NCBI RefSeq assembly: GCF_028712645.1
Contig: NZ_JAQTPQ010000003.1
Span: 1 to 37,955, forward strand
Reading direction: 5' to 3'
Origin: Flavobacterium sp.
GTDB lineage: Bacteria > Bacteroidota > Bacteroidia > Flavobacteriales > Flavobacteriaceae
DNA: 37,955 nt
Position 1 is the stretch's first letter, and each line of letters opens with the position of its first letter. Positions 1 through 37,955 of this stretch are shown in pieces. The notes under the pieces were generated by a model that was given only the letters and a program-made list of their open reading frames with translations, did not search any database and was not told where the DNA came from. The position numbers and the translations under genes were made by a program.

Positions 1-324
1 GAAAGCGTGTTCTGCATCTATAAAAGCAGCAATTCCACCTGCTTTTTGGGCTTCGGCAATGGCGTGCAAAGTCAAAGTTGGTTTTCCAGAAGATTCCGGA
101 CCGTATATTTCAATCACTCTTCCTCTTGGATAACCACCAACTCCCAAGGCTAAATCGATTCCCAAAGATCCAGAAGAAATAGTTTCTACTTCTACAATGG
201 CTTTGTCGCCCATTTTCATTACGGTGCCTTTTCCGTAAGTTTTATCCAGCTTGTCAAGTGTAAGCTGTAGTGCTTTTAATTTGGCTTCTTTTTCTGAACT
301 CATCTCTTTTACCTTTTCTTTCAT
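1..324 (-). CDS. recA: RecA recombinase, N-terminal part (truncated at window start)
   Basis: Minus-strand translation (M)[107 protein letters not shown] matches RecA N-terminus. Start at 324 or 303 (MSSEKEAK). Absent from the ORF track because it is incomplete at the edge. Confidence 0.96.
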
Positions 325-439
325 TTATTTTTTGTACTTATCTTTTTGTAAAAATACTTCTTTTTTTGGAAGAAGCAAGGGGAATGTTTTTGAATTAATC
401 TCTAAAAAAAACGATATTTGGTGTTCGTTATTTTCAAAT

Positions 440-1186
440 TTATTCACCACCAATACATTTATTATATAAATCAACTATTTCAATTATATCATCCAAAATC
501 AATTCTTTATTTTCTATTTTTAAAATTAATTCTGGACAATCTTTAAAGTTTTCAATTGCAAATTCTTTTAAATTTTTATTTGAATTAATGAAATTCAATT
601 TTTCGGAATCTTTTTTATGCAATAAATATTTTATGTTTTTTGCTTTAGATAAATTTTCTTTTATTTTTGAATAGTTAATTGGCTTTGTATGATTTAAGTA
701 ATTTGCAGAATTAGTGCCATTCTTTAAGTCATTTAACCGGTTTAATTCTCCTTTAATTCTTGAAGATTCTAAATGCTCATAACTAAGCCAGTCTGCAACA
801 TTACTTCTGTCAAGACCATTATAAAATAAACTTTGGTTGTCAGGAGAATAAACATATACTTCAAATTTGTTCGAATAAATTAATTCAACGAATTTATTAA
901 ATTTATCAGCATCTGTTTTTTTGTAATAAAACTCCCTTCTGGTTGAAAGGTTTGGGTTGATAACAATTTTATCAATATTTTTATAATCAATTTTATCTGA
1001 ATTTTTTTGGTCTTCATTTTCCTTAAACTTTATGCTAAATGCTGTACCATCTAGTTTGATAAGACCGCTTTTTATTTCACCATTTATTAATATTATTTCT
1101 CCTTTCAAATATGGATTGCTTCTTAAATCTAATTGAGCAAGGCAAGATGTAGTTATTAATAAAAAAAGAACTGCTATTTTTTTCAT
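440..1186 (-). CDS. Hypothetical secreted protein
   Basis: 248-aa ORF with N-terminal signal peptide-like MKKIAVLFLLITTSCLAQ; no family recognised. Confidence 0.75.
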   Translation of the reverse strand: MKKIAVLFLLITTSCLAQLDLRSNPYLKGEIILINGEIKSGLIKLDGTAFSIKFKENEDQKNSDKIDYKNIDKIVINPNLSTRREFYYKKTDADKFNKFVELIYSNKFEVYVYSPDNQSLFYNGLDRSNVADWLSYEHLESSRIKGELNRLNDLKNGTNSANYLNHTKPINYSKIKENLSKAKNIKYLLHKKDSEKLNFINSNKNLKEFAIENFKDCPELILKIENKELILDDIIEIVDLYNKCIGGE

Positions 1187-1222
1187 AACAAGTTTTATTT
1201 ATGAATTAATCTAAATTTTTTT

Positions 1223-1732
1223 TCAAACAAACAAAGCCTTCAATTCTGTAGCTTCGTGAGGATTCAATTTTCCGGCCAAGACGAGGCTCAATTGTTTTCT
1301 TCTCAAAGCATCATTATAGCGATGCTTTTCGAGTTTAGTCTCGGGAATTATTTGCGGAACTTCAACTGGTTTTCCCTTGTCATCAACGGCCACAAAAGTA
1401 TAAATAGCTTCATTCGACTTGATTCTTTCTCCCGAAAGTCGGTCTTCGACCCAAACGTCAATGTAAATTTCCATTGAAGTCTTGAAGGCTCTCGACACTT
1501 TTGCTTCAACAATAACAACACTTCCCAGCGGAATAGCTTTGTTGAATGCCACGTGATTTACAGAAACGGTTACCGAAATTCTGCGGGAATGTCTTCCTGC
1601 CGAAATGCTAGCGGCACGATCCATTCGAGCCAATAATTCGCCACCAAAAAGATTATTCAACGGATTGGTTTCGCTTGGCAAAACCAAATCAGTCAATACG
1701 GTCAACGATTCAGAAGGATGTTTTGGAGTCAT
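1223..1732 (-). CDS. Acyl-CoA thioesterase (hotdog fold, YciA/BACH-like)
   Basis: NPLNNLFGGELLARMDRAASISAGRHSRR...VSVNHVAFNKAIPLGSVVIVEAKV is typical of acyl-CoA hydrolase hotdog domains. Confidence 0.9.
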   Translation of the reverse strand: MTPKHPSESLTVLTDLVLPSETNPLNNLFGGELLARMDRAASISAGRHSRRISVTVSVNHVAFNKAIPLGSVVIVEAKVSRAFKTSMEIYIDVWVEDRLSGERIKSNEAIYTFVAVDDKGKPVEVPQIIPETKLEKHRYNDALRRKQLSLVLAGKLNPHEATELKALFV

Positions 1733-1751
1733 AATTTATCTGGGTTTTTTA

Positions 1752-1865
1752 ACCATATAAGACATATAAGGTCACTTAAGTTAACTGTAATATGAATTTA
1801 TGAAGTATTAATAAGTTTAAGAATTTTGCAATCCAACCTTGAATGTACTTATATGCCTTATATGG
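1752..1865. repeat. Imperfect inverted repeat element (ACCATATAAG-CATATAAG arms)
   Basis: accatataagacatataaggt (1752-1772) versus reverse complement of tacttatatgccttatatggt (1845-1865) = accatataaggcatataagta; lies between two minus-strand genes. Confidence 0.6.
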
Positions 1866-1885
1866 TAAACTTGTTAAGTAGGGTT

Positions 1886-2269
1886 CTAATTTAACCAATA
1901 AACCGCCATAACAGCGGGAATAAAATAAATGACAATTGTTCTGGCGCCGTCATAATCTTTGGCTAACCGCTGTCCAAAAAGCAGCATCAACAAAGTAATG
2001 CACGAAAAAACGGCTCCATATAATCCGAATGTTCTTCCATTGCTTACGAATAATTCGATGCAGCCCACGACACACAAAACCCCCGAAATTAATTCTAAAA
2101 TCAGAATATTCAGCAGGGCTAAATGAGTCAAGTTTTTCAATTGGGTTTTGGCAAAATGTTCCTTTAAAAAATCAATATTATCTTTCCAATAAAACAGTTT
2201 GTCATAGCCAGATTGAATGAATGTAATGGCTAAAAAAACCAAAAGTAAAATAGAAGCAGCGTTATTCAT
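1886..2269 (-). CDS. DoxX-like integral membrane protein
   Basis: 127-aa multi-TM protein; ITFIQSGYDKLFYWKDNIDFLKEHF and later TM pattern resemble the DoxX family. Confidence 0.75.
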   Translation of the reverse strand: MNNAASILLLVFLAITFIQSGYDKLFYWKDNIDFLKEHFAKTQLKNLTHLALLNILILELISGVLCVVGCIELFVSNGRTFGLYGAVFSCITLLMLLFGQRLAKDYDGARTIVIYFIPAVMAVYWLN

Positions 2270-2273
2270 AAGT

Positions 2274-3422
2274 CTATTTTTTATGGATTAAACGAGTGAG
2301 TTTTATAGATAAATCGGTCAAAATAATTTTAGCATTTCCGTTGCGTTCAATATGATAAATGGCATCGGACAGTTCCTGGAATATTTCGTTGATGTTGTTG
2401 CCGTTGACAAAAGGCGCAAATTTAGCTATTGAAAAATTTTCGACCGTGGGTTCCAAATAAACCAAACTCGGAGTTTCGTAATTATATAGCAACGCCTGAC
2501 GGAAAATATCGATGCAAAACTGCAGGAATTTCTTTTGGGTTTCTCTTCCCAAAACTGCAATTTGTTCGCTCCAAAGAATTAAGTCGGCGATAACCGCTGG
2601 ATTTCCTTTGGCTTTAAAAGCCGCACGAACCCATACCACGAACCATTGTTCGAAAGGGAATTCTTCACTTTCATCAGTAAGTAAATGCAAAGCTTTATTG
2701 TAATTTCCTTGTGCTTGATGGGCGATTTTTGTGGCTAGTTTTGATTCTATATTTTCACGCGAAACCAAAGCTTCGGCAATCACATGTTCGCTCAATCCAT
2801 TAAAATGCAATACTTGACAACGCGAACGAATCGTTTGGATGATGTCTTCTTCGTTTTCCGAAATCAATATGAAAACTGTTTTTTCTGGCGGTTCCTCGAG
2901 CAGCTTCAATAATTTGTTAGAAGCAGCAATATTCATTTTGTCAGCCATCCAAACAATCATAATTTTATAACCGCCTTCGTATGATTTTAAGGATAATGAC
3001 TTTAATACTTCTTGGGCATCATCGACTCGAATTTCCCCTTGTTTGTTTTGCACTCCCAAAACGGAATACCAATCAAACAAACCGCCATAGGGATTTTGGG
3101 TTACAAACACTCTCCAATCACCAATAAAATCAATGCTTTTGGGTTTTGTTTTTACCTCTTCGGTGCTTACTGTTGGATAAACGAAATGTAAATCAGGATG
3201 CGAAATCTTTTGAAATTTTAAATTACAAGCTTCATTAGAGCCCGAGTTTTCTCCGTTTTGATTGCCACACAAAATGTATTGAGCATAAGCAATTGCCATT
3301 GCCAAAGTACCACATCCTTCTGGGCCAACAAATAATTGTGCGTGAGGAATTCTACCTAAATTGGCACTTCGGGTTAAGTGATTTTTGATGTGATCTTGAC
3401 CTAATATTTCTGAAAACTGCAT
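2274..3422 (-). CDS. holB: DNA polymerase III subunit delta' (HolB-like)
   Basis: MQFSEILGQDHIKNHLTRSANLGRIPHAQLFVGPEGCGTLAMAIAYAQYILC..., LLKLLEEPPEKTVFILISE, TIRSRCQ; AAA+ clamp-loader signatures. ORF track start at 3440; MQFSEI start at 3422 fits the family better. Confidence 0.88.
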   Translation of the reverse strand: MQFSEILGQDHIKNHLTRSANLGRIPHAQLFVGPEGCGTLAMAIAYAQYILCGNQNGENSGSNEACNLKFQKISHPDLHFVYPTVSTEEVKTKPKSIDFIGDWRVFVTQNPYGGLFDWYSVLGVQNKQGEIRVDDAQEVLKSLSLKSYEGGYKIMIVWMADKMNIAASNKLLKLLEEPPEKTVFILISENEEDIIQTIRSRCQVLHFNGLSEHVIAEALVSRENIESKLATKIAHQAQGNYNKALHLLTDESEEFPFEQWFVVWVRAAFKAKGNPAVIADLILWSEQIAVLGRETQKKFLQFCIDIFRQALLYNYETPSLVYLEPTVENFSIAKFAPFVNGNNINEIFQELSDAIYHIERNGNAKIILTDLSIKLTRLIHKK

Positions 3423-3862
3423 AAGGCAAATATAGGACAAAAAGCTTCAAAACAGAAAATATTTATTGTTTTAGAACATTAAAATGCTTGATTAAGGCAA
3501 GTTTTTTTAATCTAAAATCATTATAAAATTGGCGAAGATGGGTTAGATATTTTGGAATTAATTTTTATTGTTTTTTTGTTCTGAGTTCATTTATTATTTT
3601 ATGCACGGTTGTTAAGTAATTAAATTTAGCGACGAAATATTTAAAATAACCGACCAACTACAAGTATCTTAAAATTTGTAATATTTTTTCTATTTATTCA
3701 AATATATCAGTAAATTTTTTTTTGATGGATAAAAAAACGAATGTAAAACTTATGATTGAAGTAAATATTAATACAAATTCTTCGACACAATACAGATTTA
3801 TCCGATAAAAAACAATTGATTTTTATTTTTGTAATCTTTTTAGTTAAAAATTAATGATATTT

Positions 3863-3894
3863 TTGATTTCGTATATATTATTTATATATATTTG
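3863..3894 (+). promoter_or_regulatory. Putative Bacteroidetes-type promoter upstream of the spr locus
   Basis: TTG (3863-3865), 21-nt spacer, TATATTTG (3887-3894), matching the TTG / TAnnTTTG consensus; 29 bp before ATG at 3924. Confidence 0.5.
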
Positions 3895-3923
3895 TTTTTG
3901 TAAATAAAATATAGAATCTAATT

Positions 3924-4379
3924 ATGAAAAATAAAAGTATAATTTTTAGTATTTTTTTGATTATTATCTTTAATGGAGTTAGAGCTCAAAATAAAAAAGC
4001 AAATGCACCAAAAAGCATTATAAGTAGGACAGCAACAATTAAAAAATATTATGATCTAAAAGAATTAAAAGAGCTTAATAAGGGAGAATTAATAACATTA
4101 TATACAGAGCGTATAAATGTTCTTATTAAAACATTGCCATATATTGCTTTATCTACAAGATCAGGAATAACAATGGCAGATATAGGAATTCCATTAGATT
4201 CGGAACACAAGAAAGACTTTGAAAATCAAGAAAAAGCAATTGCTGATTTTCTTGAATCAACTGTTAATTTTCAAACAAAAATAATGCCTTATTCTGACAA
4301 AAATAATTTGATTACGGCTATTTTATTTTATGAAAGTATGATGAAATCATTACATGAATTAGGTGAAGCTAGTGAATAA
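3924..4379 (+). CDS. Hypothetical secreted protein upstream of spr locus
   Basis: 151 aa, signal peptide-like MKNKSIIFSIFLIIIFNGVRAQ; no family recognised. Confidence 0.7.
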   Translation: MKNKSIIFSIFLIIIFNGVRAQNKKANAPKSIISRTATIKKYYDLKELKELNKGELITLYTERINVLIKTLPYIALSTRSGITMADIGIPLDSEHKKDFENQEKAIADFLESTVNFQTKIMPYSDKNNLITAILFYESMMKSLHELGEASE

Positions 4380-4423
4380 AGTAGATATGATTTTATTCTT
4401 TTTTTTAATTTATTTAGAATACT

Positions 4424-4446
4424 ACAGCTATAAAAGGCTGTTTTTT
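4424..4446 (+). terminator. Possible weak intrinsic terminator
   Basis: ACAGC-tataaaag-GCTGT followed by TTTTT; only a 5-bp stem. Confidence 0.35.
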
Positions 4447-4534
4447 CATCTAGTGGATTATGCGTTTTGATTAAATTAAGAAAAGAAAAATATTAAAATT
4501 TAAGTTAACCCCAATAAAATTAAATTTAGAACCT

Positions 4535-5818
4535 ATGAAAAATTCTACTCTAATAATAGGGATGTTCTTTTTAGTAGTTTTTGGTGTAAATGCACAACAA
4601 GAAAAAGGAATTACTGGTATATGGTCAAACAAATGGACTGAATTTTCTCCTAATAAAGTTGATTATGGTGAAGCGAATGAAATTTTGGCTGGTAACATTA
4701 CTGAAAACACAAAGTTGTATAAGAAAAATATTTATGAATTACAAGGAGATGTTTTTGTGACAAACTATGCAACCCTTACTATTGAACCAGGGACTGTAAT
4801 TATAGGGGATTATGAATCGAAAGGTACTTTAATAATTACAAGAGGATCAAAATTAATTGCTGATGGTTTAGAAACCGATCCAATTATTTTTACTTCTAAT
4901 AGAAGTGTAAAAAAGGCTGGTGATTGGGGAGGTATAATTATTCTGGGGGATGCACCTACTAATAAATTTGGTAATGTATCCAATGTAGGCTATGGTTTAA
5001 ACCCAATTTTAGCTTCTTATGGAGGGAACGATATTGAAAGTAGTTCAGGTATTTTAAGATATGCTAGAATTGAATATGCAGGAAAAAAAATAAAAGGATT
5101 TGAAAATTTTAATTCATTATTATTAGCTGGAATAGGTAATAAAACAATAATAGAAAACATTATGGTTAGTTATTCTGCAGGAAATTCCTTTGGAATAGAA
5201 GGAGGGGAACTAAGTTTAAACAAGCTGATTTCTTTTAAATCAATTGCTGATGATTTTAAATTTAATTATGGAACACAATGTTGCATAAACAATTCGTTAG
5301 CCATTCGATCTCCTTATTTATCAAGTAATACGGGATCTAGATGTTTAGAAATTACTTCTTATGAAAAAAAGGAAGAAGTGGATTTTTCTAAACAACAAAC
5401 ATTGGTTACTGCAACAAACTTAACATTGGTTAATAATAGTAATAATTTAAGTGCCGATATTGAATCGGGTTTGGTTAAAGAAGCTATGTATGTTGCTGAA
5501 AACACAAATATTAACTTTAAAAAAACAGTTGTTTCAGGCTTTAATCCTGCAATATTATTGGATCCTGAAATTGAGATTAATAATGAAAATCTTATAAAAA
5601 TTAAATTAGTAGAAACCTATTTTAATTTATGCAAAGGAAATATTTTTTCGGTATATAATTCGAATAATGAAGATTTAGAAAATTGGTATGGGAATGTTGC
5701 TTTTGCCAATGTGTATTCTAAAGCTGATAACGCTGAAACATTCGTAGATTCTTCTAATGATAAGAAACCAGATTTTAGACTGCGAATGGGCAAAATAACA
5801 GTGTCAAATGAGGACTAA
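4535..5818 (+). CDS. Secreted beta-helix-like protein of unknown function
   Basis: 427 aa; signal peptide; LQGDVFVTNYATLTIEPGTVIIGDYESKGTLIITRGSKLIADGLETDPIIFTSNR...GDWGGIIILGDA is a recurrent Bacteroidetes right-handed beta-helix pattern. Confidence 0.8.
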   Translation: MKNSTLIIGMFFLVVFGVNAQQEKGITGIWSNKWTEFSPNKVDYGEANEILAGNITENTKLYKKNIYELQGDVFVTNYATLTIEPGTVIIGDYESKGTLIITRGSKLIADGLETDPIIFTSNRSVKKAGDWGGIIILGDAPTNKFGNVSNVGYGLNPILASYGGNDIESSSGILRYARIEYAGKKIKGFENFNSLLLAGIGNKTIIENIMVSYSAGNSFGIEGGELSLNKLISFKSIADDFKFNYGTQCCINNSLAIRSPYLSSNTGSRCLEITSYEKKEEVDFSKQQTLVTATNLTLVNNSNNLSADIESGLVKEAMYVAENTNINFKKTVVSGFNPAILLDPEIEINNENLIKIKLVETYFNLCKGNIFSVYNSNNEDLENWYGNVAFANVYSKADNAETFVDSSNDKKPDFRLRMGKITVSNED

Positions 5819-5873
5819 TAGCAACAATTTTTATATGTAAAAACAACAATAATTAACTTGCATTGGGGAGCAG

Positions 5874-7367
5874 TTGAAACCATTATGTATGAAAAAGAAT
5901 TTTAAACAGCTCGAATGTAAAACGGTAACTATTGTAAAAAACCTTTTTTTTATAATAGTACTAATTTTATCCTGCTATAAAAGTTCATTTGCTCAAACTA
6001 TACTTCCTCAAAAATTACCATTTGTTAAAATATGTGCCCAGTCTGATTTCAATACTTTTGACGCTGATTTTAAATTTTCTGGCTTTCCAGCTTTGACAAC
6101 ATTTTCTGTAGAACTCTCAGATGATAAAGGCAGTTTTGCAAATCCAATAGCTACAACAACACTTTCTACGGTAGATGTTTCTGCAGGAGAAAAGACCATA
6201 TCTTTTGGCGTGCCTTCTACTTTAATCGGTTCTGAAACTTATAAATTAAGAGTTAAAAGTTCGACTGGAGCTGTTAGTGGCGATTTCAGTTCATTTGATT
6301 TAAAAACTTCTTTTCCTGCTTATTATAAACCGTATTCGCAACCTTTTTATATTAACAACCAACTTTCAAATGTTGTCATTTGTAACGGAGGAAGTGCTAC
6401 TATAACTATTGATAATCCTACACCAAATATACCTAGTTCTTCCCCAGCAAATTTCCCAGGTTTAAAGTACAATTGGTATAAAGATAACTTTCTAGTTTCA
6501 GGAGAAACAGGAGCTTCGTTAGTTGTAAATTCTTCTGGAGTTTATTATGTAGAAATAAATTATGGCTCGTGTTCAGATGTTAATTTTCGATCACAAGAAG
6601 TCACCGTTAGTGGAGCTTCGGGATCTGTTTCTACAATTACTTCTAGCCTTTCAAACCCTTTTTGTTCAAGTGCTGGTGCTACTACTTTGACGGCAACAAC
6701 AGGAAACTCTTATGTTTGGAAAAAAGATAATATTGTAATTCCAGGAGCAATTGGACAAACCTATCAAACTAGTTCAGCAGGTAAATATACTGTTGATGTA
6801 GATTTTGGGGGATGTAAATCTACGGGAACAATTGATTTGGAAGTGTTTAAAATAACGACTTCAATCAATATTCCTGAAAGTAGCACAATAAGTGAAGGGG
6901 ATTCAAAAACGGTATTAGTAAGCACAGACGCATTGAGTCCCGAGTATAAATGGTATTTAAACGGAGTTGAAATTTCTGAAGCTTCTTCAAATTCTTTTAC
7001 CGTGACCAGTACAGGAGATTATAAAGTTACCATAACCCAACTATCAGGATGTTATATTACAAACGAAATTCTATTCACAATAAATTCTATAATTGATGCA
7101 AACGCCGTCGATATTCCTAATTTAATTAGTCCAAACAATGACGGAGTAAATGATGTATGGAGTATCCCACAAGTATATGTTAGTGGAACAAATACCGAAG
7201 TAATTTTGATGAATTCTTCAGGAGAAATTGTATTAAAAACAAATGATTATCTAAATAATTGGCCGGAGAACGGGATAGATTTTAAAAACATAAATCCTGT
7301 ATATTATTATATCATTACTCCTCAAGACGGGAAAGTAAAAAAAGGTTCAATAACTGTAGTGAAATAA
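5874..7367 (+). CDS. sprC: SprC-like gliding-motility protein with C-terminal CHU_C / T9SS type B sorting domain
   Basis: 497 aa; Ig-like modules (YVWKKDNIVIPGAIGQTYQTSSAGKYTVDV) and C-terminal IPNLISPNNDGVNDVWSIP...YYYIITPQDGKVKKGSITVVK; position immediately before the SprD/SprB/SprF-like genes. Alternative start at 5889 (MKKNF). Confidence 0.75.
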   Translation: MKPLCMKKNFKQLECKTVTIVKNLFFIIVLILSCYKSSFAQTILPQKLPFVKICAQSDFNTFDADFKFSGFPALTTFSVELSDDKGSFANPIATTTLSTVDVSAGEKTISFGVPSTLIGSETYKLRVKSSTGAVSGDFSSFDLKTSFPAYYKPYSQPFYINNQLSNVVICNGGSATITIDNPTPNIPSSSPANFPGLKYNWYKDNFLVSGETGASLVVNSSGVYYVEINYGSCSDVNFRSQEVTVSGASGSVSTITSSLSNPFCSSAGATTLTATTGNSYVWKKDNIVIPGAIGQTYQTSSAGKYTVDVDFGGCKSTGTIDLEVFKITTSINIPESSTISEGDSKTVLVSTDALSPEYKWYLNGVEISEASSNSFTVTSTGDYKVTITQLSGCYITNEILFTINSIIDANAVDIPNLISPNNDGVNDVWSIPQVYVSGTNTEVILMNSSGEIVLKTNDYLNNWPENGIDFKNINPVYYYIITPQDGKVKKGSITVVK

Positions 7368-9905
7368 ATGAATAGGAACTTTATAGTTATATTATTTTTT
7401 TTCTGTGCTGTACAGATGCTCTATTCCCAAGAGGATGGAGTTGTTGCGTTTGCACTTCCAGTTCGGAATTCTTTAAAATTTAATAAATTCATCATCAACC
7501 CCACTTTTAGTTTTGTTAAAGAACAAAGTCCAATGCTTAGTTTTTATAATAAAAGACAATGGGCTCAATTTGACAATGCTCCACAAACCTTTCTTTTTAG
7601 TTATTCAGGAAGATTTAGGGAGAGCGAAGGAGTTGCTCTTGGATTGTTTCAGCAAAATTATGGTGTTTTAACCACTTTTGGTGCAGTTGCTAATTTTGCG
7701 CACAACATAACATTTCAGGAAGACAGTAATCTGACTTTTGGAATGAATTTAGGAATATACAAAAGCGGCTTAAATAAAGGAAAAGTAATTACAAATTATC
7801 CTGATCCATCGTTAGACAATATTCCATCAAATTCATTAATTACAGTAAGTCCAGGAATAAATTATGGGACTACTTTTCTTGATTTTGGTGTATCAGTAAA
7901 TAATTTAATATTATATAATCTCAAAACTTCAAAAATTATTGAAGATGATTCTGAAAAAAGTATAGAAGGGCATATAATGTACAACGGTTACATAGACTCC
8001 TATGGTTTTTTTGATAGAAGTAAATTTTCAGGTTTGATAAAAACCGAAATCAAAAAAGACAAAACCATTATTTCGGGATTAGCAATGTTAACTTTACTCA
8101 AAGGGTTATGGGTTCAAGCTGGGTATAATACCTTGTATGGAATGTCGGGAGGAATTGGGATGAATATAACTCCCAAAATTTCTATGGAATACAATTTTGA
8201 AAAAGGAACAGGGAATTTATCAAATTTTGGAGTTTCACACGAAATTGTTTTTGCCTATAAATTTAGCAGCAAAAAGTATGATTATGGAGACGACGAGGAT
8301 GAAGGATCAATTATTTCTGCTACCGAAAATCGAGTAAAAGTAACTCCTTTAAAAGAAATATCCCATCAAGAATATCAAAAATACAAAGAACAAAAAGAAG
8401 CACAATTGAAGTCCGAAGCGGAAGCCAAACTATTAGCTGCCGCAAAAGCAAAAGTAGATGCAGAAATAGCCTCAAAAGCAAAACTTGACGAAGCGGCCAG
8501 ATTAAAAGCAGAAGCAGATGCTAAAGCTAAACAATTAGCAGAATCCAAATTAAAAGCTAATTCAGGAATAGCTTCAAAAGCAAAACTTGCCGAAACGGCC
8601 AGACTGAAATCCGAAGCATATTTGAAATCCAAACAATTAGCAGAAGCAAAATTAAAAGCCGATGCAGCAGCAAAAGCAAAACTTGCTGAAGAATCAAGAT
8701 TGAAATCCGAAGCAGACGCGAAATTCAAACAATTAGCAGAAGCAAAATTAAAAGCCGATGCAGCAGCAAAAGCAAAACTTGCTGAAGAATCAAGATTGAA
8801 ATCCGAGGCAGACGCGAACTCCAAACAATTAGCAGAAGCAAAATTAAAAGCCGATGCAGCAGCAAAAGCAAAACTTGCTGAAGAATCAAGATTGAAATCC
8901 GAAGCAGACGCGAAATCCAAACAATTAGCAGAAGCAAAATTAAAAGCCGATGCAGCAGCAAAAGCAAAACTTGCTGAAGAAGCCAGATTGAAAGCAGAAG
9001 CAGATGCGGAAGCTAAACAATTAGCAGAAAAACCTAAAGACGAAAATGCTAAATCAATAGATGATTTGACAAAAATTGTAACAGATTCTAAAAAGGAACA
9101 ACAAGATTTAATAAGGCAGTTAAATGACAAAGTATCTGATAAAGAAAAAGATTTAAAAGATTTAAAAGAGGAAAATGATCTGAGTGAAAAAGGTATTTTT
9201 AAAGAGCCAAAACCATTCAAAAGCGTCACGGCTGAAAACATTGCATTAGAAAGTTTGGAATCTCAAATTGAGTTAATGAATCAATCTCAAAAAGAAAAAA
9301 TAGTTGCGTTAGATAATTTATATAAAGAAAGGATTAAAAATGGAGGTAATATAAATGATGTTACAAATCAATCCTATTTAAAAACAATTCAAGATCTTAA
9401 AGCAGAACACGTAAAAGCAATAAAATCGAATTTGGATTTAGTTTCAACTTTAGAAAAAATCAAAGTTGATACCGAGATTGAGAAAAAAAGAAGAATAAAA
9501 CGAGCCGCTTTTGCTAATAATCAAGACCGATATTTGCAAGATGTGGCTACATTAAAAAGAATAAAAGAAAAAACGGTTGTTAGCACAATTCCTTTAAAAG
9601 AATCTGATTTTGATTTTGGTGAAGAGCAGTCGAATGTTCAAGTTTTAAAAGATATTAAAAACACAGAAAAAGGATATTATTTAGTTGTTGCCGTACATGA
9701 CGATATAGTAAAAAGAGATAGTTTTTTAACTAAAACCGTAGCCTCAGGACAACCAAATGTTGATTTCTTCTATGATGTTAAATCAGGAAAATATTTCATT
9801 TATTGTGATAAATACGAATCAATAGAAGAAGCACAAAAAGGGATGGAGTCAAAAGGGAATAGACCCTATAATAGTAAAATGTCAGTAGTAAAAATAGAAA
9901 ATTAA
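7368..9905 (+). CDS. sprD: SprD-like protein: PorP/SprF-type barrel, Lys/Ala-rich coiled-coil repeats, C-terminal SPOR-like domain
   Basis: N-terminus FIINPTFSFVKEQSPMLSFYNKRQWAQFDNAPQTFLFSYSGRF is PorP/SprF-like; middle has KLAEESRLKSEADAKSKQLAEAKLKADAAAKA repeats; C-terminus GYYLVVAVHDDIVKRDSFLTKT...GKYFIYCDKYESIEEAQKGME is SPOR-like. Start codon abuts the preceding stop. Confidence 0.78.
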   Translation: MNRNFIVILFFFCAVQMLYSQEDGVVAFALPVRNSLKFNKFIINPTFSFVKEQSPMLSFYNKRQWAQFDNAPQTFLFSYSGRFRESEGVALGLFQQNYGVLTTFGAVANFAHNITFQEDSNLTFGMNLGIYKSGLNKGKVITNYPDPSLDNIPSNSLITVSPGINYGTTFLDFGVSVNNLILYNLKTSKIIEDDSEKSIEGHIMYNGYIDSYGFFDRSKFSGLIKTEIKKDKTIISGLAMLTLLKGLWVQAGYNTLYGMSGGIGMNITPKISMEYNFEKGTGNLSNFGVSHEIVFAYKFSSKKYDYGDDEDEGSIISATENRVKVTPLKEISHQEYQKYKEQKEAQLKSEAEAKLLAAAKAKVDAEIASKAKLDEAARLKAEADAKAKQLAESKLKANSGIASKAKLAETARLKSEAYLKSKQLAEAKLKADAAAKAKLAEESRLKSEADAKFKQLAEAKLKADAAAKAKLAEESRLKSEADANSKQLAEAKLKADAAAKAKLAEESRLKSEADAKSKQLAEAKLKADAAAKAKLAEEARLKAEADAEAKQLAEKPKDENAKSIDDLTKIVTDSKKEQQDLIRQLNDKVSDKEKDLKDLKEENDLSEKGIFKEPKPFKSVTAENIALESLESQIELMNQSQKEKIVALDNLYKERIKNGGNINDVTNQSYLKTIQDLKAEHVKAIKSNLDLVSTLEKIKVDTEIEKKRRIKRAAFANNQDRYLQDVATLKRIKEKTVVSTIPLKESDFDFGEEQSNVQVLKDIKNTEKGYYLVVAVHDDIVKRDSFLTKTVASGQPNVDFFYDVKSGKYFIYCDKYESIEEAQKGMESKGNRPYNSKMSVVKIEN
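8575..9030 (+). repeat. In-frame tandem repeats, 96-bp unit (32 aa)
   Basis: The marker caaaagcaaaacttgctgaag recurs at 8671, 8767, 8863 and 8959 (exactly 96 bp apart) with only a few substitutions; a more divergent copy precedes them. Confidence 0.92.
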
Positions 9906-9943
9906 GCAAAAAACAAATCAATTATAAAAACATATAATCTCTA

Positions 9944-9965
9944 TTTTGAGATGCCTCTCTCAAAA
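9944..9965 (+). promoter_or_regulatory. Perfect hairpin in the sprD-sprB intergenic leader
   Basis: TTTTGAGA-tgcctc-TCTCAAAA: 8-bp perfect stem, 6-nt loop, 20 nt before sprB-like ATG; no following T-run. Confidence 0.55.
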
Positions 9966-9985
9966 CAACATTAATAAAGAATCGT

Positions 9986-12900
9986 ATGAAATTAAAAAAC
10001 TACATCCTATATATTACTTTAATTTTTCTAAGTGTTTATTATGGCAATGCTCAAGTTAAAGTTCCCTTTTCGCCAAGATTACCAGGTGGAAGCATCAAAG
10101 TAAAAGGTGACATTAAACTAGTAGGTAATAGTATTGTCAATACTGGACCTATGGGATCTCCTGCAAATACGCCTTATGTTATCAATTCTGATAATAACGG
10201 CTTGAATATGGAGTATATTGATATTGATAGTGATGCCTCGACATTTAGTTCCAGTAGCGCTGATTTAAATATTGGCACAGCTTGCAAACGGATAGTATAT
10301 GCAGGATTGTATTGGTCTGCAACATATCCTTATGAAAGAAGTACAGATGCCGCTTCTAATATCGCAGGAACACCAAGAATTACAGATTTCAACACCATAA
10401 AATTCAAATTACCTGGAGGTGCATATCTTCCCATCACGGCCGACAATACTATTTTCGACGGTTTTAATATCGATCCGTTTATTAATTTTCCAGATTCTCC
10501 TTATGTGTGTTATAAGGATGTAACCAGTCTTTTGCAAGGATTACCAGATGCAGACGGTCAGTATGTGGTTGCCAATGTGCGCTCTGCAAAAGGGCAACGT
10601 GTTAATGGAATTTCAGCGGGTTGGTCATTAGTAGTTATTTATGAAGATCCAACATTACCAAGTAAATTCATATCAACATTTGACGGATTTGCAGGGATAC
10701 ATCGTGTAAATGCTCCTTCGGTAAATGTTACAATTAATGGTTTTCAAACTATTCCGTCAGGGCCAGTAAATTTCTCTATGGGAGTTGCCGCATTAGAAGG
10801 CGATAGAACAATACTTGGAGATCAATTTTTAATCAAGGCAAATTCAGTGGCAAGCTTTACGCCTGTTGGTGGAGCATTAAATCCGCCGGGAACAATTTTA
10901 GCACCACTTTCGGCCGATTTTTTTAACTCAACAATTACCAACAACGATACACAAGTACTTAGTCGAAATCCAGCAAGCACTAACACATTAGGTTTTGACT
11001 TAGATTTAGTTACTCCACCTAACCCATCAAATAGTATCATTCCTAATGGTGAAACTGGAGCTCAATTACAATTTACTACAACCACCACAAACGGTAGTGA
11101 CGCATACAGTGTGTTTTTGACTTCATTTGCAGTTGATATAATTGAACCCAAAATTATTCTCACAAAAGTTGTACAAGATCTATTAGGAAACAACATTGGT
11201 GGTGCAACAGTTAATCTGGGAGATACTATAGAATATGTTATAGGTTTTCAAAACGTTGGAAATGATAGCGCAACTTCATTTACTATAAAAGACATTCTTC
11301 CTGTAAACGTTGTTTTTAATCCAGCAACGGGGCTGACTCTACCATCAGGAGCAACCTATACTTATAATGCAGGAACAAGAACATTGCTATTTACGGTTCC
11401 AAATAATTTGGTAGAAAAAGGAGATTCTCGTAGTGAAATCAGGATTAGGGTAAGTGTTCCTATAGATTGTAATGTCTTTAAAACAGCTTGTTCAAAAGAA
11501 ATAAAAAATCAAGCTTTTGCTTCCTATAAAGGGGTTATAAATACAACTCAAATTACAGATGATCCAAGTTTATCTTTCTTCTCTTCGTGCGCATTATCTA
11601 CACCAACGGCTACTAATTTTTTGGCTAATGTATCTGGTTGTATTTATCCTAGTTCAGCGGTACTTTGTAGCGCAAGCGTTGAGCTAACAGCTGCTTCTGG
11701 TTATGATTCTTATTCTTGGTCAACTAGCCCAACAGGCATACCAGTAATTGGAACTAATCAAACCCTTACCGTAACAAGTTTAGGAACTTATTATGTGCGT
11801 GATACGGCGACTATTCCTTGTATATCAACTATTGATGAGGTAATTACAGTTGTCGATTTTAATTCAGGCTTAACAAATCCAGTCATTCCTTATGCCGATC
11901 AAATTCCTATTTGTCCTAATGATGGAAAAAAATTACCACTTATCTTTTTATGTGGGCTAAACGATCACAGATTGATACAAACAAATACTGGAGCGCTTAG
12001 TGTTATTTGGCAAAAACTGGATCCAACAAGCTGCCCTCCAATTGCGTTGCAAAGTTGTGCCAACGAAAACGCAACTTGTACTTGGAATCAAGTAGGGACA
12101 AGCCCTGATTTTGATGCAATTGACGAAGGTCAATATAGAGTTATACTAAATTATGCAGGAGGTTGTTTTAAAAGATTTTATTTCAATGTGTTTAAAAATC
12201 CTTTAGATCCAAAATTTACCGTTCAAGATATTATTTGTACCACACCAGGAAAAATAACAATAACTAATGTTCCCTTTGATTATATATATAGTTTAGATAA
12301 TCCCGCAGGGCCATATCAGGTTAGCCCAGTTTTTACACCTGTAAGCGCAGGTACACATCACGTTTATATACAACAATTAGGCGCGGGAGACAATGCGTGC
12401 TTGTTTGATGTTTTTCCAATAGTAATTAGAGCTCATGTATTTACTACAACTGTTACTCCAATTAGTCCATTGTGTTTTGGAGATAAAGGAAGTATTAAAG
12501 TAGCAGCATTTGATGCACAGCCCCAATATACTTTTTGTTTATATTCTGGGAATGCTGCTTTACCAGCAAATTTAATTCAATGTGTGGGACCAATTGCACA
12601 AGACAACTATGAGTTTCCAAACTTAAATCCAGGCACTTATACTGTAACTATAAATACTCAAGATGGTTGCAGCAATACAAAAACAGTGACGATTACTCCA
12701 ACTCCTTTATTAACGGCAACTTTAGCACTTACAAAACCGCTGACTCCATGTTCAAATGGCGAAATTACCATATATCCAGTTGGAGGCACACCGCCTTATT
12801 GTTATTTTATAAATGGTAATTCAGTGCCACAATGTGGTAGCAATGTTATTTCTGTTCCTGCTCCAGGAGGTACTTATAATATAGTTGTGGTAGATAAAAA

Positions 12901-15900
12901 CAATTGTACATTTACCTTACCTCCTATAACTGTTGTATCCACAGTAGCTCCGTCCTATAATATTATTAAGACAGATGCGCTTTGTTCAGGAACAAGCACA
13001 GGTACCATTACCATAAATGTAACTAATGCCAACGGAAATGCCATTCAATATAGCATAGACGGAGGAACAACTTGGTTAAATTCTAATGTGTTTAATAATC
13101 TTCCGGCGGGAAATTATACCGTTATGATTAAATATGTTACCGGAACAGCGGCTTGTACCATAACAAATCCTATTACAATAAACAATCCTAATCCAATTAC
13201 CGCCACTGTAACACTAACAACCGACTATACTTGTAATAGTGCAACAGGCAGCAGCACAAATCCTGGATTGGGAGTTATTACGGTTACTGGCGTTTCGGGA
13301 GGAACTGCACCATACACTTATTGTATTGGAGGAACTTGTCAAGCACCAACGGCATCAACCACCACTACTTTTACAGGACTTGTTAATGGTAATTATACTA
13401 TCACGATTAAAGATGCCAATGGTTGTTCCAAAACATTCTCAAAAACAATTACACCATTAAACCCACCTACAAATCTAACATTTTCAGCCACAGCATTAAC
13501 TTGCCCAGCAAACACAACAACTGTAACAATCAACAATGTCACTGGAGGCGTTAGCCCTTTTCAATATCAAATTGTTGCTGCTCCACCAGCCTTTTTAGGT
13601 TCGCTGCCAACACTATATCAAAATTCTAAAAATTTTAGTGGATTGCCTCCAGGAACTTATACTTTTCAGGTAATTGATTCCAAAGGATGTACATTCCAAA
13701 AAAGCTTTACTATTCCCGTAATACCACCAATAAAAGTTGTTGGTACTTTGCTAAATAATATTGTCTGCTTTGGCACAAATTCTGGGAATATAAGATTTAC
13801 TGTTACCAATCCGGGAACAACGGGTTATACTTACACCATTAATGGAGGCGCATCTATTGCAGGTCCAGGATCTGGAATAATAAACTTGACAAATCTTGCT
13901 ACTGGAGCCTATGTTATTATTGTTAAAAGCAACCAGACAACGTGTACTGATACAGCAACAATTACGGTTGTTGCACCACCATCTGCTTTGGCAATTACTA
14001 AAACTGTAACTCCAATATCGTGTACTAATAATGGAAGTGTTGTTATAAACGCATCTGGAGGTTGGGGAAGTTATTCTTATACCCTTACTCCTCCATCAGG
14101 ACCAGTAATTGGACCACAATTGAGCAATTCATTTACAAATTTGAGTACAGTAGGACTTTATACAATAACTGTAAAAGACTCGAATGGTTGTACAGTTAGT
14201 GACACTTTTACATTAGTGGCACCAGCAACACTTACTAGTAGTATTTCTGCCGCATCTGATTTTTGTTATGATGGGACAAATGCCGCTACAATAATTATTA
14301 CAGCAAGCGGCGGTGTTGCTCCTTTAACCTATAATATTAATGGAGGACTATTTGATACCAATAACATATTCGCAAATTTAACACCTGGTTCTTATACGAT
14401 AAAAGTAAAAGATGCGGCAGGTTGCGAGCTAACTTTGCCAATGCAAACGATAGCTTCACAACTTACAATAAGTAGTGTTCTTACCAAAGGAATAGATTGC
14501 ACAGTTTCTCCAAATGCTGTAATAACAAATACCATTGCAGGAGGTTATCCTCCTTACACCTACAAAGTGAATAGTAATGCCGGAGGTTATCCAGCTGGTC
14601 CGGGAACTGCAACTTCAACACCATTTACGTTTCCAACCGCAATAGCTGGGACATTTCAGTTTCAAATAACAGACAGTAAGGGTTGTGTGGCACAATCCAA
14701 CACTATTACAGTTGACCCAATAGTAAATCCAGTTATAAATTCTGTAATACAAACACAACAAATACTATGTGGAGGTGATGCAACTGCCACGATAAACGTG
14801 AATATTGATACCACAAAAGGAGTTGGTCCATTTGTGATAAATGTATTTAACAACACTACAAGCACGAATTATGGCACACAGACTTCTAGTTTACCAGCTG
14901 GAAATTATACAATTACAGTTACTGATGCCAATTCGTGTACAAATTCTAAACCAATTGCAATTAGTCAGCCTGTCCCTATCGCATTTACCGAAGTTTTGCT
15001 CCCTATAACTTGCACTGGCTCAGGAACTACTTTTGGGTCGATTTCTGTAACTGGATTAACAGGAGGAATCGCTCCATATACATACATCCTAACCAATAAT
15101 GTTGGAGACCCTACTCAAACTTATGTTGATGCCACGGGAGCAGATTATAGTTTTACTGTCTTGAATTTTGGGATTTATGAATTAGATGTTGTCGATTCGA
15201 ATAATTGTTCTGTAAAAAAACAAAATATAGTGATGTCGTCTCCACCTAGTGATTTAACAATTAACGCTTCGATACTGCCTTCAACTTGTGCCGCTGGGGG
15301 AACTATAATTGTAGAAGTTGCTGCGACATTTACTGGTGGACCATATCATTTTGCTATATATCAATCTCCATATCCGCCCTTTCCAGATCCTGCATATCAA
15401 CCTGCCGATGCTGGATTTCTTCTACAATCAACATTTACTGGGCTAACTCCTGGAGTTACTTATTCGTTTGTTGTTTATGATGAAACTACGCAATGTTATT
15501 ATTTCAAAACTGCCGATACTCCAGTTTTATCTCTTTCAAATTTAACAAGTACGGTAACTCCAAAAAATGTAACTTGTAAAGGAAATGCAGACGGGAATGT
15601 GTCATTTACGTTTGGTAATTATAATGCTACCTCTGTAAGTTATACCATCTATAATTCACTTACAAACACCGCTGTCGTGCCATCAGTTTCAGGAACAATA
15701 CCTGGATTGACGGGCTTGCCAACATCAGTTTCTAATGAAGGTCCTTTGGCACCAGGTACTTATTACATCTTATTTACAGAAAACGATGGTGCAAATGCTG
15801 GATGTACTAAAGCATCTTCAGCATTTACAATTACTGAATCGGCAACTTTATTAAGCATCACAGCTTCAGAAATTAAAAAAGATAATTGTAATCTAAATGC

Positions 15901-18900
15901 TGGTATAATTTCAGCAACTGGGCAAGGAGGAACAGCTCCGCTAACCTATCAAATTTTACTTGCCACTAGTCCTGCGCCCACAGCAGTTTCGACAGGTTGG
16001 AGCGCAACAAACAATACACTTAATACTGAATCTGGAAATTATGTGGCTTATGTAAAAGATGCCAATAATTGTATTGCATCTTTTCCTGTAATAGTAGGAT
16101 TAGATCCTACTCCAGTAATAACAGCAACAGTAACCAATCAATGTACAGCAACAGGAAGTAATTTTAGTATAGACGTCGTTTTGACAACTGTAGGAATTGC
16201 TCCTTATACTGTAATCATAGATGGTGCAGTGCCTGTAACAAAAACATTTCCGTTTACGATAACCAATTTGTCTCCCGGATTGCATACAGTTCAAATAAAA
16301 GACGCAAATGGTTGTGGCAACACAGTGTCAAATACTATTTATCCTGAATTAATTCTTTCGGCAAGTTTTACAACATTGCCTACCTGTCTTAATAACGATG
16401 GAACCATAACTGCCATTGCAGCAGGAGGTTCAGGTGCTTATACGTATAGTTTATTTGACAGCACAGGAACTATACCATTAGTACCTGCACAACCAAGTCC
16501 CGTTTTTCCGGCGCAACCGACAGGAAGTTATCAAGTGGAAGTTGTGGATACGAATACATTATGTTCCAAAAGTATGCCTATCTCGCTTGTATTGCCAACA
16601 GCAGTAACTTTTACAACAGCACCAAGTCCTGTGAGTTGTAATGGTGGTGCAAATGGTTCGATAACAGTAATTTTGCCTGTATCAAATGACAATCCAAATT
16701 ATTTGTATGAAACTATTGCGCCTTCACCAATTATTTTTGCACCACAATCATCCAATATTTTTGCAGGATTAACGGCGGGAACTTATACTATAAAAGTAAC
16801 TTCGGGTAGAGGCTGTAGTTTAACACAACCAGAAACTATTACGGAACCAAGTCCATTAACGGCCAACGGTTCTGCAACATCATTTGGATGTGCATCGGAT
16901 AATTCTGTGAACACATCCACACTTACGATTACAGAAAGTGGAGGCACGTCACCTTATAAATATAGTATTGACGGCAGCAGTTATTTTACAACCAATATCT
17001 TTGATATTACTGATACTGGCGCAATTCAAAACATTACGGTTTATGTTCAAGATGATAATGGATGTATTGCAACCAACACTGTAATTATTAATCCTTTGCC
17101 AAAACTAACGTCCGCAACCGTGGCTATAGCTACACCTATTGATTGTAACAACACGGGATCAGTTTCAATATCAGTAACAGGTGGATCAGGAAATTTTAAC
17201 TATCAATTGTTGCCAAGCGGAATTCCACAGCCATCAAACACGTTTAGCATTTCAACTCCTGGCGATTATTATTTTCAGGTAAATGACTTGACAACAGGCT
17301 GTCATATAGAAACGTTGCCCTACACCGTTTTGCCCTATAATACAATAGATGTTGTGGCAACAACAACATCGGATGTAATTTGTTTTGGAGATGCAAATGG
17401 CACAATTGAAATAAATGTTACAGGATATTCTGGAGCTTATTCATACAATGTGTTCAACGGAGTAATTCTCCAAACATCAGGAATAGGAAATACGAGTACA
17501 AATCCGCTTCCTATAACAGGATTACCTTCTGGTAATTATACCGTAGAAGTTACTGAAACTGTAAGTCCATTTTGTGTAAAAACTTCAAATTTAGTTATTA
17601 TTGAATCGCCAATAGCACCATTAACACTCTCGGCTTCCGAAACATCAAATGTAACTTGTGATAACAACAAAGGAACAATTACTGCAATCGCAACTGGCGG
17701 TTGGGGAATACTTGAATATCAGTTAATAGGCCCGATAAGTCAAGTGTATTCTTCCAATAGTACTTTTATTGATTTGGTAGCAGGAACTTATACCATAAAT
17801 GTAAAAGACACAAAAGGATGTACACAAACAAAATTTGTAACATTAACAACTCCAAATCCTATAAATGCAACTGTAACTCCAAGTGTAGGAACTGTTGCTT
17901 GTAATGGAGATAAAAACGCCAGCATAAATATTACAAATGTAACAGGCGGACAAGGAAGCAATTATACTTATACATTGAACACCATTTTGCCAACGCCTTC
18001 AAGTTCAGGACCACAAAGCACTCCTATTTTTGATGGGTTAGGAGCAGGAACGTATAACGTAACCGTACAAGATGGTTATAATTGTATTTATACATCTGTA
18101 AATATTGTTATTGGGGAACCATCAATTATAACAGTAGATTTAAAAGTTGCAACCAATCAATCTTGTTTTAATCAAACAACACTGACTTTGACAGCAAGCG
18201 GAGGAACACCTCCCTACACTTATAGCGCAGACGGAATTAGTTATTCAGCAGGAACATTTAATCCGTCAATAACATTTGCAGTGCCAGTAGGAACCTATCA
18301 TTATTATGTTAAAGACAATAACGGTTGCATGAGCTTTGTTTCGAATGATATTAATATTGATCCTTTAACGCCTTTATCATTAACTACAAACACAGAAACA
18401 AATTTAACCATAAACTGTACAGGAGAAAGTACAGGGGTTATAAATGTTTCTGCGCAAGGTGCTTTGGGTAATTATGTTTATACACTACTCAACGGAGTTG
18501 GTGTTCCAATTGCTACAGAGCCATCACAAGGACCAACAGTTACTGCAAATTTTACAGGATTAATTGCAGGAACATATATTGTAAGAGTGATGAGTGGTGA
18601 TTGTAGTTTAGACTCCACAGTCTTTACAATAAGCGAACCCACAACACCGATAACTGCAACATATACACTAACAGATGTAAGTTGCAACGGAGCCAACAAC
18701 GGAAAAATTGTAATTAATGCTTCTGGCGGAACTGGAATTATTAGATATGCTATTTCTCCTCAAAGAAATCAATTTTTCACAACAAGTACATTTGATAATC
18801 TTGCTCCAGGCAATTATGATGTAATTGTGCAAGATGAAAACGGATGTATTGCACCTATTAATTTTGATATAAGCGAACCAACACCAGTAGCGGTCACTAT

Positions 18901-19867
18901 GGTTTCAGGTTCTCTAATTCCAGAAATTTGTAAAGGAGACAATGATGGCGAGTTTAGCATTGATATTTCAGGAGGAACACTTCCTTATAGTGTAAGTTTA
19001 GATAACCCAGCAGGTGTTTATACAACTGGAACTCCAACTCAAACACAGTTTGATTTTACAGGATTAGGCGGAGGAGACCATAAGGTTTATATCCGTGACG
19101 CAAATTTATGTAATGCTGAGTTACCGATTTCTTTACCAGCATCAGTAAAATTAGATCCACAAGCCATTGTTGATTATAGTTGTGTAAACAACGCTCCAAG
19201 CAATACTGTTACAGTAACCGTTGATGCCAGCATAACCAATCCTGCCGATGTCGATTATGCATTAGATGGAATTCCTCCTTATCAAGCTAGCAATGTGTTT
19301 ACCAATGTCTCAGCTGGAACCCATTTTATAAGTGCAAGACATACAAATGGCTGTATTCAGCAAACCCAAAATTTCACTATTCTTCAAATAAATCCTTTGG
19401 CGGTTATTTTGATTAATGGTGGATTGAATGAGATAGTTGCAACAACCACAGGAGGTTCAGGGATTTATCATTATACGTTTAATGGGGAATCCACAGGAAC
19501 TAGCAACACTTATATTTATTATAAAACAGGTGTTTACACTGTTGAAGTTGTAGATAGCGAAGGGTGTACCGCAACGGATACTAAGCCGTTCACATTCATC
19601 GATATTGAAATTCCAAATGTATTTACGCCTAACAATGATGGCAATAATGATACTTGGGGACCAACAAACACGAGGAATTACCCAGACTTAATATATCATA
19701 TTTTTGATCGCTATGGACGTAAAGTAGGAACCTACAGAGAAGGACAATTTTGGGACGGGAAATACAATGGTCTAGAATTGCCTTCGGGGGACTATTGGTA
19801 TGTGTTAAAATTGAATAATGACCAAGACGGAAGAGAATTTATGGGTCATTTTACTCTTTACAGATAA
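9986..19867 (+). CDS. sprB: SprB-like giant gliding-motility adhesin, T9SS type B substrate
   Basis: 3293 aa; signal peptide; DUF11-like module (KIILTKVVQDLLGNNIGGATVNLGDTIEYVIGFQNVGNDSATSFTIKDILP); about 28 SprB repeats (SGGTxPYTYxxxG...GxYTxxVxDxxGC); C-terminal IEIPNVFTPNNDGNNDTWGP...IFDRYGRKVGTYREGQFWDGKYNGLELPSGDYWYVLKLN CHU_C domain. Confidence 0.92.
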   Translation: MKLKNYILYITLIFLSVYYGNAQVKVPFSPRLPGGSIKVKGDIKLVGNSIVNTGPMGSPANTPYVINSDNNGLNMEYIDIDSDASTFSSSSADLNIGTACKRIVYAGLYWSATYPYERSTDAASNIAGTPRITDFNTIKFKLPGGAYLPITADNTIFDGFNIDPFINFPDSPYVCYKDVTSLLQGLPDADGQYVVANVRSAKGQRVNGISAGWSLVVIYEDPTLPSKFISTFDGFAGIHRVNAPSVNVTINGFQTIPSGPVNFSMGVAALEGDRTILGDQFLIKANSVASFTPVGGALNPPGTILAPLSADFFNSTITNNDTQVLSRNPASTNTLGFDLDLVTPPNPSNSIIPNGETGAQLQFTTTTTNGSDAYSVFLTSFAVDIIEPKIILTKVVQDLLGNNIGGATVNLGDTIEYVIGFQNVGNDSATSFTIKDILPVNVVFNPATGLTLPSGATYTYNAGTRTLLFTVPNNLVEKGDSRSEIRIRVSVPIDCNVFKTACSKEIKNQAFASYKGVINTTQITDDPSLSFFSSCALSTPTATNFLANVSGCIYPSSAVLCSASVELTAASGYDSYSWSTSPTGIPVIGTNQTLTVTSLGTYYVRDTATIPCISTIDEVITVVDFNSGLTNPVIPYADQIPICPNDGKKLPLIFLCGLNDHRLIQTNTGALSVIWQKLDPTSCPPIALQSCANENATCTWNQVGTSPDFDAIDEGQYRVILNYAGGCFKRFYFNVFKNPLDPKFTVQDIICTTPGKITITNVPFDYIYSLDNPAGPYQVSPVFTPVSAGTHHVYIQQLGAGDNACLFDVFPIVIRAHVFTTTVTPISPLCFGDKGSIKVAAFDAQPQYTFCLYSGNAALPANLIQCVGPIAQDNYEFPNLNPGTYTVTINTQDGCSNTKTVTITPTPLLTATLALTKPLTPCSNGEITIYPVGGTPPYCYFINGNSVPQCGSNVISVPAPGGTYNIVVVDKNNCTFTLPPITVVSTVAPSYNIIKTDALCSGTSTGTITINVTNANGNAIQYSIDGGTTWLNSNVFNNLPAGNYTVMIKYVTGTAACTITNPITINNPNPITATVTLTTDYTCNSATGSSTNPGLGVITVTGVSGGTAPYTYCIGGTCQAPTASTTTTFTGLVNGNYTITIKDANGCSKTFSKTITPLNPPTNLTFSATALTCPANTTTVTINNVTGGVSPFQYQIVAAPPAFLGSLPTLYQNSKNFSGLPPGTYTFQVIDSKGCTFQKSFTIPVIPPIKVVGTLLNNIVCFGTNSGNIRFTVTNPGTTGYTYTINGGASIAGPGSGIINLTNLATGAYVIIVKSNQTTCTDTATITVVAPPSALAITKTVTPISCTNNGSVVINASGGWGSYSYTLTPPSGPVIGPQLSNSFTNLSTVGLYTITVKDSNGCTVSDTFTLVAPATLTSSISAASDFCYDGTNAATIIITASGGVAPLTYNINGGLFDTNNIFANLTPGSYTIKVKDAAGCELTLPMQTIASQLTISSVLTKGIDCTVSPNAVITNTIAGGYPPYTYKVNSNAGGYPAGPGTATSTPFTFPTAIAGTFQFQITDSKGCVAQSNTITVDPIVNPVINSVIQTQQILCGGDATATINVNIDTTKGVGPFVINVFNNTTSTNYGTQTSSLPAGNYTITVTDANSCTNSKPIAISQPVPIAFTEVLLPITCTGSGTTFGSISVTGLTGGIAPYTYILTNNVGDPTQTYVDATGADYSFTVLNFGIYELDVVDSNNCSVKKQNIVMSSPPSDLTINASILPSTCAAGGTIIVEVAATFTGGPYHFAIYQSPYPPFPDPAYQPADAGFLLQSTFTGLTPGVTYSFVVYDETTQCYYFKTADTPVLSLSNLTSTVTPKNVTCKGNADGNVSFTFGNYNATSVSYTIYNSLTNTAVVPSVSGTIPGLTGLPTSVSNEGPLAPGTYYILFTENDGANAGCTKASSAFTITESATLLSITASEIKKDNCNLNAGIISATGQGGTAPLTYQILLATSPAPTAVSTGWSATNNTLNTESGNYVAYVKDANNCIASFPVIVGLDPTPVITATVTNQCTATGSNFSIDVVLTTVGIAPYTVIIDGAVPVTKTFPFTITNLSPGLHTVQIKDANGCGNTVSNTIYPELILSASFTTLPTCLNNDGTITAIAAGGSGAYTYSLFDSTGTIPLVPAQPSPVFPAQPTGSYQVEVVDTNTLCSKSMPISLVLPTAVTFTTAPSPVSCNGGANGSITVILPVSNDNPNYLYETIAPSPIIFAPQSSNIFAGLTAGTYTIKVTSGRGCSLTQPETITEPSPLTANGSATSFGCASDNSVNTSTLTITESGGTSPYKYSIDGSSYFTTNIFDITDTGAIQNITVYVQDDNGCIATNTVIINPLPKLTSATVAIATPIDCNNTGSVSISVTGGSGNFNYQLLPSGIPQPSNTFSISTPGDYYFQVNDLTTGCHIETLPYTVLPYNTIDVVATTTSDVICFGDANGTIEINVTGYSGAYSYNVFNGVILQTSGIGNTSTNPLPITGLPSGNYTVEVTETVSPFCVKTSNLVIIESPIAPLTLSASETSNVTCDNNKGTITAIATGGWGILEYQLIGPISQVYSSNSTFIDLVAGTYTINVKDTKGCTQTKFVTLTTPNPINATVTPSVGTVACNGDKNASINITNVTGGQGSNYTYTLNTILPTPSSSGPQSTPIFDGLGAGTYNVTVQDGYNCIYTSVNIVIGEPSIITVDLKVATNQSCFNQTTLTLTASGGTPPYTYSADGISYSAGTFNPSITFAVPVGTYHYYVKDNNGCMSFVSNDINIDPLTPLSLTTNTETNLTINCTGESTGVINVSAQGALGNYVYTLLNGVGVPIATEPSQGPTVTANFTGLIAGTYIVRVMSGDCSLDSTVFTISEPTTPITATYTLTDVSCNGANNGKIVINASGGTGIIRYAISPQRNQFFTTSTFDNLAPGNYDVIVQDENGCIAPINFDISEPTPVAVTMVSGSLIPEICKGDNDGEFSIDISGGTLPYSVSLDNPAGVYTTGTPTQTQFDFTGLGGGDHKVYIRDANLCNAELPISLPASVKLDPQAIVDYSCVNNAPSNTVTVTVDASITNPADVDYALDGIPPYQASNVFTNVSAGTHFISARHTNGCIQQTQNFTILQINPLAVILINGGLNEIVATTTGGSGIYHYTFNGESTGTSNTYIYYKTGVYTVEVVDSEGCTATDTKPFTFIDIEIPNVFTPNNDGNNDTWGPTNTRNYPDLIYHIFDRYGRKVGTYREGQFWDGKYNGLELPSGDYWYVLKLNNDQDGREFMGHFTLYR

Positions 19868-19914
19868 ATTATTAAAAAGTAAAAACGCTGTTGACTCAAA
19901 TTAAAATTATTTAA

Positions 19915-20877
19915 ATGAAAAATATAATCCTATCATTTCTACTCTTAGCAATAACCTCAAGTTACTGTCAAGAATTAAATATACCAGTTGCCACTCAATA
20001 CTTGGCTGATAACCCTTTTGTGATATCTCCAACTTTTGCAGGTATTGGCGATAATTTTAGAATAAGAGCTAATGGAATGAAACAGTGGGTTGGAGTAAAA
20101 GAAGCTCCTCAAAACCAAGCCATTTATGCAGATTTTAGAATAGCAGATCAATCTGGGGTTGGGGTATCTTTCTACAATGACAAAAATGGATATACTAGCC
20201 AATCAGGAGCCAAATTTTCCTTTGCTCATCACATCATTTTAGATTATTATTCCAAGCAATATTTGTCTTTTGGAATGTCTTTTAATGTAAATAATTTTAA
20301 AATCGACATAGGACAATTTTCTCCAATTAATTTTGATCCAAGTATTACAGACGATAGATTTACATCCAATAAAAACTTTGATGTGGGTTTATTATACAGA
20401 AATAAAGAGTTTTATTTTAGTTTTAACTTAAGTAATATTTTAGATAAAAACATCGACAAGTTTTCAGGAATTAAGATTGAACCTAATTTACTTCGCAATT
20501 ATCAAATATATTCAGGGTATGTAATTAAAACGCAAAATTGGTCAGAGATAGAGCCGTCTGTATTTTATCAATATTTTGTAAGTGATAAGCGTTCAAGCAC
20601 TGATGTTAATATTAAATACAGAAAATTCAACAATAACGATGATTATTACTGGGCAGGAATTACTTATCGTTTTTTGAATGATCAAATCCTTCAGCCATTA
20701 ACCATAGGACCTATGGCAGGATTCAAAAAAAATGGGTTTTATTTTGGCTATTCTTATCAGCAAACACTTAATGAATTAATTTCCTATAATTCTGGCACTC
20801 ATATTATTACAATAGGATTTGATTTTCTTGCGCATATTAGCAACTGTCCTTGTACACAAAGCCCAGTTCACGATTAA
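19915..20877 (+). CDS. sprF: Type IX secretion system membrane protein PorP/SprF family
   Basis: LNIPVATQYLADNPFVISPTFAGIGDNFRIRANGMKQWVGVKEAPQNQAIYADFRIADQSGVGVSFYNDKNGYTSQSGAKFSFAHH is classic PorP/SprF; directly downstream of the SprB-like gene. Confidence 0.92.
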   Translation: MKNIILSFLLLAITSSYCQELNIPVATQYLADNPFVISPTFAGIGDNFRIRANGMKQWVGVKEAPQNQAIYADFRIADQSGVGVSFYNDKNGYTSQSGAKFSFAHHIILDYYSKQYLSFGMSFNVNNFKIDIGQFSPINFDPSITDDRFTSNKNFDVGLLYRNKEFYFSFNLSNILDKNIDKFSGIKIEPNLLRNYQIYSGYVIKTQNWSEIEPSVFYQYFVSDKRSSTDVNIKYRKFNNNDDYYWAGITYRFLNDQILQPLTIGPMAGFKKNGFYFGYSYQQTLNELISYNSGTHIITIGFDFLAHISNCPCTQSPVHD

Positions 20878-21012
20878 AGATGTATTTATATTTGATAAGT
20901 TGACTAAATTGTTTTTTATTAAAAATAGTTTTATTTCTAAAATTACAACGTTTTCGATACTGAAACGTATTTTGTTTTGCTGTTTTTGAATTTTTCGATA
21001 CAATAAAAATCT

Positions 21013-21020
21013 TATATTTG
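21013..21020 (+). promoter_or_regulatory. Putative -7 element of pgk promoter
   Basis: TATATTTG (TAnnTTTG) 33 bp before the pgk ATG; upstream TTG at 20986-20988 with slightly long spacing. Confidence 0.4.
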
Positions 21021-21053
21021 CTTTTCTATCAAAAAAACTAAAAAAAACTTTCA

Positions 21054-22241
21054 ATGAAAACTATAAACGATTTCGATTTCAAAAACAAAAAAGCCATAAT
21101 TCGTGTTGATTTTAATGTGCCTTTAGACGAAAATTTTAATGTGACCGATGCCACTCGTATTGAGGCCGCTAAACCAACAATAGACAAAATTCTAGCTGAT
21201 GGCGGAAGTGTGATTTTGATGTCACATCTTGGAAGACCAAAAGGTGTAGATAGAAAATATTCATTGGGACATATAATTAAAAAAACCTCTGAAATTCTTG
21301 GTGTAACTGTTCTTTTTTCGCCAAATTGTGTGGGAGAAGAGGCTCAAAAAGCATCAGAGAGATTGCAACCAGGACAGGTTTTGTTGTTAGAAAATTTACG
21401 TTTTCACGCCGAAGAAGAGGCTGGTGATGTTGCTTTTGCAAAAGAATTAGCATCATTGGGTGACATTTATGTAAACGATGCTTTTGGAACAGCACATAGA
21501 GCACATGCTTCGACAACAATAATTGCACAGTTTTTCCCAAATAAAAAATGTTTCGGATTATTATTGGCAAAAGAAATTGAAAGCTTAAACAAGGTTTTAA
21601 AAGATTCTGAAAAACCAGTTACTGCAGTTCTTGGCGGATCGAAAGTGTCTTCTAAAATTACTGTAATCGAAAACATTTTAGACAAAGTTGATCATATGAT
21701 TATTGGTGGTGGAATGACTTTTACTTTCGTGAAAGCGCTAGGCGGTAAAATAGGCGAATCTATTTGTGAAGACGACAAACAAGAATTAGCGTTAGAAATT
21801 TTAAGATTAGCCAAAGAAAAAGGAGTTCAAATTCACATTCCTGTTGACGTTGTTGCTGCAGATGATTTTTCAAATGATGCCAATACTCAAATTGTTGATG
21901 TTCGTGAAATTCCTGATAGATGGCAAGGATTAGATGCAGGACCAAAATCTTTAGAGAACTTCAAAAAAGTTATTTTAGAATCAAAAACTATTCTTTGGAA
22001 CGGACCATTAGGCGTTTTCGAAATGGAAAGTTTTGCTAACGGAACTATTCAATTAGGTAATTTTATTGCTGAAGCAACTGCAAATGGAGCATTTTCGCTT
22101 GTTGGCGGAGGAGACTCTGTTGCTGCGGTAAAACAATTTGGTTTTGAAGACAAAGTGAGTTATGTATCGACAGGTGGAGGAGCAATGCTCGAAATGCTTG
22201 AAGGTAGAATATTACCTGGAATTGCTGCTATTTTAGAATAA
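21054..22241 (+). CDS. pgk: Phosphoglycerate kinase
   Basis: [74 protein letters not shown]. Confidence 0.99.
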
Positions 22242-22346
22242 TAATATCTTTTTAACAATATTTAAACAAAACTTTAGTTGTAACCTATTAAGTTTGTAAA
22301 TAACAGTTATATAATCGTTTAGAATATAGCCTATTGATTAAAAATT

Positions 22347-24383
22347 ATGATTAAAAAAAACACCATTTTATCGATTTTTCTATTGCTGTCTGCTCAGTTG
22401 TTTTCACAGCAAGTTGCAACAAAAGAAACGCGATTATCCTATTTAGATTCCGTTAAAAATTCATTTACGAAATATGATGTAGCCGCTCGTGTGGACAGTT
22501 TATGGTTGAATGAATTGACAAATCTAGATTTATACAATGATTTATCAGGTGACATCAAGACTATTAATGTTGACGAAAAAGTTGACTACGAATTGTCAAC
22601 AGATTTGCTGAAAGCAAGACTGAAAGCAATGGATGCAAAATCGCCATTTCATATCGAATACAATCAAGGACTTGAAAACATAATCAAATCATTTTTAAAG
22701 AATAGGAAAAAATCTTTTGAACGATTAATGGGTATTTCTGAGTATTATTTTCCAATGTTTGAAGAGGCTTTAGCTAAGAAAAACGTGCCATTGGAGATAA
22801 AATATTTAGCAGTTGTAGAATCAGCATTAAATCCAAAAGCAGTTTCCAGAGTGGGTGCTACAGGACTCTGGCAGTTTATGTATCAAACAGGGAAACTTTA
22901 TAATCTAAATATTGATTCGTATGTTGATGATAGAAGCGATCCTTTAAAAGCTAGTGAAGCAGCAGCGCAATATATGGCTAATATGTATGCCATTTTTGGC
23001 GACTGGGAATTAGTTTTGGCATCGTATAATTCAGGACCAGGAAATGTTACCAAAGCAATTCGACGTTCAGGAGGCCAACAAAATTTCTGGAATATCAAAA
23101 AATTTCTTCCAAAAGAAACTCAAAGTTACGTCCCTGCTTTTCTTGCTACAATGTATATTTTCGAATATCATAACGAACACGGAATACATCCTGAAAGAGC
23201 TATCGTAAATCATTTTGCTACGGATACTATAATGATTAAAAAACAAATGTCGTTTAAACAAATTTCTGATTTGATAGATGTTCCTGTTGCACAATTGCAA
23301 TTATTGAATCCATCTTATAAAATGAACGAGGTTCCGTTTTATGAAAATCAAAATCATTTTTTAAGGTTGCCAAAAGATAAAATCGCCATTTTTACTTCAA
23401 ATGAAGATCGAATTTATGCCTATGTACAACACGAAATGGATCTTCGCGAAAAACCATTTCAGGTTACCAAAGCAATTGCTATAAATGATACAATTAATTA
23501 TACTACTCAAAGGGTAACGGTTCCAAAAACCAAATATTATACGGTACGACGTGGAGATAATCTTGGAGGAATTGCTGATAAATATGATGTCAGTTTGGTA
23601 GATTTGAAAAAATGGAACAAGCTAAAAGGGAATACTATTTCTTATGGGAAGAGCCTAAAAATCATTGCAAGCGAAAGCGTAGTTAGAACTATAAAGAAAG
23701 AACCTAAGACGAATAAAATTCCATTGGAAATTGCGCCAGACAATCAAAAACTTGCTTCAACAGAAGCTAAAACAGCAAAAGCTGAATTAGCCAAGAAATC
23801 TATTAAAATCGATACCTTGTCAACTAATTCAACTTATTACGTTGTTCAAAAAGGCGATAATTTAGGAAATATTGCTAAAAAATTGAATGTTACTGTTGAT
23901 GAAATCAAGCAATGGAATAATCTTTCGGATGCAAATATTAAATTAGGAGCATCGTTGCAAGTGGCTAATATTGATACAGAATCTCAAGAAATTGCTCCAA
24001 CCTCCAAGTTTGAAAACGTAGAATACGTGGTTAAAAAAGGAGATAATTTAGGGAATATTTCCAAAAAATTTGGGTCATCTATTGATGATATTAAATTATG
24101 GAATAATTTACAAAATCCAAATATCTCTCTAGGAAGCACCTTGATAGTTGCCAAAAATGAAATCCCAATTGCAAGTAAAACTGCCGAAAAAACTTTCAAG
24201 AAAAAAGAAAGTTTAGCATCTGTTTCAAAAAAGAATGCTACAGATTATTATGTAAAAAAAGGGGATTCATTATACAGCATTGCTAAAAAATATCCTGGCG
24301 TAAGCATTTCCGACATTAAAAAATGGAACGATATTCGCGAAGGAGAATTGAAACCCGGAATGAAGTTAAAAATAAACGGATAA
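22347..24383 (+). CDS. mltD: MltD-type lytic transglycosylase with four LysM modules
   Basis: SLT core LAVVESALNPKAVSRVGATGLWQFM...ASYNSGPGNV; four LysM copies (YYTVRRGDNLGGIADKY; YYVVQKGDNLGNIAKKL; YVVKKGDNLGNISKKF; YYVKKGDSLYSIAKKY). Confidence 0.93.
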   Translation: MIKKNTILSIFLLLSAQLFSQQVATKETRLSYLDSVKNSFTKYDVAARVDSLWLNELTNLDLYNDLSGDIKTINVDEKVDYELSTDLLKARLKAMDAKSPFHIEYNQGLENIIKSFLKNRKKSFERLMGISEYYFPMFEEALAKKNVPLEIKYLAVVESALNPKAVSRVGATGLWQFMYQTGKLYNLNIDSYVDDRSDPLKASEAAAQYMANMYAIFGDWELVLASYNSGPGNVTKAIRRSGGQQNFWNIKKFLPKETQSYVPAFLATMYIFEYHNEHGIHPERAIVNHFATDTIMIKKQMSFKQISDLIDVPVAQLQLLNPSYKMNEVPFYENQNHFLRLPKDKIAIFTSNEDRIYAYVQHEMDLREKPFQVTKAIAINDTINYTTQRVTVPKTKYYTVRRGDNLGGIADKYDVSLVDLKKWNKLKGNTISYGKSLKIIASESVVRTIKKEPKTNKIPLEIAPDNQKLASTEAKTAKAELAKKSIKIDTLSTNSTYYVVQKGDNLGNIAKKLNVTVDEIKQWNNLSDANIKLGASLQVANIDTESQEIAPTSKFENVEYVVKKGDNLGNISKKFGSSIDDIKLWNNLQNPNISLGSTLIVAKNEIPIASKTAEKTFKKKESLASVSKKNATDYYVKKGDSLYSIAKKYPGVSISDIKKWNDIREGELKPGMKLKING

Positions 24384-24431
24384 TACAATAATCTTCTATA
24401 AATTTGGGTTTTATTTCATAATTGAACTATA

Positions 24432-25406
24432 ATGAATAAAACCCATTTTTTATTTCTTCTCATTTCCATTGTATTTTTTTCTTGTGCCAAGAAAAAAGAC
24501 AATCTACCACGAAAAGCATCGGGCAAAATCAATACTATTTCAGTAATCATTGATGACCAGTTATGGAATGGCGAGATTGGCGACAGCATTCGAAATAAGT
24601 TTGCATCACCAGTTATTGGATTACCACAGGAAGAACCTCTTTTCACCATAAATCAATATCCCGTCAAACTTATGGAGGGATTTATGACCGATAGTCGGAC
24701 GATTATCGTTGTAAAAAAAGAAGATAAAAACAAATTTGAAATAAAGAAAGATCAATACGCATCTCCACAAAATGTATTTCATATTTCCGGAAAAACTGGT
24801 GCCGAAATTCTTAAAATTATTGAAAAGAATTTTTCCAAAATAATTCAAATCATTAAGGAAACAGAAATCGCCGAAAATCAAAGAATTATTAAACAATCAC
24901 CACTTAACACGAATGCAATTACTAATGCGTTTCATATTTCTTTAAATGCACCTTCTGGTTATTTGTATGTGCTCAAGAAAGATAATTTTCTTTGGTTAAA
25001 GAAAGAAATTGTCAGCGGAAATACCAGTCTTTTAATTTATCAAGTTCCAATTAATTCTATTAAAAAAGATTCAAATTTAATTTCCAATATTATCAAAATG
25101 CGCGATTCTATTGGGGAATTGTATATTCGAGGAACTGAACCTGATACACGAATGATTACTGAGGAAGGATACGCACCTTATTTTTCTAAAACTAAATTAG
25201 ACGGAAAAGAAACTTATGAAACTAAGGGAACTTGGGCATTAAAAAACGATTTTATGGCAGGACCATTCATAAATTATGCAATTGTTGATGAAGACCATAA
25301 CAGAATTCTAGTTTTAGAGGGATTTTGTTACTCTCCTTCTAGAGAAGAACGAGATTTAATGCTCGAATTAGAGTCCATCATCAAATCAATTAAACTCTTA
25401 AAATAA
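24432..25406 (+). CDS. DUF4837-like lipoprotein
   Basis: Lipobox-like LLISIVFFSCAKKKD; body (ISVIIDDQLWNGEIGDSIRNKFASPVIGLPQEEPLFTINQYP) resembles DUF4837. Confidence 0.8.
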   Translation: MNKTHFLFLLISIVFFSCAKKKDNLPRKASGKINTISVIIDDQLWNGEIGDSIRNKFASPVIGLPQEEPLFTINQYPVKLMEGFMTDSRTIIVVKKEDKNKFEIKKDQYASPQNVFHISGKTGAEILKIIEKNFSKIIQIIKETEIAENQRIIKQSPLNTNAITNAFHISLNAPSGYLYVLKKDNFLWLKKEIVSGNTSLLIYQVPINSIKKDSNLISNIIKMRDSIGELYIRGTEPDTRMITEEGYAPYFSKTKLDGKETYETKGTWALKNDFMAGPFINYAIVDEDHNRILVLEGFCYSPSREERDLMLELESIIKSIKLLK

Positions 25407-25416
25407 AAAATAGTAT

Positions 25417-25863
25417 ATGGAATTAAAATGGCAAATAAAATCCTTTGAAGACCTTACTTCTCACGAATTATATGACATTCTAAAATTAAGAAGCACCATT
25501 TTTGTGGTCGAACAAAACTGTGTTTATCTCGATCCAGATGGAAAAGACAAATTAGCATTGCATCTTTTTGGCACTTTCGCGGGCAAAATTGTAGCTTATT
25601 CCAGACTCTTCAAAGCAGGAATTTCTTTTGATAATTCCTCCATTGGGAGAGTGGTTGTTGATGCAGATTATCGTGATCGAAAATGGGGTCACGACTTAAT
25701 GAGAGAAGCAATTGCGGGAATTAAAAATCATTTTGGCGAAAGTAAAATCACCATTGGCGCACAATTGTATTTACAAAAATTCTACGAAAGTCACGGATTC
25801 GTTCAAACCAGCGAGATGTATCTGGAAGATGATATTCCGCATATTGAAATGAAAAAAGTGTAA
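25417..25863 (+). CDS. GNAT family N-acetyltransferase (ElaA-like)
   Basis: WQIKSFEDLTSHELYDILKLRSTIFVVEQNCVYLDPDGKDKLALHL...IGRVVVDADYRDRKWGHDLM. Confidence 0.9.
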   Translation: MELKWQIKSFEDLTSHELYDILKLRSTIFVVEQNCVYLDPDGKDKLALHLFGTFAGKIVAYSRLFKAGISFDNSSIGRVVVDADYRDRKWGHDLMREAIAGIKNHFGESKITIGAQLYLQKFYESHGFVQTSEMYLEDDIPHIEMKKV

Positions 25864-26655
25864 TTATAATTTAGTTATAAAAAGTTCTACCCGTCTGTCT
25901 TGAGCGTCTTCTTTTCCAAGTGGGAAACGATTTCCATATCCTTTGTAAGTCATTCTGTAGGGGCTTATTCCTTTTGACCGAAGGTATGAAAACACATTTT
26001 TAGCTCTGTTTATAGAAAGATTTCTGTCTTGGGTTTCCCTGTCAATTGCATCGGAATATTTACTCGAAGTGCAACATACATGGCCTTTAATTTCGAAGCG
26101 TAGTGTCTTGTGTTTTTCCAATGAAACAATAATTCTGTCCAATTCTTTTTTTGCTTTTGAAGAAAGAAGGCTCGAGCCCATATCGAACGAAACCCTGTTT
26201 AAAATGATGAGGTCTCCTACTTTTGGGTTTCCCGGAAAGAAAGTGTAAATGGTTTTCGTATTAAAAATCAAGTCGACACGCCTATTTTTATCACGTTTTT
26301 TTTGCAAATTTTTCACCGTGTCTTTATCAAGATTCACACGTCCTCTTCCTTCGCAAATAAAAATTTTATTTTGAGGAACACCATTAGAAATCAAAATTTT
26401 CTGAACGGTCGAAACTCTTTTTTCGGATAATTTATCATTGTAATCCTCAGTTCCTCTATCATCACAATACCCATAAAGATGAATGGATTCAAAATGGGGA
26501 AAATCAGCAGAGTTGATAAGGTCAGTAATTGTATTAATTTGGGTTTTATTCAAAGCAAATTTATCAAAATCAAAATAAACGGATTGTCCAGCATTTTCTT
26601 GAGCTAGAAGATGACCGAAAAACAAAAGAAGTACTATTTGAAAGCCTCTTCTCAT
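25864..26655 (-). CDS. Secreted protein with two tandem OmpA-like domains
   Basis: First domain VYFDFDKFALN...IHLYGYCDDRGTEDYNDKLSEKR...RRVDLIF; second NRVSFDMGSSLLSSKAKKELDRI...IKGHVCCTSS...LSINRAKNVFSYLRSKGI...RRVELFI. ORF track start is a GTG at 26658; ATG at 26655. Confidence 0.88.
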   Translation of the reverse strand: MRRGFQIVLLLFFGHLLAQENAGQSVYFDFDKFALNKTQINTITDLINSADFPHFESIHLYGYCDDRGTEDYNDKLSEKRVSTVQKILISNGVPQNKIFICEGRGRVNLDKDTVKNLQKKRDKNRRVDLIFNTKTIYTFFPGNPKVGDLIILNRVSFDMGSSLLSSKAKKELDRIIVSLEKHKTLRFEIKGHVCCTSSKYSDAIDRETQDRNLSINRAKNVFSYLRSKGISPYRMTYKGYGNRFPLGKEDAQDRRVELFITKL

Positions 26656-28292
26656 CACATTTTCAAGATGCTTTTATACTCGGAGTTATTATTTAAAACA
26701 CTTACTGCTTTTTTGATTTCGGAATTGTTTTGCAGGTAATATTGATACAATCCTTCTTGATATTGATAGCGTTTAATGATTTCGTCAACAATTAAATTTT
26801 TGATTTCTTGCTTATTTTTATCCAATAAATTGTCTTCACTTTTTTGAAGTGAGGTGAATAATTGTTGGTATTCTGTGTTGATGCTTTCGTCTATTTTTTC
26901 TTTTTTGGCTACGGCCAAAGTATTTTTTAAAGCTAGTTCTGTTTCAGTGTCGAAAGAGAATTTCTGGGCTTTTAAATAGTGTTTAAAATCTTGAAAATCA
27001 GCATCGGAAAAAGTTGGAATTTGGTTGCCAAGATTTGGATTTTTATAATAATAAGTGGTTACATAATTAAAAATCCCGTCATTTTTTAGCAAGGCTTCCG
27101 TTATTGGGCTTGTTTTTGTTTCTTCAAGTTCGATGTCTGGCTGAATTCCTCCGCCATCATAAACCGTTCTTCCTTTTCGGGTTTTGAAAGCGTTATAATT
27201 CTTAGCTTCGGTTTTTGTGGCGACTCCGTTTTTATCTTTATGAGCATAATCCAAAGCTTGAATACATCTTCCCGAAGGTGTGTAATAGCGAGAAATAGTA
27301 ACTTTTAACTGCGTTCCATAAGTTAGTTCAACGGGTCTTTGCACCAATCCTTTTCCAAAACTTCGACTGCCAATTATTACTGCACGATCTAAATCCTGTA
27401 AAGCTCCAGAAACAATTTCTGATGCCGAAGCGCTTCTTCCGTTAACAAGAATAACTAAAGGAATTTCAGTATCTATAGGTTCTCTGGAAGTTTTATAGGT
27501 ATTGTTGTGTTTCTCTATTTTCGATTTTGTGGTAACGATTGTTTCGTTTTTTGGAACAAATAAATTACAAATAGTAACCGCTTCGTTCAAAAGTCCGCCT
27601 GGATTTCCTCTTAAGTCTAAAACAATTCTTTCTGCTCCTTCTCTTTTTAATTGTTCCAATGCTTCCTTGGTTTCAAGCGATGCTTTGTTGTTGAAATGCG
27701 ACAAAACGATATAACCCGTTTTCTCGTCTATCTTTCCAAAAAAAGGCACCGACTTTATTGCAACTTCGTCAAGAATAATTTGAGCAGTATTTGTTTTTCC
27801 TTGACGAATGAATTTGACATCAATTTTGGTGTTTTTAGCTCCTCTAAAAAGTTGTGAAGCATCATCTTTAAAGTCCGACAAAAGAACATCACCAATTTGA
27901 ATGATTTCGTCACCAGCTTTTAGTCCAGCTTTGTCGGCAGGAAAGTTTTTATAAGGTTCTTTGATGATTAATTTGTCATCTTTTCGAGTAATCGTAGCAC
28001 CAATTCCGGTATATTCGCCTGTGTTGTTTATTTTAAATTTTACAACATCTTGCTCGTTATAATAAACCGTGTAGGGATCAAGACTCGCCAGCATTCCTTT
28101 GATAGCTTTATCCATCAAATCTCCTGGATTGGTCTCATCAACATAGTTTTTGTTCAATTCCTTGAAAAGTGTTGTGAAAATTTCTATCTGCTTGGCAATT
28201 TCAAAAAAGTCATCTTTGAAACTAACACCTATAAACAAAAACGCCGATGCTACTATGGGAATTATGTATTTTTTTTTGAAAGGGGAAGTCAT
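26655..28292 (-). CDS. S41 family C-terminal processing peptidase
   Basis: PDZ domain followed by DLRGNPGGLLNEAV, ASEIVSGALQDLDRAVIIGSRSFGKGLVQ (Ser/Lys catalytic motif). Confidence 0.95.
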   Translation of the reverse strand: MTSPFKKKYIIPIVASAFLFIGVSFKDDFFEIAKQIEIFTTLFKELNKNYVDETNPGDLMDKAIKGMLASLDPYTVYYNEQDVVKFKINNTGEYTGIGATITRKDDKLIIKEPYKNFPADKAGLKAGDEIIQIGDVLLSDFKDDASQLFRGAKNTKIDVKFIRQGKTNTAQIILDEVAIKSVPFFGKIDEKTGYIVLSHFNNKASLETKEALEQLKREGAERIVLDLRGNPGGLLNEAVTICNLFVPKNETIVTTKSKIEKHNNTYKTSREPIDTEIPLVILVNGRSASASEIVSGALQDLDRAVIIGSRSFGKGLVQRPVELTYGTQLKVTISRYYTPSGRCIQALDYAHKDKNGVATKTEAKNYNAFKTRKGRTVYDGGGIQPDIELEETKTSPITEALLKNDGIFNYVTTYYYKNPNLGNQIPTFSDADFQDFKHYLKAQKFSFDTETELALKNTLAVAKKEKIDESINTEYQQLFTSLQKSEDNLLDKNKQEIKNLIVDEIIKRYQYQEGLYQYYLQNNSEIKKAVSVLNNNSEYKSILKM

Positions 28293-28294
28293 TT

Positions 28295-29128
28295 TTATTT
28301 TGTTTTTTTCTTAAATCGTTTTCTAATAAAATAGGCCACTGCTGCTAACATAATTAGGAAAGGCCAAATGCTTAATAATCCTATAAGGAAACTTGAAAAC
28401 CCATTAAATCCAGAGGTTATGGCATTCCAAATTTTTGTTCCAAAAGAAACCGTAACGCCACTTTTTTCGGCGACAGTTTTATAAAATTCAACAGTAATTG
28501 TGCTCATCGAAACTTGGCTTTGCATATAGCGTAATTGCCCTTCCTTCGCCTCAATTTCTTCACGAATGGAAGAAAGTTGTGCTTCAATTTCCAACATTTC
28601 GCTAACTTTGTTCGCCTTTTTCAGAAGTTCGAGATAACGAGATTCGAGTACTCTTTTGGCTTTTAATCTAGCGTCTATGTCAATGTATTCTTCGGTTACG
28701 TCTTGAGATGAAATTTCTTTATTATCAAAATAGGAAACACCTTTTGAAATATCATTTAAAAATAAATCGAAATTTCGGCTTGGCACACGAACAATTATTT
28801 TTCTAAAAACCGATTCATAATCCTTTCCTTCGATGTCGTTTTGAATAATAGCGTTGTGCTTTTTGACAGCTGTTTGAATTTGATTGAAAGTGGTTTCTAA
28901 GTCGCTGGTTTCAAATCGAATATTACCCGTTTTAATGATTTTTTGCTCGATAGTTTTTGAGTCTTCTTTCACAGAAGAATCTAATTTATCATAGAGAGAA
29001 CTTGATGCCGCTTTTTCTTTCGGAGGAAGTTTTATGGACATTATTTGTTCATTTGCAACAGCTTCTTCTGCTTTTTTGCAACTAGAAAACGACAAGATCA
29101 ACATCAAAAACAAGAAGACTTTTTTCAT
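28295..29128 (-). CDS. DUF4349-like lipoprotein with C-terminal TM
   Basis: Lipobox LILSFSSCKKAEE; KIIKTGNIRFETSDLETTFNQIQ...SVFRKIIVRVPSRNFDLFLNDI...YIDIDARLKAKRVLESRYLELL; terminal TM. Confidence 0.85.
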   Translation of the reverse strand: MKKVFLFLMLILSFSSCKKAEEAVANEQIMSIKLPPKEKAASSSLYDKLDSSVKEDSKTIEQKIIKTGNIRFETSDLETTFNQIQTAVKKHNAIIQNDIEGKDYESVFRKIIVRVPSRNFDLFLNDISKGVSYFDNKEISSQDVTEEYIDIDARLKAKRVLESRYLELLKKANKVSEMLEIEAQLSSIREEIEAKEGQLRYMQSQVSMSTITVEFYKTVAEKSGVTVSFGTKIWNAITSGFNGFSSFLIGLLSIWPFLIMLAAVAYFIRKRFKKKTK

Positions 29129-29191
29129 AATAATTTGATTTAGAATGATGAAACGTAAAAATAATGAAAATTCGTATAAAAAATCCAGTCG

Positions 29192-29584
29192 CTATTCTTC
29201 TTTTTTTATCTGAAGCACAAACTTTTCAAATAATTGAATCGTTTTGGTGTTGATTTCTTCATAAGTCAAACAATCTTTGGTTTGATAAAAGAACATAAAA
29301 GCATACGGCTTGTCGAGATTGTCAACGAGTAAATGTTTGTTCAAACGGTAGGTCTCGCGAAGCACACGCTTGAAATAATTTCGATCTACAGCCTTCTTGA
29401 AATATTTTTTTGAAACTGAAACTCCCATTTTTAGTTTTTGGTCTGAATCTTCGGGAATGCCATAATCACTTTCCACATAAACCAGTCTCAAAGGGTATTT
29501 TGACACGGATTTACCTTTGGAAAAAAGCAAATCTATGGTAATTTTACTTTTTAGCTTTTCGTTTTTTGGATAAGTGAAGTTCAT
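29192..29584 (-). CDS. rnpA: Ribonuclease P protein component
   Basis: GVSVSKKYFKKAVDRNYFKRVLRETYRLNK is the RnpA RNR motif region. Confidence 0.95.
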   Translation of the reverse strand: MNFTYPKNEKLKSKITIDLLFSKGKSVSKYPLRLVYVESDYGIPEDSDQKLKMGVSVSKKYFKKAVDRNYFKRVLRETYRLNKHLLVDNLDKPYAFMFFYQTKDCLTYEEINTKTIQLFEKFVLQIKKEE

Positions 29585-29607
29585 TTTTGTTTAAAAAATA
29601 ACTAGGA

Positions 29608-29676
29608 TTTTAGTGGGCAAAGGTACAATTAAACCCTAAATAGCATTATTGTTTGGTATTAAAATCCCACTAAAAA
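29608..29676. promoter_or_regulatory. Inverted repeat in divergent rnpA/plsC promoter region
   Basis: TTTTAGTGGG (29609-29618) and CCCACTAAAA (29666-29675); TACCTTTG (reverse strand, 29619-29626) is a TAnnTTTG -7 candidate for rnpA. Confidence 0.45.
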
Positions 29677-29710
29677 TATATTTTATATTTTTGCAGCTAA
29701 AATTTTTAAG

Positions 29711-30445
29711 ATGCAAAAATTAATTTCGTATCCTATTTCTGTTATTTATTATTTGTGCTTCGGACTTACGTTGGTTGTTTTTCATCCAATTCAGTGGGTT
29801 TGCTTTAATGTTTTTGGCTATCAAGCCCATAAAAAAAGCGTTGATTATATGAACTTTTTTTTATTGCGATGCACCAATATTTTAGGGACAACTTACACTT
29901 TCGAAAATAGGGAATTAATTCCGAAAGGAGTTCCAATTATTTTTGTTTCAAACCATCAAAGTTTATATGATATTGTTGCAATGATTTGGTATTTGAGACG
30001 TTCTCATCCAAAATTTGTAAGTAAAATAGAATTGGGTAAAGGAATTCCAAGCGTTTCCTATAATTTGCGTCACGGAGGTTCTGTTCTAATTGACAGAAAA
30101 GATCCCAAACAGGCAATTCCTGCAATAAAAGGATTATCAGAATATATCGAAAAACACAAACGTTCGGCAGTGATTTTTCCAGAAGGAACTCGGAGTAAAA
30201 CAGGCATTCCAAAAGAATTTGCACAAAGCGGCTTGAAAATATTATGTAAATATGCTCCCTCCGCTTATGTTGTTCCGATTAGTATCAATAATTCGTGGAA
30301 AATGGTTAGATTTGGTTTTTTTCCGCTTGGTTTGGGAAATCATCTTACCTTTACCGTTCATAAACCATTTTCTGTAAAAGAATTATTATTTGAAGAATTG
30401 TCGAAAAAGGCTGAAAAATCAGTGGTTGAAGGAATAAAAATATAA
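29711..30445 (+). CDS. plsC: 1-acyl-sn-glycerol-3-phosphate acyltransferase
   Basis: VSNHQSLYDIVAM (NHxxxxD), FPEGTRSKTG. Confidence 0.93.
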   Translation: MQKLISYPISVIYYLCFGLTLVVFHPIQWVCFNVFGYQAHKKSVDYMNFFLLRCTNILGTTYTFENRELIPKGVPIIFVSNHQSLYDIVAMIWYLRRSHPKFVSKIELGKGIPSVSYNLRHGGSVLIDRKDPKQAIPAIKGLSEYIEKHKRSAVIFPEGTRSKTGIPKEFAQSGLKILCKYAPSAYVVPISINNSWKMVRFGFFPLGLGNHLTFTVHKPFSVKELLFEELSKKAEKSVVEGIKI

Positions 30446-30476
30446 ACAGATTTTGTTGTTTTGGAGAAATCTAACC

Positions 30477-30506
30477 CGAGCGTCAGCGAACTGGCGAAAC
30501 AAATCT
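30477..30506. repeat. Intergenic repeat copy A (CGAGCGTCAGCGAACTGGCGAAACA)
   Basis: Related to 31535-31560 copy; both lie outside genes flanking the desaturase. Confidence 0.6.
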
Positions 30507-30530
30507 AAAATCTAAAATTAAAAATTAAAA

Positions 30531-31517
30531 ATGTCTATAAAAAATATTCGATTAGAAGTAATGCAACTATTAGAAAAAAATGTCAGCAGTTATGTTGATC
30601 AATTTCTTATTCCAGTGGAAAAAATTTGGCAACCATCCGATTTTTTGCCTAATTCAGAAAGCGATACTTTTTTTGAAGAGGTGAAAGAATTACGCGAAAT
30701 AGCTAAAGATTTACCTTATGATTTTTGGGTTGCAATGGTAGGTGACACTATTACCGAAGAAGCTTTACCCACTTATGAATCTTGGTTAATTGACGTGGAA
30801 GGCGTTGATAATCTTGAAAGAAATGGTTGGTCGAAATGGGTTCGCCAATGGACTGGAGAAGAAAATCGTCACGGAGATTTACTCAATAAATACCTTTATT
30901 TGTCAGGTCGTGTGAATATGCGCGAGATAGAAATGACAACTCAACATCTTATCAATGATGGATTCGACATTGGAACAGGAAAAGATCCGTATAAAAACTT
31001 TGTGTACACTAGTTTCCAAGAATTAGCTACTTATATTTCCCACAACAGGGTTTCGCAATTGGCAAAAAATTACGGAGACAAGAAATTATCCAAAATGTGC
31101 AAAATGATTGCAGGTGACGAAATGCGCCATCATCACGCCTACAGCGAATTTGTAAATCAAATTTTCAAAGTTGATCCAAGCGAAATGATGCTTGCGTTTC
31201 AATATATGATGAAGCAAAAAATTGTAATGCCAGCACATTTTTTGAGAGAATCTGGTCAAAAAATTAGCTCTGCTTTCGAACATTTTTCTGATTCAGCTCA
31301 GCGAATTGGTGTTTACACAGCAAGTGATTATGTTGATATTATGCAAAAATTAATCGAAAAATGGCAAATTGACAAGATTTCAGGTTTAACAGACGAAGCT
31401 GAAAAAGCTAGAGATTATTTGATGAAATTACCGGCAAGAATGTCAAGAATCTCAGAGAGAATGGTTATACCTGAAGAATCATTTATTTTTAAATGGGTCG
31501 AGCCAGCGAGATTGTAG
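30531..31517 (+). CDS. Acyl-ACP desaturase (ferritin-like diiron)
   Basis: WTGEENRHGDLLNKYLYLSGRV and AGDEMRHHHAYSEFV diiron EExxH-type motifs; stearoyl-ACP desaturase-like. Confidence 0.94.
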   Translation: MSIKNIRLEVMQLLEKNVSSYVDQFLIPVEKIWQPSDFLPNSESDTFFEEVKELREIAKDLPYDFWVAMVGDTITEEALPTYESWLIDVEGVDNLERNGWSKWVRQWTGEENRHGDLLNKYLYLSGRVNMREIEMTTQHLINDGFDIGTGKDPYKNFVYTSFQELATYISHNRVSQLAKNYGDKKLSKMCKMIAGDEMRHHHAYSEFVNQIFKVDPSEMMLAFQYMMKQKIVMPAHFLRESGQKISSAFEHFSDSAQRIGVYTASDYVDIMQKLIEKWQIDKISGLTDEAEKARDYLMKLPARMSRISERMVIPEESFIFKWVEPARL

Positions 31518-31534
31518 ATTTTGGAATGCAGACT

Positions 31535-31560
31535 CGAGCGATAGTGAACTAGCGAAGCAT
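31535..31560. repeat. Intergenic repeat copy B (CGAGCGATAGTGAACTAGCGAAGCAT)
   Basis: Aligns to copy A at 30477 with a handful of mismatches. Confidence 0.6.
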
Positions 31561-31604
31561 TTCAAATTTTTGAAATTGCCATTGATTTTTTTAAATATTG
31601 AATT

Positions 31605-31645
31605 GCTGATTTTTGAATTTAAAATTTTGAAAATCAGCTTTTTTT
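31605..31645 (+). terminator. Intrinsic terminator downstream of desaturase
   Basis: GCTGATTTT...AAAATCAGC stem followed by TTTTTTT. Confidence 0.65.
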
Positions 31646-31664
31646 GTAAATAAACACTTGAAAT

Positions 31665-32318
31665 ATGAGGTATTCAGAAATAGTTAATAAGACCATTCTT
31701 TTTGTAAAAGAGAAGTTAGAAAACGCCGAGGGCGGACACGACTGGTTTCACATCGAAAGAGTGTATAAAAACACATTATTAATAGCTAATGGAGAAACTT
31801 GTGATATTGATATAGTAAAATTGGGAGCTTTGCTTCACGATATTGCCGATAGTAAATTTCACAATGGTGACGAAACTGTGGGTCCAAAAATGGCTCGCGA
31901 ATTTTTAGAATCCAATAATGTTGATGCAGAAACAACACAGCACGTCATTGATATTATAGAAAACATCTCTTTTAAGGGTGGAAATACTGAAAAAGCATTC
32001 TTTTCTATCGAATTGGATATCGTTCAAGACGCAGACCGATTAGATGCGATTGGTGCTATTGGAATTGCAAGAACTTTTAATTATGGAGGTTTCAAAAACA
32101 GACCTATATACAACCCAAAAATTGCTCCAAATCTTCAAATGAGCAAGGAAGAATATAAAAGCAATGAAGCCCCAACCATAAACCACTTCTACGAAAAACT
32201 ATTGCTTTTAAAGGACAAAATGAATACCAAAACTGGGAAACAAATTGCCCAAGAAAGACATCGTTATATGGAAGGTTTCCTCTCGCAGTTTTATGCGGAA
32301 TGGGATGGGGAATTGTAA
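31665..32318 (+). CDS. HD-domain phosphohydrolase
   Basis: GGHDWFHIERVYKNTLLIA...LGALLHDIADSKFHNGD...DIVQDADRLDAIGAIGIARTF. Confidence 0.93.
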   Translation: MRYSEIVNKTILFVKEKLENAEGGHDWFHIERVYKNTLLIANGETCDIDIVKLGALLHDIADSKFHNGDETVGPKMAREFLESNNVDAETTQHVIDIIENISFKGGNTEKAFFSIELDIVQDADRLDAIGAIGIARTFNYGGFKNRPIYNPKIAPNLQMSKEEYKSNEAPTINHFYEKLLLLKDKMNTKTGKQIAQERHRYMEGFLSQFYAEWDGEL

Positions 32319-32323
32319 TTTGC

Positions 32324-32722
32324 TTACAATCCTTTTTCCTTCATTTCTAAAATCACATCCGACGCATTCTTGAAAGTAGGTGCTTGTTCAATGATACTTC
32401 CTACTCGTTTTTTATTGAGTTTAAACGCAATATCATTTTCTGTTGTAAATAATAATGCGGTTAGAAATGGATTATTCATATACGAAAGTAATATCATATA
32501 GGTTTCGTCTAATGTGTGAAAACTTTCTATTTCTTCGGTTTTGTATTTGGCTGTTAGTGAGAGACTAAAAACGTCATTTTCCAATAAAACGGGACGCACA
32601 TATATGTTTTTCAATTCGGTGTCGCCAATGGTTTTGGCCAAAGTTAATTTGGCGTAAGTATAGTTTTCGATACTTTCTTTTACTTTTTCCCAAAATTGGG
32701 CAAATACAGGTTGGTAAAGCAT
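32324..32722 (-). CDS. Hypothetical protein
   Basis: 132-aa ORF with no recognised domain; plausible coding composition. Confidence 0.7.
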   Translation of the reverse strand: MLYQPVFAQFWEKVKESIENYTYAKLTLAKTIGDTELKNIYVRPVLLENDVFSLSLTAKYKTEEIESFHTLDETYMILLSYMNNPFLTALLFTTENDIAFKLNKKRVGSIIEQAPTFKNASDVILEMKEKGL

Positions 32723-32776
32723 AATTTAATTTTTAGTTTATGTGACTATCCGTTACTTGCACCAATTTTGAAAATG

Positions 32777-32865
32777 CCACACGGATGACACGGATTTAAA
32801 CCAATAAAAACGGATTTTTATATTGACATCGGCGAAAATCCGTCTAATCCGTTTCATCTGCGTGC
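32777..32865. repeat. ACGGAT-rich nested inverted repeat
   Basis: cacacggatgacacggatttaaac versus reverse complement of the right arm cacgcagatgaaacggattagac; inner perfect ACGGATTTT (32810-32818) / AAAATCCGT (32835-32843). Confidence 0.65.
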
Positions 32866-32880
32866 TTTATTGGGTTATTA

Positions 32881-32895
32881 GTCCGCTGAGCGGAC
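32881..32895. repeat. Short palindrome GTCCGCT-G-AGCGGAC
   Basis: 7-bp perfect arms, 1-nt centre. Confidence 0.6.
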
Positions 32896-32941
32896 AGTCA
32901 TATTAGTTTATTTTTGAATATAATAGTGTGTTTTTCGGATT

Positions 32942-32974
32942 AGACCTAACAGGTTTTTGAAACCTGTTAGGTCT
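32942..32974. repeat. Perfect hairpin AGACCTAACAGGTTT-TTG-AAACCTGTTAGGTCT
   Basis: 15-bp perfect stem, 3-nt loop, 5 bp beyond the stop of the minus-strand ATPase gene; may also act as its terminator. Confidence 0.85.
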
Positions 32975-32978
32975 TGAT

Positions 32979-34109
32979 TCAAATTAAATATTCCCAAAAA
33001 TTTTCTTTGTGAATCACTTGGGTTGTTTTTGGATGGTATTTTTCTGTAAATGATTTTGTGAAAAGTACTTTTTGATTCGGATTGTATTTAATTTCAAAAG
33101 CTTCAATTTCGGTGTTTTTTATTTCCAAATAATCAATTTCGGCTTGTTGTGTATTTCTCCAAAAATAAGTGTCTTTATATTGATTTTCATAAGATAATTT
33201 CTTCTTACGTTCGCTGATAATAAAATTTTCCCACAATGCACCAATGTCATCACGAAGTTCTATTGGATTAAAATTTTTAATGATTCGATTGCGCAAACCA
33301 TTGTCCCAAAAATAGACTTTTCTGCCTTTTTTGAGTTCGTTGTCTTGGTTTTTACTAAAAACATTTAAGCTAAAAACAATAAAGTTTTTCTCCAGAATAT
33401 CAATGTATTTTTCAACCGTCAATCGGTTAATTCCTAAATCATTGGCTAGAGAATTATAACTAATTTCGCTACCAATTCGATAGGCCAACATTTGAACCAA
33501 TCGCTGTAAAGTGGCTGATTTTTTCACTCCTTCAAGGTTTAGAATGTCTTTATACAGAAACCCTTCGACCAAATCATTGAGAATTTTTTCTTCTTTTCCA
33601 AGATTGTTAACCACTTCTGGATAATATCCAAAAACCAAACGATGTGGAACTAAACGGGTTTCTTCGATAAAATTGGTGTGTTTAACCATTTCTCCATAAT
33701 TCAAAGGGAAAAGTTGCAATTCCTCTTTTCTGCCCACCATTGATTCTTTTGTTTTATCTGCCAATTCAAAAGCACTGCTTCCGGAAGCAATTACTTGAAT
33801 TTCCGGGTAATTATCGACCATTCGCTTGATGAGTAAACCAATATTGTGAATCATTTGAGCCTCGTCAATAACCAATATTTTGTTGTCTCCAATTAATGCT
33901 TTTAGTCTATCGGTAGTGATGTTTTCTAATAAAAGTTGTGTATCGGGTTCATCGCCATTGAGCCACAAAAACGATTGCCCTTTGATGGTGTTTTTTATTA
34001 AAGAAGTTTTGCCAACTTGTCTTGCCCCAAATACCAAGATTGCTTTTCCTTTAAAAAGATAGCTGTCAATTTCTGGTTGTGAAGTTCTATTTATCATTTT
34101 TGCATCCAA
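32979..34109 (-). CDS. AAA ATPase with DUF4143-type C-terminal domain
   Basis: GARQVGKTSLIKN (Walker A), ILVIDEAQMI (Walker B), VIASGSSAFEL, SYNSLANDLGINRLTVEKYIDILEKNFIVF, C-terminal nuclease-like YFWRNTQQAEIDYLEIKNTEIEAFEIKYNP. Confidence 0.93.
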   Translation of the reverse strand: MDAKMINRTSQPEIDSYLFKGKAILVFGARQVGKTSLIKNTIKGQSFLWLNGDEPDTQLLLENITTDRLKALIGDNKILVIDEAQMIHNIGLLIKRMVDNYPEIQVIASGSSAFELADKTKESMVGRKEELQLFPLNYGEMVKHTNFIEETRLVPHRLVFGYYPEVVNNLGKEEKILNDLVEGFLYKDILNLEGVKKSATLQRLVQMLAYRIGSEISYNSLANDLGINRLTVEKYIDILEKNFIVFSLNVFSKNQDNELKKGRKVYFWDNGLRNRIIKNFNPIELRDDIGALWENFIISERKKKLSYENQYKDTYFWRNTQQAEIDYLEIKNTEIEAFEIKYNPNQKVLFTKSFTEKYHPKTTQVIHKENFWEYLI

Positions 34110-34118
34110 TTATAATGC

Positions 34119-34126
34119 AAATATAT
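34119..34126 (-). promoter_or_regulatory. Putative -7 element for the DUF4143 ATPase gene
   Basis: Reverse strand TATATTTG (TAnnTTTG) just upstream of ATG; TTG of the adjacent palindromic repeat lies about 22 nt further upstream. Confidence 0.45.
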
Positions 34127-34132
34127 AATAAA

Positions 34133-34205
34133 ATGATATTACAATATCAAAAAAGTATAATAATATGATATTACAATATCAAAAAAGTATAATAATATGA
34201 TATTT
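34133..34205. repeat. 32-bp tandem repeats with internal palindrome TGATATT-AC-AATATCA
   Basis: atgatattacaatatcaaaaaagtataataat at 34133 and 34165, partial third copy at 34197; in the promoter region of the minus-strand ATPase gene. Confidence 0.9.
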
Positions 34206-34267
34206 GTAAAAATATAATTCGATTAGTTAGGCGACTGAACACTAATTCCAGAACGCTGTTAACCGAC

Positions 34268-35050
34268 TTATTTCCCCTTAAACTCCGCTTTTCTTTTCTC
34301 CAAAAAAGCCGTGGTTCCTTCCTTGAAATCTTCGGTGGCAAAGCATTCTCCAAAAGCTTTAATTTCTACATCAAATCCGTTTATTCCAGACACAAAATTA
34401 GCATTTATGGCCTCAATAGCTTTTGAAATAGCAATGGGAGAATTTTTCATAATTCGGGTAGCAAGTGTCATATAAGTCGAAAATAAATCCGCTTGAGGGA
34501 CAACGTGATTGACCAATCCGTACATTTTAGCAGTTGCTGCATCAATCATTCCCGCAGTCATAATCATTTCCATTGCGTGACCTTTGCCAATCAATTGAGG
34601 TAAACGTTGGGTTCCGCCATAACCAGGAATAACGCCAAGTGAAGTTTCAGGCAAGCCCATTTTTGCATTTTCTGAAGCAATTCTAAAATGGCAAGCCATC
34701 GCTAATTCCAATCCACCTCCAAGGGCAAAACCATTGATGGCTGCTATCACAGGAGTTTTCATATTTTCGATAAAATCAAATAATAGTTGTTGTCCTTTTG
34801 CTGCTAATTGTGCTCCTTCATTTTCCGAAAAATGAGCAAATTCCGAAATGTCAGCACCAGCCACAAATGCTTTTTCTCCGCTTCCGGTTATGATAATTAC
34901 TCTAACTTCGGGATTTTCATCGATTAATTTTAAGGTTTCGTGCAACTCCTGAATCGTGGCTCGGTTTAAGGCATTTAACTTTTCAGGTCGATTGATAAAA
35001 ATAGTGGCGATGCCTTTTTCGTGCTCTAAAATAATGTTTTCTAATGCCAT
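34268..35050 (-). CDS. Enoyl-CoA hydratase / crotonase family protein
   Basis: INRPEKLNALN, GEKAFVAGADISEFA, AAINGFALGGGLELAMACHFRIASENAKMGLPETSLGVIPGYGGTQRL. Confidence 0.96.
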   Translation of the reverse strand: MALENIILEHEKGIATIFINRPEKLNALNRATIQELHETLKLIDENPEVRVIIITGSGEKAFVAGADISEFAHFSENEGAQLAAKGQQLLFDFIENMKTPVIAAINGFALGGGLELAMACHFRIASENAKMGLPETSLGVIPGYGGTQRLPQLIGKGHAMEMIMTAGMIDAATAKMYGLVNHVVPQADLFSTYMTLATRIMKNSPIAISKAIEAINANFVSGINGFDVEIKAFGECFATEDFKEGTTAFLEKRKAEFKGK

Positions 35051-35061
35051 AACTTTTTGCT

Positions 35062-36534
35062 TTATTGATTGATTATAGGAAGTGAAACAGTAAAAGTTGT
35101 TCCTTTTCCTTTCTCGGATTCAAATTGGATTGTTCCTTTATAATTTTCGATAATGTTTTTGATAATGCCAAGTCCCAATCCCATTCCGCTTGTTTTTGTG
35201 GTGAATTTGGGCTCAAAAATCCGATTGAAATCTTCGGCAGCAATTCCTATTCCATTGTCGGCAACGGTGATTAAAACATTGCCGTTTTTTTTTCTTATTG
35301 TAACTAAAATCGCTTTGTTTTCTTGATTTTCAGGAATGGATTGAATGGCGTTTTTAACTAAATTGGTTATAATTCTAATCAATTGTGTTCGGTCAATTTT
35401 CGAAATAATTTCACTTTCTTCTGCTTCAAAATGGATGTATTCTTCATTAAAAATATCCATTGTCAATTCAACAACATCAACCACATTAAGGGTTTCATTT
35501 TGTTGTGCAGGCATCGAAGCAAAGTTCGAAAATGCTGAAGCTACGGAACTCATTGTGTCGATTTGTTGTATTAAAGTTTCTGAATAATCATTGATTTTCT
35601 GTTTCAAATTCGGGTCGTTGGGATCGAACTTTCTTTGAAAACTTTGCACCGTCAATCGCATTGGCGTAAGCGGATTTTTGATTTCGTGCGCTACTTGTTT
35701 TGCCATTTCTTGCCAAGCTTCTTCACGCTCACTTTGGGCTAATTTCAAAGCGCTTTCTTCCAGCTCATCAACCATTGCATTGTAGGCTTTTATCAAAAGA
35801 TTGATTTCTTTGCTGCTGGCTTCAAGGACAATTTTTTCGTTTTTCTGGTTCAAACTGGTTTCACTCAATTTATCCGAAATCGTCTTTAGGGATTTTGTAA
35901 TATAGGACGAAAGAAAATAAGCTACAGCAAATGCCACCAAAAGCATAAAAGTGTAAACCTGAGCCAATCGCATCAAGAAATTTTGCAATTCGGTTTGATA
36001 ATAACTGTCGTCTTCTACATAAGGCAAATTCAAGATTCCCAAGGGTTTGAACCTATCGTCTTTTATCAAACTATAGGAAGAACGGTTCTTTTTTCCGTCG
36101 ATGGTTTTAATGTCAACGTATCGTTTTTCGATAGAAGATTGAACGAGTTTTATGATGTATTTTGGAATTGGCGGAGCAACTGGATCAATAGAAAATTTAG
36201 ATTTCGAAGATTTTAAAAGCTTTCCGTCCAAGCTATAAATATTGATTTCAAGATTGTGAATATCGGATAATTCGTGAATTTTATCTTTAAAAATTAATGA
36301 GAGATTATTTGGCGAAAGCGGATAAGTCGTGTTCGAAAGCACATAATTGATATTCTCTTTTATGGCGTCTTCTTTGCGATCGAGTCGTTCCTGATGGTAT
36401 TGTTTTGCTTCGTTTTTGAATTGAAAAATAGAAATAGTAGCCAGCAATATCGAAGCCACAATTATCAATACAATCATCGAAAGGAAAATCCTGATTCGAA
36501 GAGAAAACATTGATATTTTGAAACCTTTTAGCAT
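35062..36534 (-). CDS. HAMP-containing sensor histidine kinase (NtrY-like)
   Basis: Two TM segments, EMAKQVAHEIKNPLTPMRLTVQ (H-box), NLVKNAIQSIPEN (N-box), DNGIGIAAEDFNRIFEPKFTTKTSGMGLGLGIIKNII (G-boxes). Confidence 0.94.
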   Translation of the reverse strand: MLKGFKISMFSLRIRIFLSMIVLIIVASILLATISIFQFKNEAKQYHQERLDRKEDAIKENINYVLSNTTYPLSPNNLSLIFKDKIHELSDIHNLEINIYSLDGKLLKSSKSKFSIDPVAPPIPKYIIKLVQSSIEKRYVDIKTIDGKKNRSSYSLIKDDRFKPLGILNLPYVEDDSYYQTELQNFLMRLAQVYTFMLLVAFAVAYFLSSYITKSLKTISDKLSETSLNQKNEKIVLEASSKEINLLIKAYNAMVDELEESALKLAQSEREEAWQEMAKQVAHEIKNPLTPMRLTVQSFQRKFDPNDPNLKQKINDYSETLIQQIDTMSSVASAFSNFASMPAQQNETLNVVDVVELTMDIFNEEYIHFEAEESEIISKIDRTQLIRIITNLVKNAIQSIPENQENKAILVTIRKKNGNVLITVADNGIGIAAEDFNRIFEPKFTTKTSGMGLGLGIIKNIIENYKGTIQFESEKGKGTTFTVSLPIINQ

Positions 36535-37089
36535 TTAGGATTGATTTTTTTCTCGAATTCTTTTATAAAATTTAAAGCCTAGCATAATTAAAATCGAAAA
36601 TAACATAATGCCAACTACTCCGTAAATCCAGTTGACGGCGTTTTTTAGAATGACTAAAAACACGACTGCAAACAAGATAATTGTAGCGCCTTCGTTCCAC
36701 AAACGCATATAATTTGTCGAGTATTTTACTTCGTCGTTTTGCAATTCTTTGAATATTCGATGGCATTTATAATGGTACAAATACAACGCAAAAACGAAGC
36801 CAAGTTTCACGTGCATCCAAGGCATTTGCAACCAAGCATTTCCTATCAGGGTAAAAAACAACATCCAAAACGCAAAAATACTAGCTAAAACGGCGCTTGG
36901 CCAAGTGATAATGTACCACAAACGATAGGTCATTATTTTGTATTGTTTTTGCAGAATTTCCTTTTCTGGCGAAGGTTTGTCATTGGCTTCAATTTGGTAA
37001 ACAAACAAACGAACGATATAAAAAAGTCCGGCAAACCAAGTGATGACAAAGATGAGGTGAAGGGATTTGAGGTAGTTGTAGTAGTCCAT
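36535..37089 (-). CDS. CopD/HemJ-like integral membrane protein (putative protoporphyrinogen oxidase)
   Basis: YNYLKSLHLIFVITWFAGLFYIVRLFVYQIEA...YRLWYIITWPSAVLASIFAFWML resembles UPF0093/HemJ. Confidence 0.78.
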   Translation of the reverse strand: MDYYNYLKSLHLIFVITWFAGLFYIVRLFVYQIEANDKPSPEKEILQKQYKIMTYRLWYIITWPSAVLASIFAFWMLFFTLIGNAWLQMPWMHVKLGFVFALYLYHYKCHRIFKELQNDEVKYSTNYMRLWNEGATIILFAVVFLVILKNAVNWIYGVVGIMLFSILIMLGFKFYKRIREKNQS

Positions 37090-37955
37090 TATTCAATATC
37101 AGTATTAGATTGTAATATTTTTTCAAACTCTTGTTCAGTCGGAAGGTATTTAGCTATGCTTTCAGGTAATTGTCGGTAATTGTATGTTGCTACTCCAATT
37201 GGCTTATTAGCCATTTCTAAAGCATATTCTACGGTTAACTTACTTTTAGTTTTGCAAAGCAATATTCCTATACTTTGATTGTCTTCAGGATATTTAATGG
37301 TTTTGTCTAATAATTGCAAATACCAATTGAGTTGTTGACTATGTTCTGGTTTAAATTCTGATGTTTTGAGTTCAATTGCAATCATCGATTTTAATTTTCG
37401 ATGATAAAAAAGAATGTCCACAAAATATTCTTTTTCATCCAATTCAAGTCTAAATTGTCTTCCCATAAAAGCAAAGTCGTTACCGAATTGACCCAATGTT
37501 TTTGTAATATTACTTACAATTGCATTTTCTAATTCTCTTTCGCTATGAACATCTTCTAGATTTAAAAAAGATAAATTGTATTCGTCCTTGAATTCTAGTC
37601 GATATTCAATTAATTTATTTTCGGCTATTGTGTTTGAAAAATTATGTTGAAAATTATTGGTTTTTGAAAAGCTATCGAATTTTATTTCCTCTTCTAAAAT
37701 AGCTCTGCTCCAACCTCTTTCTTGGCATTTTTGAAGGTAAAAAGTTCTCTTTTCGGAATCTTTCAGTTTAGAAAATATGACATTCGTATGTCCCCAAGGA
37801 ATTTTGGACACAGCTTGTGTCCAATTTGAGTTATGTTCTACTTCTTCAAAAATTAGTTTCATTCGCCTTAAATTTCTCGAAGAAAATCCTTTAACACCAA
37901 CGTATTCTGCTTGTAAATCCTTTGATAAATTATCAACTATACTTTCTCCCCAACC
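37089..37955 (-). CDS. PDDEXK nuclease of YhcG/DUF1016 type, 5' end truncated by window
   Basis: C-terminal FAFMGRQFRLELDEKEYFVDILFYHRKLKSMIAIELKTSEFKPEHSQQLNWYLQLLD nuclease core. Reading upstream of the listed start stays open to the edge: GWGESIVDNLSKDLQAEYVGVKGFSSRNLRRMKLIFEE, typical of the DUF1016 N-terminal domain. Confidence 0.92.
   Translation of the reverse strand, partial: GWGESIVDNLSKDLQAEYVGVKGFSSRNLRRMKLIFEEVEHNSNWTQAVSKIPWGHTNVIFSKLKDSEKRTFYLQKCQERGWSRAILEEEIKFDSFSKTNNFQHNFSNTIAENKLIEYRLEFKDEYNLSFLNLEDVHSERELENAIVSNITKTLGQFGNDFAFMGRQFRLELDEKEYFVDILFYHRKLKSMIAIELKTSEFKPEHSQQLNWYLQLLDKTIKYPEDNQSIGILLCKTKSKLTVEYALEMANKPIGVATYNYRQLPESIAKYLPTEQEFEKILQSNTDIE

Follow-up and report, generated by a model that had tools for sequence, protein, structure and literature searches.

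The genes sprC and sprD have reportedly been known since 2011 as required for gliding, without a mechanism. A closely related system is that of SprF, the carrier of SprB, which is disulfide-bonded to GldK via a C-terminal Cys-x-Cys motif (PMC12635249). Type B cargo stays with a PorP-like carrier of its own (PMC9143113, PMC12635249), and SprC itself is described as moving on the gliding track in PMC12635249, which cites a D.Phil. thesis for it. In P. gingivalis, PorP binds PorE, and the OmpA-like domain of PorE binds peptidoglycan (PMC9143113).

Here we analyze the SprD protein encoded in a stretch of 37,955 nucleotides of Flavobacterium sp. DNA (contig NZ_JAQTPQ010000003.1), the whole of which we call the window. 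The architecture that we describe, an outer-membrane barrel followed by a helical arm and a predicted SPOR-fold domain, makes the role of SprC and SprD testable.

The sprD locus and its orthologs

The genes of the locus and the parts of SprD are the following.

4535..5818, + strand: conserved gene without a Pfam match, syntenic with sprCDB, upstream of sprC
5874..7367, + strand: sprC, with Ig-like repeats and CHU_C (type B T9SS sorting domain, residues 413-495; Pfam PF13585, 49.3 bits)
7368..9905, + strand: sprD, an open reading frame of 845 aa whose start comes directly after the sprC stop codon
7368..7427, + strand: probable Sec signal peptide, residues 1-20 (...FFFCAVQMLYS/Q), predicted by sequence inspection only
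7455..8258, + strand: PorP/SprF-type outer-membrane barrel, residues 30-297 (Pfam PF11751 and NCBIfam TIGR03519)
8322..9092, + strand: Ala/Lys/Glu-rich long helix, residues ~319-575, predicted to be of the single-alpha-helix type from its charge pairing and its lack of heptad periodicity
8473-9029, + strand: 32-aa (96-bp) tandem repeats in the SprD arm, 5.7 copies
9120..9572, + strand: conserved helical module, residues ~585-735 (motifs ENDLSE, PKPFKS and RRIKRA; ortholog alignment and AlphaFold helices)
9621..9902, + strand: predicted C-terminal SPOR-fold domain, residues 752-845 (AlphaFold, Foldseek and homologs above the Pfam SPOR cut-off)
9986..19867, + strand: sprB, adhesin of 3293 aa with SprB repeats (PF13573, E=1.5e-83, 17 repeats) and a type B sorting domain
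19915..20877, + strand: sprF, PorP/SprF barrel, carrier of SprB, with a Cys-x-Cys tail (SNCPCTQ, residues 311 and 313)

The open reading frame 7368-9905 encodes an ortholog of Flavobacterium SprD, the product of a known gliding-motility gene. Its barrel is most similar to that of SprD and its gene adjoins sprC. Since the neighbours are a sprC-like gene (CHU_C), sprB (SprB repeats) and sprF (PorP_SprF), the gene order is the Flavobacterium order sprC-sprD-sprB-sprF. The initial annotation had called the protein SprD-like, with a PorP/SprF barrel in about the first 300 residues and a second helical segment further on, and all of this holds. Barrel similarity and gene order agree on the identity; PF11751 (PorP_SprF) matches SprD with E=5.3e-48 and 164.3 bits (cut-off 22.3) and TIGR03519 with 174.5 bits (cut-off 90.55); and the helical segment is seen both in the alignment and in the AlphaFold model. 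As an example, SprD of F. johnsoniae CI04 (L173) has gene order, barrel, helical module and SPOR-fold tail in common with the window protein.

The arrangement is conserved well beyond the window. sprC adjoins sprD in 82/82 complete clade-1 loci and in 7/7 clade-2 loci. sprB comes next in 68 of those 82 clade-1 loci, and in the rest it lies beyond the sequence end or was undetected. The gene at 4535-5818 is found directly upstream of sprC in all 16 of the 16 clade-1 loci examined. The window's genome also has genes for GldJ and GldK, both above curated cut-offs. Downstream of sprF and a phosphoglycerate kinase gene, the window also carries an SLT transglycosylase with four LysM domains (22347-24383).

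In six other assemblies (L151, L156, L159, L167, L191 and L194), the sprD frame is broken within the spacer repeats. We considered phase variation and rejected it: three of the six breaks fall at runs of N and the others in repeats, and for that reason assembly error is likelier.

The C-terminal SPOR-fold domain

In a sample of 36 orthologs, the last 261 residues of SprD are 38-59% identical and 21 positions never vary. One could still suppose, given a spacer that is repetitive and variable, that everything after the barrel is a chance low-complexity extension without a specific role and that the barrel alone matters. This conservation contradicts it, as does the retention of the SPOR-type domain in clade 2, and we regard it as extremely improbable.

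The initial annotation had read the C-terminus as SPOR-like and had named structure prediction as one check. That check bears it out. AlphaFold models residues 585-845 as helices followed by the order E-H-E-E-H-E (mean pLDDT 85), and the C-terminal domain modeled alone gives strand-helix-strand-strand-helix-strand again (pLDDT 84, pTM 0.73). When this domain is compared with 350,542 PDB chains using Foldseek, the SPOR domains of CwlC (rank 1, probability 0.97, E=0.015) and DamX (rank 2, probability 0.90, E=0.05) come out on top, with that of DedD at rank 17 (probability 0.85, E=0.26). No E-value falls below 0.001 in this search of the PDB with the domain alone, and such modest values are to be expected because the query has 96 residues. 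With the helical module included, Foldseek returns only chance helical matches.

The second check, an HMM search of the tail against SPOR (PF05036), came out negative for SprD itself, whereas homologous domains pass the cut-off. Searching Pfam and NCBIfam with the single SprD sequence gives no SPOR match in the tail, which stays below the PF05036 gathering score; a sequence search of the PDB with a profile of the tail gives nothing, and one with the whole of SprD gives low-complexity matches only. On the other hand, the PF05036 cut-off of 21 is passed by clade-2 SprD homologs, at 25.3 and 24.4 bits (one copy each, L042/L105 and L043/L106), and by a PorE-like protein bearing an SprD-type domain, at 31.7 bits. 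Profile comparison connects these levels: the SprD tail matches the intermediate domains with E=1e-26, and the intermediates match Pfam-positive SPORs with E=3e-8. Compared directly, SprD tail and SPOR reach E=4e-4 at 34% probability, where the best of 30 column shuffles used as a control reaches E=0.038.

Thus, as judged by predicted structure and profile comparison, the SprD tail is a divergent SPOR fold (beta-alpha-beta-beta-alpha-beta) related to SPOR via intermediates. It sits at the C-terminus as had been proposed, but starts near position 9621 rather than 9650. With the SPOR domains of PF05036 (FtsN, DamX, RlpA, CwlC) it shares the fold, the strand-helix order and the sequence link via intermediates; it differs from them in lying below Pfam detection on its own and in its putative glycan site.

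To our knowledge, the SPOR domains with a determined ligand all bind denuded peptidoglycan. RlpA-SPOR holds the glycan through side-chain contacts of Q270, R302, R309 and R311 and through stacking of F274, and the basic patch of a SPOR domain can be built from different residues (PMC6895207). Mapping the RlpA and FtsN positions onto SprD through sequence and the order of strands rather than a structural superposition, we find V, I or L at the position of RlpA Q270 in 33/33 SprD orthologs and Y or F at that of R309 in 33/33; an invariant His (H777) takes the position of RlpA F274, and an invariant Lys (K808) that of FtsN W283. The loss of Gln and Arg is not decisive, because the residues of the basic patch vary and because, within the same bacterial family, only 8 of the 29 SPORs that Pfam recognizes keep the glycan-contact Gln and 21 lack it. 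The replacements would weaken, but leave possible, glycan binding by this domain. Moreover, its sheet face is strongly conserved, H777 and K808 included, so an altered glycan site is possible.

These residues bear on the alternative of a wall tether, in which the SPOR domain would bind denuded peptidoglycan and anchor SprC-SprD, and perhaps nearby gliding machinery, to the wall. The fold itself speaks for it, and so does the precedent of P. gingivalis, where PorP is connected to the wall by the peptidoglycan-binding OmpA-like domain of PorE (PMC9143113); SprD would then combine the parts of PorP-PorE in a single chain. In PorP-PorE-PG1035, likewise, a PorP-like barrel with a type B protein is linked to a module of the wall-binding type, with the difference that the OmpA-like domain belongs to PorE, a lipoprotein of its own, and SprD would carry a putative SPOR-type head on its own chain. 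Given the replaced Gln and Arg, and the observations on arm and cargo below, we consider a wall tether somewhat unlikely.

The helical arm

Between the barrel and the helical module, the window SprD has an arm of ~280 aa, of which ~257 aa are the Ala/Lys/Glu stretch. It had been described as about 200 residues of coiled coil. A repetitive Lys/Ala/Glu segment is certainly there, and is somewhat longer than noted, but the heptad or hendecad hydrophobic periodicity of a coiled coil is absent from the spacer, where the local power of the hydrophobic signal over periods of 3.4-3.75 is lower than in shuffled sequences (z=-1.8). The amphipathic power of the F. johnsoniae CI04 spacer is lower still (z=-7.3 against shuffles), and tropomyosin, our positive control for amphipathic periodicity, has z=+7.6. 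What we do find is a threefold excess of i,i+4 opposite-charge pairs, 62 vs. 20.5 in shuffles (z=10.6), which in F. johnsoniae CI04 reaches z=24.6. By these measures, the spacer carries the charge signature of a single alpha-helix (ER/K type) and lacks the periodicity of a coiled coil. On the opposite strand, a 288-aa open reading frame (8375-9241) mirrors the sprD repeats.

The length of the arm varies greatly. In the 82 clade-1 orthologs that are complete, barrel and helical module are separated by 112 to 1367 aa (12-fold; median 546), with F. johnsoniae CI04 at 1367 aa, while these two parts, the SPOR domain and the neighbouring genes stay constant. The idea that the repeats set the length of a spacer between barrel and wall has to be given up, because an arm that varies 12-fold with the other parts fixed cannot set that distance; this variation also argues against a wall tether more generally. 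As a straight helix, at 0.15 nm per residue, 112-1367 aa would extend over ~17-205 nm. With a periplasm of some 20-30 nm across, the long arms would have to lie along the envelope or fold. Arm length does not correlate significantly with SprB length (rho 0.36, p 0.13, 19 genomes, uncorrected for kinship).

A natural periplasmic helix of 112-1367 residues between conserved ends would be unusual in itself, and it constrains tether models. Domain II of TolA is likewise a long Ala/Lys/Glu-rich periplasmic helix of an envelope-spanning protein; the weak NCBIfam match of TolA to the SprD arm is below cut-off and reflects a low-complexity likeness, with homology supported by no test. As far as the literature searched shows, a coverage outside which the original 2011 sprD paper falls, there is no published description of the SPOR fold or of the variable single-helix arm of SprD, and we found no paper on SPOR together with gliding or T9SS.

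SprD as a proposed carrier of SprC

SprF and SprD have much in common. Both have a PorP/SprF barrel, both are encoded in a common operon, and each gene adjoins that of a type B cargo. Their ends are different: SprF has the short Cys-x-Cys tail bonded to GldK, present in 18/18 SprF orthologs with a complete tail, whereas SprD has no such motif and has instead the arm and the SPOR domain. In 81 of the 82 SprD orthologs, there is no Cys after the barrel. The only cysteines of the window SprD are Cys13 and the unconserved Cys813, without an SprF-type Cys-x-Cys; we rejected Cys813 as a disulfide anchor, as its position is Tyr in most orthologs. Such a contrast within one operon suggests that SprD and SprF are coupled to the envelope in different ways.

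By position and family, SprC is the likely cargo of SprD. The reading that we prefer, and to which we give about an even chance, is that SprD is an outer-membrane carrier and anchor dedicated to SprC, with a helical arm and a SPOR head docked non-covalently on a periplasmic partner. The barrel would take over the CHU_C domain of SprC from the T9SS translocon, in the manner of PorP-like proteins with type B cargo, and would retain SprC on the cell surface. On the periplasmic side, a stiff single-alpha-helix arm would lead to the helical module and then to the SPOR-fold head, which would dock onto its partner without a covalent bond. The arm is too variable and often too long for a radial ruler, and probably either follows the envelope lengthwise or serves as a flexible boom.

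What the partner might be depends on the movement of SprC. To the extent that the passage of PMC12635249 citing the thesis describes it, movement of SprC on the track is a poor fit with a fixed wall anchor. If SprC rides SprD, then SprD itself would move as a carrier, and a fixed anchorage of its SPOR head in the wall is unlikely, although weak or transient contact of the head with the wall is possible. As a partner, the GldJ/GldK/GldN track, or a protein carried along on it, would fit the reported movement best, and better than immobile peptidoglycan. The initial annotation had proposed a static tether from an outer-membrane barrel to peptidoglycan with a spacer set by the repeats. As worded, this does not agree with a 12-fold variable arm, with the replaced glycan-contact Gln and R309 (which are not decisive) or with a mobile SprC as that source reports it.

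The carrier reading can be carried one step further, to a second coupling by which Bacteroidota would link surface proteins to envelope machinery, besides the SprF-GldK disulfide: a carrier barrel with a stiff single-helix boom of up to ~200 nm along the envelope, whose SPOR head would have been repurposed from glycan to the moving gliding track. We offer this tentatively and hold it to be unlikely.

The company that the domain keeps in other proteins can be read in two ways. In HU-CCDC81 proteins (L036:1028-2404, L037:800-2155, L038, L040), an SprD-type domain follows a transmembrane stretch and a canonical SPOR, as a second SPOR-like copy. Flavobacterium proteins of ~640-664 aa (L039:428-2416, L128, L131-L135) have four LysM domains, a helical region and an SprD-type C-terminal domain; we did not find such a protein in the window's own genome (92% complete). 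A PorE-like protein (L107:7652-10354) has an N-terminal SPOR-type domain and OmpA at its end, and smaller proteins (L122, L123, L126) have an N-terminal SPOR-type domain and, by inspection, an OmpA-like end. The coexistence of the SprD-type domain with LysM (L039), OmpA (L107) and canonical SPOR (L036) favours a wall tether, but proteins with any of these would need no further wall-binding domain. The association with wall-binding modules may thus mean either additional wall contact, or docking where wall contact already exists.

The latter possibility could be general, with the domain acting as a protein-protein docking module (for instance by SPOR-SPOR pairing) and SprD joining a static adhesin complex unlinked to the track. 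The recurrence of the domain in PorP-like carriers, in one or two copies, and in PorE-like and LysM proteins would be explained in this manner. But a second domain-bearing protein is found in only some of the SprD-bearing genomes, and a static complex is at odds with the mobility of SprC reported in that same passage, which makes this alternative quite improbable.

The sprD homologs of clade 2 (L104-L106, L224-L227), from other Flavobacteriaceae, are syntenic with sprD, have a shorter linker and usually carry two SPOR-type domains. In genomes with a clade-2 sprD, SprC is longer (~750-800 aa).
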